Assembly: GCA_027492915.1 (NCBI GenBank)
Contig: JAPUDW010000308.1
Location: forward strand, 1-53,369
DNA length: 53,369 bases
Reading direction: 5' to 3'
Source of the DNA: Bacteroidota bacterium
Lineage (GTDB): Bacteria > Chloroflexota > Anaerolineae > Aggregatilineales > Phototrophicaceae
This document shows positions 1-53,369 of the stretch, piece after piece. Every line of letters begins with the position of its first letter. Within the stretch, counting starts at the first letter, position 1. A program made the translations under genes and the position numbers. The notes beneath the pieces were generated by a model. The model had not been told where the DNA came from. It ran no database searches and saw only the letters and a program-made list of their open reading frames with translations.

Positions 1-165
1 TTGCTCAACCGCGTAACGGGCACGCGCCACACTGATGTTGATGGCTTCTTGCTGCTGCTCGTTGAACTGACGCAAGATGATGGATTGAGACATCACGAAC
101 AGGATTACGACAAGGGTAATCAAGGTGGTGATAATGGCGATAAAGGTCTTACGACGTAAGGACAT
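1..165 (-). CDS. Membrane sensor protein, N-terminal fragment (CHASE4-like)
   Basis: The first 55 codons of a minus-strand gene are visible; it runs off the left edge. It starts MSLRRKTF, followed by a hydrophobic segment (about residues 8-31) that would be a membrane anchor. An amphipathic stretch rich in Gln/Glu follows, with INISVARARYAVEQ at the edge. A short cytoplasmic tail, one helix and a region of this type is how CHASE4-containing histidine kinases and diguanylate cyclases begin, so an extracytoplasmic sensor is likely. The output domain lies outside the window, so the function cannot be decided. Confidence 0.6.
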   Translation of the reverse strand, partial: MSLRRKTFIAIITTLITLVVILFVMSQSIILRQFNEQQQEAINISVARARYAVEQ

Positions 166-310
166 AAGCAAAGTTGAATAAACTACACGACTCTATCCTT
201 ATAACTTACAAGATTTCGAGCCTAAATAGCGTAAACGTTTACTAATTTTGTAGGCGCTAAGGTCAACGTCGAAGAACGCTAGGGCTGCCTTCCACCACAC
301 CCTTAAAAGG

Positions 311-1453
311 CTATTCCAGTTCACGCCGGATGCTGACACGCACCGCATTTTTGATGGGTTCGTCAGCCACAAAGATGACATAACCACCTCCGCCCGCGCC
401 GGAGAGTTTCCAGCCGAGCGCCTGATCTTTATAGCGGTGAATGAGCTGGTGTACCTCTTCATTAACCATGTGCGGGAACATCGCCACCTGCGCGTCAAAG
501 GCTTCGCGGAAGCTGCGACCGAAGGCTGCTCGGTCGTGCGTGGTAATGGCCTGCCAACAGTCGAGGGTCGCGTCAGCCAGCGCCTTTGCGCCAGCAGCCG
601 AGAGGTTACGCGCGTCTAGCGGGTTGTAGCCGTCGTGGCGTGGGCCGAGCGGCATCAGGTACAACGACTGCTCGACAAATTGCAGGGTAAGTTCGTCGCC
701 CACATGCTCAATTTTGTGCGGCCAATAAGCACCGTCGTAATGCGCGATGTTCAAACCCGGCATGGCGATACCGATGGCATCCTGTGAGCCGGAAACATGT
801 TCGGTACCCGGTGGGTTGTCGTAGCAGAACAGGATATAGGCCAATTTTTCAGGGTCGCCGGGTGGCAGTTTTGTGCCCCATAGTTCGAGGGCGTGGTTGC
901 GGGTGCTGGTTGCCATGCCACTGCGCTCGTTGAAGGCAATCGTCGGCTCAAGCGAAATGGTGATGACAGGGCCGGGGTGCAGTTTCGACACAAACGGTTG
1001 GTCGAGCCAGCCACCTGCCAAATCAATCCGGTAGGGCATCTGCTCGACTTGACGCAGCGCCGTGGTCGAACGCGGTGGCAGGTCGGCGTGCGGCTGCCGT
1101 TCAAGGACGACATACTGGATGCCGAGCGAACGGCACAGGGCTTCTTTCTGGGGCGTGTTGCCGTCGGCATTCACCACGAAAATATCCGGCTGCATGGCGC
1201 GTAACTCATGCTCAAAGTCCAGCATCCCTGAGCCTGTGGATATGAACGCATCGGTCACATCACTAACAGCCTTGACCATGTACAGGCGTTCATGCTCATT
1301 CGTCACCGGTAGGCGGCCTTTAAGGTCATAAACAGTTTTATCCGAACCGAGCGCGACATACAGATCCCCATAGGCAGCCGCCGTGCGAAAGAACGCAATA
1401 TGCCCACTGTGGAGCATGTCATAGCAGCCGCTGACAAATACTTTTTTAGCCAT
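311..1453 (-). CDS. Cytidylyltransferase-like / GHMP kinase fusion protein
   Basis: A 380-residue two-domain enzyme. Residues 1-125 form a nucleotidyltransferase fold: MAKKVFVSGCYDMLHSGH has the HxGH-type nucleotide-binding signature near residues 16-19, and VNADGNTP and RSTTALR resemble the C-terminal motifs of cytidylyl/adenylyltransferases. Residues 135-380 resemble a GHMP sugar kinase: RIDLAGGWLD at the sugar/ATP entry, VSGSQDAIG in place of the usual GLGSSSA loop, and KLSGAGGGGYVIF as motif 3. By family logic the kinase makes a sugar-1-phosphate and the N-terminal domain activates it to an NDP-sugar, in the manner of heptose (HddA/HldE-like) or fucose activation. The sugar cannot be named from sequence. 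No other sugar-nucleotide genes are adjacent. It may be co-transcribed with the two upstream minus-strand genes (6-nt gap). Confidence 0.75.
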   Translation of the reverse strand: MAKKVFVSGCYDMLHSGHIAFFRTAAAYGDLYVALGSDKTVYDLKGRLPVTNEHERLYMVKAVSDVTDAFISTGSGMLDFEHELRAMQPDIFVVNADGNTPQKEALCRSLGIQYVVLERQPHADLPPRSTTALRQVEQMPYRIDLAGGWLDQPFVSKLHPGPVITISLEPTIAFNERSGMATSTRNHALELWGTKLPPGDPEKLAYILFCYDNPPGTEHVSGSQDAIGIAMPGLNIAHYDGAYWPHKIEHVGDELTLQFVEQSLYLMPLGPRHDGYNPLDARNLSAAGAKALADATLDCWQAITTHDRAAFGRSFREAFDAQVAMFPHMVNEEVHQLIHRYKDQALGWKLSGAGGGGYVIFVADEPIKNAVRVSIRRELE

Positions 1454-1459
1454 AATTAC

Positions 1460-1831
1460 CTAAATTTGAGTGGGTGAATGAAATTCCGAGGTGATTTCAA
1501 TGAGGCCAACAATATTCTGGTTGAACTGATCGAGTTCTTCGGCTGGAATCCAATATTCCTGATGGGTGTTATTGCCAACGGTTTGTACCGGATAGGCACT
1601 CAAGAAATCGGCGCGAACATCAAAGCGCGTTACATAGCCGATGTAGCCGGAGGCAGGGTCTTTGGTATTCCAATCCCGCGCGATTTGGATCGCATAGCCT
1701 TCGTTCAAAACGGGATAGAAAATCGGTTGTGCGGCAAGTCGAGGCGGAAAAGCCCGAAATTCAGAAGCACGAATCAACTCGTATTCTTTTTGTCCGATTG
1801 GACGATACAACGTCATTGTTGGAGTATGCAT
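1460..1831 (-). CDS. Conserved protein of the 'ADP-ribosylation/crystallin J1' annotated family
   Basis: A 123-residue soluble protein with the motifs LYRPIGQKEYELI, FRAFPPRL, QPIFYPVLNEGYA, IARDWNTKD and EYWIPAEELDQFN. These match a widespread small bacterial family commonly annotated as ADP-ribosylation/crystallin J1, whose biochemical role is unknown to me. No transmembrane segment or signal peptide is visible. Its ATG follows directly on the TAA of the upstream Uma2-family gene (TAAATG), so the two are very probably translated from one mRNA. This family is often found as a lone accessory gene, and the name should not be read as evidence of ADP-ribosyltransferase activity. Confidence 0.7.
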   Translation of the reverse strand: MHTPTMTLYRPIGQKEYELIRASEFRAFPPRLAAQPIFYPVLNEGYAIQIARDWNTKDPASGYIGYVTRFDVRADFLSAYPVQTVGNNTHQEYWIPAEELDQFNQNIVGLIEITSEFHSPTQI

Positions 1832-2389
1832 TTACGGCGCTGCACTGAAGAATTGGCTGACTTCTACTTGAGCGCCCCCCAGTACATGAGAGGCAAATGC
1901 TTGGTCGGCCTCAAATAAACCAATGCGGTTGAAGGTGCCATTATGCAGCTTATAGACTTCAACGTACTGTGCTAAAGGATCAACCAACCAGTATTCAGCT
2001 ACACCGGATTGCTCGTAAACGTCGAATTTAATCCCGCGATCTTTGGATGTGGTCGAGACAGATAACACCTCGACAATCAAATCAGGTGCGCCGTGCCAAA
2101 ACCGATGATCCGCGCCTAAGAAACAATGGTCATTGTCCGTGCTAACCCAGAAAATATCGGGTTCAAAACTGTTCGCGTCATCAAAGTAAACGCCTGTAGG
2201 AGCCATCCGTAACACACCGCCTTGCACCCGCTGGCGCAAAAAGAGATAAATATTACCGAGTACATCTTGGTGTGCATCCAGAGGCGGATTCAGGATAACT
2301 TCTCCATCAATAAGTTCAATTATTTGGTTGGATTCGGGTAAAGACGCATATTCAGCAAAGGTTGTTTTTGTTTTTATCATGTCGGACAC
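1832..2389 (-). CDS. Uma2 family protein (DUF820, PD-(D/E)XK nuclease fold)
   Basis: A 185-residue protein with the Uma2/DUF820 pattern. IELIDGEVILNPP lies near residue 24, a helix of the LGNIYLFLRQRV type follows, then FEPDIFW, PDLIVEVLSVSTTSKDRGIKFDVYEQSG in pieces around residues 105-132, and EYWLVDP. The PD...EVLS...K arrangement corresponds to the predicted PD-(D/E)XK nuclease core. Uma2 proteins are abundant in Cyanobacteria and Chloroflexota, often in many copies, and their physiological role is not settled. The gene is directly followed by the crystallin-J1-type gene without a gap. Confidence 0.85.
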   Translation of the reverse strand: MSDMIKTKTTFAEYASLPESNQIIELIDGEVILNPPLDAHQDVLGNIYLFLRQRVQGGVLRMAPTGVYFDDANSFEPDIFWVSTDNDHCFLGADHRFWHGAPDLIVEVLSVSTTSKDRGIKFDVYEQSGVAEYWLVDPLAQYVEVYKLHNGTFNRIGLFEADQAFASHVLGGAQVEVSQFFSAAP

Positions 2390-2422
2390 AGCGCGACCTC
2401 CAACATATTCGAACGCGGACTT

Positions 2423-2875
2423 TTACATCATATCACGCGAGTCAAGAATGATAGTCACAGGGCCGTCGTTATGAATTTCGACGTGCATCATCGCCCCAAA
2501 AACACCCTGTTCCACCCGCTGAACACCTTCAGCTAATAATTGCGCGGCAAACCGTTCGACCAATGGCGCGGCCTGTTCCGGTCGGGCAGCGTCGATAAAA
2601 CTAGGGCGGCGGCCTTTGCGTGCGTCGGCGTACAAGGTGAACTGCGACACCACCAGCACCCCGCCGCCGGTTTCCAAAATCGACAGGTTCATTTTACCCT
2701 CGGCATCTTCAAACACGCGCAAGTTTGCCGTTTTCTTCGCCAGCAAATCCACCTCGGCTTGCGTATCTGCGTGGGTGATGCCCACAAGAGCCACAAACCC
2801 GCCTTCAACCGCGCCGGTGATTTGCCCCTCAACTGTAACACTGCCGTGGCTAACCCGTTGTAATATGACGCGCAT
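2423..2875 (-). CDS. dtd: D-aminoacyl-tRNA deacylase
   Basis: A 150-residue protein of normal length for DTD. It hydrolyses D-aminoacyl-tRNA (for example D-Tyr-tRNA) and so keeps D-amino acids out of translation. It begins [17 protein letters not shown]; the catalytic motif SQFTLYAD lies around residues 77-84, and the C-terminal motif reads NDGPVTI where the family has N-x-GPVT. These two motifs build the cross-subunit active site of the homodimer. It is divergently oriented from the dehydrogenase gene at 3161, with about 285 bp between them. Confidence 0.97.
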
Positions 2876-3029
2876 AATCTGCTGTATTCTTTCGCTGCCT
2901 CAAATCGACATGCAGAAGTGTAGCCACTGGCGGACGCGCTTGGCAAGCATCAATGATGAGCGTGTTGATCAAAGTGGACAAATCATTAAAAGCATGTCAC
3001 AATTGTCCAAATTAGTCTCTTATTACACT

Positions 3030-3051
3030 TGTGATTACAAAAGTAATCACA
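3030..3051. promoter_or_regulatory. Perfect 22-bp dyad, possible operator
   Basis: TGTGATTAC - AAAA - GTAATCACA is a perfect 9-bp inverted repeat in the AT-rich gap between the divergent dtd and dehydrogenase genes, about 110 bp upstream of the latter's ATG. The symmetry, spacing and position suit a dimeric repressor or activator site. The outer TGTGA/TCACA resembles Crp-family half sites, but the spacing (12 bp) does not match the usual 6 bp. As RNA it would only be a modest AT-rich hairpin. The regulator is unknown. Confidence 0.4.
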
Positions 3052-3113
3052 CCTTCAATATTTTTTCTCGAATTAATGCCTTCATTTGTGTCAATTTTGT
3101 TGATATTTATTGC

Positions 3114-3134
3114 GTCCTGCTCGGCAGGACTTTT
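3114..3134 (+). terminator. Short GC hairpin with T-tract in the leader of the dehydrogenase gene
   Basis: GTCCTGC - TCG - GCAGGAC followed by TTTT makes a 7-bp perfect stem with a 3-nt loop, ending about 27 bp before the ATG at 3161. No plus-strand gene lies upstream, so if it terminates transcription it would act as a leader attenuator. It could equally be a stability hairpin. The T-tract is short, so termination is uncertain. Confidence 0.35.
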
Positions 3135-3160
3135 ACTATGCACAGGTGAAGGTAGGTTGT

Positions 3161-4198
3161 ATGGCACAGGAGATCACCCCTCAAACCCCTCTTGAATTAT
3201 GCGTCATTGAAGGTGACGGTATCGGTCGTGAAGTCATTCCCGCCGCTATCGAGGTCTTGAAGCAGGTCGCACCCGATGTCGTCATCCGCCCGATGGAGGC
3301 TGGATGGGGCTACTTCCAAAAGCACAAAACGCCGCTTCCTGACGAAACGATACAAGTCGCGCGGGAGTGCAAAGCTATCCTGTTCGGCGCGGTTTCATCA
3401 CCCGCTTATCCGGTGGAGGGTTATTTCTCGCCCATTGTCCGGCTGCGGCGAACCTTGCAAGCCTTCGCGAATTTGCGCCCTGCCCAGCACCTGCCCGTGC
3501 CAACCTCACGCGAAGGTGTGGATATGCTGATCGTGCGTGAAAACACCGAGGATTTGTACATCGGTCATGAGCATACCGAGGACGAAGGCCAAACCGGTAT
3601 TGCCGAAAAGGTGATTACCCGCGATGCAACCGAACGTGTGACCAAGCTGACGTATGAAATGGCGCGGCGTGTCGGGCGCAAAAAGGTCACGATTGTTCAC
3701 AAAGCCAACGTACTCAGCCAATCGGACGGGTTGTTCCGCCGCGTGGCGTTGGAAGTCGCTGCCAACTACCCCGAAATTATTACCGACGAATTGTATGTGG
3801 ATACCGCCGCTTATTGGATGGTGAAGGAACCCACACGCTTCGATGTCATACAGACTCCCCATTTATACGGTGACATCCTCTCCGACATGGCGGCAGCGTG
3901 GGGTGGCGGCATGGGCTTGGCTCCGTCGTTGAGCCTCGGCGAGAACGTGGCGCTGGCTGAACCCGTACACGGCAGCGCACCGGATATTGCCGGCAAGGGT
4001 ATCGCCAACCCGACCGCATCCATGCTGAGTGTAGCGATGCTGCTGCGCTTATACTGGAACCGGTTAGAAGCCGCTGACAAAATTGAGCAGGCCGTACGCA
4101 AAACCCTATCCGAAGGCGATTACACGGTTGATATTTACACCGAAGGCGCAATTTCGACCACCGATTTCACGAAGCGCGTATGCAGCCATTTAGGATAA
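3161..4198 (+). CDS. Isocitrate/homoisocitrate/isopropylmalate-type dehydrogenase
   Basis: A 345-residue beta-decarboxylating dehydrogenase that oxidises a 2-hydroxyacid with NAD(P)+ and a divalent metal. Visible motifs: EGDGIG near residue 17; the substrate loop SPIVRLRRTL and FANLRP; VRENTEDLYIG; HKANVL; the metal-binding YGDILSDMAA; GLAPS; and the nucleotide-binding EPVHGSAPDIAGKGIANPTA. The RENTEDLYIG segment and overall length are closer to isocitrate/homoisocitrate dehydrogenases than to LeuB, but substrate choice depends on few residues and cannot be fixed here. The ATG is preferred because GAAGG precedes it by about 8 bases; an in-frame TTG at 3110 lies in the hairpin and is unlikely. 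No leu or lys genes are adjacent, so it is a single-gene unit. Confidence 0.85.
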   Translation: MAQEITPQTPLELCVIEGDGIGREVIPAAIEVLKQVAPDVVIRPMEAGWGYFQKHKTPLPDETIQVARECKAILFGAVSSPAYPVEGYFSPIVRLRRTLQAFANLRPAQHLPVPTSREGVDMLIVRENTEDLYIGHEHTEDEGQTGIAEKVITRDATERVTKLTYEMARRVGRKKVTIVHKANVLSQSDGLFRRVALEVAANYPEIITDELYVDTAAYWMVKEPTRFDVIQTPHLYGDILSDMAAAWGGGMGLAPSLSLGENVALAEPVHGSAPDIAGKGIANPTASMLSVAMLLRLYWNRLEAADKIEQAVRKTLSEGDYTVDIYTEGAISTTDFTKRVCSHLG

Positions 4199-4271
4199 CC
4201 AGCTAAAGAGTTGGTGTTTACAATCATCAGGCGTTGACGCGTTATATTAAGACAAGTATTGTGATTATAAC

Positions 4272-4297
4272 AAAAGTGTAGATTAATCTGCACTTTT
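4272..4297 (+). terminator. AT-rich inverted repeat after the dehydrogenase gene
   Basis: AAAAGTG and CACTTTT flank an internal palindrome AGATTAATCT, giving a continuous hairpin-forming repeat ending in a run of T, about 70 bp after the stop codon. It is the best terminator candidate for the dehydrogenase gene; it is AT-rich, so strength is doubtful. Confidence 0.45.
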
Positions 4298-4508
4298 TGA
4301 TTCACGCTTGTAATGTGTCAGGCAAAGGATGTTACAATTTATTAACCATAACGTTAAAATTTACGAAATTCACACAAAACCCTCAATACTTTAATGATTC
4401 TTTTGAGGATTGCGCTATAAGATAGAAACAGTGCGAAAAGATCATTCTTTAAGAACACATTTGCATCGCTTCTATTCGTAAGTTGCTAGAAAGAGGTCCG
4501 CAAGGATC

Positions 4509-4901
4509 ATGAAGCCAACCATTCTGATTGTTGATGACGAAACCAGCTTCCTCGACATTTTGCAAATTATCCTGCAACGAGCCGGGTATAAAACGATTGT
4601 CACGACCAACGGTAAAGAAGGTCTGAACCTCATCTACCAGCAAAAGCCGGATCTCGTCGTGCTGGACGACATGCTGCCCGGCATCAGCGGCGCTGATGTT
4701 TGCATGGCGGTTAAGAACGACGCCTCGATCAGCCACATTCCGGTGATCCTCTACAGCGCTGGCCCGCGCATCCGTGAGCGCGACTTTATCCGCCAGATCG
4801 GTGCGACGGCTGCCATCAGCAAGCCCTTCAAGCCGAAGGACGTGGTACAGATGATCGGCAATGTCCTCATGAACGCCATGCCCGTGGCGGCTGCCGTCTA
4901 G
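4509..4901 (+). CDS. Single-domain response regulator receiver protein
   Basis: A 130-residue CheY-like receiver domain with no output domain. The acidic pocket is D9/D10 (ILIVDDE), the phospho-acceptor is D53 (VVLDDMLPG), the switch Ser is S83 (ILYSAG) and the conserved Lys is K105 (SKPFKP). All catalytic positions are present, so it should accept phosphate from a histidine kinase. No kinase gene adjoins it, and the gap upstream is about 310 bp, so it looks like an orphan gene. Single-domain receivers act by protein-protein contact or as phosphate relays; the partner is not visible. The ATG is preceded by AAGGATC. A strong hairpin terminator follows. Confidence 0.9.
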   Translation: MKPTILIVDDETSFLDILQIILQRAGYKTIVTTNGKEGLNLIYQQKPDLVVLDDMLPGISGADVCMAVKNDASISHIPVILYSAGPRIRERDFIRQIGATAAISKPFKPKDVVQMIGNVLMNAMPVAAAV

Positions 4902-4939
4902 GTAACGATCAACGCCGCGCTTCGAAAACTTACGAATAG

Positions 4940-4970
4940 AAAAACCTTCCCGACGGTGAGAAGGTTTTTT
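4940..4970 (+). terminator. Intrinsic terminator after the receiver gene
   Basis: AAAACCTTC and GAAGGTTTT pair around a 10-nt loop and are followed by a T run (ending TTTTTT), about 40 bp after the stop codon of the response regulator. Confidence 0.85.
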
Positions 4971-5933
4971 GTTACCTGTTCATCTCCCTTGTTGTACCTC
5001 TCGCCTGATAGTCGCGCTTCAAAAACGACCGCCCGCCCTCTCGCCGCATCGCATGACCCTCCTTTGAAGTCGCTTTAGCTGACTTGTCTTATGGTTAGCA
5101 TCACGGCTTTAGCCTGATGCGGCGCAACCCGCCTCATATTTCTATAACCCTCCGCCTTGATCTCTGCGTCCTCCGCGCCTGTGCGTAGCCTCCTTTAGGG
5201 CTGCGGTTCAATTGTCTTTACTCGGCACTGTGTACTCGGTACTTATTATGCCCTACATTTACTTTCCGTTTGTGCCACAAACCCTTTACCAACCTTCTAG
5301 CAACTTGCTTAACAAACCCGCTCTCTCAAAATGGTTGGTGCCAACCGTCCTTAAAAGCTACCAAATGTTCTTCCAAATGGTCACCCTAAATGCTTTCACT
5401 TCGCTTATGCTGTTCATACGGGTAACCACATCTTGCCCCATTGCCCTGTTACTACGGGCTATCGCGTACTGAGCTTGCGAGGGTAGCCGATGTGGGTTGG
5501 GGATAGGGGTTTCGCCGCACCTTAACAACTTATTTCGCGCCGCCTCTGCCGCTTGTTCCGCACGTTGTGCATTTGACTGGTGACTGACGACTATAGACTG
5601 GAGACTTCGTTTGCAGCAAACGTTTCAGCAGCAGACTACTCACCTTTTTGCTGCAAATCTTCTGATTGGCACACAATTTGCCAATTGAAATTGCCGAAAT
5701 CGGTACGTGCCAAATTTGCCAATTGCCTTACTCCCTTCCCCGTAGTAACAGGGAAGGGTTGGGGATGGGGTATCTGACATTACCGACACTGACAACTATG
5801 ACGACATGACCGCCATAAAACACCCGTATGTCGTCGCCGCCGCCGCCGCCACAGCCGCCATAAAACCTTGGCGCTCTCTGTCTTTCCTTGGCGCACTTGG
5901 CGATTTGTAAATTTTCTTTAGCTGACGACCAAC
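4971..5933. other. Non-coding repeat mosaic, about 960 bp
   Basis: I see no credible gene here. Reading frames of up to 86 codons have no ribosome binding site and no family signature. The stretch is a patchwork of repeat-like debris: a 65-bp double hairpin (5063-5127), CTCTGCGTCC/CTTGGCGC-type degenerate units (about 5155-5205 and 5878-5905), two AATTTGCCAATTG blocks (about 5690-5727), a CCCTTCCC...GGGAAGGG hairpin with GGTTGGGGATGGGG (5740-5771), and a GCC triplet run (about 5835-5850). The same types recur in other gaps of this window. Confidence 0.7.
5063..5127. repeat. 65-bp double-hairpin repeat, copy A
   Basis: Copy A of a repeat also found at 29880-29944, same length, about 80% identical. 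Hairpin 1 pairs AAGTCG with TGACTT around a 7-nt loop. Hairpin 2 pairs GCATCA with TGATGC, with an inner GGC/GCC around TTTA. Differences between the copies at stem positions are compensatory (C-G to G-C in hairpin 2, G-T to C-G in hairpin 1), so the structure appears to be maintained. Confidence 0.7.
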
Positions 5934-5958
5934 AAAAAAAGGAGCGCTTTCGCACCCC
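5934..5958 (-). terminator. Terminator of the sulfate operon
   Basis: Read on the minus strand, GGGGTGC - GAAA - GCGCTCC forms a 7-bp stem (two G-U pairs) closed by a GAAA tetraloop and followed by seven T residues. It lies 36 bp after the cysA stop codon and ends the sulfate assimilation transcript. Confidence 0.9.
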
Positions 5959-5994
5959 TTCTCAATAGAGCAATCAGTCGCAAACGGCTGGCGC

Positions 5995-7074
5995 TTAGTT
6001 GGGCGTTGGCTTGTTCGCGGGCAGCAGGTGGTAATCCTGCAAACCCACCCACACCGACGAATCGCGGGCAATCGCCAGTGAACGCACTTTTTCGGGGCTG
6101 AGCAGCACTTGCAGTGGCTCAAAATTGTGGTCATCCAAGCGGACGACGACCCGTTCCAGAGGCCCTGCGAAACCCACCTGCTGCACCACGCCATGCCCCA
6201 CCAACTGACTTTGCAGGGCTTCCTGCTTGAGCGCCAGTTCGACTTCTTCAGGGCGAATCAGCAGTTCGACCGGCTGGTTTGAGAGATGCTCGGTATTCGG
6301 TGGCGCGGTTAAAGCCGTTTCACCCACATAAACGTGCGTCCCGTTGCGCTGCCCCGGTAACAGGTTGGCCGCCCCAAGGAAGGTGGCTGCAAAGCGCGTT
6401 TGCGGTCGGCGGTAAAGCGCGTTCGGCGTACCGACTTCCAGCAGCTTGCCGCCTTCGATGATGCCGATGCGGTCAGCCAGTTCAAACGCCTCATCCTGAT
6501 CGTGGGTGACGAGAATGGTGGTGACGTTCAACTGACGCTGAATTTCGAGCAAGTTCTGCCGGAGTTGGGCGCGGATTTTGACATCCAACGCGCCGAAAGG
6601 TTCATCCAGCAGGAGAACGCTCGGCTCGTAGGCCAGCGCACGGGCGAGGGCGACACGCTGCTGCTGTCCACCGGAAAGCTGCCACGGCATCCGGTCGCCC
6701 ATGCCTTCAAGGCCGATGAGCTTGAGGAGTTCGTTCACGCGCTTGTCCCGCACCACTTTCGACTGCTTGCGGATTTCCAGCCCGAAGCCGATGTTCTGGG
6801 CGGTAGTCATCTGGCGGAACAGCGAGTAATTTTGAAACACGAAACCCGTGTTGCGCTCCTGCGGTGTGAAGGTGGTGACATTACGCCCATCGAGCGACAC
6901 CTGACCACCATCTGCTGGCAGCAAACCAGCGATCAAGCGCAGCAGGGTACTTTTACCGCTGCCACTAGCCCCCAACAGCACGAATAATTCGCCGGTTTGA
7001 ATTTCCAGCGAAATGTCATCGACAATCGTTTGACTGCCGTAAACCTTACGCACATTATCCAGTATGATTGACAT
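5995..7074 (-). CDS. cysA: Sulfate/thiosulfate ABC transporter, ATP-binding protein
   Basis: A 359-residue ATPase that powers sulfate import with CysT and CysW. Walker A is GASGSGKST (residues 35-43), the Q-loop is VFQNYSLF, the ABC signature is LSGGQQQR, Walker B is VLLLDEP, and the switch His is in LVTHDQDEA. A C-terminal beta domain (about residues 235-359) of the TOBE/regulatory kind follows, with IRPEEVEL. Its ATG overlaps the end of cysW by 20 nt, so the two are translationally coupled. It is the last gene of the operon. The family overlaps molybdate and other anion importers, but the neighbours settle sulfate. Confidence 0.95.
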   Translation of the reverse strand: MSIILDNVRKVYGSQTIVDDISLEIQTGELFVLLGASGSGKSTLLRLIAGLLPADGGQVSLDGRNVTTFTPQERNTGFVFQNYSLFRQMTTAQNIGFGLEIRKQSKVVRDKRVNELLKLIGLEGMGDRMPWQLSGGQQQRVALARALAYEPSVLLLDEPFGALDVKIRAQLRQNLLEIQRQLNVTTILVTHDQDEAFELADRIGIIEGGKLLEVGTPNALYRRPQTRFAATFLGAANLLPGQRNGTHVYVGETALTAPPNTEHLSNQPVELLIRPEEVELALKQEALQSQLVGHGVVQQVGFAGPLERVVVRLDDHNFEPLQVLLSPEKVRSLAIARDSSVWVGLQDYHLLPANKPTPN

Positions 7075-7885
7075 AGGCTGCCTGCTCCCTCACAACACTG
7101 CGCCGCAGGAGACGCATAACGATTAGAACAAGGATGGCAGTAACGCCAAGTAAAAGCGACATACTGTACGCACCGACATTGTTACGGTCGTTCAACGCAC
7201 GAAACACGAACATGGTTGCTGTTTCGGTTTGACCTTCGATACCGCCGCCCACCACCGACACCGCGCCAAACTCGCCCAACGCCCGTGCCAGCGTCAGCAC
7301 CACGCCGTACATAATCCCCGGCCAGATGTTTGGCAGCACGATACGCCGGAAGGTCAGCCATTGGCTCGCGCCCATCGTATACGCGGCTTGCTCCGGTTCG
7401 GTATCCAGTGTGGCGAGAACGGGGCCGACCTCACGGGTGACGAACGGCAGCGATACGAATGTTTTGGCTAACAAAATCCCCGGCAGTGCGAACACAATGG
7501 GGATGACAGTCGGGGTTAGCCAGCCATTGCGCCCGAACAGCACGATCAACGTGTATCCGGCGATAACCGGCGAGAATACAAAGGGTATATCGACCAGAAT
7601 GTTGAGAAAGCGCCGCCCGCGAAAACGCTGACGGGTCAGCACCCACGCGATGATGATGCCGAACACGGTATTGAGCAGTACTGCGCCCAGCGTCAACACG
7701 AAGGTGACTTGCAGGGCGTGAACAACGTTCGGCTCGCTCAAGCTGGTGATGACCGGCTCGAAGCCGTTTTCCAGTGCGCGCTGCACAATGCTGATAATCG
7801 GTGCAATCAGCAGCACGGCGACATACAACAAGGCGATACCTAAGATCACAAAATGGAGTGGTTTGTGCGGTCTAATTTCACGCAT
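7055..7885 (-). CDS. cysW: Sulfate ABC transporter permease CysW
   Basis: A 276-residue inner-membrane permease with about six hydrophobic segments. The EAA loop that contacts CysA reads EQAAYTMGASQWLTFRRI, followed by LPNIWPGI. The ALGEFGAVSVVGGG segment is typical of CysW/CysT. I place the start at the ATG at 7885 (MREIRPHK), which overlaps the cysT stop codon by 8 nt; the in-frame ATG 24 bases upstream would give a longer overlap and an atypical N-terminus. It forms the channel as a heterodimer with CysT. Confidence 0.93.
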   Translation of the reverse strand: MREIRPHKPLHFVILGIALLYVAVLLIAPIISIVQRALENGFEPVITSLSEPNVVHALQVTFVLTLGAVLLNTVFGIIIAWVLTRQRFRGRRFLNILVDIPFVFSPVIAGYTLIVLFGRNGWLTPTVIPIVFALPGILLAKTFVSLPFVTREVGPVLATLDTEPEQAAYTMGASQWLTFRRIVLPNIWPGIMYGVVLTLARALGEFGAVSVVGGGIEGQTETATMFVFRALNDRNNVGAYSMSLLLGVTAILVLIVMRLLRRSVVREQAAYVNHTG

Positions 7886-8726
7886 GGCGACGCGACTCCA
7901 CCAGATCAACCGTCAGGGTAATAACGAAGGCAATGACCAGCAGCACAACCGACACGGCGCTCGCCGCTTGCATGTTCCCCGACTCGACCTGTGTATACAA
8001 ATACACGGTGGCAACCTGTGGGCGCTGCGCCACCACGATAATCGCACCGAACTCGCCCAGCGCACGGGCGAAACTGAGCAAGCCGCCGGTCACCACCGCC
8101 GGACGGATGGCCGGAAATATCACACGGCGAAAGGTATACCAATCCGAAGCCCCCAGCGTTTGCGCGGCTTCCTGTTGATTCGATTCCAGCGTCAGCAGCA
8201 CCGGCTGTACGGCACGAATGACAAACGGGTAACCGACAAACAGCAGCGCCAGCACGATACCGGGCGGCGCAAACAACAGTTTGAAACCCAATTGATTTTG
8301 GAAGAAGCCGCCTATCGCCGTTTGCGGCCCGTAAAGCAGCACCAGCATGACACCCGTAACGAGCGTGGGAATGGCAAAGGGCAGATCAACCAGCGTGTTT
8401 AAGATGTCTTTGCCGGGGAAGCGGTAGCCCACCAGCACATAAGCGGTGAGTGTCCCCATAATGACATTGATGACCGTCATCACGGCGGCTGTCCATACGG
8501 TTAGCCAGATGGCGTTCAAGGCGGCGGGTCGAGATAAGTCGGCAAGGAAGGTATCCAAACCGGAACGAAAGCCCTCGACATTCACCACCACCACCGGAAC
8601 GGCGACGAAAGCGAGCAAGTATATGACAGCCGAAAAACGCAGCAGCCATTTGCCCCATGCAGGGCGGGTACGGCGAGCCGCGCGACTGAAATCAGTACGA
8701 CTATTCAAGGGTAAAGATGTCATCAT
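7878..8726 (-). CDS. cysT: Sulfate ABC transporter permease CysT
   Basis: A 282-residue permease, partner of CysW. It has a positively charged N-terminus (SRAARRTRPAWGKW), about six membrane helices, and the EAA loop QEEAAQTLGASDWYTFRRV with FPAIRPAVV. ALGEFGAIIVVA matches the CysT/CysW signature. The start is one of two adjacent ATG codons (8726, 8723), both just after AAGGG; an upstream in-frame TTG at 8750 has no ribosome site. A strong hairpin separates it from the binding-protein gene upstream. Confidence 0.93.
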   Translation of the reverse strand: MMTSLPLNSRTDFSRAARRTRPAWGKWLLRFSAVIYLLAFVAVPVVVVNVEGFRSGLDTFLADLSRPAALNAIWLTVWTAAVMTVINVIMGTLTAYVLVGYRFPGKDILNTLVDLPFAIPTLVTGVMLVLLYGPQTAIGGFFQNQLGFKLLFAPPGIVLALLFVGYPFVIRAVQPVLLTLESNQQEAAQTLGASDWYTFRRVIFPAIRPAVVTGGLLSFARALGEFGAIIVVAQRPQVATVYLYTQVESGNMQAASAVSVVLLVIAFVITLTVDLVESRRHA

Positions 8727-8824
8727 GCCCTTAAGTTTATTGCAGGTCAAATCTAAGGTAGAGGGGTGGCCTATTTCATGACATTTGTCACCGAAATTCG
8801 ACCCCGAAATAGGTTGCTACGATT

Positions 8825-8849
8825 ATGGGAGGGTTTGTGACCCTCCCAT
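8825..8849 (-). other. Perfect 10-bp hairpin between sbp and cysT
   Basis: ATGGGAGGGT and ACCCTCCCAT pair perfectly around a 5-nt loop in the 140-bp gap between the sulfate-binding-protein gene and cysT. There is no T-tract, so it is better read as an mRNA 3'-end protector. Such hairpins commonly let the binding protein be made in excess over the permease. Confidence 0.65.
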
Positions 8850-8866
8850 ATAAACATCAGACGACG

Positions 8867-9946
8867 TTAGCCGCGAATGCTGGTGATGATCGCCGTGATC
8901 GTGCCTTCGTCACCAAAGAAGGCTTTACGGGCGGCTGCCCAGCCATCAAATTCCTCAATGGTGAATTGATCGGCAACCGGCGGGTAAACCAGCGGCACGG
9001 GGCTGGAGCTTGTTTCCGGCGGGGTTCCATCTTCAACATTAACATTATAAGCAGCCGCAACTTCCTCGTTCACCGGGCGGAAACCATGTTCAGCGAAGAT
9101 CGTTTGGGCTTCGGGCGACCACAAGAAGTCGATGAATGCCTGGGCAACTTCACGCGTACCGTGCTTGTCGACATACACATCCACGAGGGCTACGGGGTTT
9201 TCAATGAGCAGGGTTGATGACGGGTACACGATGTCGTATTCGCCGTTCTTTTGCAAACCCGCGTAAACTTCATTTTCGTAAGTAATGGCAACGTCGCCCA
9301 CACCGCGTTCGAAAGTCAAGAAGCTCTCGCGTCCGTCTTTGTCGAAGGCAGCAATGTTGGTGACGAGCTTGGTGAGGAACGCTTCTGCACCTACGTCAGT
9401 GGCTTCAAAACCTTCGACGTTACCACGACGAGCTGCGCCATAGGCACCAAGAATGTTCCACTGTGCGCCGCCGCTGGTCGCAGGGTCAGGGGTGATAATC
9501 TCCACGCCATCCGTTGCTAAATCCACCCAGTCGGTGATGCTCTTGGGGTTGCCGGGGCGAACCGCCAGCACGACCAGCGAATCGGTCACAATACCTTTAG
9601 CGGCATTATCTTTCCAGTCGTGGGTGATAAGTCCTGCATCCACGAGGCGGGTGACATCCGGCTCGATGGACAAACCAACGATGTCGGCCTCAAAGCCGCC
9701 CGCCACAGCACGCGACTGCGAACCAGAAGCAGCGTAGCTTTCGAGGATATTGACCTGCTGCTTGGTTTCTGCCAACCACTTGGCTTGGAAGGCCGGAATG
9801 ATGTCGCCATAGGCTTCACGCGGGACGGCGTACCCGACGAGTGTGAGGGTGATGGGCGCGGGTGCGTCCTGCGCGGCGACCGGCGCGATAACGGCGCCGA
9901 TAGACAGTGCCATCAAAATGGCTGCGTTACGAATAGTACGTTTCAT
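8867..9946 (-). CDS. sbp: Sulfate-binding periplasmic protein
   Basis: A 359-residue precursor with a signal peptide (MKRTIRNAAILMALS...VAAQ) and no lipobox cysteine. The mature protein has the sulfate-binding family pattern: LTLVGYAVPREAY, ESYAASGSQSRAV, FEADIVGLSIEPDV, RPGNPKSITDW, PDPATSGGAQWN and DVAITYENEVY. It captures sulfate outside the membrane and delivers it to CysT/CysW/CysA. I chose the ATG at 9946, preceded by AAGGAG with a 10-nt spacer; longer in-frame starts break the signal peptide. The gene lies 63 bp after a cysteine-rich leader frame that may control it. Confidence 0.95.
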   Translation of the reverse strand: MKRTIRNAAILMALSIGAVIAPVAAQDAPAPITLTLVGYAVPREAYGDIIPAFQAKWLAETKQQVNILESYAASGSQSRAVAGGFEADIVGLSIEPDVTRLVDAGLITHDWKDNAAKGIVTDSLVVLAVRPGNPKSITDWVDLATDGVEIITPDPATSGGAQWNILGAYGAARRGNVEGFEATDVGAEAFLTKLVTNIAAFDKDGRESFLTFERGVGDVAITYENEVYAGLQKNGEYDIVYPSSTLLIENPVALVDVYVDKHGTREVAQAFIDFLWSPEAQTIFAEHGFRPVNEEVAAAYNVNVEDGTPPETSSSPVPLVYPPVADQFTIEEFDGWAAARKAFFGDEGTITAIITSIRG

Positions 9947-10009
9947 GCTCGATATGCTCCTTAAACTCGGTACCAAATCAGACGATTGAATAGTGAATGG
10001 ACAGATGAA

Positions 10010-10108
10010 TTAACGACAGCTACAACAACACGATAAGCTGCGACAACCCACAAGTTCACGCGCCCGCAAGGGCGGCTCAATCGAAAGCCGGACAGAGTAG
10101 AGATGCAT
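10010..10108 (-). CDS. Cysteine-rich leader peptide L3 (upstream of sbp)
   Basis: A 32-codon frame between sat and sbp. It begins ATG CAT CTC TAC, 20 nt after the sat stop codon, with AAGGA 10 nt before the ATG, and ends GCRSLSCCCSCR-stop. Five of the last eleven residues are Cys, three of them consecutive, all TGT. The middle is Arg/Pro-rich (PPLRARELVG). The sequence inside it can form two mutually exclusive small hairpins (10061-10074 and 10073-10090), and AGCT pairing could enclose the Cys codons. No T-tract terminator follows, so control of sbp would be translational or by coupling. The lay-out recalls the 'putative leader peptides' annotated upstream of sulfur genes in actinobacteria. 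Translation is not proven. Confidence 0.7.
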   Translation of the reverse strand: MHLYSVRLSIEPPLRARELVGCRSLSCCCSCR

Positions 10109-10128
10109 TTCGCCAAATTCCTTTCAGA

Positions 10129-11310
10129 TTACTGTTGTATACCGCGCATCAGTACGCGGCTGACTTCGGGGCGGGTAAATTCTTCTGGCAGCAGTTCGCC
10201 GCGCGAGAGTTTTTCGCGCACCTGCGTACCACTAAGAACAACGTGTTCGCTCTTATCGTGTGGGCAGGTTTTGAGGCTGACCACCTGACCGCAAGCCTTG
10301 CAATAGAAGGTGTGCTCGAAAAACAGCGGCGTGATGCCCAGTTCTTCCGGCGTGAATTCGTCAAAGATGTAGTGGGCGTCGTAGCTGCCATAGTAGCTGC
10401 CCACACCGGCATGGTCACGCCCAACAATAAAATGGGTGCAGCCGTAGTTCTTGCGTGCCATCGCATGGAAAATGGCTTCACGCGGGCCAGCGTAGCGCAT
10501 CGCGGCGGGGAATACCCCCAGCAGCACTCGCGAGGCCGGATAGTACGACGAAAGAATCGCCTGATAGCTTTCCACACGCACAGCGGCGGGAATGTCATCC
10601 GACTTGGTTTCGCCCACCAGCGGGTGAAGCAGCAAACCGTCGACAATTTCCAACGCGGTTTTTTGGATGTATTCGTGGGCGCGGTGGATGGGGTTGCGGG
10701 TTTGGAAGCCGACGATGCGCCGCCAGCCGCGTTCGGCGAAGATCGCACGGGTTTGCAGGGGCGTATAGCGCAGTTCGGCAAACTCGGATTGGGCACGTAA
10801 CGGAAGGTCGATGACATCCACCGAACCCGCCAGCAGCACCTCGCCCTGCTTATACAAACGGGCGACACCGGGGTGCTTTTCCTCGGTGGTTCGGTAAACA
10901 TTTTGCGCCTCAACCTCACGGTCGTAAGTGTATTTCTCGGTCACGTCGAGGATCGCCAGCAGCCGTTCACTGCTGTCTGTTGGTTCGACTAATGCGACCG
11001 CCTGCCCGACCTGAATACCGGCGCCAAGTTCAGCACTAATCGCCAGCGTTACCGGAATAGTCCACGGCAGCCCATTGGAGAGGCGCATATTATGGACGAC
11101 CGAGGTGTAATCCGCCTGCCCCATAAAACCCGTCAGTGGGCTAAGCGCACCAATGGCGATCATTTCGAGATCCGCCACATTCAGGTCGCTCAGGATAATG
11201 CGTACCAGACCGTTAGCGCGTTCGATGGCTGTTTGCCGCGCATCCCCCGTCAGTTGGCGGTTGATGAGCGTGCCACCGTGGGCGGCGATCTGCGGGAATA
11301 CTTTGGTCAT
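10129..11310 (-). CDS. sat: Sulfate adenylyltransferase (ATP sulfurylase)
   Basis: A 393-residue enzyme that makes adenylyl sulfate (APS) and pyrophosphate from ATP and sulfate, the first step of assimilation. Motifs: the [12 protein letters not shown] loop carries the two catalytic HxxH histidines and Arg; [15 protein letters not shown] and [11 protein letters not shown] follow. Near the C-terminus FYCKACGQ...CPHDKSEH looks like a zinc-binding site, as in dissimilatory-type and thermophile Sat proteins. It is the monofunctional Sat type rather than CysDN. Its ATG overlaps the cysC stop codon by 4 nt (ATGA), so translation is coupled. Confidence 0.97.
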
Positions 11311-11861
11311 GAGGCTGCTTCCACTTCCAGTACAGGGATTAAGGCATGTTGTTCGAGATAAGCGACGATTTTACCTACACTTTGTTCGATGCTTTCTTGA
11401 TCGGTACGCAGCGTAATTTCGGGGTTTTCCGGTGCTTCATACGGGTCATTCACACCCGTAAAACCCTTGAGTTCGCCCGACATCGCTTTGGCGTATAAGC
11501 CCTTCACATCGCGCGAGGCGCATACTTCCAGCGGTGCGTTCACATACACTTCAATGAAGTTGGTGGTGTTCTTGCGAACGCCATCCCGCGCTTCACGGTA
11601 GGGCGAAATAAATGAGGCGACCACGCCGACACGGTTGCGCGACAGCAGTTTAGCAACGAAGCTCACGCGCTCGATATTCTTATCGCGGTCTTCCTTGCTA
11701 AAGCCGAGATCGCGTGTCAAGCCTTCACGTACCGTATCGCCGTCCAGCCGCTCGATCAGCAAGCCACGGTTGTGCAGTTCTTTTTCCAGCGCCACCGCGA
11801 CGGTGGTTTTGCCAGCACCGGAAAGGCCGGTCAGCCAGAGTGTAAAGCCTTGTTGTGTCAC
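11307..11861 (-). CDS. cysC: Adenylyl-sulfate (APS) kinase
   Basis: A 184-residue kinase that phosphorylates APS to PAPS. The P-loop is GLSGAGKTT (residues 12-20); [26 protein letters not shown] and [10 protein letters not shown] are characteristic APS-binding segments; [23 protein letters not shown] is the lid. The start codon is GTG (ACTGTGACACAA), with AGAGGAG about 10 nt upstream. It overlaps sat by 4 nt. PAPS is not needed by the APS-type CysH in this operon, so CysC either feeds sulfotransferases or is a remnant of such a function. Confidence 0.96.
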
Positions 11862-11958
11862 AGTATCGAGTTCTCCTCTAATGCATTTGATAGGTTACGC
11901 AAGCCGGTTGCGTATTTTGAGATAAACGTTTTCAATAACTGATCCTTGAGGGATGATT

Positions 11959-12174
11959 TTACGCCGCAGCGTGCCTATCTTTAAATTTGAAACGGGTATT
12001 TGTGCGTTCTTCTAGAGCGATATTAATGAGCTGTTCAACGGTCGTTGGCTGACGCACTGTACCCTTGGGTAGATTATCGATCACAATCTCGGTGAACGAA
12101 GTTCCCGCTGTTTTTGGAATATGCAGATAATACAAAACATCATTATCAGTCAAATTGTAGCGCGGAACACCCAT
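11959..12174 (-). pseudogene. Truncated sulfotransferase-like fragment
   Basis: A 71-codon frame starting MGVPRYNLTDNDVLYYLHIPKTAGTSF in two parts. IPKTAGTS is the 5'-phosphosulfate (PAPS) binding loop that opens family-2 sulfotransferases, which are normally 200-300 residues. Here the similarity fades after about residue 55 and the frame ends in KDRHAAA; the 3'-phosphate binding motif and the catalytic part are missing. I read it as the 5' remnant of a sulfotransferase gene. It sits between cysH and cysC, next to the enzyme that makes PAPS, which fits an original role as the PAPS consumer. The ATG has only a distant GGAG. Confidence 0.6.
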
Positions 12175-12355
12175 GACGATTATCGACTCCGTAACATTTC
12201 GGTTAGCCTGAAGACAGCTTCATAGAAGTGTATCCGCAGCCTTGCATTTTCGACTAAGTGCACCTGAATTAGGGCGCAAGTATACATCTTCACACCAAAA
12301 AAGATAAAGATAATGGCGCTATAAGGCGCGATTTGCGGTAAAAATGTGTCATTTG

Positions 12356-13066
12356 TCATCCACGATCCAGCGTCGCGATGTGAATACCACACTCGGTTTT
12401 TTGATGCCCTGCCCAGCGTCCAGCACGTTTATCCTGCTCGCCCGGTGCAACCGCTTTCGTGCAGGGGTAGCAGCCAATCGTCGGGTAATTCTGGTCATGC
12501 AGCGTATTGTAGGGCAGGTCATGGGCATGGATATACATCCACACCATTTCCTCTGTCCACGTTGCCAGCGGCGAGATTTTCACATTCCCCCGTTTTGCAT
12601 CCCAACTGACGATGGGTGTCGTTTTGCGACCGGATGATTGGTCACGGCGTAACCCGGTCACCCATGCGCTGTAGCCACCAAGCGCTTTATCGAGCGGCGC
12701 GGTTTTGCGCATTCCGCAGCAGAGATCCGGTTGGTGTGACCAGAGTGCTGCGCCATAGGCTTCCGTTTGCTGTTCGACACTCAATTCAGGCCGAACGCGA
12801 ATCAGCTTTAGCCCCAAACGCGCTTCTACTTCGTCGATCAGGTTATGAGTCTCAGGAAACAGCAGCCCTGTATCCAATGTCAGGATGGTCGTGTCTGGCG
12901 CAACCTCGCTCAACATGTGCAGCGTAACAATACCGGTGGGCTGAAAACTGGTCACTACCGCCAAGCCCTCGCCGTAGCGTTGGGCAGCCCAACGCAGGAT
13001 GTCCGGCGGGTAGGTATTTTCGAACTGCACATTTAAAGTATCAAGGTCGGTTGTTTGCTGGCTCAT
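12356..13066 (-). CDS. cysH: Adenylyl-sulfate reductase (assimilatory, [4Fe-4S] type)
   Basis: A 236-residue thioredoxin-dependent reductase that converts activated sulfate to sulfite. PP-loop type residues are in VVTSFQPTG. The cluster cysteines are C116-C117 (LCCGMRK) and C199/C202 (GCYPC), and the catalytic cysteine is C226 in ECGIH near the C-terminus. The CC...CxxC set marks the APS-reducing class rather than the PAPS-only class without cluster. Start chosen at the ATG preceded by AGGA with 5-nt spacing; ATG and TTG codons 6 and 15 nt upstream are worse. It is the first structural gene after the leader region with two cysteine-rich frames and two terminators. Confidence 0.96.
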   Translation of the reverse strand: MSQQTTDLDTLNVQFENTYPPDILRWAAQRYGEGLAVVTSFQPTGIVTLHMLSEVAPDTTILTLDTGLLFPETHNLIDEVEARLGLKLIRVRPELSVEQQTEAYGAALWSHQPDLCCGMRKTAPLDKALGGYSAWVTGLRRDQSSGRKTTPIVSWDAKRGNVKISPLATWTEEMVWMYIHAHDLPYNTLHDQNYPTIGCYPCTKAVAPGEQDKRAGRWAGHQKTECGIHIATLDRG

Positions 13067-13080
13067 GTTCATCCTAAGCA

Positions 13081-13111
13081 ATAAAAAAGCCCCGGAAATT
13101 GTCCGAGGCTT
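13081..13111 (-). terminator. Attenuator terminator T2 before cysH
   Basis: Minus-strand AAGCCTCGG and CCGGGGCTT pair (9 bp, one G-U) around ACAATTT and are followed by TTTTTT. It ends 14 nt before the cysH ATG, so read-through is needed to express the operon. Its 5' arm AAGCCT can instead pair with AGGTTT at 13126-13131, just after the L2 stop codon, and its CGGAC (13101-13105) with GTCCG inside L2 (13150-13154). Confidence 0.85.
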
Positions 13112-13134
13112 GCTTCGCTGGCTGAAAACCTGCT

Positions 13135-13212
13135 TTACGCGCGCCGAAACGGACTTACTGATTCAGTAGTCTTATGACACAGACAACAACACATCAAACA
13201 GTTCAGGTGCAT
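13135..13212 (-). CDS. Cysteine-rich leader peptide L2 (upstream of cysH)
   Basis: A 25-codon frame starting MHLNCLMCCCLC and ending SPFRRA. Cys is at positions 5, 8, 9, 10 and 12, all TGT. The ATG at 13212 has AGGA 8 nt upstream; an in-frame ATG at 13194 is also possible and keeps four Cys codons. The stop codon lies 24 nt before the T2 hairpin, with the candidate antiterminator AGGTTT directly after it. A ribosome that finishes the frame would cover that segment and let T2 form; one stalled at the Cys run would leave it free. The block ATGTGTTGT...CTGTGT is shared with L1, so the two units look like a duplication. Confidence 0.8.
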   Translation of the reverse strand: MHLNCLMCCCLCHKTTESVSPFRRA

Positions 13213-13235
13213 CACCAATATCCTATAACAGCGAC

Positions 13236-13267
13236 AAATAAAAAACCCAGCGTTGTAAGCCGGGTTT
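13236..13267 (-). terminator. Attenuator terminator T1
   Basis: Minus-strand AAACCCGGC and GCTGGGTTT pair (9 bp, one G-U) around TTACAAC, followed by TTTTTTATTT. It lies 26 nt after the L1 stop codon. The segment CGGGTTGTAGC inside L1 (13311-13321) is complementary both to AACCCG of the left arm (13261-13266) and to GCTTACAAC of arm and loop (13252-13260, one bulge), so it is a candidate antiterminator. Confidence 0.88.
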
Positions 13268-13292
13268 CGTGTCATTCATTCGCAGTTGGCGC

Positions 13293-13373
13293 TTAGAAAC
13301 ACAAAGCCGTGCTACAACCCGTGGTCGTAACCATGTTACACAGACAACACATTGGACAATACATTGTTGACAT
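13293..13373 (-). CDS. Cysteine-rich leader peptide L1 (first in the cysH leader)
   Basis: A 26-codon frame starting MSTMYCPMCCLCNM and ending STALCF. Cys is at positions 6, 9, 10, 12, 20 and 25, all TGT, six of 26 residues. In-frame ATG codons at 13364 and 13352 are alternative starts that keep the CC-L-C run. No clear Shine-Dalgarno is visible, and the ATG at 13373 lies about 30 nt from the predicted transcription start. Codons 18-21 hold the segment that can pair with terminator T1. The downstream terminator, the Cys run and the pairing segment together make the classical arrangement for ribosome stalling on charged tRNA-Cys shortage. Translation is inferred, not shown. Confidence 0.75.
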   Translation of the reverse strand: MSTMYCPMCCLCNMVTTTGCSTALCF

Positions 13374-13409
13374 GGACTTTGTTTCTACCAAATTTCACAA
13401 GCTGGTAGG

Positions 13410-13439
13410 ATTATAGGCATCATCCACGGGAAATGTCAA
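13410..13439 (-). promoter_or_regulatory. Consensus sigma-70 promoter for the cysH-sat-cysA operon
   Basis: On the minus strand TTGACA (13434-13439) and TATAAT (13410-13415) are both perfect consensus hexamers with an 18-bp spacer. The cobA stop codon TGA is part of the -35 box. The predicted start is near 13402, giving a leader of about 335 nt before the cysH ATG that contains L1, T1, L2 and T2. A consensus promoter with downstream attenuators implies that control is exerted mainly after initiation. Confidence 0.85.
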
Positions 13440-14215
13440 GCCGTTGGGGGAAACTCATCTGTTTGTCGCAGCCAATCTAGCCCCTTGCCCCGCAGCCCGA
13501 CGACTGCACCGATTACCGTGAGAGCGGGGGTGCTGATTTCAGCCGCGACAGCTAGGGCGGGTAAAGTGTCCAATGTCCCCTCAACCGTGCGCTGCTGGGC
13601 GGTTGTCCCCCACTCGATGCAGATCGCGGGTGTATCGGCGGCGATGCCTTCCGCTTGCAAACGGGCGGCAATATGGGCGAGGTTGTTAACACCCATCAGC
13701 AGTACCAGCGTCCCCAAACGGGCGGCAGCAGCCAACGCGGTGTAATCAATTTCCGACTCGGCGGTATTCGGGTCGGCGTGTCCGGTGAACACGGTGAAGG
13801 CGCTGGCGACCTGCCGATGCGTCACGGGAATACCGGCGTAAGCGGGTACAGCAATCGCGCTGCTCACCCCCGGTACCACCTCGAACGGGATTCCCGCCGC
13901 GTGGCAAGCCAGCCCTTCTTCCCCGCCGCGCCCGAACACGAACGGGTCACCGCCCTTGAGCCGCACCACCAATTTGCCCTGCCGTGCATGGTCGATCAGC
14001 AGGCGGTTGATGTCCTCCTGCGCCAGCCGGTGTTTCTTCGGCAGTTTGCCCACGTCAATGCACTCGGCATCCACCCGAACTTCGTCAAGGAGCGCCATTG
14101 GAATCAGGCGGTCGAACAGTACCACATCCGCCTGCTGCAAGATTTTCAAACCCTTGACCGTGATGAGGCCAGCATCACCCGGCCCCGCGCCAACCAGTAC
14201 CACTTTACCTGTCAT
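13436..14215 (-). CDS. cobA: Uroporphyrinogen-III C-methyltransferase (SUMT)
   Basis: A 259-residue SAM-dependent methylase that makes precorrin-2 for siroheme. It opens with VVLVGAGPGDAGLITVKG; VRLKGGDPFVFGRGGEE is the family's core motif, PGVSSAIAVPAYAGIPVTHR the second, and LVLLMGVNNL the third. It lacks the dehydrogenase/chelatase domain of CysG; those activities are in the two upstream genes. It is the last gene of the siroheme operon, and its stop codon is embedded in the -35 box of the next operon. Siroheme is the cofactor of assimilatory sulfite reductase, whose gene is not in this window. Confidence 0.96.
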   Translation of the reverse strand: MTGKVVLVGAGPGDAGLITVKGLKILQQADVVLFDRLIPMALLDEVRVDAECIDVGKLPKKHRLAQEDINRLLIDHARQGKLVVRLKGGDPFVFGRGGEEGLACHAAGIPFEVVPGVSSAIAVPAYAGIPVTHRQVASAFTVFTGHADPNTAESEIDYTALAAAARLGTLVLLMGVNNLAHIAARLQAEGIAADTPAICIEWGTTAQQRTVEGTLDTLPALAVAAEISTPALTVIGAVVGLRGKGLDWLRQTDEFPPTA

Positions 14216-14302
14216 ACAGCCTTACTACCTTTAATATCCTTCGCTTCCCCCAAAAGCATGTGTATGACATGATTGATGGTTTTGGAATCGACCAGATAAA
14301 CG

Positions 14303-14587
14303 TTACAGTTGTATAGTCTCCACCAGCTCAACGATTCGCGCCTCAGGATTTGTCATGATGCTGCCTTGAACCCGCGCCCAGACTTGACGCATCGCCGCCA
14401 GCAGCCCTTCAGCTTGGGCGACCGTCTCAAACTCAAGTTCAATAATCGCAAAGTTGGAATTATCGACGGGGCGCAGGATGCGGTAGCGCTGCACCCCCAT
14501 CTGCCGCCGCCCCACAGGATCACTATCGAATGCCTGCTTCCAACCCTCAAAACTCGGAACGGGATGTTCAATTTGCAAGACGAACAT
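14303..14587 (-). CDS. Small conserved protein, dimeric alpha+beta (ABM-like) fold possible
   Basis: A 94-residue protein starting MFVLQIEHPVPSFEGWKQAF. FDSDPVGRRQMGV, YRILRPVDN and FAIIELEFETVAQAEGLLAAM suggest a beta-alpha-beta-beta pattern like the antibiotic-biosynthesis-monooxygenase/YCII group of dimeric barrels. This is pattern recognition only. GAGAGGAC sits 8 nt before the ATG; a longer in-frame TTG start lacks support. It lies between the chelatase gene and cobA in the same direction, so it is co-transcribed with siroheme genes, but a role there is not established. Confidence 0.6.
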   Translation of the reverse strand: MFVLQIEHPVPSFEGWKQAFDSDPVGRRQMGVQRYRILRPVDNSNFAIIELEFETVAQAEGLLAAMRQVWARVQGSIMTNPEARIVELVETIQL

Positions 14588-14678
14588 GGGATTTGTCCTC
14601 TCTACAAATAGGCATAAACAGTTACCAAGCAAAGCCGACTATAACGCCGATGCTTAAATCGCGCATCGAGCGGCGCTT

Positions 14679-16001
14679 TTACGGTTGGTCGCTCTTGACC
14701 TGTTTGAGCGCTGCCGACAGCCAATAGTCACACGGTTCGGGGCAGCGTATCCCATCGGATGCACCCGCCCACACCGGCTGGCGAACGCAGCCCCCGCATA
14801 CCTGCGCCATCACCTGCTCGTAAGCTGATTCGTGCAGCCACCTCAGATCGCGGTAGCGTCCGGTTTGGCGGCAGAGAAGGGCTTCTAAAGAGCCGCTTGC
14901 CGACACATGGCTGCCCAACACGCCGGGGTAAACCGTTTCGACAACCGCTAACACACGATAGGGGTCGCCATTGGTTATCACACGCCAGCCGCGTGGCAAA
15001 TCGGCGCTGGTCGCGAGGGGGCGAAAGGGATTTTCGCGCACGCGGGTTCGCAGCGCGTCCGGCGTGGTTATCGTCTCGTTTGGCTGGTCGTCGTCCGCGT
15101 GGCGCACATCACTGGCCGTAATGCGAAGCTGCCCGAAAGTGAAGGGTAAATGCGTCATCATCCGCCGCACTTCATCCAGCGCCGCCAAGGGGAAACAGTC
15201 CCATTGTGAAGTAGGAGGCGGTTGTAGTCTGTTCCTTATAGTATCCGCTTGAGCCTCGGCAACCAATTCGAGGATCGCCGTTTGTAACTCGGCCTCAACA
15301 CCAACCGGCGGCGTGTAATAAACCCTTCGCCCGTTGATCACGGTTGGCTCGTTAATCCGGTGTGAATCCAACCCCAGCTCTCGCGGGACATCAATCGTGG
15401 TATGTGAACCACTGGCGAGAAAATAAGGAACGACAATCAGTGTGGGCGCGTGTGTCAGGTTATAGACCTCGGCAACCGCTGGCGTGTCATCAAGGTAAAC
15501 CGCTGCGACTTCAGCGGCTAAACCCGTTTGGCGGATGGCTTCGGCTTGGGCTTCGGTCGCTTTGCGGCTTTCGGGGTTGCGACGCGTGCTGTGCCCGACA
15601 ATGGCTACCGCTGTTTGCTCCGGCCTACAGTTCAGCCTGCGCAACGCATCCTCTACACGCTGCCGAACCATTTGCCCCAGATAAGGGTGTTCGCTCAAGG
15701 TGCGTGTATAACGTATCGTGCGCCCATTACGCTCCGTAACCGCACCCGTCAGCCCCATCTCGGCGGGGATAACCGTTTGGGTGAAGTAACCCTGTGCCGT
15801 GAACAGCGGTACAACCGTAATGTCGCTTGCAGCCAGCGAATCAAACACCGTATGGAAGGAAGGCTGCTCTTTCCAGAAGGCCGCCGTCACCTCATCCGCC
15901 GCGTGCAGCCTCCGCAGCGCATCCACCTGTGCCCACACCACACCTGCTGTTTCAGGACTGATGTGCGACCCATGCCCCGCGAGGACAACGGCGGTTTTCA
16001 T
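14679..16001 (-). CDS. Sirohydrochlorin chelatase, CbiX type with DR2241-like C-terminal domain
   Basis: A 440-residue protein. Residues 1-255 are a two-lobed CbiX-type chelatase with paired active-site motifs (LAGHGSHIS near the N-terminus; VAIVGHSTRR about residue 135), which inserts Fe2+ into sirohydrochlorin. Residues 265-440 form an extra domain: FPLAALDEVRRMM, GWRVITNGDPYRVLAVVETVYPG, and a cysteine-rich tail (LLCRQTGRY; QVCGGCVRQ; IRCPEPCDYW) that suggests an Fe-S cluster, as in the Deinococcus DR2241 arrangement. The start ATG overlaps the end of the dehydrogenase gene by 4 nt. With that gene and cobA it completes siroheme synthesis from uroporphyrinogen III. Confidence 0.85.
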   Translation of the reverse strand: MKTAVVLAGHGSHISPETAGVVWAQVDALRRLHAADEVTAAFWKEQPSFHTVFDSLAASDITVVPLFTAQGYFTQTVIPAEMGLTGAVTERNGRTIRYTRTLSEHPYLGQMVRQRVEDALRRLNCRPEQTAVAIVGHSTRRNPESRKATEAQAEAIRQTGLAAEVAAVYLDDTPAVAEVYNLTHAPTLIVVPYFLASGSHTTIDVPRELGLDSHRINEPTVINGRRVYYTPPVGVEAELQTAILELVAEAQADTIRNRLQPPPTSQWDCFPLAALDEVRRMMTHLPFTFGQLRITASDVRHADDDQPNETITTPDALRTRVRENPFRPLATSADLPRGWRVITNGDPYRVLAVVETVYPGVLGSHVSASGSLEALLCRQTGRYRDLRWLHESAYEQVMAQVCGGCVRQPVWAGASDGIRCPEPCDYWLSAALKQVKSDQP

Positions 16002-16654
16002 AATGGACGGTCTACCGTTTCTTGGATAATCTGCTCGAAGGCTTGCCGTGCGCTTTCAATATCCCCCTCGCGCAGCGTATCGAGAATCGACGACTCCATC
16101 ACCCGCCGCCAGAGTGCTGCCCGTTCCGGTTGTGAGGCAATCTTATCCTGTACCGCCGTTCTTGCTTCCCCAAGCCATGCCGCTAGTGTGCCGTATTCCA
16201 CGCCAATCAGGTCGCTAATTTGTTCCCGTATGTGCGAGACCAATTCCGGTGACGCACCGCCGGAGAAAACCCCAATCCTTACACTGCCGCGCTCAATCGT
16301 CGCCATATTCATAAAATCATGTTCACCCTGCGCATTCACCGCGTTCGCCAGCGCACCGATTGACCGCGCCTCGTTTACGATCTGTTGGTTTAGGGCTGCG
16401 TCGCTGGTCGCAGCGAATACCAGCAGCGGTTCAAGTTCTGCCAACATGCCCGATTTGTAAGCGGTTTGATGTACCGCGATTTGCCCCGACTCCGCCAGCG
16501 CAGCCAGTTTGAGGTGAAGCTGTGGGCTGATTACCCAAATTCGCGCCCCAACATCCAGCAAACTCTGTACTTTACGCACAGCAACCTCCCCCCCGCCCAC
16601 GACAACGCAGACACGACCCTCCAGGTTGAGCATTACCGGATAAAACGCTGCCAT
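15998..16654 (-). CDS. Precorrin-2 dehydrogenase (CysG N-terminal/Met8 type)
   Basis: A 218-residue NAD+-dependent enzyme that oxidises precorrin-2 to sirohydrochlorin. It begins FYPVMLNLEGRVCVVVGGGEVAVRK in two pieces, the Rossmann GGGxVAxRK motif of the family, then VFAATSDAALNQQI (residues about 80-93), ANAVNAQGEHDFM and IGVFSGGASPELVSHIR. The length matches stand-alone SirC/YlnF proteins. GAGGGG precedes the ATG. It is the first gene of the siroheme operon, divergent from the iron-binding-protein cluster at 16880. Confidence 0.93.
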   Translation of the reverse strand: MAAFYPVMLNLEGRVCVVVGGGEVAVRKVQSLLDVGARIWVISPQLHLKLAALAESGQIAVHQTAYKSGMLAELEPLLVFAATSDAALNQQIVNEARSIGALANAVNAQGEHDFMNMATIERGSVRIGVFSGGASPELVSHIREQISDLIGVEYGTLAAWLGEARTAVQDKIASQPERAALWRRVMESSILDTLREGDIESARQAFEQIIQETVDRPL

Positions 16655-16879
16655 ACGCCCCTCATTGTGGTTATATGTCCCTCACCCCACTGAAGTTTAA
16701 CCGCTGTTAATTCATAACTAATAGATGGGATTTACGAATCCTCTCATCCATGAAATTCAGACATTTACACAAGCTGTTTTCACAGTATCGCGACTGAAAG
16801 CCGCATTTTAATCGTCTGCGTGGATATATAGAGCCGCTACAGCTAGGATAACCCACTGTCTTATCATAAGGAGTGGTTC

Positions 16880-17932
16880 ATGAAATTTCGTTATTTTACT
16901 GTAAGTCTTTTACTGGGTTTATTGGTAATTGGTTTTGTTCCGGTTGGCGCACAAGATGCAATTGAGTGTGAAGCAGGTTTTCGCCTTTTTGACCATGAAC
17001 TGTTAGCAACGGATCCCGTATGTGTGCCTGAAAAAGCACAGCGGATTGCAATGATGGAAACGATTGGTGTTGAACTCATGCTGATAGAGAATGTTCCACC
17101 TGCCGTCAAAATGCAAGCATATGTGGATCAGCTCAATGCCAATTTCCCTGCACTAGAGCCACAAATCACCAGTTTCTTCGAGGAAATCCCCGATGTTGGC
17201 TTTGTACCGCCGAACTTGGAAGTACTGGTAGCTGCAAAACCCGATTTGATCATCGCCTATGATTTCTTAATTGATGCGTCGGATGCACTTAATAGTATCG
17301 CACCGACTGTTTTTATGCGTCTCATACAGAATGTCGATATCGAAGAGGCATTTGATTTCCACGCCACTTTATGGAACCAAAGTGAAGACGCCGAGAATTT
17401 GCTGGAAACCTACCAGACCCGAGTAGCAGCTTTGAGCAAGGTTATTAAGCCGGTCATTGATGGTAAATCGGTTATTGTCGGACGGTATGATGCGAGCGGG
17501 CTTTTGTTCTTCTCCAATAACTCGGCCTATGCAGTTTTGGAAGATGCAGGCTGGGAACCCTCGACTGATTTCGCAGAAAAACTTGCTACCACACGCGAAA
17601 CATTCGCTTATGGTGCTCAACCCGTGACATTGGAAGAACTGTCGGTAGTGGATGGCGATTATTTATTCGTGTACCCGATTGTAGAAGGCGGCGACGCTGA
17701 GCAATTGCAGACGGATTTTGATGCGTTATTAGAAAACCCTCTCTTACAAGGGCTATCGGTAGTTAAAAACCAACAACTGCATGTTGTCGAATCGCTCTGG
17801 AACTTTAACGGTATCTTATCTGCACATTACATTATTGATGATCTGTGGCGCGTTCTGGGTGGCGAAGAACCGACTATCCCGAACCCATTCACCTTGGTTG
17901 AGGCTGAAGCAACACCCGAAGCCAGTGGTTAA
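16880..17932 (+). CDS. Iron/siderophore-type ABC substrate-binding protein
   Basis: A 350-residue exported protein of the Fe3+-siderophore/cobalamin binding family (class III fold). The signal peptide is MKFRYFTVSLLLGLLVIGF...GAQ, with no lipobox. A cysteine pair sits at the mature N-terminus (ECEAGFRLF, then VCVPEKAQRI). PNLEVLVAAKPDLIIAYD and IAPTVFMRL are the lobe-1 motifs; VDGDYLFVYPIVEGG and NPLLQGLSVVKNQQLHVV the lobe-2 ones. AAGGAG precedes the ATG. It opens a plus-strand cluster of three such proteins with no permease or ATPase nearby. The ligand cannot be read from sequence; ferric siderophore or haem is the family expectation. Confidence 0.85.
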   Translation: MKFRYFTVSLLLGLLVIGFVPVGAQDAIECEAGFRLFDHELLATDPVCVPEKAQRIAMMETIGVELMLIENVPPAVKMQAYVDQLNANFPALEPQITSFFEEIPDVGFVPPNLEVLVAAKPDLIIAYDFLIDASDALNSIAPTVFMRLIQNVDIEEAFDFHATLWNQSEDAENLLETYQTRVAALSKVIKPVIDGKSVIVGRYDASGLLFFSNNSAYAVLEDAGWEPSTDFAEKLATTRETFAYGAQPVTLEELSVVDGDYLFVYPIVEGGDAEQLQTDFDALLENPLLQGLSVVKNQQLHVVESLWNFNGILSAHYIIDDLWRVLGGEEPTIPNPFTLVEAEATPEASG

Positions 17933-17961
17933 GGATCATCTATTTTTGCGGAGGAAACCAT

Positions 17962-18378
17962 ATGATCCAAGTCACGGACAAGATTGATAAAGGCTATATC
18001 CATATGGAAATCGGCGAACATGTGGATGAGAACAACACCCAAAAGTATTTGGATCGTTTTACGCAGATGATCGAGCGACAAGAGCATGTGGGTGTGGTTT
18101 TTCATTATACCGGTGGCAGACCAAAGAAAACAAAAGCTGCTAGCTCTTTGGAAGACGCATGGCTGCGTGCGCATCGGTCAGAAATTGGCCGCTATTGCAG
18201 CGGTATTGCAATGATTGCAACACCGGGAATTGCAAGTTTGCTTCAGAAAATTGTCCTCAAGGGTGTGGGGCAGCGCGTTTTTGGTTGTGACTGCGAAATG
18301 TTCTATTCACTTGCAGATGCCGAAGCGTGGTTTGAAAAGCGAAGCAGCAAAAGCACATCACGCAGGTCTCAGGCGTGA
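17962..18378 (+). CDS. Hypothetical protein, STAS/SpoIIAA-like fold suspected
   Basis: A 138-residue cytoplasmic protein with no signal peptide. Visible features: YIHMEIGEHVDENNTQKYLDRF, VGVVFHYTGGRPKKTKA, LEDAWLRAHRSEIGRYCSGIAMI and GQRVFGCDCEMFYSLADAEAWF. The order (beta strands, helix, the phrase for altering a neighbouring state, and a final DAEAWF helix) is reminiscent of SpoIIAA/STAS-like proteins, but I do not recognise the family firmly. GGAGGAAACC precedes the ATG by 5 nt. It lies 30 bp after the first binding-protein gene and 90 bp before the next, so co-expression with iron uptake is likely. Confidence 0.6.
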   Translation: MIQVTDKIDKGYIHMEIGEHVDENNTQKYLDRFTQMIERQEHVGVVFHYTGGRPKKTKAASSLEDAWLRAHRSEIGRYCSGIAMIATPGIASLLQKIVLKGVGQRVFGCDCEMFYSLADAEAWFEKRSSKSTSRRSQA

Positions 18379-18467
18379 TTAAGATAAGGTTTTATGCGTA
18401 CCGGATCTATTTATTCAGGTGCGTTTAGATCGAACTATCCGAGAAGTTAAGCAAAGGAAGACTCTTC

Positions 18468-20312
18468 ATGTTATTTCGCCGTTTATCTGCATTTGTGCTG
18501 ATAGCGTTGTTCGCTATCGGTTTGGTTCCAGTCGTTGCACAGGATGCCCCCACATTCCCCGTAACGATTGAACACCAGTACGGCAGCACCACCATTACCG
18601 AAGCGCCGAAGCGTGTGGTCGCCATCGGCTTTACCGAGCAAGACTTGCTGCTCTCGGTCGGTGTGACACCGATTGCCGCCCGTTACTGGTACGGTGACGA
18701 AACCAATGTTATTTTCCCGTGGGCAGTGGATAAGGTCGAAGGGGATGCGCCCATCGTCTTGAATATGCCCTTTGGCGCTTTGAACCTTGAAGCCATTCTC
18801 TCACTCGATCCTGACCTGATTAGTGCCGTCACTTCCGGTGTAACCGAGGACGAGTACAAGCTCCTTTCAGAAATTGCGCCGACGATTGTTCAATCCGGCG
18901 ATTACATCAACTTCGGTATGCCGTGGCAAGCAGCGACCCTCTTGGTGGGTGAGTCCGTTGGTAAACTACCCGAAGCTGAAGCCGCCGTTGCCGATGTCGA
19001 AGCCAAGTTTGAAGAAGTTCGTACTGAACATCCTGAATACGCCGAAAAGTCCATCGTCGTAGCCTACTACAGCGAAGGTACATTCGGTTTTTATACCGAT
19101 CAAGATGCACGCGGCCGCTTCTTTACCGAACTCGGTTTCAACATTCCGCAAGAATTGGTTGAAATCGCCGGTGAAGCCTTCTATGCCAACATCAGCAACG
19201 AACGCTTTGACCTGTTGAATCAAGATGTCATCGCCATCGTCAACTTGCAGTTCGTCACCGGTGGGCGCGAAACCATCGAGGCCGATCCGCTGTTCAGCCA
19301 GCTCGACGCTGTTAAAGAAGGTCGCGTTGTTTATCTGGATGTGAACTCGGAAAACGCGCTGGGCTTTAGCTCGCCCTTGAGCTTGCCCTATGCCCTCGAT
19401 GCCGTGCTGCCCCAGCTCGAAGCCATGTTCCCTGCTGCCGAAACTGCCGCTGTAACCTGCGAAGCCGGTTTACGTGCGTTTGCGGGTGTCTGCATTCCAG
19501 AAAATCCGCAGCGTGTCGTCACCATCACCGACTCGGATCTCGACGCAGTGTTAGCACTCGGCGTAGACCCGATTGGTATCACCAATGGGCGTGGACAATC
19601 CACCCCGCCACGCTACCTGAGTGCATCCATTCCAGAAACGGCTACCGTCGTTGGTGATTTCTTCACCCCCAACCTTGAAGCAGTTCTCGAACTTGCGCCC
19701 GACCTCATTCTGGCGGCAGGGCTGGCAGATCCGGCAACATTGGAACAACTGAATGCCATTGCCCCTACCGTTGATACCTATGTAAATGGCTATGACTGGA
19801 AAACCCATTTCCAAACCGTTGGTGATGCGTTGAACAAGTCTGCCGAAGCCGAAGCCTTCCTAACCGGCTACACCGACCGGATTGCTGAACTGCAAACCAC
19901 GCTGGCCGACAATCTGGATGACCAGTTCATTGTCGCCCGTTGGAGTGCCGATGGTCCGCAGGTCATGGCACCGATCACATTTGTGAGTGCTGTCCTGTTC
20001 GAACTCGGTCTGTCCTCGCCGGAAGAAATTCCAGAATTGGAAGGTGGTCACGCCCACTCTGCACCCCTGAGCCTCGAAACGCTGGGTGTCATTGATACTG
20101 ATTGGGCATTCCTTGGCACGCTGCAAAGCGAAGGCGACGCAGTAGATGCCTTTGAGGCAGTTAAAGAAAACCCGCTGTTCCAGGCGCTAGAAGTGGCGAA
20201 GAATAACCATGTCGTGTTCGTCGATGGTTCGCTGTGGACGAGCAGCGGTGGCCCGCTGGCTGTCATGCTGGTGCTAGACAATGTAGAGGCTGCATTTACA
20301 GGAGCACAGTAA
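18468..20312 (+). CDS. Fused double iron/siderophore substrate-binding protein
   Basis: A 614-residue exported protein with one signal peptide (MLFRRLSAFVLIALFAIGL...VAQ) and two complete binding-protein modules. Module 1 (about 28-325) has EAPKRVVAIGFTEQDLLLSVG, LNLEAILSLDPDLISAV and IAPTIVQSG. Module 2 (about 330-614) restarts with the Cys pair TCEAGLRAFAGVCIPENPQRVV, NLEAVLELAPDLILAAG and IAPTVDTYV, and ends FVDGSLWTSSGG. A single binding-protein module is about 300 residues, so this is a true tandem fusion, not a frameshift artefact. It could present two ligands, or two lobes, to a transporter encoded elsewhere. It is followed after 4 nt by the DUF2218 gene. Confidence 0.85.
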   Translation: MLFRRLSAFVLIALFAIGLVPVVAQDAPTFPVTIEHQYGSTTITEAPKRVVAIGFTEQDLLLSVGVTPIAARYWYGDETNVIFPWAVDKVEGDAPIVLNMPFGALNLEAILSLDPDLISAVTSGVTEDEYKLLSEIAPTIVQSGDYINFGMPWQAATLLVGESVGKLPEAEAAVADVEAKFEEVRTEHPEYAEKSIVVAYYSEGTFGFYTDQDARGRFFTELGFNIPQELVEIAGEAFYANISNERFDLLNQDVIAIVNLQFVTGGRETIEADPLFSQLDAVKEGRVVYLDVNSENALGFSSPLSLPYALDAVLPQLEAMFPAAETAAVTCEAGLRAFAGVCIPENPQRVVTITDSDLDAVLALGVDPIGITNGRGQSTPPRYLSASIPETATVVGDFFTPNLEAVLELAPDLILAAGLADPATLEQLNAIAPTVDTYVNGYDWKTHFQTVGDALNKSAEAEAFLTGYTDRIAELQTTLADNLDDQFIVARWSADGPQVMAPITFVSAVLFELGLSSPEEIPELEGGHAHSAPLSLETLGVIDTDWAFLGTLQSEGDAVDAFEAVKENPLFQALEVAKNNHVVFVDGSLWTSSGGPLAVMLVLDNVEAAFTGAQ

Positions 20313-20316
20313 CCTT

Positions 20317-20604
20317 ATGTTGAAATCCCAAGCACAGGTTAAGACAGATAAAGCCGAGCGTTACCTCAAGGCGTTGTGTAACCACTTCAGCCATAAGGTG
20401 CAGGCCACCTATGATGAAAATCATGGCAGCGTGCAGTTCGCGATGGGATCGTGCGAGATGGACGCCAACGCTGACACCCTATCTTTCGCCGTTCAAGCTG
20501 AAAACGCTGAAGGCTTGGAACAGGTGAAGGATGTTGTTGGGGGGCATCTGGAACGGTTCTCCGGCGCAGATGCGCTTCAGGTGACTTGGCAAGATCAAGC
20601 CTAA
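20317..20604 (+). CDS. DUF2218 family protein
   Basis: A 95-residue protein matching DUF2218: KAERYLKALCNHFSHKV, a GSVQFAMGSCEMDA strand region, and LEQVKDVVGGHLERF. Small DUF2218 proteins are found next to siderophore uptake and ferric-reductase genes in many bacteria, and that context is repeated here, directly after the double binding protein (4-nt gap). Two Cys and two His residues (CNHFSH, GSCEM) could bind a metal, but the function is not known to me. A strong hairpin terminator follows. Confidence 0.85.
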   Translation: MLKSQAQVKTDKAERYLKALCNHFSHKVQATYDENHGSVQFAMGSCEMDANADTLSFAVQAENAEGLEQVKDVVGGHLERFSGADALQVTWQDQA

Positions 20605-20611
20605 AATGTCT

Positions 20612-20655
20612 TTTAAAGAGAAGAACTGGATGCGCATCCGGTTCTTCTCTTTTAA
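20612..20655 (+). terminator. Long bidirectional hairpin terminator
   Basis: AAAGAGAAGAACTGGATGC and GCATCCGGTTCTTCTCTTT form an almost perfect stem of about 20 bp centred at 20633, ending CTCTTTTAA, directly after the DUF2218 stop codon. It should terminate the upstream transcript, so the third binding-protein gene probably has its own promoter in 20656-20817. Confidence 0.85.
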
Positions 20656-20817
20656 GCTGCTGGTGATTTAGTAAGTGCGGATCATCCAACTCAACAACTT
20701 GCAAAAGCACAATTGCAGGGGTGCGATACATTGCGTCCGCACCACCAATCCACATCGATCACTTATTTGCACCAGCCCTTTTAGATTTAGCAGTTGATTG
20801 TTAGGAGCAATGTTGGA

Positions 20818-21864
20818 ATGAAATTTCGTATGAGTATATTGGTCGCCGCTGTTTTGCTGATGAGTATGCAGTTCGCCGCCGCACAGGATACAACTACCTG
20901 TGAAGAAGGCTTCAAGTTGTTCGACCACGAACGGCTGGCGTCTGAACCTGTATGTATTCCCGAAAATCCGCAGCGTATCGTGTCGTTGGATATGCCCGCC
21001 ACCGAATTCTTGCTGCTGAATGATATTCCGATTGTCGGTGTGTTCGGTTACGCAGCCGATGAAATTTCGGCAGTGACACCCGGTTTTGCCGATGAACTTG
21101 CGGACATTCCGCGTTTCGATTGGCCGCCGAGTTTAGAACTGGCGACCAGTTTGAATCCTGACCTGATCGTGGCCTTCAAAGACTCGTCACTATTCTATTC
21201 GGGCATGGATCAAATCGCCCCATTGGTGGTTTACGATGCCGCTTATGCAACCGATTGGAAGTCATCAACCTCTTTCTGGAGCGAAGTTTTCAGCAAAGAA
21301 GATGCTTATGCCGATATGCTGGAAATCTACGACGCGCGTGTTGCCGAATTGCAAACCGCGTTGGGTGAAGATCGCGGCGAGTTGAAAGTGTCGGCCTTCG
21401 TCCCCAGCCCGACTTACCCGATGATGTGGTTGGTCGACTCGGCGCAGGGTGTGGTGTTGAATGACGTTGGTGTAGGCCGACCGGATTCACAGGCAACTAA
21501 CTTCGCCGACGGTGGTTATGTCGAAGGTGGCGCGGATTACGGTTTCGTCGCTATTTCCGAAGAAACATTGAATCTGGTAGATGGTGATGTCATCTTCATG
21601 TTTACCTACCCCTCGACGGATGATGCTGAGAACACCGAGATCAACACCTATCTTAAAGACTACTACGAAAATGATCCTGTTTTTAACGCTCTCAGCGGTG
21701 TGAAGTCCGGTAACGCGCATATCGTCGGGCCGCACTGGTTCCGCGCCCAAACCTATCTAGCGGCAAACTTGATCCTCGATGATCTGTTCACCTACCTAAC
21801 CGATGCCGAGCCGGTGATCCCAAGCCCTGCGGCAGAATACGTGACGGCTGAACCCGCCTCGTAA
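20818..21864 (+). CDS. Iron/siderophore-type ABC substrate-binding protein
   Basis: A 348-residue exported binding protein. Signal peptide MKFRMSILVAAVLLMS...AAAQ; cysteine pair TCEEGFKLF / VCIPENPQRIV at the mature N-terminus; PPSLELATSLNPDLIVAF and IAPLVVYDA in lobe 1; VDGDVIFMFTYPS and NPVFNALSGVKSGNAHIV-like text (DPVFNALSGV) in lobe 2; a LILDDLFTYL helix at the end. It is a paralogue of the 16880 protein. The start is the ATG at 20818, 10 nt after AGGAG; an ATG at 20810 runs into a stop at once. A perfect terminator follows. Confidence 0.86.
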   Translation: MKFRMSILVAAVLLMSMQFAAAQDTTTCEEGFKLFDHERLASEPVCIPENPQRIVSLDMPATEFLLLNDIPIVGVFGYAADEISAVTPGFADELADIPRFDWPPSLELATSLNPDLIVAFKDSSLFYSGMDQIAPLVVYDAAYATDWKSSTSFWSEVFSKEDAYADMLEIYDARVAELQTALGEDRGELKVSAFVPSPTYPMMWLVDSAQGVVLNDVGVGRPDSQATNFADGGYVEGGADYGFVAISEETLNLVDGDVIFMFTYPSTDDAENTEINTYLKDYYENDPVFNALSGVKSGNAHIVGPHWFRAQTYLAANLILDDLFTYLTDAEPVIPSPAAEYVTAEPAS

Positions 21865-21878
21865 CACTTGCTCATATC

Positions 21879-21911
21879 AAAAGTGCCAAACCGCAGCGGC
21901 TTGGCACTTTT
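21879..21911. terminator. Intrinsic terminator after the binding-protein cluster
   Basis: AAAAGTGCCAA and TTGGCACTTTT enclose an inner CCGC/GCGG pairing, giving a nearly continuous stem with T residues on both sides. It lies 15 bp after the stop codon and can work in both directions. Confidence 0.9.
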
Positions 21912-22256
21912 CCACCTCAATCCAATTCAGTCACATCAATTTTATGAACCGCATATGTAAACAGGGTTTCAACGACTTTCGCGCATCACCCTAATAACCA
22001 ATGGTGCATGTTTGCATTTGAACCTTTGTAAGCCGTTCTGGATAGGCTTATTTGCCCCGCATAAGTGTCTTAAGCCCTTCTCCCTTGCGTGCGGCTGAGG
22101 AGGGTTGGGATGAAGGGGTTAGACTTGCACTACTGGTTAATACTTCTGAACAGTCGCGCACTCAGTCCTATAAAAAAGGTTTGCCGCTGGCAAATCCTGC
22201 CTATGCTCCCTCGCCCTTATTGAAATCGATAGCGCCAAATTTGCCATATGTCATCA
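21912..22256. other. Intergenic region with one repeat-like segment
   Basis: No gene seen. About 22075-22125 holds CTTCTCCCTTG...GAGGAGGGTTGGGATGAAGGGG, a short stem followed by a GGGTTGGGATG-type tract that resembles 5740-5771. Near 22190-22250 the words CTGGCAAATCC and GCCAAATTTGCC recall blocks at 5690-5727. Confidence 0.5.
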
Positions 22257-24524
22257 CTAACGACTATCGACTTTCACCTCACTCGGCAGGAGCAAACGGT
22301 CAGACCCATCCGGTAAACGTAGGGCTTCGTTCGTGGTCGAGTCTCGCAGTTGCACACTAATCAGCCCCACATCATTTGGTGCATCGGCGTAAATCGGTAT
22401 CTTGTAAGTTTCGGAGACAAAATAATCGGGCTGGTGGCGCACATCCGCCGCCCCGATGAAAAAACTGCTCGTCGTCCCCCACGCCTCGCTCACCGCGCGG
22501 TTCACAAGCTGCACCGTCGGTGGGTATGGCACCTCCAACGGACGCAGCGCCCGCCAGAACAGTGTCACGTTCAGCGTTTCCCCTGCCACCACGCGCGTCT
22601 GGTCGAGCGTGTAACCCAGCAGTTCGTAGGCATCGCCGAATGTCGCATGAACTGGCGTTTGCATCGCTGCTGGAGCATCCAACGGTGACCGCAGCCGAAA
22701 CCAATCGGTTTGCGGTTGAATATACAAGCGGTTCACCACCGCGAATCCCACTACGCTAACCATCACCACCTGCGCAAAACGCCCATATAAGCGGCTTTCT
22801 CTCGTAGCGGATGGGCTGAGACTCTCTCGCCCCCGCACCGCAAACACCCCCGCGATCACCACACTCACCAGCGATAACACCGGTGAGATGTTCTCCACCA
22901 GTGTCCCCGGTCGCGAAAGACTAATCACATGCTCTCCCGCTGGCACATTCACACTCAATAGGCCGAACTCGGCGTTCGGGAACACCGCCACCGGAACACC
23001 GTCAATCGTCGCCGCCCAACCGGGGAAATAAAACTGCCGGAAGTGGACTTCCTGTGGCTGTTCTGCCTTATAGCGGTAAGTCATCGCTCCCTCGCGGGTC
23101 AGCGCCTCGCCCTCACCATCGCGCGTGATGAAGTCCACCCGCAGCGGATCGTTCACATACGACTCGATGTCCGGCGTATCGTAAGGGATTCCCTCGCCCC
23201 AGATCGGCTTGAACTCGTCGTAGCTCGTCCCACCGAACGAATAGGTGTCCATCTCGTAGCGAATGAAGTCCGCTGCCGAAAGCTGGCTAAAATCCAACGA
23301 CTCACGGCTGGGGTACAACGTTGGCATCGCCGAAACAAACACCACCACCAGCATTGCCCCCGAACCCCACACTTGCCAGCGTCGGGGCAGCAGGAGCAAA
23401 CTACTCGCCCCCATCAGCGCGAAAAAGATACCCCCCAACCGCAGCACCCGCCCCGGAAACCGGAGCTGCCCTAATAACGGCACCTTCAGCCAGAAGTCGA
23501 GCGAGATGGGCAGAAGCAGGAAAATAACAAACACCCCTGCTGCACCCCACACCAGCGCCAGCCGGTACTTTCGCTTCACCACCAGCCCCACCAACCCGAC
23601 CGCTGCCAGCACCCCCGTCAACAAACCGATGCTGTCTGGCAGATTACGGTTCAGGTCGCTCAAATCCGGCGCAAACGCAGGCAGAAACAATTGGTAGGGC
23701 TGCAAGAAGCTGGCACTCAACACATTCGGCAGGTTATCCGCCCCTTCCGAAACTTGAATGTACGGCAGTTCCAGCACCATCGGCAGTAGGAATATCATCG
23801 CAATACCTGCCCCCAGCACCAACCCACCGCCCACTGCCACCCACCGCCCTAGCCATCGCTTATCCCACCGCGCGAACCACAGGCACAGCAGGGGCGCACC
23901 CGGCGCAACGAATAACCCCACCAGCACCGCCGTCGGTTGGTGTGCCAGCAGAATCAACCCGAACACGGCACCCAACGCACTCACACGCCGCAAACTCGGC
24001 TGGTCGGCAAGTCGAATAATCACCAAAAACAACCACGGTACTAGCGCCGAGGCAGTCATCTGGGCGATGCTGCCGATGTTCCACACCCCTTGAAACGCCG
24101 ACGGTGCATATGCCCATAACGCCGCCCCCACCAGCGCCATCGGAACAGGCAGCCAGCGGCGGCCAAGTGCGTAAACACCTGCGCTGCCCAGCATCCAACC
24201 CACTGCCACGATCAGCGTGAAAGCCAGCGATGCGCTTATGCCCAGCACGCCGAGCAACCCGCCCAACCATGTCGCCAGCGGTGCGTAAAAGTTGAACACC
24301 GGATAACCATAACCAAGATGGAAATAGGGTATCCAGCGTGGGTACAGGTCGCCGTTCTGCATCAGTGTAGTCATCGCGAAAATCCGGTGAACATGGAACA
24401 CGCCGTCCGCCGTGTTAATGACCCAATCACCGTTAAAGGTCGGCAGGATAGCCACCAACGGCAGCAGCGCCGCTGCCAGCAAGCCGCTGTCAAATTGTGT
24501 GCGTAATCGTTGGAGTCTCGTCAT
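22257..24524 (-). CDS. Large polytopic membrane protein (6-pyruvoyl-tetrahydropterin-synthase-related domain type)
   Basis: A 755-residue membrane protein. About ten to twelve hydrophobic helices fill residues 14-400, with the motif DGVFHVHRIFAMTTLMQNGDLYPRW (two pieces) in the first extracytoplasmic loop, then YGYPVFNFYAPL, as in the bacterial membrane proteins annotated as PTPS-related and in GT-C type glycosyltransferases. A long soluble part (about 400-530) has FRQFYFPGWAATIDG and EHVISLSRPGTLVE, a typical beta-rich exported domain; another helix and a C-terminal beta domain (LLGYTLDQTRVVAGETLNVTLFW) follow. The acidic/His motif in loop 1 fits a lipid-linked sugar transferase, but the substrate is unknown. 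It is a single-gene unit. Confidence 0.75.
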   Translation of the reverse strand: MTRLQRLRTQFDSGLLAAALLPLVAILPTFNGDWVINTADGVFHVHRIFAMTTLMQNGDLYPRWIPYFHLGYGYPVFNFYAPLATWLGGLLGVLGISASLAFTLIVAVGWMLGSAGVYALGRRWLPVPMALVGAALWAYAPSAFQGVWNIGSIAQMTASALVPWLFLVIIRLADQPSLRRVSALGAVFGLILLAHQPTAVLVGLFVAPGAPLLCLWFARWDKRWLGRWVAVGGGLVLGAGIAMIFLLPMVLELPYIQVSEGADNLPNVLSASFLQPYQLFLPAFAPDLSDLNRNLPDSIGLLTGVLAAVGLVGLVVKRKYRLALVWGAAGVFVIFLLLPISLDFWLKVPLLGQLRFPGRVLRLGGIFFALMGASSLLLLPRRWQVWGSGAMLVVVFVSAMPTLYPSRESLDFSQLSAADFIRYEMDTYSFGGTSYDEFKPIWGEGIPYDTPDIESYVNDPLRVDFITRDGEGEALTREGAMTYRYKAEQPQEVHFRQFYFPGWAATIDGVPVAVFPNAEFGLLSVNVPAGEHVISLSRPGTLVENISPVLSLVSVVIAGVFAVRGRESLSPSATRESRLYGRFAQVVMVSVVGFAVVNRLYIQPQTDWFRLRSPLDAPAAMQTPVHATFGDAYELLGYTLDQTRVVAGETLNVTLFWRALRPLEVPYPPTVQLVNRAVSEAWGTTSSFFIGAADVRHQPDYFVSETYKIPIYADAPNDVGLISVQLRDSTTNEALRLPDGSDRLLLPSEVKVDSR

Positions 24525-24589
24525 GTAAATATCATCGTCAAATAAAGGTATGATCTAAAAGCATATTTAAAAGGTCGCATAATTATTAT

Positions 24590-24620
24590 GTAGGGAGGAG
24601 GCGTGCCTCCTCCGCGCTAC
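24590..24620. repeat. GTAGGG palindromic element, copy 1
   Basis: GGAGGAGGC and GCCTCCTCC form a 9-bp perfect inverted repeat inside an outer GTAG...CTAC pair. It shares the GTAGGG head with elements at 24643, 33482 and 43931. Confidence 0.6.
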
Positions 24621-24642
24621 CGACCACAAACAATGTCTTTTC

Positions 24643-24668
24643 GTAGGGGCGGATTTAGATCTCATCCG
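24643..24668. repeat. GTAGGG palindromic element, copy 2
   Basis: GTAGGGG is followed by CGGAT (24650-24654) and ATCCG (24664-24668) around a loop containing AGATCT. It is about 50 bp from copy 1 and less symmetrical. Confidence 0.45.
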
Positions 24669-24853
24669 TTTTCTCCCAAACATCGAATTTTCAGACAGGT
24701 GCATTAGCCATCTCACCCTCGCCTATAAGTGTACCCTACCCGATGATGACTGCCTTTTTCCAGCCCCATATAAGCAGTGGGAACACGCATTGCACCAACA
24801 TCAGCTTTGCGATACACTTCTGCCCTCTGCACATAATAGAGTAAAGTCCAATC

Positions 24854-25270
24854 GTGAGTCAGGCACCCACGTCCGACCCCATTATCCAACAAGCACTCGC
24901 AGCCGCCATTGCTGTAACCCAACATGCCTACATCCCGTATTCGAATTATCCTGTCGGGGCTGCCCTTCGCACAGTCGATGGCATATTCTTTAGTGGTTGC
25001 AATATCGAAAACGCCTCCTACCCCGCGACGATCTGTGCCGAACGTACCGCGCTCGTCAAAGCCGTGAGCGAAGGACACCGCCAGTTTGATCTGTTGGTGG
25101 TCGTCACCAAAAATGCGGGTTCACCCTGTGGCATCTGCCGCCAAATGCTGTACGAATTTGCGCCGGATATGCGCGTCATCTTAGCCGATTTAAACGGTAA
25201 TATCACCTCCGACACCACCCTTTCCGGCCTGCTGCCCGACGGCTTCGGGCCGAACCGCTTACCCCGCTAA
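24854..25270 (+). CDS. cdd: Cytidine deaminase
   Basis: A 138-residue zinc enzyme that deaminates cytidine and deoxycytidine to uridine forms (pyrimidine salvage). The catalytic CAE motif (TICAERTAL, about residues 60-68) and the PCGICRQ motif (about 92-98) supply the three zinc cysteines and the general-acid Glu; FSGCNIENASYP is the substrate loop. Length matches the homotetrameric short class. The start is GTG (CAATCGTGAGTCAG); no in-frame ATG precedes the conserved region, and no strong ribosome site is seen. Confidence 0.96.
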   Translation: MSQAPTSDPIIQQALAAAIAVTQHAYIPYSNYPVGAALRTVDGIFFSGCNIENASYPATICAERTALVKAVSEGHRQFDLLVVVTKNAGSPCGICRQMLYEFAPDMRVILADLNGNITSDTTLSGLLPDGFGPNRLPR

Positions 25271-25452
25271 TCAAGCCGATGATGACAACCCTATCACCAT
25301 TCCATCAAGTCGCTGTTTTGGTAAGATTACCCTACCCAAAACACGTCTATAGTAAACAGCAAATAGGCTCTAAAAAACCTTTTATAAAACTTCATTCAAC
25401 ACCTAATTTCTCCCCTCCTGCCTGTACACAGTACGGTTTCCGGTATACCTAA

Positions 25453-26217
25453 ATGTCACGACCTGAACGCGCCTTCCGAACACAGGCCATCATTCTTAAA
25501 CGCCGCGACTTTGGTGAAGCGGATCGTATTCTGACGATCTTCACCCCTGACCGTGGCAAGCTGGATGTTATCGCCAAAGGTGCGCGGAAACCGACCAGCA
25601 CCAAGACCGGCCATGTGGAACTGTTCACACGGACGGATATGCTGATTCACAAAGGGCGTGACCTCGACATCGTAGCGCAGGCCGAGATGAACATGCCTTA
25701 TCTCGGCGTGCGCGAGGATCTGGTGCGTGGGGCATACGCCAGCTACATCGCCGAACTGCTCGACCGATTCACTGGCGAAGCCGACGAGGATTACGAAGAA
25801 CTCTTCGAGCTGATGGACGACACACTCGACCGCCTGTGTACCGAAGCTGACCCGCGCTTGGCCGTGCGCTACTACGAAACCCAACTGCTCGATCTGGTCG
25901 GCTTCCGGCCAGAACTCAGCGAGTGCGTGGTCAGCCGCGAAACAATTGAGGCCGAAGATCAATTCTTTAGCTATCCAATGGGCGGTGTGGTCAAACCGGG
26001 ATACGCCCACGATGGCATGGGTGTCGTGCCGGTCAGCGTCACGACGCTCAAACTCCTGCGACACATGCAGCGCAGCCCATTTAGCCATGTCAAAACATTA
26101 ACCATTCATCCCGCCCTACACGAAGAGAGTGAACGTATTCTATTGGGTTACATGACATTTTTATTGGAACGCAAGTTACAGAGTGTAGATTTTATCCGGC
26201 GCATCCGGCAAGTATGA
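25453..26217 (+). CDS. recO: DNA repair protein RecO
   Basis: A 254-residue recombination mediator that helps RecR load RecA on SSB-coated DNA. The N-terminal OB-fold reads TQAIILKRRDFGEADRILTIFT, GKLDVIAKGARKPTS and VELFTRTDMLIHKGRDLDIV. The helical C-terminal part follows (SYIAELLDRF, LLDLVGF). The usual zinc site is eroded: where many RecO proteins have CxxC...CxxC, this one reads ECVVSRE and GGVVKPGY, keeping a single Cys. It lies downstream of cdd with a 180-bp gap that includes a T-rich stretch. Confidence 0.93.
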   Translation: MSRPERAFRTQAIILKRRDFGEADRILTIFTPDRGKLDVIAKGARKPTSTKTGHVELFTRTDMLIHKGRDLDIVAQAEMNMPYLGVREDLVRGAYASYIAELLDRFTGEADEDYEELFELMDDTLDRLCTEADPRLAVRYYETQLLDLVGFRPELSECVVSRETIEAEDQFFSYPMGGVVKPGYAHDGMGVVPVSVTTLKLLRHMQRSPFSHVKTLTIHPALHEESERILLGYMTFLLERKLQSVDFIRRIRQV

Positions 26218-26348
26218 AAACTGTACAATTTTACAGAATCGTTATATCAATTTAACCTCTACGCTATTTATCATTCGGACAGCAGTAGAGTCAGGGGGGT
26301 AGGTTTGTTACTAAAATGGGGAACTCAGACGTGATCGAAGGGGAAACC

Positions 26349-28217
26349 ATGCAGAACGCAGCCGAGTTGTCGAGTGAGGCCATTGTTGTTGCCCTGCAAA
26401 AAACCGCCGAACTCGCGCCAGAACTGCGTCTGCCTTATGCTGAGCGCCTGTTGGAACACGCCGTGCAAACCCGTGATCCGGTTGCCAGCGCCCTCGTCGC
26501 CCAATTGATGGACAGTGACCCGACACTCGATACCCCCCTCGAAGCCCAGTTATATACCCATTTGCAAGAGCAGCCGGACGCGGTTTATGCCTTTATCCGC
26601 ACCCATCTCGTCGACCAATGTAATGAGTGTTGGCTGGAACGCTTGAAGCTCGCCGCCGCTGCTGCCTTGAAGGTCGCCACGACTGACGCCGCCGCCTCAA
26701 CCACTGCCGATTGGCTGACACTCATCGCCCGTGAACCCGCAAAATACGAATTGGGCGATGTCCTCCACGCCGGTTTACTCGCCGCACAAGAACGCGCTCA
26801 TGACGACCCTGAGCTGGCTCGCGTGTTGATCGGGCTGGCGGCCAAACGCGACGCAGCCGTGCTGGAACAATATCTGAATGACACCGAGTTTATGGCAGCC
26901 CTGCCGAACAACGTAGGGATGGTGCTGCGCGATTTCGCGGGTGATCCCTTAGCCCTACTGCAAAATCGTGGTCTTGAACTCTTTATGGTGGGTATGTCAC
27001 GCGCGGCACACGCCTGTGCCACCGACCTATTCACACCGTCTGCCATCGCGGGCATCTGGGAATTGTACGTCGGGGCGCAGTCCATCCCTTCGCTGCCGCC
27101 CAAATATCAAGCCGAAACAATTATCCAACTGTGGCTCGAAGGCGGCGTCAAGTGCCTGAGTAGCGAGGCGCTGGAAATGCTGGCGATCCAAATCCTCACC
27201 AGCCGCCGCGATGACCTGTTCCTGCAACTGCTCCACCAAGAAAACGGCGCGAAGGTTATCCTGCCGCGTCTGATCTTCATCCTCGAACGCAGCCACCGCA
27301 CGATTGAAGATGCCATGAACCTGATCGGGCGCATCGTGGCCGCCGGTGACATGCAGCCCTTAGAGGCCGTCGCCACCTATATCCAGATGCTCAAAGGCTT
27401 GGAGTGGCAGCGCGAAACCTTACCGCTTATGCAGCAGTTGTGTCGCACACTGCTCAAGCACCCCGAAATTAGCGCCCCGCCGGATATCCTCTGGCGTTTG
27501 GTGGAAGTCGGCAGCGAGTTTAAAGATGAGTTGGTCACTAAAACAGCTTTGAAACGAGCGCTGGCAACACTGGTTGACGAAGAAGACGAACCGGCATTAA
27601 TCGAAAACCTGCGCCGCGTGAATAGCCAAACTGCATGGAGTCCCTCCGTACACGACCTGATGATGGATTGGTGGCGCGGTTTCATCCGCCAGCAGCCGGT
27701 TTCGCGCCTCGGTCGCTTGGATAAAGCACTGGAAGGCAAGCGCGGGTTGGATGAAGCCCGCAGCGTACTACAAACCTTGTGGTCAGTACGCCGTATGATG
27801 GGTGGGCAGAACATGCCCGATTTCGCGCAGGCTGTACAAACCGCTTATAACGTCTTGGGCGCTCTCGCCGATGCTTTCGAAGCCAACAGCAAACGTGCCT
27901 TCCACTTCGACCCCGATACCGCCCGCGCCGAACTCAACGCGCAGGCTGATATGCTCCCCCCGCAAGAACGGCAGGTGCTGGCAAACAACCTGCGTGAACT
28001 CGCGCTCGTTATTGGCAACATGGGCGACAACCGCACCCGCGCCAACCTCATGCGCCGTGGCGACGAGGTTGACCGCGAGTTAATGTCCGGTGAAGAACTC
28101 CCGCACAGTTCCGTGGACGCGATGAAGTGGCTGGCGGGTTACTGGGGCGGCACCCAAACCGACGACGATGATGACGAGGGTTCGCCCAAAACCGCCGTCG
28201 ATACCCGCTTGCTCTAA
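26349..28217 (+). CDS. Large helical protein of unknown function
   Basis: A 622-residue soluble protein rich in Ala, Leu and Glu, predicted from composition to be almost all alpha helix. Helical hairpins of about 35-45 residues follow each other in a HEAT/TPR-like way (for example LVIGLAAKRDAAVLEQYL-type text near 170, TIEDAMNLIGRIVAAGD near 340, LALVIGNMGDNRTRANLMRRGDEVDREL near 570). There is no signal peptide or membrane helix. The C-terminus is acidic (TDDDDDEG). I do not recognise the family. AAGGGG sits 5 nt before the chosen ATG; an ATG 33 nt upstream is the alternative. It follows recO by 131 bp in the same direction. Confidence 0.75.
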   Translation: MQNAAELSSEAIVVALQKTAELAPELRLPYAERLLEHAVQTRDPVASALVAQLMDSDPTLDTPLEAQLYTHLQEQPDAVYAFIRTHLVDQCNECWLERLKLAAAAALKVATTDAAASTTADWLTLIAREPAKYELGDVLHAGLLAAQERAHDDPELARVLIGLAAKRDAAVLEQYLNDTEFMAALPNNVGMVLRDFAGDPLALLQNRGLELFMVGMSRAAHACATDLFTPSAIAGIWELYVGAQSIPSLPPKYQAETIIQLWLEGGVKCLSSEALEMLAIQILTSRRDDLFLQLLHQENGAKVILPRLIFILERSHRTIEDAMNLIGRIVAAGDMQPLEAVATYIQMLKGLEWQRETLPLMQQLCRTLLKHPEISAPPDILWRLVEVGSEFKDELVTKTALKRALATLVDEEDEPALIENLRRVNSQTAWSPSVHDLMMDWWRGFIRQQPVSRLGRLDKALEGKRGLDEARSVLQTLWSVRRMMGGQNMPDFAQAVQTAYNVLGALADAFEANSKRAFHFDPDTARAELNAQADMLPPQERQVLANNLRELALVIGNMGDNRTRANLMRRGDEVDRELMSGEELPHSSVDAMKWLAGYWGGTQTDDDDDEGSPKTAVDTRLL

Positions 28218-28229
28218 ACACAGGCAAGA

Positions 28230-28793
28230 TTACTTCTTTTTGTAGTGCAGGATGACGTTGCCCGATGGAAACGCCTGCGACTTCACCAGTTCAAGGTCAG
28301 CCTTCTTATCTTGCAAAAACTGCGGCTTGCCCTTGCCCAACACCGTCGGCGTCAGGATAAACACATAATCGTCGATCAAACCAGATTCGGTAAGCTGCTG
28401 TACTAGCGTCCCGCTGCCGAGGATCAGCAAGCCCGAACCACTCCCTGCCTTGATCTTCTCGACTTCGCTGATCAAATCCCCTATCACCAGCTTTGAATTT
28501 TCCCACGCCAGCGTTTTTAACGTGCGTGAAAACACCAATTTGGGCATCTCATTGATCTCTTTGGCTTGCACCTTCACCGGTTCGGGAAAATTCGAGTCGT
28601 CGCTCACGGTCGGCCAAAAGCGTTCGAGGTGCTGGTAGGTCACCCGACCGAGTAACAGGCTGTCCGTGTCCGGCACAGTTTCGTGCGCCACCTTGTTCTC
28701 TTCGTCGCCGGGGATAAACCAATCATTCTCGCCGTTGGGGCCATCAAAAAACCCGTCTAACGTAATCCGGTTTAATACGCTTATATTCCGCAT
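28230..28793 (-). CDS. Dihydrofolate-reductase-fold protein (RibD C-terminal family)
   Basis: A 187-residue protein of the RibD_C/YwjB-type group: ISVLNRITLDGFFDGPNGENDWF (in pieces, residues 4-26), DSLLLGRVTYQHLERFWP, LVFSRTL, LLILGSGTLVQQL and DDYVFILTPTVLGKGKPQF. The fold binds NADPH. Most members are stand-alone reductases of unknown substrate and not true folate reductases. AGGAGAG precedes the ATG. The gene is convergent with 26349 and lies downstream of an AraC-type regulator gene read in the same direction. Confidence 0.88.
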   Translation of the reverse strand: MRNISVLNRITLDGFFDGPNGENDWFIPGDEENKVAHETVPDTDSLLLGRVTYQHLERFWPTVSDDSNFPEPVKVQAKEINEMPKLVFSRTLKTLAWENSKLVIGDLISEVEKIKAGSGSGLLILGSGTLVQQLTESGLIDDYVFILTPTVLGKGKPQFLQDKKADLELVKSQAFPSGNVILHYKKK

Positions 28794-28868
28794 GGGTCTC
28801 TCCTATCGGTTATCTCAATCCAGTATAGGCTGGCGTGAGGGTACCAAAATTGTAAAAAACCGTCGCGT

Positions 28869-29693
28869 TCAGGTATAAGCGAATACGCTGTCATCGAACC
28901 CATCCATCTTTTGTGAAAGACCTTTGGGTGTGATTCCCGAAAACGCTTTGATGTCGCGGATAAAGTGTGATTGGTCGTGGAAATTGAGGGTGTGAGCGAT
29001 GTCGGTCAGCGTGGCGTATTGGCGGGTTTGCATCAGCATAATCGCGCGGTTAAACCGTTTGATGCGGCTGTAAAAGTGCGGCGACACCCCGACCGTTTGG
29101 CAGAAGCGTTTCTCAAACTGCCGCTCGGAAATACTCAAGTGATCAAGTAACCACTTCACGCTGATCTCACCGCAAGATTGGTGAATAAGTCGCAAGCTCT
29201 CCTCAATCATGCCATCACGGGTTCGCGCCTGCCGCAGCTTATTCAGCAGGAAAACCGTAATCAACCTCAAACGGTCATCGGTAGTCCACGCGTCGAGAAG
29301 CTGCATACTCAGGCTGTGGTCGCTAAATTCTGATAATTCCACAACCGAGTTCGTCATTTCTGCGGCGTTTAGGCCAAGCAGCGTTTGAAGCGCATGAGGT
29401 TTCAGTACCACCTGTGTTGTCGTAAACGAACCGCGCTTATAGTGCATCACCCCCGGTTCGGTCATCTGTCCGTAAACATACAACGTCGGCACATTGGTGG
29501 CACTGCCGTGGCGAGTTGTGATGTTCTCCAGCGGTGAATAGCCGTTATGATGCTCGAACACGATACCCGGCAGGCCATTCACACATACCGTAAGGGCTAT
29601 AGGCTCAACGCTGTCGTGCTGAGTAACTCGGATCGACTCCACATCATCGCGTAGGGGTTTGGGGATGGGCAAAACGGTAGACTGCACCGGCAA
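28869..29693 (-). CDS. AraC-family transcriptional regulator
   Basis: A 274-residue regulator. The N-terminal part (1-150) looks like the DUF6597-type ligand domain: PLRDDVESIRV, VCVNGLPGIVFEHHNGYSP and MHYKRGSFTTTQVVLKPHAL. The C-terminal part (about 170-265) has two helix-turn-helix units: ISVKWLLDHLSISERQFEKRF and LTDIAHTLNFHDQSHFIRDIKAFSGITPKG, the second being the AraC signature. It probably controls the DHFR-fold gene 75 bp downstream, and perhaps itself. The effector is unknown. Confidence 0.9.
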   Translation of the reverse strand: MPVQSTVLPIPKPLRDDVESIRVTQHDSVEPIALTVCVNGLPGIVFEHHNGYSPLENITTRHGSATNVPTLYVYGQMTEPGVMHYKRGSFTTTQVVLKPHALQTLLGLNAAEMTNSVVELSEFSDHSLSMQLLDAWTTDDRLRLITVFLLNKLRQARTRDGMIEESLRLIHQSCGEISVKWLLDHLSISERQFEKRFCQTVGVSPHFYSRIKRFNRAIMLMQTRQYATLTDIAHTLNFHDQSHFIRDIKAFSGITPKGLSQKMDGFDDSVFAYT

Positions 29694-29879
29694 CTCCTGA
29701 CCGTTAGCTTAGCCGATTATGCAGTCAGTATACCCCGCCACGCGACCAGAACACAAGTTCTTCACAAATTTAAATAGACGTTATCTGTTACATGATGAAT
29801 TTTAGATTCACATTGTAAGGGCTGGGTTATGGCGATTTACGAAATAGAGTGGTAAATAATTGATTGGTCGATAATGCCT

Positions 29880-29944
29880 TTTGAAGTCCCTTCAGTGGAC
29901 TTGTCTGGCGATTAGCATGACGGCTTTAGCCTCATGCGGTGCAA
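29880..29944. repeat. 65-bp double-hairpin repeat, copy B
   Basis: Copy B of the element at 5063-5127. Hairpin 1 pairs AAGTCC (29884-29889) with GGACTT (29897-29902); hairpin 2 pairs GCATGA with TCATGC around cGGC-TTTA-GCC. Stem positions differ from copy A in a compensating way. It lies in the 270-bp gap upstream of the AraC gene and downstream of the Pmp3-like gene, where nothing else is seen. Confidence 0.7.
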
Positions 29945-29963
29945 ACGACAACATTTTTATCTG

Positions 29964-30275
29964 TCACTTCCCCTTCCGATACCCCGTCAGCGGCGCGTGG
30001 TCATCCTCGACCACTTCGGCAACCTCACCATCCGCCAGCCGGACGTACGCACCTTTGCGCTTCTCTTTTTCCGGCCATGATTCGTCATAAATGAGGTCAG
30101 CCTCAGGCGCCGGAGATTTATCCGCCAGCACGATCAACACCGCCGCAATCATCCCCGGTATCCACAGCGGGAACATCAACAGAGTAACGACCAGAATCGT
30201 GCCGCAGCCTTTATCCAGCACCGCCAACGGAGGGAAAATCAGCGCCAGCACCACTCGCCCCGCCCGGTTATCCAT
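29964..30275 (-). CDS. YqaE/Pmp3-family small membrane protein
   Basis: A 103-residue protein. Residues 8-50 match the UPF0057/Pmp3 pattern: ALIFPPLAVLDKGCGTILV followed by a second helix MFPLWIPGMIAAVLIVL, i.e. two membrane helices with the conserved PP and GCG. A longer, charged C-terminal tail (LIYDESWPEKEKRKGAYVRLADGE) is unusual for the family and would be cytoplasmic or on the outer face. Members of the family are linked to membrane potential and salt or cold stress. Its ATG overlaps the stop codon of the upstream pentapeptide gene (TGATG), so translation is coupled. Confidence 0.75.
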   Translation of the reverse strand: MDNRAGRVVLALIFPPLAVLDKGCGTILVVTLLMFPLWIPGMIAAVLIVLADKSPAPEADLIYDESWPEKEKRKGAYVRLADGEVAEVVEDDHAPLTGYRKGK

Positions 30276-30871
30276 CAGCGGGTGCTGACCCGCCCGAATT
30301 CAGGGTGTGTGGGGTCGATAAAACGCGCCCAATCGGTGCCGCTTGTCCAAAAAGTACCGTCAGGCAAAATCGTTTGTTCACTAAAACGGGTCTCGAAGAA
30401 AATCACGCCATTCATCGCGGCACGGTGGAAATTCGCGCCGGATAAATCCGCCTGCCAGAAATTGGTGGCGTGTAAAGTCGCGCCCGCCAAAATCGCGCCG
30501 GTAAGCTGCGCCTGCGGCAGATAAGCGCGGCTGAGATCAGCGCCAGAAAGATCAGCATCGGTCAGAATCACGCTGCGCATATTGGCTTCGTGCAGGATAG
30601 CCTCAGCCAACACCGCCGATTTAAGGAGCGTTTCGCCTAAGTAAGCCTTGGTCAGGTTTGCCCCACGCAAGTTTGCCCGCTGCATTTCGGCCTTTGCCAG
30701 CGCCGCCCCGCGCAAGTTCGCCTTCTCCAACTGTGCCGCGTGCAGAGAACCATCCCGAAACCAACCCTTGGCTTTGAGCAGTTCAACCGCTTTAAGTACC
30801 TGCTTGTTATCGCTGCTGCCCATCTGCTGGATCAGTGCGCTTTTTGAACGACCAAACAACGAGTCGAGCAT
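30275..30871 (-). CDS. Pentapeptide-repeat protein
   Basis: A 198-residue protein. Residues 1-45 are a helical head (LIQQMGSSDNKQVLKAVELLKAKGWFRDG). Residues 45-165 are about 20 pentapeptide repeats of the A(D/N)LxX type (AKANLRGAALAKAEMQRANLRGANL in short pieces) that build a quadrilateral beta-helix. The tail is LPDGTFWTSGTDWARFIDPTHPEFGR. The head and tail are closely matched by the protein at 30954, so they are paralogues with the same architecture. No signal peptide. Function unknown; the fold usually mediates protein contact. Confidence 0.9.
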   Translation of the reverse strand: MLDSLFGRSKSALIQQMGSSDNKQVLKAVELLKAKGWFRDGSLHAAQLEKANLRGAALAKAEMQRANLRGANLTKAYLGETLLKSAVLAEAILHEANMRSVILTDADLSGADLSRAYLPQAQLTGAILAGATLHATNFWQADLSGANFHRAAMNGVIFFETRFSEQTILPDGTFWTSGTDWARFIDPTHPEFGRVSTR

Positions 30872-30953
30872 AACCGCGTCCTACGAAAACACTTGTGCGT
30901 CAATGATATGATTATGCAGCTTAATAGCCCCCGCGCTGGCTGTCAATCGGTAT

Positions 30954-31661
30954 TCAGGCCGACTTCGCTGGCGGATGCCGTGGTCGCCAGAAGTCAGGAT
31001 GCTGTGGATGGGTATAGCGGCTGAGATCCGCCCCTACAGACCAATACGTACAGTCGGGCAGTATCGTTTCAGAATCTATCAACGTGTGCTCATCCAGCTT
31101 CGCCCCTGCGAGGTTCGCGTCATTTAGGTTCACCCCGCGTAAATCCGCACCGCGCAGGCAGGCATCCCGCAAATCCGCCCCTTTGAGCAGCGCGTGATGC
31201 AGGTTAGCGCGTGTTAGCTTGGCGTGCTGTAAATTCGCCAGCGCCAGCCGTGTCCCCACCAGCCCCACATCTTGCAAGTTCACGCCTTCGAGGTTGGCAT
31301 GGCTCAATTGTGCATTTTTTAAGATACCGTTCTTCAGCCAGCCGTGCGCTCCTAAAATCCGTACCGCTTCAATCGCAAACGAGTGGTCAGGGCTGCCCAT
31401 TTGCAAGATCAGCGCCTCGCGTTGGGCTTCGTCGTCGTGGTGATGGTGCATCCGGTCAATAATGAGCACAGTAATGGCAATACTGGCGAGTTCAGTTCCG
31501 GCGTTGGCATAAAAGTCGTCGAAGGTCGCGCGTAAAAAAGTCAGCGGGTCGAGGCCGGGGTGGTTATCCAACGAGCCAACCAGTGTCACGACTCCCGCGA
31601 TAACCAGCAGTACAACACCCAATTTGCGCACGGGTTCGGCGTGCTTAAAGCGTGCAATCAT
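30954..31661 (-). CDS. Membrane-anchored pentapeptide-repeat protein
   Basis: A 235-residue protein with two N-terminal membrane helices (LGVVLLVIAGVVTLVGSL; ELASIAITVLIIDRM), a His-rich turn (MHHHHDDEAQ), then the same head as its neighbour (LILQMGSPDHSFAIEAVRILGAHGWLKNG), pentapeptide repeats (about residues 118-195) and the same tail (LPDCTYWSVGADLSRYTHPQHPDFWR). It appears to be the membrane-bound paralogue of the soluble 30275 protein. The genes are 82 bp apart on one strand and probably co-expressed. Partner and function unknown. Confidence 0.88.
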   Translation of the reverse strand: MIARFKHAEPVRKLGVVLLVIAGVVTLVGSLDNHPGLDPLTFLRATFDDFYANAGTELASIAITVLIIDRMHHHHDDEAQREALILQMGSPDHSFAIEAVRILGAHGWLKNGILKNAQLSHANLEGVNLQDVGLVGTRLALANLQHAKLTRANLHHALLKGADLRDACLRGADLRGVNLNDANLAGAKLDEHTLIDSETILPDCTYWSVGADLSRYTHPQHPDFWRPRHPPAKSA

Positions 31662-31761
31662 AGTGATGCTCTCCTCCTGCGTACCTCATCAACACTAGCA
31701 CGCACGAGGTTCAACATACCCCACAAAATGGGGGGTTAGCGTATGAAATCGGTAAAGCCGA

Positions 31762-32859
31762 TTATCCCAATGCCTGCGCCAAATCCGCCAGCAAATCTTC
31801 CACATCCTCGCAGCCCACGTTCATGCGGATGAACCCCGCCGCTACCACGTCGCCGCCCCACCGAGCACGGCGTTCAGCCGTACTATGCAGGCTGCCGAAG
31901 CTCGTCGCCTCGTAAATTAACTTGGATGCGCTCAAGAAACCTTGTGCCGCAGCCTCATCCGCCAAGGTAAAGCCCACTATCGTGCCGAAGTAGTTCATCT
32001 GCCGCGCTGCCAGTTCGTGTGCCGGATGCTGGGGCAAACCGGGGTAGCGCACATCCGCCACCGCAGGGTGTGCTGCCAGATACCGCGCAATCGCCAACGC
32101 ACTCGCGCACTGCCGTTCCAGCCGTAGGTGCAGCGTCGCCAGCGAACGGTGCGCCAACCACACTTCCATCGGCCCCGGCACCGCGCCGATCTGGTTGCGC
32201 CACATGCGGATGCCGTCCAACAGCGCGGGTTCACGCACCGCCACATGACCGAGGATCAAATCCGAATGTCCGGTCAGCGCCTTCGTGTCGGATGCCACCG
32301 AGAAATCCGCGCCGAGTGCCAACGGCTGCTGTCCCAATGGTGTCGCCGTCGTGTTATCGACCGCCACCAGCACCCCCCGCGCCTGTGCCGCTTCGACCAG
32401 CGCCGCGATGTCGCACACATCCAAATTCGGGTTGCTCGGTGTTTCCAACCACAGCAGCTTCGCCCCGTCGAGGTGTTCCAGTTGGCTGTTATTCGCCGTC
32501 GGTGCCATCACCACCTGCACCCCCATCTGTGTGAAGTAGCCGTTCGCCATCACACGCGCCAGATAGTAGCTGTCGGAAGGCAGCACCACCTTATCCCCCG
32601 GTCGCAGTACCGCCCCGAACACCGCTGCAATTGCCGCCATGCCGGACGCGAACACCAATGCCTTGCCGCCTTCTAACTCCGCCAGCGCATCCTCGAACAG
32701 CGTCCATGTCGGGTTATGCAGCCGCCCATAGTTATACGGGGCGCTGCTCGGCTCACCCGCCGCATGGTAAGGTGCGGCAAACGTCGGGCCGGGCAGATAC
32801 GGTGCGGACTGCTGTGGTGCGGGTAATCCAGCACGCACGACACGGGTGGCGGGTTTCAT
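31762..32859 (-). CDS. PLP-dependent cystathionine gamma-lyase/synthase-type enzyme
   Basis: A 365-residue enzyme of the Cys/Met metabolism PLP family. ASGMAAIAAVFGAVL is the phosphate-binding start of the core, LWLETPSNPNLDV binds substrate, VAVDNTTATPLGQQPLALGAD holds the PLP-contacting Asp, and SDTKALTGHSDLILGHV carries the Schiff-base Lys. SFGSLHSTAERRARWGG is the C-terminal substrate segment. The family splits into lyases and synthases (MetB, MetC, Mgl) that cannot be separated by eye. I chose the third in-frame ATG (MKPATRVVRAGLP), with AAGGA 10 nt upstream; ATGs at 32886 and 32868 are possible. It is far from the sulfate locus and has no visible cysteine leader. Confidence 0.85.
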   Translation of the reverse strand: MKPATRVVRAGLPAPQQSAPYLPGPTFAAPYHAAGEPSSAPYNYGRLHNPTWTLFEDALAELEGGKALVFASGMAAIAAVFGAVLRPGDKVVLPSDSYYLARVMANGYFTQMGVQVVMAPTANNSQLEHLDGAKLLWLETPSNPNLDVCDIAALVEAAQARGVLVAVDNTTATPLGQQPLALGADFSVASDTKALTGHSDLILGHVAVREPALLDGIRMWRNQIGAVPGPMEVWLAHRSLATLHLRLERQCASALAIARYLAAHPAVADVRYPGLPQHPAHELAARQMNYFGTIVGFTLADEAAAQGFLSASKLIYEATSFGSLHSTAERRARWGGDVVAAGFIRMNVGCEDVEDLLADLAQALG

Positions 32860-32945
32860 GGTGGGCATATCCTTATCTGCATTCAATAATTTTTAGCTGA
32901 TGGTATTATAGAGTGCCTGCCCACAACCTTCGAGAAAGGTGTGTT

Positions 32946-33479
32946 ATGACCAATCAACCCCGCGAAAATTTGCATATCGCCCCGCTGGCGGGCTACGTGC
33001 CAGAAATCGGGCGTGCGCTGTGGATGCTAGAAGATGTTCGCACCGTAACTGGACACCGCTTAGAAGGTATCGCGCCGGAAGTCGTTGACTGGCAGCCACC
33101 CGCTGGCAACAGCATCGGCACCATCCTCTACCACATCGCCATCATCGAAATGGATTGGCTTTACAACGAAGTCATGGAAACCCAAATGCCGCAGTCAGTT
33201 TGGGATAACTTCCCTTACCCCGTGCGCGGCGAAGATGGTCGGCTGAAAGTGGTTACTGGTGTGAGCTTGGATGCCCACTACAAACGCCTCGACTCTACCC
33301 GTAAGCTGGTGCTGGATGCCTTCAAGCCTATGACGTTGGAGGACTTCCGCCGTCCTCGCGCCGCCGAGCGCTACGACGTGACACCCGCGTGGGTCATCTA
33401 CCACCTGATCGAACACGAGGCCGAGCATCGTGGCGAACTCGGTACGGTTCGCTCACTGGCAGAAGCAAGTTTAAAGTAG
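32946..33479 (+). CDS. DinB-family four-helix protein
   Basis: A 177-residue DinB/DUF664-type protein. The putative metal ligands are the His of ILYHIAIIEMDWLYNEV (about residue 64) and the two in YHLIEHEAEHRGELGTV near the C-terminus, the usual three-His pattern. The family includes thiol-dependent transferases (bacillithiol, mycothiol) and many unknowns. GAAAGGTG precedes the chosen ATG; a start 33 nt upstream is possible. It is divergent from the PLP lyase gene and convergent with the DUF4230 gene. Confidence 0.85.
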   Translation: MTNQPRENLHIAPLAGYVPEIGRALWMLEDVRTVTGHRLEGIAPEVVDWQPPAGNSIGTILYHIAIIEMDWLYNEVMETQMPQSVWDNFPYPVRGEDGRLKVVTGVSLDAHYKRLDSTRKLVLDAFKPMTLEDFRRPRAAERYDVTPAWVIYHLIEHEAEHRGELGTVRSLAEASLK

Positions 33480-33481
33480 AG

Positions 33482-33512
33482 GTAGGGTCACACGACTGTG
33501 TCCCCACCCTAC
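33482..33512. terminator. GTAGGG palindrome acting as bidirectional terminator (copy 3)
   Basis: GTAGGGT (33482-33488) and ACCCTAC (33506-33512) enclose an inner CACAC/GTGT pairing. It sits in the 43-bp gap between the convergent DinB and DUF4230 genes, where a shared terminator is expected. It is the most symmetrical member of the GTAGGG group. Confidence 0.6.
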
Positions 33513-33522
33513 TGGATTCCCC

Positions 33523-34158
33523 CTACACGCAGCTTTCTGGCAGTGGCGTATTCGGGCTGGCCGGTGCGAAATCAATCTGCACGTTCGGCACGCCTACCAG
33601 TTCGAGGAAATCACTCACCGCCACCTGCGCCTGTGTCTGCGCTTCGACCAGAATATTGCCGTCGATGGCTGATTGGCGAAGCTGCTGCACAGCAAACCGC
33701 CGCGACTCCTGATCAATCGTCGGGTTGCTTGGCGCGAAGATGCCGCGCTCCAACGCCGCGATATACGTCTTGCCTTCATCTAAAATACAGTCCTGCAAAG
33801 TCGGCGCAGGCAGCGTCAGCGTAAAGCCATCGCCCACCGTTGCGTTCTGAACCTGCACCTGCGTCATATCAATCCCTGCCGTAATATAACCCACGGCTAC
33901 CACCACCTGCTTTTGCCCGTAAAGCGTTTGCAACAATCCCGGCATATCACTTTGAACCGTCACAATCGTCGAAAAGCTGTAACGGGTCGTTGTTAATGAC
34001 GACAAATTTTGCACCTTGTCCAAAATCGTACTTGCGTTAAAGGTCGATTTTGCCGCACAAATACCGGGGATAATACATTGGCTGGCAAATAGCAGCGTAA
34101 TAACAACCACCGCAACAATCGTGATGAGTGTGGTGATAATGGCGATAAGTCGTTTCAT
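33523..34158 (-). CDS. DUF4230 family membrane-anchored protein
   Basis: A 211-residue protein with one N-terminal helix (LIAIITTLITIVAVVVITLLF). The exported part has VQNLSSLTTTRYSFSTIVTVQ, QVVVAVGYITAGIDMTQVQV, FTLTLPAPTLQDCILDEGKTYI in pieces, and a helical RRFAVQQLRQSAIDGNILVEAQ segment followed by FLELVG. This is the DUF4230 pattern. Role unknown. TTCCTCC-type ribosome site (GGAGGAA on the minus strand) precedes the ATG. The three Cys at 28, 34 and 123 would be extracytoplasmic. Confidence 0.82.
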   Translation of the reverse strand: MKRLIAIITTLITIVAVVVITLLFASQCIIPGICAAKSTFNASTILDKVQNLSSLTTTRYSFSTIVTVQSDMPGLLQTLYGQKQVVVAVGYITAGIDMTQVQVQNATVGDGFTLTLPAPTLQDCILDEGKTYIAALERGIFAPSNPTIDQESRRFAVQQLRQSAIDGNILVEAQTQAQVAVSDFLELVGVPNVQIDFAPASPNTPLPESCV

Positions 34159-34265
34159 CGTGTTCCTCCGTGTGAATTGCCGCCGCGTTTAGCGAACCCC
34201 CAACAGGTCGCCTTGTGCGTATTATACGCGGGAAGCCGGAGCATTGTTGCAAAGTGATTGATGAG

Positions 34266-34700
34266 TTATCCGCTGTAAAGGATGCGTGTCGTTTCCTCAT
34301 ACTTCTTCACCAACCGCGCGTGGTGTTCCGTCCCTTCCAGAGCAGATAAGCGGCTTATGTTATGCGCCACATCGGCTTTCTTCACCGCCAGCGCAAGCGG
34401 GTTCGCCTTCACCCGCTGGAGGTACACTTCACGGGCTTCATCCTCACGGTGGGTAATCGCCTCCACCGCCGCCACAATCTCCGCCGAAAAGTGGTTTTCC
34501 AAATCGCTTAATTGAATCGGCGTATCCTCAACAATGTCGTGCAGCGCCGCGACAATCTGTTGTGGCAGCGTTTCGCAGGCGTTCACCACAGCGATCACAT
34601 GTAAAATATAAGGTCGTCCAAGTTTATCCACCTGCCCGAAGTGCGCCTCAGCCGCCATCATCAGTGCCAGCTCGATTGTGTTATCCATGTCTGCCACCAT
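34266..34700 (-). CDS. HD-domain hydrolase, SpoT/MESH1-like
   Basis: A 144-residue small HD protein. Motifs: ALMMAAEAHFGQVDKLGRPYILHVIAV (pieces, first His of the metal site), AALHDIVEDTPIQLSDLENHF (the HD pair and the ED diad) and KKADVAHNISRL (final Asp). This is the stand-alone (p)ppGpp hydrolase (SAH/MESH1) pattern, with the same HDxxED. No synthetase domain is present. It may hydrolyse (p)ppGpp or another nucleotide. Start placed at the ATG at 34700, preceded by GGGAGAG; an upstream start would add 14 residues of no similarity. Confidence 0.85.
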   Translation of the reverse strand: MVADMDNTIELALMMAAEAHFGQVDKLGRPYILHVIAVVNACETLPQQIVAALHDIVEDTPIQLSDLENHFSAEIVAAVEAITHREDEAREVYLQRVKANPLALAVKKADVAHNISRLSALEGTEHHARLVKKYEETTRILYSG

Positions 34701-34776
34701 TGGGTTCTCTCCCGCAGACCTACTTTTAGGTGCAGCTTTCACCGCACCTTTCCAAATCGCCGATAACCGCTACAAA

Positions 34777-35706
34777 CTAACCACCAGCCGCTGCCAGTAC
34801 CGCTTTCAGCTTCGCCGCGTCCCCCGCACTGCAATATGACCCGTTCATATGCACTTGATGCACCACCCGCAGTTCAGCCGCCTCATCATCACCCATTTCA
34901 GGGCGGAATTCATCGCTGATCTGCCACTGAAACTGCTCATCCTGTGGGTACTGTGCCGCGTAGCGCTTCAACCCCAACGGAATGAGTCGCAGTCGTTGGT
35001 CAATCCACGTCCGATCCCACGGCCCATCCTCGACAATTTCTTCCGCCGCCCGAAATTCGTAGTAAATCGTCCGTCGCAGGCGTTTGCCTTCCGTCTGCGG
35101 CGAGCCATGCAGCACCATCACATCATGCAGCAGCACATCCCCCGGCTGCATCTCAATCTCAATCGCCCCCGGTGCATCCCAACCATGCTCCGCTGATAAA
35201 CGGCAGACATCGTGCGCCTGCAAGTGTGAACCGGGGATCACCCACAGCGCCCCTGCACCGGAAAGTGACTCATCTAAATACAGGTCATAGTTAAAAATAC
35301 GGTGTGTTCGTGGGTGTACCGCGTCTTGGTGCCACTCCACCGCCGCACCGTTGCCTTCCTGTTTAAAAACAATCGCCTCGTAAGTTGGCACAAAGTTCAC
35401 GCCGCACATGCTCTGCGCTACCTCGGTGACCACGGGGCTGCCCAGCAGTTCCAACGAGGCAGCTAGCCCTTTGTTATGGAGGTAATCCACCCGCCACATC
35501 GTCCTGCCGTGATCGTTGTTAACAAAGCGGTAATCCGGCCCATGCTGTGGGTCATCCTCACCCGCTGCCATGCCGTCCGCAATCCACGTATCACCCGCCG
35601 CTTGCAGCCGTTCCAACATATCTTTGGGTATCCAGTTCCGCAGCAGCAAATAGCCATTCGCATCATAAAAAGCCAGTTGTTCAGCCGTCAAAGCATAAGT
35701 ACTCAT
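34777..35706 (-). CDS. Phytanoyl-CoA dioxygenase (PhyH) family protein
   Basis: A 309-residue Fe(II)/2-oxoglutarate oxygenase. It opens LTAEQLAFYDANGYLLLRNW, the usual PhyH start. The metal triad is H and D of WHQDAVHP (about residues 139-141) and the His in VMVLHGSPQ (about 216); the 2-oxoglutarate Arg is in LRRTIYYEF. SGAGALWVIPGSHLQAHDV is the core strand-turn. Substrates of the family range from phytanoyl-CoA to secondary metabolites; this one is unknown. GAGGAT precedes the ATG at 35706. It has no clear operon partner. Confidence 0.9.
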   Translation of the reverse strand: MSTYALTAEQLAFYDANGYLLLRNWIPKDMLERLQAAGDTWIADGMAAGEDDPQHGPDYRFVNNDHGRTMWRVDYLHNKGLAASLELLGSPVVTEVAQSMCGVNFVPTYEAIVFKQEGNGAAVEWHQDAVHPRTHRIFNYDLYLDESLSGAGALWVIPGSHLQAHDVCRLSAEHGWDAPGAIEIEMQPGDVLLHDVMVLHGSPQTEGKRLRRTIYYEFRAAEEIVEDGPWDRTWIDQRLRLIPLGLKRYAAQYPQDEQFQWQISDEFRPEMGDDEAAELRVVHQVHMNGSYCSAGDAAKLKAVLAAAGG

Positions 35707-35887
35707 TATTTTTATCCTCAGAAAACAAATAACTATCTTGCTCAATCTTAACTGAATTGTGCGGTCTCTGCTCGTCACACAACCTACGGAACATTTAAAC
35801 CCAGTTTGTGCTTTCAAACCGCACCTTCACAAATCGGGTTCAGTAAGGCTCACACCACCTGTTATCACCTGTAAAACAGGTAGCCTA

Positions 35888-36319
35888 TTACTTGTTCGGT
35901 TCACGACCAGATTTAAAGTTCTTGAAAAAATCATCAAAGGCTTTCTTAAAAGGGCTATTTTCATCTTCCGATCTGTATCTCTCAGAGTCTTGATTCAGTT
36001 CTTTCATGGAACGCAGTCTCAAACCCAACTCTTCATCCCCTAGCCATGTAATCTGATCCTTCTGATACGACTTCAAGAAAATATAGGCCAATTGGATCGC
36101 TGTCAGCATCGCATCAATGGCATCCATTCCCCTCGCCAATTTCACCGTCTCTAAGCCCCTGCCGACAATTTGATAAGCACACCGCCATTTCAAATCACCA
36201 TCGGTATCGGCAACCTCGTATGGCATACCTATCTTCAGCTTGATCGTCTTTTTGTTGCCCTCTGCATCCACCCAATCAAGCTCACGCTCAAAAATAGTAT
36301 CGCCCAATTCGCTTGTCAT
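35888..36319 (-). CDS. DUF6968-like hypothetical protein
   Basis: A 143-residue soluble protein: ELGDTIFERELDWVDAEGN, IKLKIGMPYEVAD, WRCAYQIVGRGLETVKLARGMDAIDAMLTAIQLAYIFL. The sequence of an E-R-E-L strand, the IGxP turn, CAYQI and a D-A-I-D-A-M helix resembles the DUF6968 group of small immunity-like or unknown proteins. The C-terminus is charged and probably flexible (RYRSEDENSPFKKAFDDFFKN). Function unknown. Confidence 0.65.
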   Translation of the reverse strand: MTSELGDTIFERELDWVDAEGNKKTIKLKIGMPYEVADTDGDLKWRCAYQIVGRGLETVKLARGMDAIDAMLTAIQLAYIFLKSYQKDQITWLGDEELGLRLRSMKELNQDSERYRSEDENSPFKKAFDDFFKNFKSGREPNK

Positions 36320-36560
36320 CTTTCCCCTCCATCACTCTCTGCTTTCTCTGTGTCCTCCGTGCCTTTGCGTTAAAAATCTCTCCGCCTTGACCTTGGCGTT
36401 CTTGGCGTCTTGGCGGTTAATCTCTCCCCTCTTCCTCTGTGCCTCAGCGGTTAATTTTTCTCTTCCCCTTAGCGTCTTTGCTCCCTTGCAACTTTGCGTT
36501 AAAAATCCCTCCGCCTTGACCTTGGCGGTTCAATCTTCCCTCTTCCTCGGCGGTTAATCT
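36320..36560. repeat. Degenerate CTTGGCGT/CTTTGCGT array
   Basis: A low-complexity stretch of roughly 230 bp made of loosely repeated 8-14 base words: CTTGGCGT (several in a row near 36390-36410), TTTGCGTTAAAAAT (twice, about 36365 and 36500), CTCCGCCTTGACCTTGGCG (twice) and GCGGTTAAT (at least three times). There is no gene. The last GCGGTTAATCTCTCCTA runs into the stop codon region of the next gene. Similar words occur at 5155-5205, 5878-5905 and 42960-43090. Confidence 0.75.
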
Positions 36561-37522
36561 CTCCTACTCAGCACATCCGTATTCGCCACCTCTACCGGAT
36601 GCCCATCCACAAAAGCCAGCAGACGGTCAAACGCCGTACCCAAATACAACTCGTAGCTATCCTTCTCGACATAACCAATATGTGGTGTACAAATCACGTT
36701 ATCCATGTGCAGTAACGGATGGTCAACCACCGGCTCGCTCTCGTACACATCCACCGCCGCCATCCCCGGCCTGCCTGCCTTCAACGCCGTCACCAACGCA
36801 CCATCTGCAATTAATCCCGCACGGCTGGTATTCACCAACAACGCCGTTGGCTTCATCACCGCTAAATCCGCCGCACTCACTATGCCCACCGTATCCTTCG
36901 ACAGCTTGATATGCAAACTCAGCACATCCGCCTGCTCGAAGAACGACTGTTGGCTGCTGGCTGCCTCGTACCCATCCGCCGCTGCCCGTGTCAACGAACC
37001 TTCTCGTCCCCACACCAGCACCCGCATTCCAAACGCCTTGCCGTATCCCGCCACCATCGTCCCAATTCGCCCATAGCCGTAAATCCCCAACGTCCGCCCA
37101 TGCAAACCCGTCCCCAACCGGCTCTGCCACTTGCCTGCCTTCATACTCGCTACTTCCTGTGGAATATGACGCATCGCCGCCAGCACCAACGCCCACGTCA
37201 GTTCCGCCGTCGCCTCCGATGATCCCACGCCGCTCGTCACCACCACCCCGTGCCGTGTACACGCCGCTAGGTCGATATGTGGCATCCCCTTGCCCATTTG
37301 TGCAATCACCGTCAACTTCGGCAGCTTGGCTAATAACGTCTCACCAATCGCCGTCCGTTCCCGAATCAGCACCAACGCCTCGGCCTCTTGGAACCGTTCC
37401 GCCAGCACATCCACATCCGTCACCGTATCGTTGTAAATCGTTACCTCATGCCCCGCCAGCTTGCTAAAACAGTCCAGGCCCCGCACCGCATCTTGATAAT
37501 CATCAGGTATCACAATTCGCAT
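36554..37522 (-). CDS. D-2-hydroxyacid dehydrogenase family protein (SerA-like)
   Basis: A 322-residue NAD-dependent dehydrogenase. The catalytic domain has MRIVIPDDYQDAV and MGKGMPHIDLAACTRHGVVV; the Rossmann motif is LGIYGYGRIGTMVAGYGKAFGM; active residues are Arg in LVNTSRAGLI, Glu in YESEPV (DVYESEP) and His in TPHIGYVEKDSYE. The length is that of short phosphoglycerate-dehydrogenase relatives without an ACT domain. The substrate is not decided. GAAGGTGAAG precedes the ATG at 37522; a longer start would add an unlikely N-terminus. Confidence 0.9.
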   Translation of the reverse strand: MRIVIPDDYQDAVRGLDCFSKLAGHEVTIYNDTVTDVDVLAERFQEAEALVLIRERTAIGETLLAKLPKLTVIAQMGKGMPHIDLAACTRHGVVVTSGVGSSEATAELTWALVLAAMRHIPQEVASMKAGKWQSRLGTGLHGRTLGIYGYGRIGTMVAGYGKAFGMRVLVWGREGSLTRAAADGYEAASSQQSFFEQADVLSLHIKLSKDTVGIVSAADLAVMKPTALLVNTSRAGLIADGALVTALKAGRPGMAAVDVYESEPVVDHPLLHMDNVICTPHIGYVEKDSYELYLGTAFDRLLAFVDGHPVEVANTDVLSRRD

Positions 37523-37603
37523 ATCCGCTTCACCTTCCCTAACGCAAAGGAAGGTCATAATCGACCTTCCTCCACGCAATCATCAATTGAAAAATCGCTT
37601 AAA

Positions 37604-38701
37604 CTACGGATGTGGTACCACACCACCCGCCGACGGCAGATAGAAGAACGCAATCGCAATGATGATGTATACCGCCAGCAGCATCGCCCCTTCCAGCCAG
37701 TTCGACTCGCCGTCCAGCGCAATAAACGCCGTCACCAGCACCGTCGCAAAAATGGCGATTAGCTCAAAGCTGCTGAACACCAGCAGTAACGGCTGTCCGG
37801 TCATCACCAGCGTAATAAACACCAGCACCGGTGCCACGAACAACGCCACTTGCAAGCTCGAACCGACCGACACCGCCATACTCAGTTCCATCTTGTTCTT
37901 GATGGCAACCTGCACCGCCACCAGATGCTCGGCAATATTACCGACCAATGGAATAACGATGATACCGATGAAGAACTCGCTCAAGCCCAGCGTCGCCGTC
38001 ACATGCTCGACCGCCCCTACCAGCGCCTCGCTCAAGAACACGATACCCAGTGTCGATACGATCAGCACAATCACCGACGTCCGAATGCTCCACTTGGAAT
38101 GGTGTTCTTCGACCGCTGCCTCACGGGTTACGGCTCCGGTTGTCTCCGTCCCCTGATGCGTAAACGAATAGTAGACGCTCAGCGCATACAGGATAATCAT
38201 GACCAGCGCCACACCTTCGCTCAGGCCGAATTCCGCCGCCTTATTATCGCTAATCGCCACGTCAAACAACGACGGAACCACCAGAGCCACCACCGCCAGA
38301 ATCAGCAGCGTCGCATTCAACCCCGCCGTTTTCGCATCAAACTTTTGGATGCCGTGCTTCAACCCGCCCAGCAGCAGCGCTAAACCCAACACCAGCAGCA
38401 GGTTACCGATGATAGACCCGACAAACGACGCCATTACCAGAACCAACAACCCCCCTTGAAACGCCAGAATGGTAATAATCAGTTCTGCGGCATTCCCCAA
38501 TGTCGCATTCAGCAAACCCCCGATCTTCGGCCCCGTATGATGGGCTATTTCTTCGGTCGCCTCACCGATCAAATCCGCCAGCGGAATAATACCCAACGCC
38601 GCCACGATGAAGATGATACTTGGGTCAAGGTGCAGCAGTTCGGCGATCAGTGCAATCGGCACGAAAATCAACATAGCCTTGACGATACGATCTAGTGACA
38701 C
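37604..38701 (-). CDS. cax: Calcium/proton exchanger
   Basis: A 365-residue membrane antiporter with ten or eleven helices in two homologous halves. The cation-binding repeats are GNAAELIITI (first half) and GNIAEHLVAV (second half), preceded by ATEEIAHHTGPKIGGLLNATL. An acidic loop (REAAVEEHHSK) lies between the halves. It exports Ca2+ (or another divalent ion) in exchange for protons. The start is GTG, with AAGGGGGAG about 5 nt upstream; no in-frame ATG fits. It stands alone. Confidence 0.93.
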   Translation of the reverse strand: MSLDRIVKAMLIFVPIALIAELLHLDPSIIFIVAALGIIPLADLIGEATEEIAHHTGPKIGGLLNATLGNAAELIITILAFQGGLLVLVMASFVGSIIGNLLLVLGLALLLGGLKHGIQKFDAKTAGLNATLLILAVVALVVPSLFDVAISDNKAAEFGLSEGVALVMIILYALSVYYSFTHQGTETTGAVTREAAVEEHHSKWSIRTSVIVLIVSTLGIVFLSEALVGAVEHVTATLGLSEFFIGIIVIPLVGNIAEHLVAVQVAIKNKMELSMAVSVGSSLQVALFVAPVLVFITLVMTGQPLLLVFSSFELIAIFATVLVTAFIALDGESNWLEGAMLLAVYIIIAIAFFYLPSAGGVVPHP

Positions 38702-38842
38702 AATGGCTCCCCCTTGTAAATAGGATTAATGAACAGGCTGCGTAATTATTTGAAGTATGGATGCATTAATGCAGCGCCGCAAGTGGAGAATACTACAGGT
38801 TCAAAGGTTGTTTAGCGACCACTCAAAAATAGGGGTTTTGGG

Positions 38843-39724
38843 CTACCGTGTACCGCGCATACGAGGATCAAGAATATCACGCAGGCCGTCACCCAGCAGG
38901 TTAAAACCCATCACGCCCAGCATAATCGCCAAACCCGGGAACAGCAGCAGCCACGGCGCTTTTTCGGCAATCCCACGGCTCTCGCTCAGCATCACGCCCC
39001 ACGAAGCCGCCGGTGGTTGTGTCCCCAAACCGAGGAAGCTCAGTCCCGCCTCTGTCAGCAGTGACCACGACAACGCAAGGCTAATCTGCACGATCAACGG
39101 CGCTAACGTATTCGGGAAGATATGCCGGAACAGCACCCTTGCCGGTCGCATCCCTAAACACCGCGCCGCCAGCACGAACTCGCGCTCTTTCGCAGCCAAC
39201 ACCGGCCCCCGTGCCACCCGCGCAAAAATCGGCGTATACACCACTGCAATCGCCAAACCCGTTTGCGTCAACCCCGGCCCCATGACCGTCACCACCACCA
39301 GCGCCAGTAGCAAAGACGGAAACGCGAAGAATATATCCATCACCCGCATAATCGCATTGTCGATCCAACCGCCGACGAATCCCGCGATCATGCCCAGTGT
39401 AATCCCCACCGTGCTCGATAGTGCCACCGATAGCAGCGCCACCTTCAACGAATTCGCCGCACCTTCCATCACACGGCTCGTCACATCCCGCCCGAATAAA
39501 TCCGTCCCCATCGCGTAATTCGCACTTGGCGATTGCAAACGGTCACGCGGATGCTGTTCAATCGACGGATACGGCGTTAAACCCAGAATACCGAGTACCG
39601 CGACCACCAGAAACAGGATGACAATCACAAGGCCAACCACGCCGCTCAGGTTGGTCAGCAGTCGGCGCAAAAAGCTCGGCGACTTCGGCATGACATCAGT
39701 GTTCAAATTAAGCGTGGCGGTCAT
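38843..39724 (-). CDS. dppC: Peptide/nickel-type ABC transporter permease (DppC-like)
   Basis: A 293-residue permease with an N-terminal OppC-type helix (LTNLSGVVGLVIVILFLVVAVLG), then HPRDRLQSPSANYAMGTDLFGRDVTSRV, the family signature of the external loop, and an EAA loop ending LGMRPARVLFRHIFPNTLAPLIVQ. I place the start at 39724, where its ATG overlaps the end of the dppB gene by 17 nt, so translation is coupled. It forms the channel with DppB. No ATPase genes (dppD/dppF) are in the window. Confidence 0.92.
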   Translation of the reverse strand: MTATLNLNTDVMPKSPSFLRRLLTNLSGVVGLVIVILFLVVAVLGILGLTPYPSIEQHPRDRLQSPSANYAMGTDLFGRDVTSRVMEGAANSLKVALLSVALSSTVGITLGMIAGFVGGWIDNAIMRVMDIFFAFPSLLLALVVVTVMGPGLTQTGLAIAVVYTPIFARVARGPVLAAKEREFVLAARCLGMRPARVLFRHIFPNTLAPLIVQISLALSWSLLTEAGLSFLGLGTQPPAASWGVMLSESRGIAEKAPWLLLFPGLAIMLGVMGFNLLGDGLRDILDPRMRGTR

Positions 39725-40673
39725 AAGAAATCCGCGGATCAATGACCGCATAAACCAGATCAACAACAATGTTGATAATCACGAAGTTGAAGGACACGAA
39801 CAGCACCGCCCCCTGCACCAGCGCATACTCCCGCTGGCTAATGGCGTTCACCACCAACCGCCCCAAACCCGGCAGCGCAAACAACTGCTCGACGATGAAC
39901 GTCCCGCCCAGCAGGTAGCCAATCTCGATACCGATCAGCGTCACCACCGGAATCAGTGCATTCCGCAGCGCATGACGGATAATCACACGCCCTTCTGGCA
40001 AGCCTTTGCTCCGCGCCGTCCGCACATAATCTTCCCGCAGCACTTCCAACATCGACGAACGCGTCATCCGCATCACCGAAGCCGAGAATGCAAAACCCAA
40101 CGTTAGCGCCGGAAAGAATAACTGCTGGAGGTTTTTAGACGGGTTTTCGGTAAAGCTGACGTAATTACCGGAATTCGGCAGCGTTCGAAACACCACCGAC
40201 AGCACAAAGATGATAATCGTCCCCACAAGGAATCCCGGCATCGACAACCCCACCAGCGCAAACAGCCGTGCCAGCAGGTCAATAATCGAGTTGTGGTAAA
40301 TCGCCGATAGCAAACCCAGTGGTATGCCGATCACCAGCGCAATCGTCACCGCCATCAGTGCCAATTGCAGCGTCAGCGGAAACCGTTCTAGGATAAGTTC
40401 TAACACCGGCTTGCCGTGGCGAATAGAAAAGCCGAGGTTGCCCTTCACCGCTTCGGTGATCCAATAAACATATTGTTCAGGGGCAGGCCGGTCGAGGCCG
40501 TAATATTCCCGCAGCGACTCACGTTGCGCTGGGGTCAGCATACCCGCCTCGGTACCCAGCGTTGCCGTAATGGCGTCGCCGGGTATCAGACGGATAGCCA
40601 GAAAGATCAGCAGCGATATGCCAATGAAGGTCGGCAGTGCAGCCAAAAGCCGCTGGAGTAAATATCGCAGCAT
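39708..40673 (-). CDS. dppB: Peptide/nickel-type ABC transporter permease (DppB-like)
   Basis: A 321-residue permease: MLRYLLQRLLAALPTFIGISLLIFLAIRLIPGD in pieces at the N-terminus, REYYGLDRPAPEQYVYWI, then GNLGFSIRHGKPVLELILERFPLTLQL, the DppB signature. The EAA loop reads YVRTARSKGLPEGRVIIRHALRNALIPVVT. Helix content and length match. It lies between the binding-protein gene and dppC; a short hairpin separates it from the former. Confidence 0.93.
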   Translation of the reverse strand: MLRYLLQRLLAALPTFIGISLLIFLAIRLIPGDAITATLGTEAGMLTPAQRESLREYYGLDRPAPEQYVYWITEAVKGNLGFSIRHGKPVLELILERFPLTLQLALMAVTIALVIGIPLGLLSAIYHNSIIDLLARLFALVGLSMPGFLVGTIIIFVLSVVFRTLPNSGNYVSFTENPSKNLQQLFFPALTLGFAFSASVMRMTRSSMLEVLREDYVRTARSKGLPEGRVIIRHALRNALIPVVTLIGIEIGYLLGGTFIVEQLFALPGLGRLVVNAISQREYALVQGAVLFVSFNFVIINIVVDLVYAVIDPRISYDRHA

Positions 40674-40684
40674 GATCTAAGTGA

Positions 40685-40711
40685 CCTGTGAGGCATAAGC
40701 TGCCCCACAGG
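40685..40711 (-). other. Hairpin between the peptide-binding-protein and dppB genes
   Basis: CCTGTGAGG and CCCCACAGG pair (one mismatch) around CATAAGCTG in the 53-bp gap. No T-tract follows in the direction of transcription, so it is a candidate mRNA-protecting element that favours the binding protein, as at 8825-8849. Confidence 0.55.
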
Positions 40712-40726
40712 GTGTACGCGGATGCA

Positions 40727-42253
40727 TTAGCCGCCTTTGCCTTCCAGTTTGATCTGGCTAAAGGAGTAAAGCGAACCGGACGGGTTCGGCACAAAGCCAG
40801 TAACATACGGCTGCTGTGCGCTGTAGTCAAAACCGTTGTACAGCCAGATCCACGGCGCAATCTCGACGAGGTACTTCTGGAACTCGGCGAAAATTTCGTA
40901 GCGCTTGGCAGGGTCAGTCTCAGCACGACCAGCCGCCATCAATTCATCCAGTTTGTCGTCGTGGTAGTTGGTAACCTTCTGCAAGTTACCGGCGCTCGTC
41001 CAATAACGGGCATACATGGTATACGGGTCAGGACGACCACCGTTCAGGGCAATCGCACCGTCAAAGTCACCAGCCAACCAGCGCTCGACATACACACTCA
41101 GTTCGAGTGATTCAATCTCGATGTTGATGCCGATTTCAGCCAACTGCGCCTGAATGCTCTGCGCTTCGGAAAGGGCAGTCGGCGGTTCGGCGCTGGCAGC
41201 GATCACCTTGAAGCTGAAGCCATCCGGCACACCGGCAGCAGTCAGCAGTTCCTTCGCCTTTTCAATGTCCTTGGTGTAGCAAGCATATTCATCCAACGGC
41301 ACGGCGAATGCAGGAATGGTCAGCGGGCCAGTGACCGTACCAAAGCCCAGCGAAGCCGTATCCAACACTTCTTGGCGGTCGATGGCGCAGGAGATAGCCT
41401 GACGCACTTCGAGTACATCCAGCGGGGTACGCGCAGGGTTCAGTTGGAACACATGGTAGGAAATCGACGGAACCTTGTTCAGCGTCACTTCAGCATCGCC
41501 GTCCAGCAGTGTCGCGACCAGCGGGTCGCCCAGCAGCGCGAAGTCGATTTCACCCGCGCGTAAAGCCGCTAAAATCGAGCTTTCATCGGGGATGATACGG
41601 ATTTCGACACCATCGACATACGGGCCTTCACCCCACCAGTCAGCATTCGCGCTCAACAGGGTGTTTTCTTCAGGAACCCAGCTATCGAGTTTGAAGGGGC
41701 CGGTACCAATCGCGGTTGAAGCAAAATCACCGCTGGTGGCCGCTTCCGAAGAAACAATAGCGGCGTTCAGGCTGGCGAAAGCCGCCAACAGCGGCACATC
41801 AGCAATCGACAGGTTCAGCACAACCGTATAATCATCGGGCGTATCAATCGACGCGATGCTGGTGAAATTCGCACGGGCAGCCGCGCCGGTTTCTTCATTC
41901 AAAATGCGGTCGAGGCTGGCCTTCACATCTTCTGAGGTAAAATCCGAGCCATCATGGAACTTCACACCCTGACGCAAATGGAAGGTCAGTGCTGTCGCAT
42001 CGTCGGAGAATTCCCAGCTTTCGGCCAGCGCCGGAACAATGTTCAAATCAGCATCCAGCGTCACCAGCGGTTCGTAAATCAATTCCAGCAAGCGGAACGA
42101 GGCGAACGCCGTTTGAGTGTGTGGGTCAAGACCGGTCGTATCAGCAGCACGCGCCATGACGAGGGTATTGTTGCCACCCTGCGCCAGCGCCGGAACCACC
42201 GAAACGAGCGCCAACATGATAACCATTAAAGCAAGACGGACTGATCTTTGCAT
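40727..42253 (-). CDS. Peptide-type ABC transporter substrate-binding protein
   Basis: A 508-residue class-C (SBP family 5) binding protein. Signal peptide MQRSVRLALMVIMLALVSVVPALAQ (in two parts), without lipobox. Core motifs: DPHTQTAFASFRLLELIYEPLVTLD, LAESWEFSDDATALTFHLRQGVKFHDGSDFTSEDV in pieces, the YHVFQLNPARTPLDVLEVRQAI segment and the final WIWLYNGFDYSA. It binds peptides or, less often, sugars or nickel complexes; the specificity is not visible. It is the first gene of a three-gene transporter operon. Confidence 0.92.
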   Translation of the reverse strand: MQRSVRLALMVIMLALVSVVPALAQGGNNTLVMARAADTTGLDPHTQTAFASFRLLELIYEPLVTLDADLNIVPALAESWEFSDDATALTFHLRQGVKFHDGSDFTSEDVKASLDRILNEETGAAARANFTSIASIDTPDDYTVVLNLSIADVPLLAAFASLNAAIVSSEAATSGDFASTAIGTGPFKLDSWVPEENTLLSANADWWGEGPYVDGVEIRIIPDESSILAALRAGEIDFALLGDPLVATLLDGDAEVTLNKVPSISYHVFQLNPARTPLDVLEVRQAISCAIDRQEVLDTASLGFGTVTGPLTIPAFAVPLDEYACYTKDIEKAKELLTAAGVPDGFSFKVIAASAEPPTALSEAQSIQAQLAEIGINIEIESLELSVYVERWLAGDFDGAIALNGGRPDPYTMYARYWTSAGNLQKVTNYHDDKLDELMAAGRAETDPAKRYEIFAEFQKYLVEIAPWIWLYNGFDYSAQQPYVTGFVPNPSGSLYSFSQIKLEGKGG

Positions 42254-42307
42254 ACGACAACTCCCTTTAGCAAATAAGACTTTGCGAAACTTGAATAGGG
42301 TAAGTCC

Positions 42308-42787
42308 CTATGGGGTACGCAGTTGCTTCCAGTATATCAACTCGGACACTTCCGGCAACACATATCCCGGCAAAGCCCCGACTTGGGTATAACCCTGCCG
42401 TTGATAGAAGCGTTGTGCATCCGTATTGAAGTCAGAAACCAGCAAGAGAAGGTCACTCTTAACTGCAATCGCCGCCTGTTCCGCCGCCCCTAGCAGCGCC
42501 GCGCCGATGCCCGCCCTTGCGCGATCAGGTCGTACGCCGATCAGCCGCAGATAAACACTGCGTCCAAAACCGCCCTTGGGCAAACACCACGCGAAACCAC
42601 AGGCTGACTCATTGTCGCCCACATCCGCCACCAGCAAAATATCCTGCTGCACCAGTGCCGTTTCGAACTGCTGACTTGCACGTTCGACTGTCAGCCGGTA
42701 GCGCTGCATCAGCGGCAGTTCCACCGTCCATGCAGCCAATAAGGGAATATCGCTGGCAATCATCGGGCGAACATAAATAGCATTCAT
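42308..42787 (-). CDS. GNAT-family N-acetyltransferase
   Basis: A 159-residue acetyltransferase. IYVRPMIASDIPLLAAW is the N-terminal strand-helix; LRLIGVRPDRARAGIGAALLGAAEQAA carries the acetyl-CoA-binding R/Q-x-x-G-x-G/A turn (written here as RARAGIG); FYQRQGYTQVG is the last helix-strand. The substrate is unknown. It lies 55 bp upstream of the peptide-binding-protein gene in the same direction, without evident functional link. Confidence 0.85.
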   Translation of the reverse strand: MNAIYVRPMIASDIPLLAAWTVELPLMQRYRLTVERASQQFETALVQQDILLVADVGDNESACGFAWCLPKGGFGRSVYLRLIGVRPDRARAGIGAALLGAAEQAAIAVKSDLLLLVSDFNTDAQRFYQRQGYTQVGALPGYVLPEVSELIYWKQLRTP

Positions 42788-43362
42788 GTTATATATGGTA
42801 ACAAATCACGGGACAATTCCCACATTTTGGTTATAGCCAACTTTAATGTATTCCGGCTTTCAGGTTTCGTATTTCATAAATCTGGCAATTAACAAAATAT
42901 TCCTGCTTAAAAGTTTGAAAATTCGAACCAACAATCAAGAATTTTTGTGCTACAATGGCTTTGTTATCTCTGTATCCTCTTGGTGAACCAGATGAATTGC
43001 TCTGTAATAATCTCTATGTTTTCGGTGTCCCTACGGTTAAGGTGAATGGCTCCCCGTTAATCGCTCTACCTCTGTGGTAAATCCTGTTTTGCAGCAACCA
43101 CAGCAGCGGCACAGTCCCCTTGTGGGGCGGCAGTTACACGGGAGCAATCCGCTGAAGTTGTGTCATTTCAGCGCCATCCTCCCTCACTCCCGCCGTCACA
43201 AAATGTCAATTCGGCGGCATTAGCCGAGCGTCCCGCCTGCCATTTCGGCGGATAAATTGCGAAATTTGCGAAAAATGCGACTAAACGAAGTCCTTTAGGG
43301 CGAATTTTGCAATCACAAACAATCCTTAACGAACATCAATCACTCTATAGAGGTTTTTACTC
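42788..43362. other. Intergenic repeat-like region, about 575 bp
   Basis: No gene seen. About 42960-43090 contains degenerate words of the CTCTGTATCC / CTCTATG / CCTCTGTGGTAAAT type like those at 36320-36560. About 43200-43225 has TCGGC-GGCATTA-GCCGA, a short hairpin, and 43280-43305 has GCGACTAAACGAAGTCCTTTAGGGCG, which resembles hairpin 1 of the 65-bp repeat in decayed form (GAAGTC, CTTTAG). The last 40 bp hold the ribosome site of the next gene. Confidence 0.55.
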
Positions 43363-43854
43363 ATGTCCCATACCATTCGCCCTGCAACGAATAACGATCT
43401 TCCCGAATTAGTTCAAATGACCGCGTTGTCCTTCGAACCGATTTTCACTTCATTCAAAAAGGTCATGGGGGACGACATTTATAATGTTGTGTATCCCGAC
43501 TGGAGGAACGCCCAGAAAACCGCTGTCGAAACCTACTTCGCCAACCCCGAAAAATTTCATGCGTGGGTTGCCGAAACCGAAGGCATCTTAATCTTAACAG
43601 GGCTTCTTGTCCTCGTATTTGATCACGAGACAAAAAACGGCGAACTTGAATTTTTGATGGTGCATCCCGATTATCAAAAGCAGGGTATCGGTGCGTCTCT
43701 CAACACCTTCGCCATCGACAAAATGCGCCAAGAGGGGATGGAACTTGTAGCCGTGGGTACGGGTGGTGATGAAGGCCACGCCGCCGCCCGCCGTTCCTAC
43801 GAAAAGGCCGGCTACACCGCTCTACCCATCGTCCGCTACTACAAAAAGCTCTAG
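43363..43854 (+). CDS. GNAT-family N-acetyltransferase
   Basis: A 163-residue acetyltransferase: TIRPATNNDLPELVQMTALSF, then LEFLMVHPDYQKQGIGASLNTF with the QKQGIG acetyl-CoA loop (about residues 107-112), and ARRSYEKAGYTALPIVRYYKK. The segment VGTGGDEGHAAARRSYEKAGY is the typical last helix-strand. The acceptor is unknown. It is a single gene, followed by two hairpins. Confidence 0.87.
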   Translation: MSHTIRPATNNDLPELVQMTALSFEPIFTSFKKVMGDDIYNVVYPDWRNAQKTAVETYFANPEKFHAWVAETEGILILTGLLVLVFDHETKNGELEFLMVHPDYQKQGIGASLNTFAIDKMRQEGMELVAVGTGGDEGHAAARRSYEKAGYTALPIVRYYKKL

Positions 43855-43870
43855 CCGTTAGAAATTGACT

Positions 43871-43901
43871 ATTCTCTCTAAAGCATTAGTTTAGGAGAGA
43901 A
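43871..43901 (+). terminator. Hairpin after the GNAT gene
   Basis: TTCTCTCTAAA and TTTAGGAGAGAA pair with one bulge around GCATTAG, 17 bp after the stop codon. It is AT-rich and not followed by a strong T run, so it may act together with the palindrome at 43931. Confidence 0.5.
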
Positions 43902-43930
43902 CACTTTTCAGATTTTCGGTATTGTTTCTC

Positions 43931-43960
43931 GTAGGGAATGGTCTCAGACCATTCCGTTTT
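43931..43960 (+). terminator. GTAGGG palindrome with T-tract (copy 4)
   Basis: GGAATGGTCT and AGACCATTCC (43935-43944, 43946-43955) form a 10-bp perfect inverted repeat after GTAG, followed by CGTTTTTCC. It lies between convergent genes and should terminate the plus-strand transcript. Confidence 0.65.
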
Positions 43961-44019
43961 TCCTTGGCATCACAAACTGTCGTCTAGTGAAAAAGCACTG
44001 GAAATATATGAGTTTCCTC

Positions 44020-45198
44020 TCAGCACCACGTCCGCCGGATAAGACTGGCGTAGTTCTGACCGGGGGTAATCTGCCCCAGCACCACTGGCGCTTTTGCCCC
44101 CGTCAGTGAAGGCAGGTTCCCCGGTCGCGCGTGCCATGTCTCGTGCGCCAGCAGGGCAAACACCAGTGCTTCTTTGTTGTCACTGTCCAGTCCGATGTCC
44201 TCATGGGTGAGAACGCGGGCAGCAGGTAACAAACTTTGGAGTAAGCCCAAAAGCGCCGGATTACGCGCCCCACCCCCGCCCATAATCACTTCTTGTACGG
44301 GGGCTGGCGCGTAACGGGTATAAGCATCCGCGATACTCGCCGCCGTAAGCGCGGTGATCGTCGCCACAATGCTGTTGTCATCCAACCCACGCTGTTTACC
44401 CTCATCGACAAGCTGCCCCGCCATAATCGCCCCAAAGAGTTCGCGTCCGGTCGTTTTGGGTGGCTTGAGTTCATAATAAGGATGCAGAATCAGCGTTTGC
44501 AACCAATCTTCATCAATCTTCCCCCGGCTGGCAACCTGACCGTCCTTGTCGTAGCTCTGCTTCCCATCCGTCAGTATGGTCATCGCGCCATCGATCAACG
44601 CATTACCGGGGCCGGTATCGAACGCAACCGGCACATTGATGGTATCCGAAAGGGGTGGTAAAAAAGTGACGTTGCCCATCCCACCCACGTTCTGTACCGC
44701 CCGCCACGCCGTTGGATGCCGAAGCAGTAACCAATCGGCATATCCGGTCAGGGGTGCGCCCTGCCCACCTGCCGCAATATCACGCGGTCGAAAGTTACTA
44801 ACGGTGGTAATGCCCGTGCGCTCGGCAATAAGTGACGCTTCAGTAATTTGCAGGGTAGCACTAACCTGACCGGAAGGCTGCACCATATGCCAGATCGTTT
44901 GCCCGTGCGAGCCAATAAGGTCAACCTCTGCTGCGGACATGCCCGATTCTGCAATCACTTGATTAGCCGCCGACGCGAACAACTCGCCCATATCAAAATT
45001 AAGCTGGCACACCGTATCCACATGGCTTTTGGCAGGTAAGCAGGCATCCCAGATGCGTGACTGAAACCCTTCAGGATACGGGTAGGTGATCGCCTTCACG
45101 ATGCGAATCTTGAGCAGTGGCGGTTCGCCCTGAATTTCGCACAACGCCGCGTCGATAGCATCTGCCGATGTCCCCGACATGAGACCGATAATATACAT
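44020..45198 (-). CDS. anmK: Anhydro-N-acetylmuramic acid kinase
   Basis: A 392-residue ATP-dependent kinase that converts recycled anhydro-MurNAc to MurNAc-6-phosphate (cell-wall recycling). MYIIGLMSGTSADAIDAALC is the diagnostic N-terminus; DLIGSHGQTIWH, TVSNFRPRDIAAGGQGAPL, NVGGMGNVTFLP, AFDTGPGNALID and EVIMGGGGARNP are the ASKHA-fold phosphate and sugar motifs. No MurQ or NagZ gene is adjacent. It overlaps nothing and is followed downstream by the alpha/beta hydrolase upstream partner at 45220 (21-bp gap). Confidence 0.96.
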   Translation of the reverse strand: MYIIGLMSGTSADAIDAALCEIQGEPPLLKIRIVKAITYPYPEGFQSRIWDACLPAKSHVDTVCQLNFDMGELFASAANQVIAESGMSAAEVDLIGSHGQTIWHMVQPSGQVSATLQITEASLIAERTGITTVSNFRPRDIAAGGQGAPLTGYADWLLLRHPTAWRAVQNVGGMGNVTFLPPLSDTINVPVAFDTGPGNALIDGAMTILTDGKQSYDKDGQVASRGKIDEDWLQTLILHPYYELKPPKTTGRELFGAIMAGQLVDEGKQRGLDDNSIVATITALTAASIADAYTRYAPAPVQEVIMGGGGARNPALLGLLQSLLPAARVLTHEDIGLDSDNKEALVFALLAHETWHARPGNLPSLTGAKAPVVLGQITPGQNYASLIRRTWC

Positions 45199-45219
45199 AG
45201 CTGACTGTTCTTCCTTTGC

Positions 45220-46035
45220 TTACGCGCCCCAAAAGCTGAGGACATCAGCATAAAATGGTTGAGCATAGGGTTCAAGCATCATAAAAACGTGCCCGCCCAT
45301 ATAACGTTTAATCTCTGCGCCCGAAATAAGTGCGGCGATTTCATCCTGATAGCGCGGCTGCACGATTAGATCTTCGGTGTTGCTCATCACCAGCGTGGGT
45401 ATCTTAATCTGTGCTAACGAGTCCCGAAGGTCATACCCCGCCACCGCCTTATTTTGGAGTTCATAATTGCTGTTGGGTTGGCTAATCGGTTCCGGTGGCG
45501 GATTAATCCACCCCTCGACTAGCTCCCGTGCATCTCGAAACACACTTTCACCCAACAGGGTAATCGCGCTGTTACGCTGCACATAGTCGGTCGTCATCCC
45601 CGTTTCGCGGGTAATCCGCTCCATATATTCTTGAAGGTTATCAGGGTCGAGTGCTTGCGGTGTGCGGGCAGAAGCCACTGCTACCACCAAACGGTCAACC
45701 TTTGCTGGGTGGTTCACCGCCAACGAAAGCGCAATCATGCCGCCCATCGAGATACCCAGCACACGGGCGCTTTCCATCCCCACATGCTGCATCACCGCCG
45801 CAACATCATCAGCCATATCACTAATCGTAGAGGTGTCGTCGGCTGCCGTAACCGTTTGCCCCGACCCGCGATTATCTACCGTGAGCAGTCGGTAATTTTG
45901 ACCAAGCGCCTGCCTTGCCGCACGCCCTAACGAGTCGTTGCTGTGTGATAGCATTCCGGGGACGTAAACTGCGTCCGGTCCGCTACCGTCGAGTTCATAA
46001 TGAAGGGTCGCACTACCCTGTTGAAAGGTTGGCAT
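45220..46035 (-). CDS. Alpha/beta hydrolase
   Basis: A 271-residue hydrolase. Oxyanion region AVYVPGMLSHSND; RLLTVDNRGSGQT; the nucleophile elbow GISMGGMIAL (Ser about residue 96); catalytic Asp in MSNTEDLIVQPRY; catalytic His in YMGGHVFMMLEPYA. This is the esterase/lactonase/haloperoxidase-like group of short alpha/beta hydrolases. The substrate is unknown. It reads into anmK with a 21-bp gap and may be co-transcribed. Confidence 0.9.
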   Translation of the reverse strand: MPTFQQGSATLHYELDGSGPDAVYVPGMLSHSNDSLGRAARQALGQNYRLLTVDNRGSGQTVTAADDTSTISDMADDVAAVMQHVGMESARVLGISMGGMIALSLAVNHPAKVDRLVVAVASARTPQALDPDNLQEYMERITRETGMTTDYVQRNSAITLLGESVFRDARELVEGWINPPPEPISQPNSNYELQNKAVAGYDLRDSLAQIKIPTLVMSNTEDLIVQPRYQDEIAALISGAEIKRYMGGHVFMMLEPYAQPFYADVLSFWGA

Positions 46036-46179
46036 AAGTATCCAATCTATCTGGCTAATAATGCGTATTCTACCCGCAGGGCGGTGTCAGGCCAACGCGA
46101 TGGTGCTATACTGCCTCAAATCGCTCACTTCTGATAGCAGCAAACACGATAAGACAGGCGTGACGAAAGGAATACAATC

Positions 46180-46689
46180 ATGACACATCCCCTAGTCGTG
46201 CAACTGCGCTTTGCTCGCAGCGAATTTAAACGCGGTTTGCAGGGAATAACCGATGATGAAGCCCGAAAGCGCTTTCTGCCCATGAACTGCATCAGTTGGA
46301 TAATCGGGCATCTGGCGAATCAAGAAAACAACTATTGGCTAATACGCGCACAGAATATAAATGCCGCGCCTCAGTTAAATGCATTGGTAGGCAGTGGGCA
46401 GCCTGCGAGTACTCCACCGTTAGCCGATATGTGGGCGGCGTGGGAGACCATCACCACCGCTGCCAACCCATACCTTGATACGCTAACAACCGATATACTG
46501 TCCACCTTTATCATCGTGAATGGGAAGCATGGTCGTGAAAGCATCGGCAGTATGCTGAGTCGTAACATCTACCACTATTGGTATCATCTCGGCGAAGGCA
46601 TGGCCGTGCGTCAAATGCTCGGTCATACCGACCTGCCCCAGTTCGTGGGTGCCATCCACGATGAAGCACCGTATGTGGCGGAGATGTAA
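46180..46689 (+). CDS. DinB-like (DUF664-type) protein
   Basis: A 169-residue four-helix protein: VQLRFARSEFKRGLQGITDDEARKRF, SWIIGHLANQENNYWLI with the first candidate metal His, and NIYHYWYHLGEGMAVRQMLGH with two more near the C-terminus. This is the DinB_2 pattern, though more diverged than the 32946 protein. GAAAGG precedes the ATG by 8 nt. Function unknown. It is convergent with mazG. Confidence 0.8.
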   Translation: MTHPLVVQLRFARSEFKRGLQGITDDEARKRFLPMNCISWIIGHLANQENNYWLIRAQNINAAPQLNALVGSGQPASTPPLADMWAAWETITTAANPYLDTLTTDILSTFIIVNGKHGRESIGSMLSRNIYHYWYHLGEGMAVRQMLGHTDLPQFVGAIHDEAPYVAEM

Positions 46690-46700
46690 GACAGCACTTT

Positions 46701-48155
46701 TTAAAGCCCTTCCGCCTTCGCCGCATCCCACAACACGTCCATCTCGGCGAGGTTAGACTCGGCTGCTGTTTTGCCCTGCACCGCCAGCCCTTCCTCCACA
46801 TACCGGAAACGCCGGTAAAACTTGGCGTTGGTTTGGCGCAGCGCCGTCTCAGGGTCGATCTTCAGCCAGCGTGCCCAATTCGCCACCACAAACAATAGGT
46901 CGCCAATTTCCTCGGCGCGGTTATCGTCGTCGCTAGCGTTCAGCACCTCGTCCAGTTCCTCGCGCACTTTAGCGATCACCGGCTCAATCGTGTCCCAATC
47001 GAAATGGACTTTAGCCGCCTTCTCCTGATAGCGCAGCGCTTGCATCAACGCTGGAATACCCTTGGGGATGCCATCCAAAATCGACTCGCGTTTAATCCCC
47101 TCGGCGGCATGTTCCTGCTTCTTCAGCGCTTCCCAATTCGACAGCACTTCCCCCGCGTTCTTGGCCTCCACATCGCCCCACACATGCGGATGCCGGTGGA
47201 TCAGCTTGCGATTGATATGGCTGATGACATCGCTCATCTTGAACTCGCCGTCATCAATCGCGACCTGTGTGTGCAAGACAATTTGCAGTAATAAATCACC
47301 CATCTCTTTATAAAGCTCTACCGAATCCTCGGCATCCAGCGCCTCAAGCACCTCATGCGTTTCTTCGAGTAAATAGCGCCGCAGCGTCAGGTGCGTTTGC
47401 TCCCGATCCCACGGGCAGCCTTCCGGTGCGCGGAGGTGGGCGATGATCTCCTGAAACTGCTCAAAGCTCGACATATTACCGAGCGCAGGCAGGTAGAGCG
47501 AGGTCATATGCTTGATATGTTCACTGCGGTCGATCTCATATAGTGGCACATGCTCCACAATCGGGTTATCCGTCCCCGCCGCGTGGATAAGCGCCACCGG
47601 AAAATCGTCGGGGTACTGGTTCATCAACGTCAGCTTGACGTTACCCGCCACCTCACGGCTGTAAACCTGCCCCAGCAGCGCCGGAAAATCGGGGTTAATT
47701 GGCGGGTGGTGCATCATCCCCACCGTAATCCCGTCAAGAATTTGCAGCCCGTTCATACCATCCACACCCAACGCGGCGAGTGTCGGCTCAACGAAGCTGA
47801 TGCCGCTCACGATCTGCACCGTCACCCCCTCGTCCTTGGTCGCCTTCAGCAGCGCCAACACGGTACTTTCACCCACCAGCGGGTCACCCGGCACGGCGTA
47901 AACCACATCACCCGCACGCGCCGCCGTCATCACCCGCTCCACAATTGCCTTATACACATCCTCAAATGCAGGAATGCTCTCGTATAGGTCGTCGCAGTAT
48001 TGGTAGGTGATGCCCTCGCCCTGCGGCAAGCACGGCACGCAGTTGTGCTGTGACGTGCGAACGATAACGGTGGTAGCCTGCTTGAGCGTCCGCCACGCGC
48101 GTCGTGAAAGGTCGTCCACCTCGCCGGGACCAAGCCCGAGAATAGTCAATGTCAT
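46701..48155 (-). CDS. mazG: MazG nucleotide pyrophosphohydrolase fused to a tetrapyrrole-methylase-like domain (YabN type)
   Basis: A 484-residue two-domain protein. Residues 1-225 resemble tetrapyrrole (SAM) methylases: LTILGLGPGEVDDLSRRAW, VVYAVPGDPLVGEST and VQIVSGISFVEPTLAALG. Residues 235-484 are two tandem MazG modules: CPWDREQTHLTLRRYLLEETHEVLEALD with the EExxE and EMGDLLLQ metal motifs, and EELDEVLN...EEIGDLLFVVANWARWL in the second. It hydrolyses NTPs to NMP and PPi; the same fusion exists in Bacillus YabN and in many Gram-positives and Chloroflexota. The methylase part has no known substrate. Confidence 0.94.
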   Translation of the reverse strand: MTLTILGLGPGEVDDLSRRAWRTLKQATTVIVRTSQHNCVPCLPQGEGITYQYCDDLYESIPAFEDVYKAIVERVMTAARAGDVVYAVPGDPLVGESTVLALLKATKDEGVTVQIVSGISFVEPTLAALGVDGMNGLQILDGITVGMMHHPPINPDFPALLGQVYSREVAGNVKLTLMNQYPDDFPVALIHAAGTDNPIVEHVPLYEIDRSEHIKHMTSLYLPALGNMSSFEQFQEIIAHLRAPEGCPWDREQTHLTLRRYLLEETHEVLEALDAEDSVELYKEMGDLLLQIVLHTQVAIDDGEFKMSDVISHINRKLIHRHPHVWGDVEAKNAGEVLSNWEALKKQEHAAEGIKRESILDGIPKGIPALMQALRYQEKAAKVHFDWDTIEPVIAKVREELDEVLNASDDDNRAEEIGDLLFVVANWARWLKIDPETALRQTNAKFYRRFRYVEEGLAVQGKTAAESNLAEMDVLWDAAKAEGL

Positions 48156-48165
48156 AATTCTGTCC

Positions 48166-49629
48166 TCATGGAATAGTTGATGTTTTTAGAAGGGTAGTGA
48201 ACCAACCATAAGCCCATCCTTGCCCCAAGAAGGTCGCGCTGGTGGCGATAACGGCCAAAATGATCCAATACATAGTAGCAGTAGACAATCGCCGCATCAA
48301 TGACTTACGCAGATCAAGAATATTTACTTCTGGTGGATATTTGATTGTATCTTTCAGAAAGGGGATGATACGTCGATTAGCGTAAGTACGCAGGCATAAA
48401 TAAAAAACATAGAGGCTTACAATTGCGGTGGGGAACACAAGGACATTATCTAGAGGGCGTAAAGCCATCCTATTGATAAAGGTACTACCGAAGACAATAA
48501 CGGCTCCCAAACACATCACTGACACAGTAATGAGTATGATAATTTCTAGACATTGACGGTCAATGCGCCAACGGACTTCACGGTCGTTAATGTCAGCAGG
48601 CTGTTCACGTAAATAATAAATATAGACACGTTGATATGCCCAATAAGCTAACACTACCCCGAACACCAACCACCACATGGCAAAAATAGCCGCGACACCA
48701 CCGGGAACAATGAGCGAGAGTAAGATTGCTGCCACAGCTAAACGGTTACGAGTATAGTGAGTTACACCTGCGCCTTGCGCTAACCATACCGTAACGATTA
48801 GCCCAACGATAACTGTGATAATCGTACATACAGCAATAACTTGATACAGATCGGTGCGGTCATTGGTCAGCCAGAACACACTGCCGATGATTGCCAGCAC
48901 CACCAACCCCGCTGTCACCTTAAGCGCTAACTGTCGGGCTTCCTTCGGTGGCAGCAGGTAAACCCACACCCGCTGGAGCAAATAAGCATGAATCAGGGCA
49001 AACGGTGGCACAAAGAGAATAAGCAGGACAATGCCGAACACGGTTGCTGGTTGGGTGATGGTTAGCGGCAGCGGATTGAGCGTGTCTATACCATTGCTGC
49101 TCAGATACCAATCAGGCGCGAAACCATCATCGCCTAGCTTAGCAACCAGCACGCCTTCTGTACCCATCGCTATATACAGAGTATTCCCGTGAGCAGCATT
49201 ACTGACGAAACCATGTGGCAGTTTGAATTGTTGATAGGTTGGTAAGTTACCCGAATCATAAAATACGGTACGGAACATGGGACGCGGGAATGACCACATA
49301 CCATAGCTATTCAATTCGAGCATTTCGCCATACATCGTCATTGGATAACGATTAACAGCCTCTTCGGCAAACACATGATCAGAAGGCTGCCATGTTGCAC
49401 CATAGTCGTCGCTTACATATTCAAGTACATCACCTGTTTCATCCGTACCATATGTCCGGCCGATATTGACTACTCGTGTGTACACCCGTCCCTGAACCTG
49501 TGCATCGATCTCCACACGGTCAACCATCGGCGGCGGAACGTAGTAGTCATCACAAGCCAACGCCGCCAGAATGATCATCGCTAGAGGAATAAGCCATATA
49601 TAACGCGCATATGAGTGTTTATCGTTCAT
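48166..49629 (-). CDS. Membrane protein with lipoprotein-like N-terminus and Asp-box exported domain
   Basis: A 487-residue protein I do not recognise. It starts with a hydrophobic signal ending LAALAC, which fits a lipobox. Residues 30-185 are exported and contain YVSDDYGATWQPSD, an Asp-box (BNR/sialidase-type) motif, and LYIAMGTEGVLVAKLGDDG, which suggests a small beta-propeller part. Residues 195-460 hold six to eight membrane helices. A sensor or enzyme of the outer face joined to a channel-like or scaffold part is possible. It lies 10 bp upstream of mazG on the same strand. The next gene upstream is the ribosomal operon, which ends in a terminator. Confidence 0.7.
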   Translation of the reverse strand: MNDKHSYARYIWLIPLAMIILAALACDDYYVPPPMVDRVEIDAQVQGRVYTRVVNIGRTYGTDETGDVLEYVSDDYGATWQPSDHVFAEEAVNRYPMTMYGEMLELNSYGMWSFPRPMFRTVFYDSGNLPTYQQFKLPHGFVSNAAHGNTLYIAMGTEGVLVAKLGDDGFAPDWYLSSNGIDTLNPLPLTITQPATVFGIVLLILFVPPFALIHAYLLQRVWVYLLPPKEARQLALKVTAGLVVLAIIGSVFWLTNDRTDLYQVIAVCTIITVIVGLIVTVWLAQGAGVTHYTRNRLAVAAILLSLIVPGGVAAIFAMWWLVFGVVLAYWAYQRVYIYYLREQPADINDREVRWRIDRQCLEIIILITVSVMCLGAVIVFGSTFINRMALRPLDNVLVFPTAIVSLYVFYLCLRTYANRRIIPFLKDTIKYPPEVNILDLRKSLMRRLSTATMYWIILAVIATSATFLGQGWAYGWFTTLLKTSTIP

Positions 49630-49695
49630 CTACTCGGCCTAGACTTGTGCAGACCCATCGATGATGTGGATTTTACCAGAAGCACACTTGCAACT

Positions 49696-49728
49696 AAAAA
49701 ACAAAGGCAAGACCGATTGGCCTTGCCT
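49696..49728 (-). terminator. Terminator of the rpoA-rplM-rpsI operon
   Basis: On the minus strand AGGCAAG and CTTGCCT pair, with an inner GCC/GGT pairing, and are followed by TTTGTTTTTT. It lies about 60 bp after the rpsI stop codon. Confidence 0.88.
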
Positions 49729-49787
49729 GAATTTGCATATACATTGACGAGCGTAAACTCGCCTGTTGGTCGCGGTTCGGGTGAACC

Positions 49788-50183
49788 TTAGCGCTTGGTG
49801 TAGGTCGGGGCCTTACGCGCACGCTTGAGACCGGGTTTCTTACGTTCCTTAACGCGGGCATCTCTTGTCATGTAACCAGCATCGCGCAGCGGCGGCTTGC
49901 TATTTTCATCAACCTTGACCAGCGCACGGGCAATACCGAGGAGGATCGCGTCACGCTGACCGGAGATACCACCACCGTTAACGTGGACGCTGACATCATA
50001 AGCCTTTGCCTGACCAAGAATGGTCAGCGGCTCCAGCAAGATATCCACATCGCCGGGGCGCGGCAGATAATCACTGCCGTCTTTGTCATTAATAATCACA
50101 CTGCCAGTGCCGCCAGCGGTAATGCGTACACGGGCGGTTGCGGCTTTGCGTCGGCCAATGCCTTCGTAATATTGAGCAGCCAT
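49788..50183 (-). CDS. rpsI: 30S ribosomal protein S9
   Basis: A 131-residue S9 (uS9) of the small subunit. GIGRRKAATARVRI at the N-terminus, YDVSVHVNGGGISGQRDAILLGIARAL in the middle, and the basic tail KKPGLKRARKAPTYTKR, whose last residues reach the P-site tRNA. It follows rplM at 11 bp in the usual rplM-rpsI pair. Confidence 0.98.
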   Translation of the reverse strand: MAAQYYEGIGRRKAATARVRITAGGTGSVIINDKDGSDYLPRPGDVDILLEPLTILGQAKAYDVSVHVNGGGISGQRDAILLGIARALVKVDENSKPPLRDAGYMTRDARVKERKKPGLKRARKAPTYTKR

Positions 50184-50194
50184 ACTTTTCCTCT

Positions 50195-50632
50195 TTACAC
50201 TTCCAGAACTTTGGGCTTCTGACCGATGTGCGGGTGTTCGCTGCCAGCGTAAACCTTCAGCTTCTTGAGCATGTTACGCCCCAGCGCGCCGTCGGGCAGC
50301 ATACCCTTTACCGCAGCCGTAATAGGACGATCCGGGAACTTGCGCAGGTTATCGCGCAGGTTGATTTCCGAAAGACCACCCGGATAGCCGGAGTATGAGT
50401 AATACATCTTTTCATCTAACTTGTTGCCGGTGACAGCGATCAATTCAGCATTGATCACGATCACAAAATCGCCAACGTCCTGATTAGGGACGAAGACCGG
50501 CTTGTGCTTGCCACGCAGAATCGGAGCAATCAGCGAGGCGAGACGGCCTAAGTTTTGACCTTTTGCGTCCACCACCCACCAATCGCGTTCGAGTTCCAAT
50601 GGCCTGGTGACGTATGTCTTATAGAGTGCCAT
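50195..50632 (-). CDS. rplM: 50S ribosomal protein L13
   Basis: A 145-residue L13 (uL13). It starts MALYKTYVTRPLELERDWWVVDA, then GRLASLIAPILRGKHKP, VIVINAELIAVTGNK and VKGMLPDGALGRNMLKKLKVY. The ATG at 50632 is preceded by AGAGGA; a longer in-frame start adds a stretch unlike L13. About 107 bp separate it from truA. Confidence 0.97.
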   Translation of the reverse strand: MALYKTYVTRPLELERDWWVVDAKGQNLGRLASLIAPILRGKHKPVFVPNQDVGDFVIVINAELIAVTGNKLDEKMYYSYSGYPGGLSEINLRDNLRKFPDRPITAAVKGMLPDGALGRNMLKKLKVYAGSEHPHIGQKPKVLEV

Positions 50633-50739
50633 TTCCAAAAATCCTCTCAGCGAACGTCTCGCGCCCGCACCTTCACATTGTTGTCCTGATCTTGTGTCCA
50701 AATTTGGAAAAAACAGATCAGTGGGAATTTCATACCAGT

Positions 50740-51486
50740 TTATTCGTTATAGCGCACGACTTCCAGACTCAATCCCTGCGGCGGAGCGATTGCCAGCGCT
50801 TCGATCAACTGGGCGCGGTTGAGTAAATACTCGAACCGTTCCAATGTCATCCGCTGCTGCCCCACCTGCACCAACATCGCGACCATCCGCCGCACCATAT
50901 GCTGAAGGAAACCGTTCGCTTCGACCGTATACGTCCACAGCACTCCGAACTCATCTTGCTGTGATGCCCATTCCGAGCGAAAGACCTTTCGTATGGTCAC
51001 ATCGCCCTGTGTAGGCTTGCCCAACGCGGCGAAGTCTTTCTCGCCGATAAGCAAAACTGCGGCCTGCTCCATCAACTCGCCGTTCAGCGGCTTGCTCACC
51101 TGCCAAACCCTGTGTAAAAGCAGCGGTTGGCGCTGGCTTGCTACCAGCACTCGATAGCGATACAAGCGGCTGACCGCATCGTAACGCGGGTGAAACTCCG
51201 GCTGCTGGCGAATGTCTTGCAGGGCGATGTCCAGCGGTAAGTTGACGTTGATCGCCTTCAGCAGCGCTTCGTCTGCATGGGGCCAATCCAGTTCAAACCC
51301 GATCACCTGCCCGCTGGCGTGTACGCCCGTGTCCGTGCGTCCCGCTCCGTAGATCGTGACGCGCTGTCCACTGATGGTAGCTATCGCCTGCTCAATTGCA
51401 CCCTGAATGGTTGCTTTGTCACCGGACTGCCGCTGAAATCCTAGATAGGCTGTGCCATCATAGGCCAGCGTTGCCCGGTAACGCAT
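50740..51486 (-). CDS. truA: tRNA pseudouridine(38-40) synthase
   Basis: A 248-residue enzyme that isomerises U38-U40 in the anticodon arm. YRATLAYDGTAYLGFQRQ at the N-terminus, the catalytic Asp in YGAGRTDTGVHASGQV (about residue 52), FHPRYDAVSRLYRYRV and FLQHMVRRMVAMLVQVG. Length is normal. It stands between rplQ (14-bp gap) and rplM, as in many Firmicutes and Chloroflexota. Confidence 0.97.
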   Translation of the reverse strand: MRYRATLAYDGTAYLGFQRQSGDKATIQGAIEQAIATISGQRVTIYGAGRTDTGVHASGQVIGFELDWPHADEALLKAINVNLPLDIALQDIRQQPEFHPRYDAVSRLYRYRVLVASQRQPLLLHRVWQVSKPLNGELMEQAAVLLIGEKDFAALGKPTQGDVTIRKVFRSEWASQQDEFGVLWTYTVEANGFLQHMVRRMVAMLVQVGQQRMTLERFEYLLNRAQLIEALAIAPPQGLSLEVVRYNE

Positions 51487-51500
51487 CTACCACCCTGTAC

Positions 51501-51896
51501 TTAGGCGGCAGCTTCTTCGCGCTCGGTCAGTTCAAGCAGCACCATTTCGGCATTATCGCCGTGACGCGGAGACACGCGCAGGATGCGAGTATATCCACCG
51601 GGGCGGTTCTCGAAACGCGGCGCGATTTCCGCGAACAACTTATGCACGAGTGTGCGGTCGTTATTCAGGCGGCTGGCTGCCAAACGTTGGGCGTGAACCA
51701 CACCTGCGGCATCGCCAGACGTGCTGCGCTTGGCAAGGGTGATCAACTTCTCAACGTTCGCCCGCACGAAGTCAGCCTTCGCACGAGTGGTGTGAATGCG
51801 CCCGTTTTCGAGCAGCGCACGGGTCAGGGCCAGCTTAAGCGCTTTACGCTCGCCGCCGTTACGTCCCAGTTTCTTTCCATATACGCGATGACGCAT
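51501..51896 (-). CDS. rplQ: 50S ribosomal protein L17
   Basis: A 131-residue L17 (bL17): MRHRVYGKKLGRNGGERKAL, LTRALLENGRIHTTRAKADFVR, VEKLITLAKR and GGYTRILRVSPRHGDNAEMVLLEL. It follows rpoA by 17 bp, the usual order. Confidence 0.98.
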   Translation of the reverse strand: MRHRVYGKKLGRNGGERKALKLALTRALLENGRIHTTRAKADFVRANVEKLITLAKRSTSGDAAGVVHAQRLAASRLNNDRTLVHKLFAEIAPRFENRPGGYTRILRVSPRHGDNAEMVLLELTEREEAAA

Positions 51897-51913
51897 GATA
51901 CTTCCTCAGTCCG

Positions 51914-52903
51914 TTACTCAGACGTGTTGTATTCAGCCATGTCGGGCTGATCGTTCAGATAACCTTTGTCCTTCAGCTTTTCGACCAGTTCATCCAGCGA
52001 TTTCTCGCCGAAGTTACGGATCGCCAACATGGCATCCGGCCCACGCGCCAACATATCAAGCACGTCACCGACTGTGGTGATGCCAGTACGCTTCAGCGAA
52101 TTGAAGACACGGACACTCAGGTCAAGTTCTTCAATCGGCTTTTCGTACAATTCGGCCTTACGACCGTGTGTTTCCTCAGCGGGTTCACTGCTATCACCGA
52201 CGAAACCTTCGTCAGGCTGGATACCGCTGATAACAACCAAATGCTTTTGTAGAATTTGCGCGGCTTGGCTCAGTGCGTCCTCAGGGCGAATGGTTCCATC
52301 CGTCCAGATTTCCAGCACCAGCCGGTCATAGTTAGTACGCTGACCCACACGCGCACGTTCCACATCGAAATTCACGCGGCGAACAGGGCTGAAGATCGCA
52401 TCAACAGGCAGCTCACCAATCGGTAAACGACCACGATCTTCCGCAGGGCTGTAGCCACGACCCGACTGAACCTCAAATTCGAGTTCAAGGTGTGCGTCAG
52501 GTGCATCCACCGTAAACAGGTACAAATCGCTGTTGACGATTTCGACTTCCGCCGGGCAAATAATGTCGGCGGCAGTCACTGTACCTTCACCACGATGCTC
52601 CAACCGCAAACGGGCAGGTGCATCGGTATCAAACAACTTCAAGCGTAACTGCTTGACTTGCAAGATCAACTGTGTCATATCCTCACGAACACCCGGAATA
52701 GCCGAGAATTCATGATGCACGTCAGACACGCGAACGCTGGTGATCGCTGCACCGGGCAGCGAAGATAGCAATACGCGCCGGAGTGCCGTACCGAGTGTTA
52801 AACCGTAACCGCTTTCAAGTGGGCTGATAATAAAACGCCCGTAATTACGGGAGGTCGCGTCACCCTCAACCTTGTGCGGCAGAACCATATTATTCGTAAC
52901 CAA
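51914..52903 (-). CDS. rpoA: RNA polymerase alpha subunit
   Basis: A 329-residue alpha subunit. The N-terminal assembly domain has YGRFIISPLESGYGLTLGTALRRVLLSSLPGAAIT in pieces; the C-terminal domain (about 245-318) has PIEELDLSVRVFNSLKRTGI, TVGDVLDML and RNFGEKSLDELVEKL, which binds UP elements and activators. The ribosome site decides the start: AGGAGG lies 10 nt before a TTG at 52903, while the first ATG is 25 nt away. I therefore take TTG (reads MVTNNMVLPHK). It follows rpsK without the rpsD gene that often lies between them. Confidence 0.96.
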   Translation of the reverse strand: MVTNNMVLPHKVEGDATSRNYGRFIISPLESGYGLTLGTALRRVLLSSLPGAAITSVRVSDVHHEFSAIPGVREDMTQLILQVKQLRLKLFDTDAPARLRLEHRGEGTVTAADIICPAEVEIVNSDLYLFTVDAPDAHLELEFEVQSGRGYSPAEDRGRLPIGELPVDAIFSPVRRVNFDVERARVGQRTNYDRLVLEIWTDGTIRPEDALSQAAQILQKHLVVISGIQPDEGFVGDSSEPAEETHGRKAELYEKPIEELDLSVRVFNSLKRTGITTVGDVLDMLARGPDAMLAIRNFGEKSLDELVEKLKDKGYLNDQPDMAEYNTSE

Positions 52904-52986
52904 CTCGTTAAACCCTCCTGGTCAACTGCCGGTAAACTCTGAAACCCTGAAAATAACCTGTTATTTTCTGGAGTGAGCGAACCTCG

Positions 52987-53369
52987 TTAGACGCGGCGAC
53001 GCTTCGGCGGACGTACACCGTTGTGCGCCACAGGGGTCACGTCGGAAATCGAACGCACTTTCAGACCGCTGGACTGAATAGCGCGGATGGCAGCTTCACG
53101 ACCGGGGCCGGGCCCCTTGATGAAGATGTCAACTTCCTGCATACCTTGTCCCTGAGCATTCTCAGAAGCAACCTGCGCAGCCATACGTGCGGCATAAGGG
53201 GTGCTCTTGCGGCTGCCCTTAAAACCGGAGGTGCCGGCGCTCGCCCACGCAATCACATTCCCCAATTGATCGGTCATCGACACAATGGTGTTATTGAATG
53301 TAGCGTGAACGTGTGCCTGCCCGTATGGAATATTCTTGACGGCCTTCTTACTACTGCGGCGGCCTGCCG
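52987..53369 (-). CDS. rpsK: 30S ribosomal protein S11, partial
   Basis: The last 126 codons of S11 (uS11) are visible; the start is beyond the right edge. The frame enters with [29 protein letters not shown] in pieces, then [45 protein letters not shown] and the C-terminal [14 protein letters not shown]. It heads the visible part of the ribosomal operon, 84 bp upstream of rpoA. Confidence 0.98.

Follow-up and report, generated by a model that had tools for sequence, protein, structure and literature searches.

The window, by which we mean the whole stretch of 53,369 nucleotides that was analysed, comes from a 6.9 Mb genome assembly comprising 445 contigs and carries a group of sulfate assimilation genes on its minus strand. 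The gene cysH, encoding phosphoadenylyl-sulfate (PAPS) reductase, occupies positions 12356..13072, with its start at ATG 13072 or 13066 (NF002537, 262.8 bits, cut-off 154; TIGR00434, 237.4 bits, cut-off 165.1; PF01507). Downstream of it, on the same strand, lie cysC for adenylyl-sulfate kinase (11307..11861; NF002059, 260.7 bits, cut-off 244), sat for sulfate adenylyltransferase (10129..11310; NF003166, 549.5 bits, cut-off 387) and genes for the substrate-binding protein (8867..9976; TIGR00971, 218 bits, cut-off 155.5) and the permease (7878..8750; TIGR00969, 252.8 bits, cut-off 240) of a sulfate ABC transporter. In the space separating cysH from cysC lies a frame of 71 codons starting MGVPRYNLTDNDVLYYLHIPKTAGTSF (11959-12174, minus strand) that resembles, by eye, a shortened sulfotransferase-type gene start; in one relative (G004, locus L054), a longer sulfotransferase-like frame sits behind cysH.

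Ahead of cysH, an earlier note on this DNA had proposed the order promoter, L1, T1, L2, T2, cysH, where L1 and L2 are cysteine-rich leader frames and T1 and T2 are terminators; every one of these features was found, all on the minus strand. The sigma-70-like promoter TTGACA-18-TATAAT (13410..13439) is a 12/12 match, and its -35 element overlaps the cobA stop codon. L1, MSTMYCPMCCLCNMVTTTGCSTALCF (13293..13373), has 26 codons, six of them for cysteine and all TGT, with counterparts in the relatives G015, G003 and G004 (that of G004 ends early). Its main cysteine run TGT TGT CTG TGT (13338..13349), read directly from the sequence, is the predicted stall site. Region 1 of this unit, GUUACGACC (13323..13331), pairs with region 2, GGGUUGUAGC (13311..13320), in a 1:2 hairpin of -9.4 kcal/mol; region 2 lies inside L1 and is the predicted antiterminator arm (duplex -14.7, shuffle p 0.045; segment fold -18.8). 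Regions 3 and 4 make up T1, a predicted intrinsic terminator hairpin (13242..13268; -13.7 kcal/mol) with a T-rich tail to 13236.

The second unit repeats this layout. L2, MHLNCLMCCCLCHKTTESVSPFRRA (13135..13212), has 25 codons, of which five encode cysteine and are again all TGT, and it likewise has counterparts in relatives; the predicted stall site is the main run TGT TGT TGT CTG TGT (13177..13191), also evident from the sequence. The 1:2 hairpin GACUACUGAAUCAGUAAGUC (13152..13171) is weaker at -5.2 kcal/mol, so that folding allows a 1:2 hairpin in both units of the window. Region 2, GUCCGUUUCGGC (13143..13154), is the predicted antiterminator arm inside L2 (duplex -12.0, with a shuffle p of 0.145 here and 0.000 in G003 and G004; segment fold -19.2). 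T2, the predicted intrinsic terminator hairpin of regions 3:4 (13087..13111; -15.4 kcal/mol), has a T-rich tail to 13080. Both antiterminator segment energies (-18.8 and -19.2) are whole-segment folds that include other helices.

The start codon of L1 does not lie at the predicted transcript start, because 36 nt separate its ATG from the -10 hexamer (13410 to 13373); no convincing Shine-Dalgarno sequence for L1 was seen by eye. L2 has AGGA 8 nt upstream of its ATG, and we infer its start, since the frame stays open upstream across T1 as far as ATG 13275 (minus strand). A ribosome initiating at ATG 13275 would cover T1; the open extension (13275 to 13213) is also present in G003 and absent in G015.

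Two cysteine-leader-plus-terminator units occurred in 1/2000 dinucleotide shuffles of the region and one unit in 40/2000. When both strands of the window were cut into 360-nt tiles, a single tile (1/590) had two units, namely the cysH leader region. A scan found 13 terminator-like sites, T1 and T2 among them, against 15.9 expected in shuffles; as this is no excess, the case does not rest on that scan. Folding of the whole region was uninformative (z -1.87 on the minus strand versus -1.78 on the other strand), and an Rfam search of the window and eight loci at gathering score, T-box model included, gave no family match.

To place this arrangement among relatives, CysH was located at 90 places (counted by hand) in 85 of the 154 genomes of the window's order, and the upstream DNA was read for 86 of these places. 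A unit was scored where a short frame with three cysteine codons within six codons was followed by a hairpin with a T-run. By this rule, 43 upstream regions have two units, one has three, seven have one and 35 have none; on the reverse strands of the same 86 regions, none has two and four have one. The third unit of locus L112 was judged to be part of the upstream gene and rejected as spurious. A stricter choice of terminators gave 43 tandem and eight single loci; a few T1 assignments under the first rule look wrong, and the terminator caller overlooks the T1 of G024, which has too long a loop and is visible by eye. Tandem cysH loci are spread over eight genera in three families (g1, g4, g9, g17, g19 and g41 in f1, plus a single genus each in f7 and f8), with genus f1g17 contributing 33 of the 51 unit-bearing loci.

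The main check that the earlier note had suggested, namely that relatives should keep the frames, the cysteine codons and the hairpins, thus came out positive in many of them. In G015, G004 and G003 (same genus; 73-80% CysH identity), the promoter, the cysteine runs and both hairpins are kept, and a 12/12 promoter-like site likewise precedes L1. Loss of cysteine frames from retained hairpins, which that note regarded as contrary to its reading, was seen in part only: G001 has one leader with two hairpins, and in G004 a frame change ends L1 early while the cysteine run is retained. Two loci, L007 (G001) and L071 (G014), have a single cysteine leader and, directly behind one another, two terminator hairpins, which looks like the loss of a second leader.

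In the class outside the order, one unit was found in 5/66 upstream regions and two in 0/66 (reverse strands 0/66), the 66 regions being drawn from 104 places listed there (hand count). Several of these regions have cysteine leaders without a detected terminator, for example MCTTSSCCCSCCCS in genus f45g180. Eight of the ten loci of this genus (L143, L148, L150, L153, L154, L156, L158, L159) have very short frames with cysteine runs roughly 300 nt before cysH, and no intrinsic terminator was detected in them; here, control is perhaps Rho-dependent or translational. Four cysH loci were found in named relatives, one of them informative. Among named organisms, CysH is matched best by that of Anaerolineae bacterium isolate ACE_CHL12 (69% identity), whose leader peptide is identical to that of G147, a member of the same order; the window therefore probably belongs to Chloroflexota.

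Between T1 and the cysteine run of L2, no promoter-like site matching at least 10/12 positions was found in any of the 43 tandem loci, so that L2 is predicted to be reachable only via readthrough of T1. Ahead of L1, such a site is present in 17/43 tandem loci, compared with 1.9% of shuffles, and absent from 26/43. Two complete attenuators with no promoter between them are therefore expected to share one transcript, whose continuity is predicted.

Tandem units are not confined to cysH. Among 20 sulfite reductase loci in the 154 genomes of the order, eight are tandem, ten are single and two have no unit, one of these two having no upstream DNA present; the reverse strands gave a single unit in 1/20. 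The sulfite reductase tandems add genera f1g3, f8g28 and f8g55, which brings the number of genera with tandems to 11, those at cysH included. The genome of the window itself has a tandem ahead of its assimilatory sulfite reductase (NF010029, 744.1 bits, cut-off 457), on the minus strand of contig C149 (L312, 4026-4315), with leaders MSTALTCKCMCCLTTTLGIARMCA and MMTAAQNCYPMCCLCCRERLFTHSPLRHV and two terminators. In G031, G018, G081, G066 and G104, the matches to sulfite reductase and cysH share a strand, with cysH following after 38 to 175 nt, and the leader sits at sulfite reductase, which is the likely reason why cysH has no leader of its own in these five genomes.

Searching the window's own genome with two looser patterns (57 and 68 matches; 12 and 19 in the backwards controls), followed by inspection of the loci, yielded five further places. 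Besides the sulfite reductase tandem, these are four single units, one before a rhodanese and a sulfur-transport membrane protein, one before another rhodanese, and two at ABC transporter loci (a branched-chain-type substrate-binding protein with permeases, and an Opp/Dpp-type permease). The exact pattern Met-Cys-Cys-(Leu/Met)-Cys matched 24 times in 17 genomes of the genus, its backwards version 0 times. Twelve of the 24 matches were judged to be leaders with a terminator, cysH accounting for four of these, and the other 12 were rejected by eye, lying inside long genes or having no fitting terminator. Also by eye, L201, L253, L275, L301 and L309 were discarded as leaders owing to a poor hairpin or T-run or the lack of a clear gene after them. 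The genes behind units that belong to the cysteine pathway are those for PAPS reductase, sulfite reductase, and rhodanese plus sulfur transporter. Three members of the genus without a CysH match (G008, G014 and G011; loci L055, L065 and L062) have a cysteine leader with a terminator; two of these units precede a JAMM-like gene (a cysteine-releasing protease type, by eye), and sulfurtransferase-like or O-acetylhomoserine sulfhydrylase-like genes are found nearby.

The cysteine codons of the leaders are strongly biased. All 11 in L1 and L2 are TGT, whereas eleven genes of the window use TGC 21 times and TGT 7 times (TGT 7/28; Fisher p 1.9e-5 versus the leaders). Across the leaders, the TGT:TGC ratio is 140:24 outside f1g17 (window genome included) and 277:119 within it, both totals including extended frames like that upstream of L2. 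A tRNA with the GCA anticodon would decode UGU through wobble, and the bias suggests that synonymous codon choice is part of the sensor.

In order to assess antiterminator formation, the duplex of the sequence behind the cysteine run with the 5' arm and loop of the terminator was compared with 200 dinucleotide shuffles in each of 94 units. The duplex exceeded the shuffles at p<=0.05 in 59/94 units (43/64 within f1g17 and 16/30 outside) and at p<=0.01 in 22/94; in the remaining 35 it was not above shuffles at p 0.05. The folding of terminator against antiterminator, proposed earlier as a check, gave a split answer in the window genome: unit 1 stands out (p 0.045) and unit 2 is no better than shuffles (p 0.145). 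The unit-2 pairing proposed at that time, AGGUUU with AAGCCU (AGGTTT/AAGCCT in the DNA), was replaced as the main antiterminator by GUCCG, inside L2 (13154-13143), with CGGAC of T2, which is favoured because in G003 and G004 it grows to 9 and 8 bp, respectively. The leader frame itself holds half or more of the partner bases in 86/94 units, and the frame together with the 12 nt past its stop does so in 94/94, where they would be wholly or partly covered by a ribosome that has reached the stop codon.

Modelling of the ribosome position gave a corresponding contrast. With a ribosome on the second cysteine of the run, the 5' arm of the terminator is pre-paired upstream with a mean of 0.80, compared with 0.28 for a ribosome at the stop codon; the two states differ by at least 0.3 in 74/94 units, a gap that is in part inflated, as a ribosome at the stop leaves less sequence free. 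For the window, the values are 0.71 versus 0.05 in unit 1 and 0.68 versus 0.37 in unit 2. Shuffled spacers reach 0.57 in the stall state, with 92/94 units above their own shuffled mean and 29/94 at p<=0.05. The equilibrium probability of the terminator falls by at least 0.3 in the stall state in only 16/94 units and is still 0.95 in unit 2 of the window. As the terminator usually still wins at equilibrium, the predicted switch must be co-transcriptional, which is also how the trp attenuator switches.

Covariation was analysed in the f1g17 tandem loci, with 30/31 loci in the unit-1 alignment A1 (L044 left out) and 31/31 in the unit-2 alignment A2. The unit-1 1:2 hairpin shows 15 double-change cells versus 5.6 in shuffles (0/500 as high; 79.8% paired), while its four pairs with double changes are unexceptional (87/500 shuffles as high). 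The unit-2 antiterminator is 95.6% paired and has two pairs with compensatory change (3/500 shuffles as high); the unit-2 hairpin (columns 39-61) reaches 99.5% pairing without exceeding the shuffles. These covariation and count shuffles take no account of relatedness, and f1g17 supplies much of the count. In the same alignments, no compensatory change was found for the unit-1 antiterminator, which is nearly invariant (91.8% paired), or for the terminators, with 98.6% and 98.2% of cells paired.

The suggestion that the two units look duplicated fares differently from genome to genome. Alignment of unit 1 with unit 2 gave z values, against letter shuffles and with the shared cysteine run counting toward z, of 2.7 in the window, 6.8 in its sister G015, 6.2 in G102, 12.0 in G098 and 29.5 in G148. 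The signal is therefore weak in the window genome, where a recent duplication is unsupported, moderate in G015 and G102, and clear in G148 and G098, whose units are by this alignment plain duplicates. On a CysH tree of 46/86 loci, with G024 scored as "two" by eye, the label "two" needs six changes, of which well supported branches force two, and the tree does not settle single versus several tandem origins. Origin by duplication, maintenance and loss have all likely contributed to the history of the tandem.

Judged from its sequence and that of its relatives, the cysH 5' leader very probably comprises two trp-type ribosome-mediated attenuators in series, predicted to sense the charging of tRNA-Cys. 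The trp/his-type reading with cysteine as the sensed residue, put forward in the earlier note, gains support from the layout kept in relatives. We infer leader translation, stalling, termination and the series product as follows. When Cys-tRNA is plentiful, the ribosome would reach the stop codon and cover region 2; the intrinsic terminator would then fold from regions 3:4 and halt RNA polymerase. When Cys-tRNA is scarce, the ribosome would stall on the UGU run and cover region 1, and region 2, consisting of later leader codons, could pair with region 3 (the 5' arm and loop of the terminator) before region 4 is made, allowing the polymerase to read on. With T1 and T2 to be crossed one after the other, the polymerase would reach cysH at a rate of approximately the product of the two readthroughs, and this product may provide a tighter shut-off and a steeper response.

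One could also assume that a single unit regulates and that the other is a decaying duplicate, as duplication of a unit does occur (z 29.5 in G148), relatives manage with one unit in 7/86 cysH regions, and G001 combines one leader with two back-to-back hairpins. We consider this unlikely, since two full units are present in 43 loci of eight genera, their leaders and hairpins varying from genus to genus, the tandem appears again at sulfite reductase (8/20), and both units of the window have intact UGU runs and strong hairpins. The hairpin with a T-run that lies behind the leaders in the order, conserved in position and 98.6% and 98.2% paired in f1g17, makes it quite improbable that the leaders act on translation or via Rho rather than through intrinsic terminators. 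Such control does have parallels: some members of the class, such as f45g180, have cysteine leaders but no detected terminator, actinobacterial cysteine leaders lack conserved terminator hairpins, with Rho suggested (PMC1262725), and PMC13236596 names translation attenuation for the cysteine genes of Mycobacterium smegmatis.

As short frames with conserved cysteine runs, and with some residues past the run conserved in L2 of f1g17 (GYPxLA), L1 and L2 might instead encode functional small cysteine-rich proteins, for metal binding or as a peptide product. This is very improbable: outside the cysteine run there is little peptide likeness between genera, the conserved GYPxLA codons coincide with the antiterminator arm, the L1 of G004 ends early by a frame change and keeps its cysteine run, and a search of NCBIfam with both leader peptides returned no family at E 0.01. 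Two attenuators in series thus remain our preferred reading of the locus.

A biosynthetic operon is normally under a single attenuator, and T-boxes, which also sense amino acids, bind tRNA directly. The polycysteine leader sORFs of mycobacteria (Canestrari 2020) are reportedly leaderless; the leader in the window differs in having a predicted 5' UTR. Leader-peptide attenuation, cysteine leaders and tandem attenuators are each already in print. As in the trp/his-type attenuators outlined in the background of PMC9413887, the window has a leader rich in the regulated amino acid, terminator and antiterminator alternatives and a biosynthetic gene downstream; it differs in being predicted to sense cysteine and in carrying two full units, one behind the other, on a single predicted transcript. 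The mycobacterial work is cited in PMC13236596 and PMC9094748, and PMC1262725 predicts cysteine leaders ahead of cys genes in Actinobacteria. These sORFs share with the window the runs of cysteine codons in a short frame before cys genes, but they lack conserved terminator hairpins (PMC1262725), whereas the window, probably from another phylum, has terminator-like hairpins and a tandem arrangement.

In Rhodobacterales, the uORFC-8-2 motif before cysS is a predicted ribosome-mediated attenuator with cysteine codons and an intrinsic terminator (PMC8632094). That motif is a single element with two cysteine codons, dominated by UGC, whereas the kind found here has longer cysteine runs, is dominated by UGU, precedes cysH and sulfite reductase, and is often tandem. 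The Salmonella mgtCBR operon has two leader frames, each attenuating the one operon; these tandem attenuators respond to two signals (ATP and proline), act additively and use structures unlike intrinsic terminators, and Lee and Groisman describe this two-signal arrangement as singular (PMC3641672). The window, by contrast, is predicted to sense the same amino acid twice, with an intrinsic-terminator-like hairpin in each unit. Double T-boxes in Firmicutes (PMC9413887) are likewise duplicated amino-acid-sensing elements in series, but the window has no Rfam match and its predicted sensor is a translated frame. Further literature on known systems is found in PMC2965389.

The view in the earlier note that poly-cysteine leaders had been described in mycobacteria and not in this kind of organism is too narrow on the first point, given the Rhodobacterales cysS leader (PMC8632094). 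In the open-licence literature, leader-peptide attenuation in Chloroflexota concerned erm, and no description of a cysteine-leader attenuator there was found. Nor did the open-licence literature on tandem leader attenuators and cysteine-codon leader peptides yield a description of a conserved pair in series that answers twice to one signal and has two intrinsic terminators.

The same-signal pair recurs at two genes of the pathway and in 11 genera. We regard it as evenly balanced whether connecting attenuators for one amino acid in series is a device that selection has favoured, by which a whole order near Anaerolineae (Chloroflexota) would run assimilatory sulfate reduction on cysteine pairs, multiplied into a steep, leak-proof switch, kept over deep divergence, rebuilt by duplication and read via wobble-decoded UGU, with RNA attenuation as the main cysteine regulon. 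Since tandem, single and half-lost versions coexist, the question of what doubling an attenuator buys is open to natural comparison. Moreover, the leaders alone mark a predicted cysteine regulon in little-studied bacteria.
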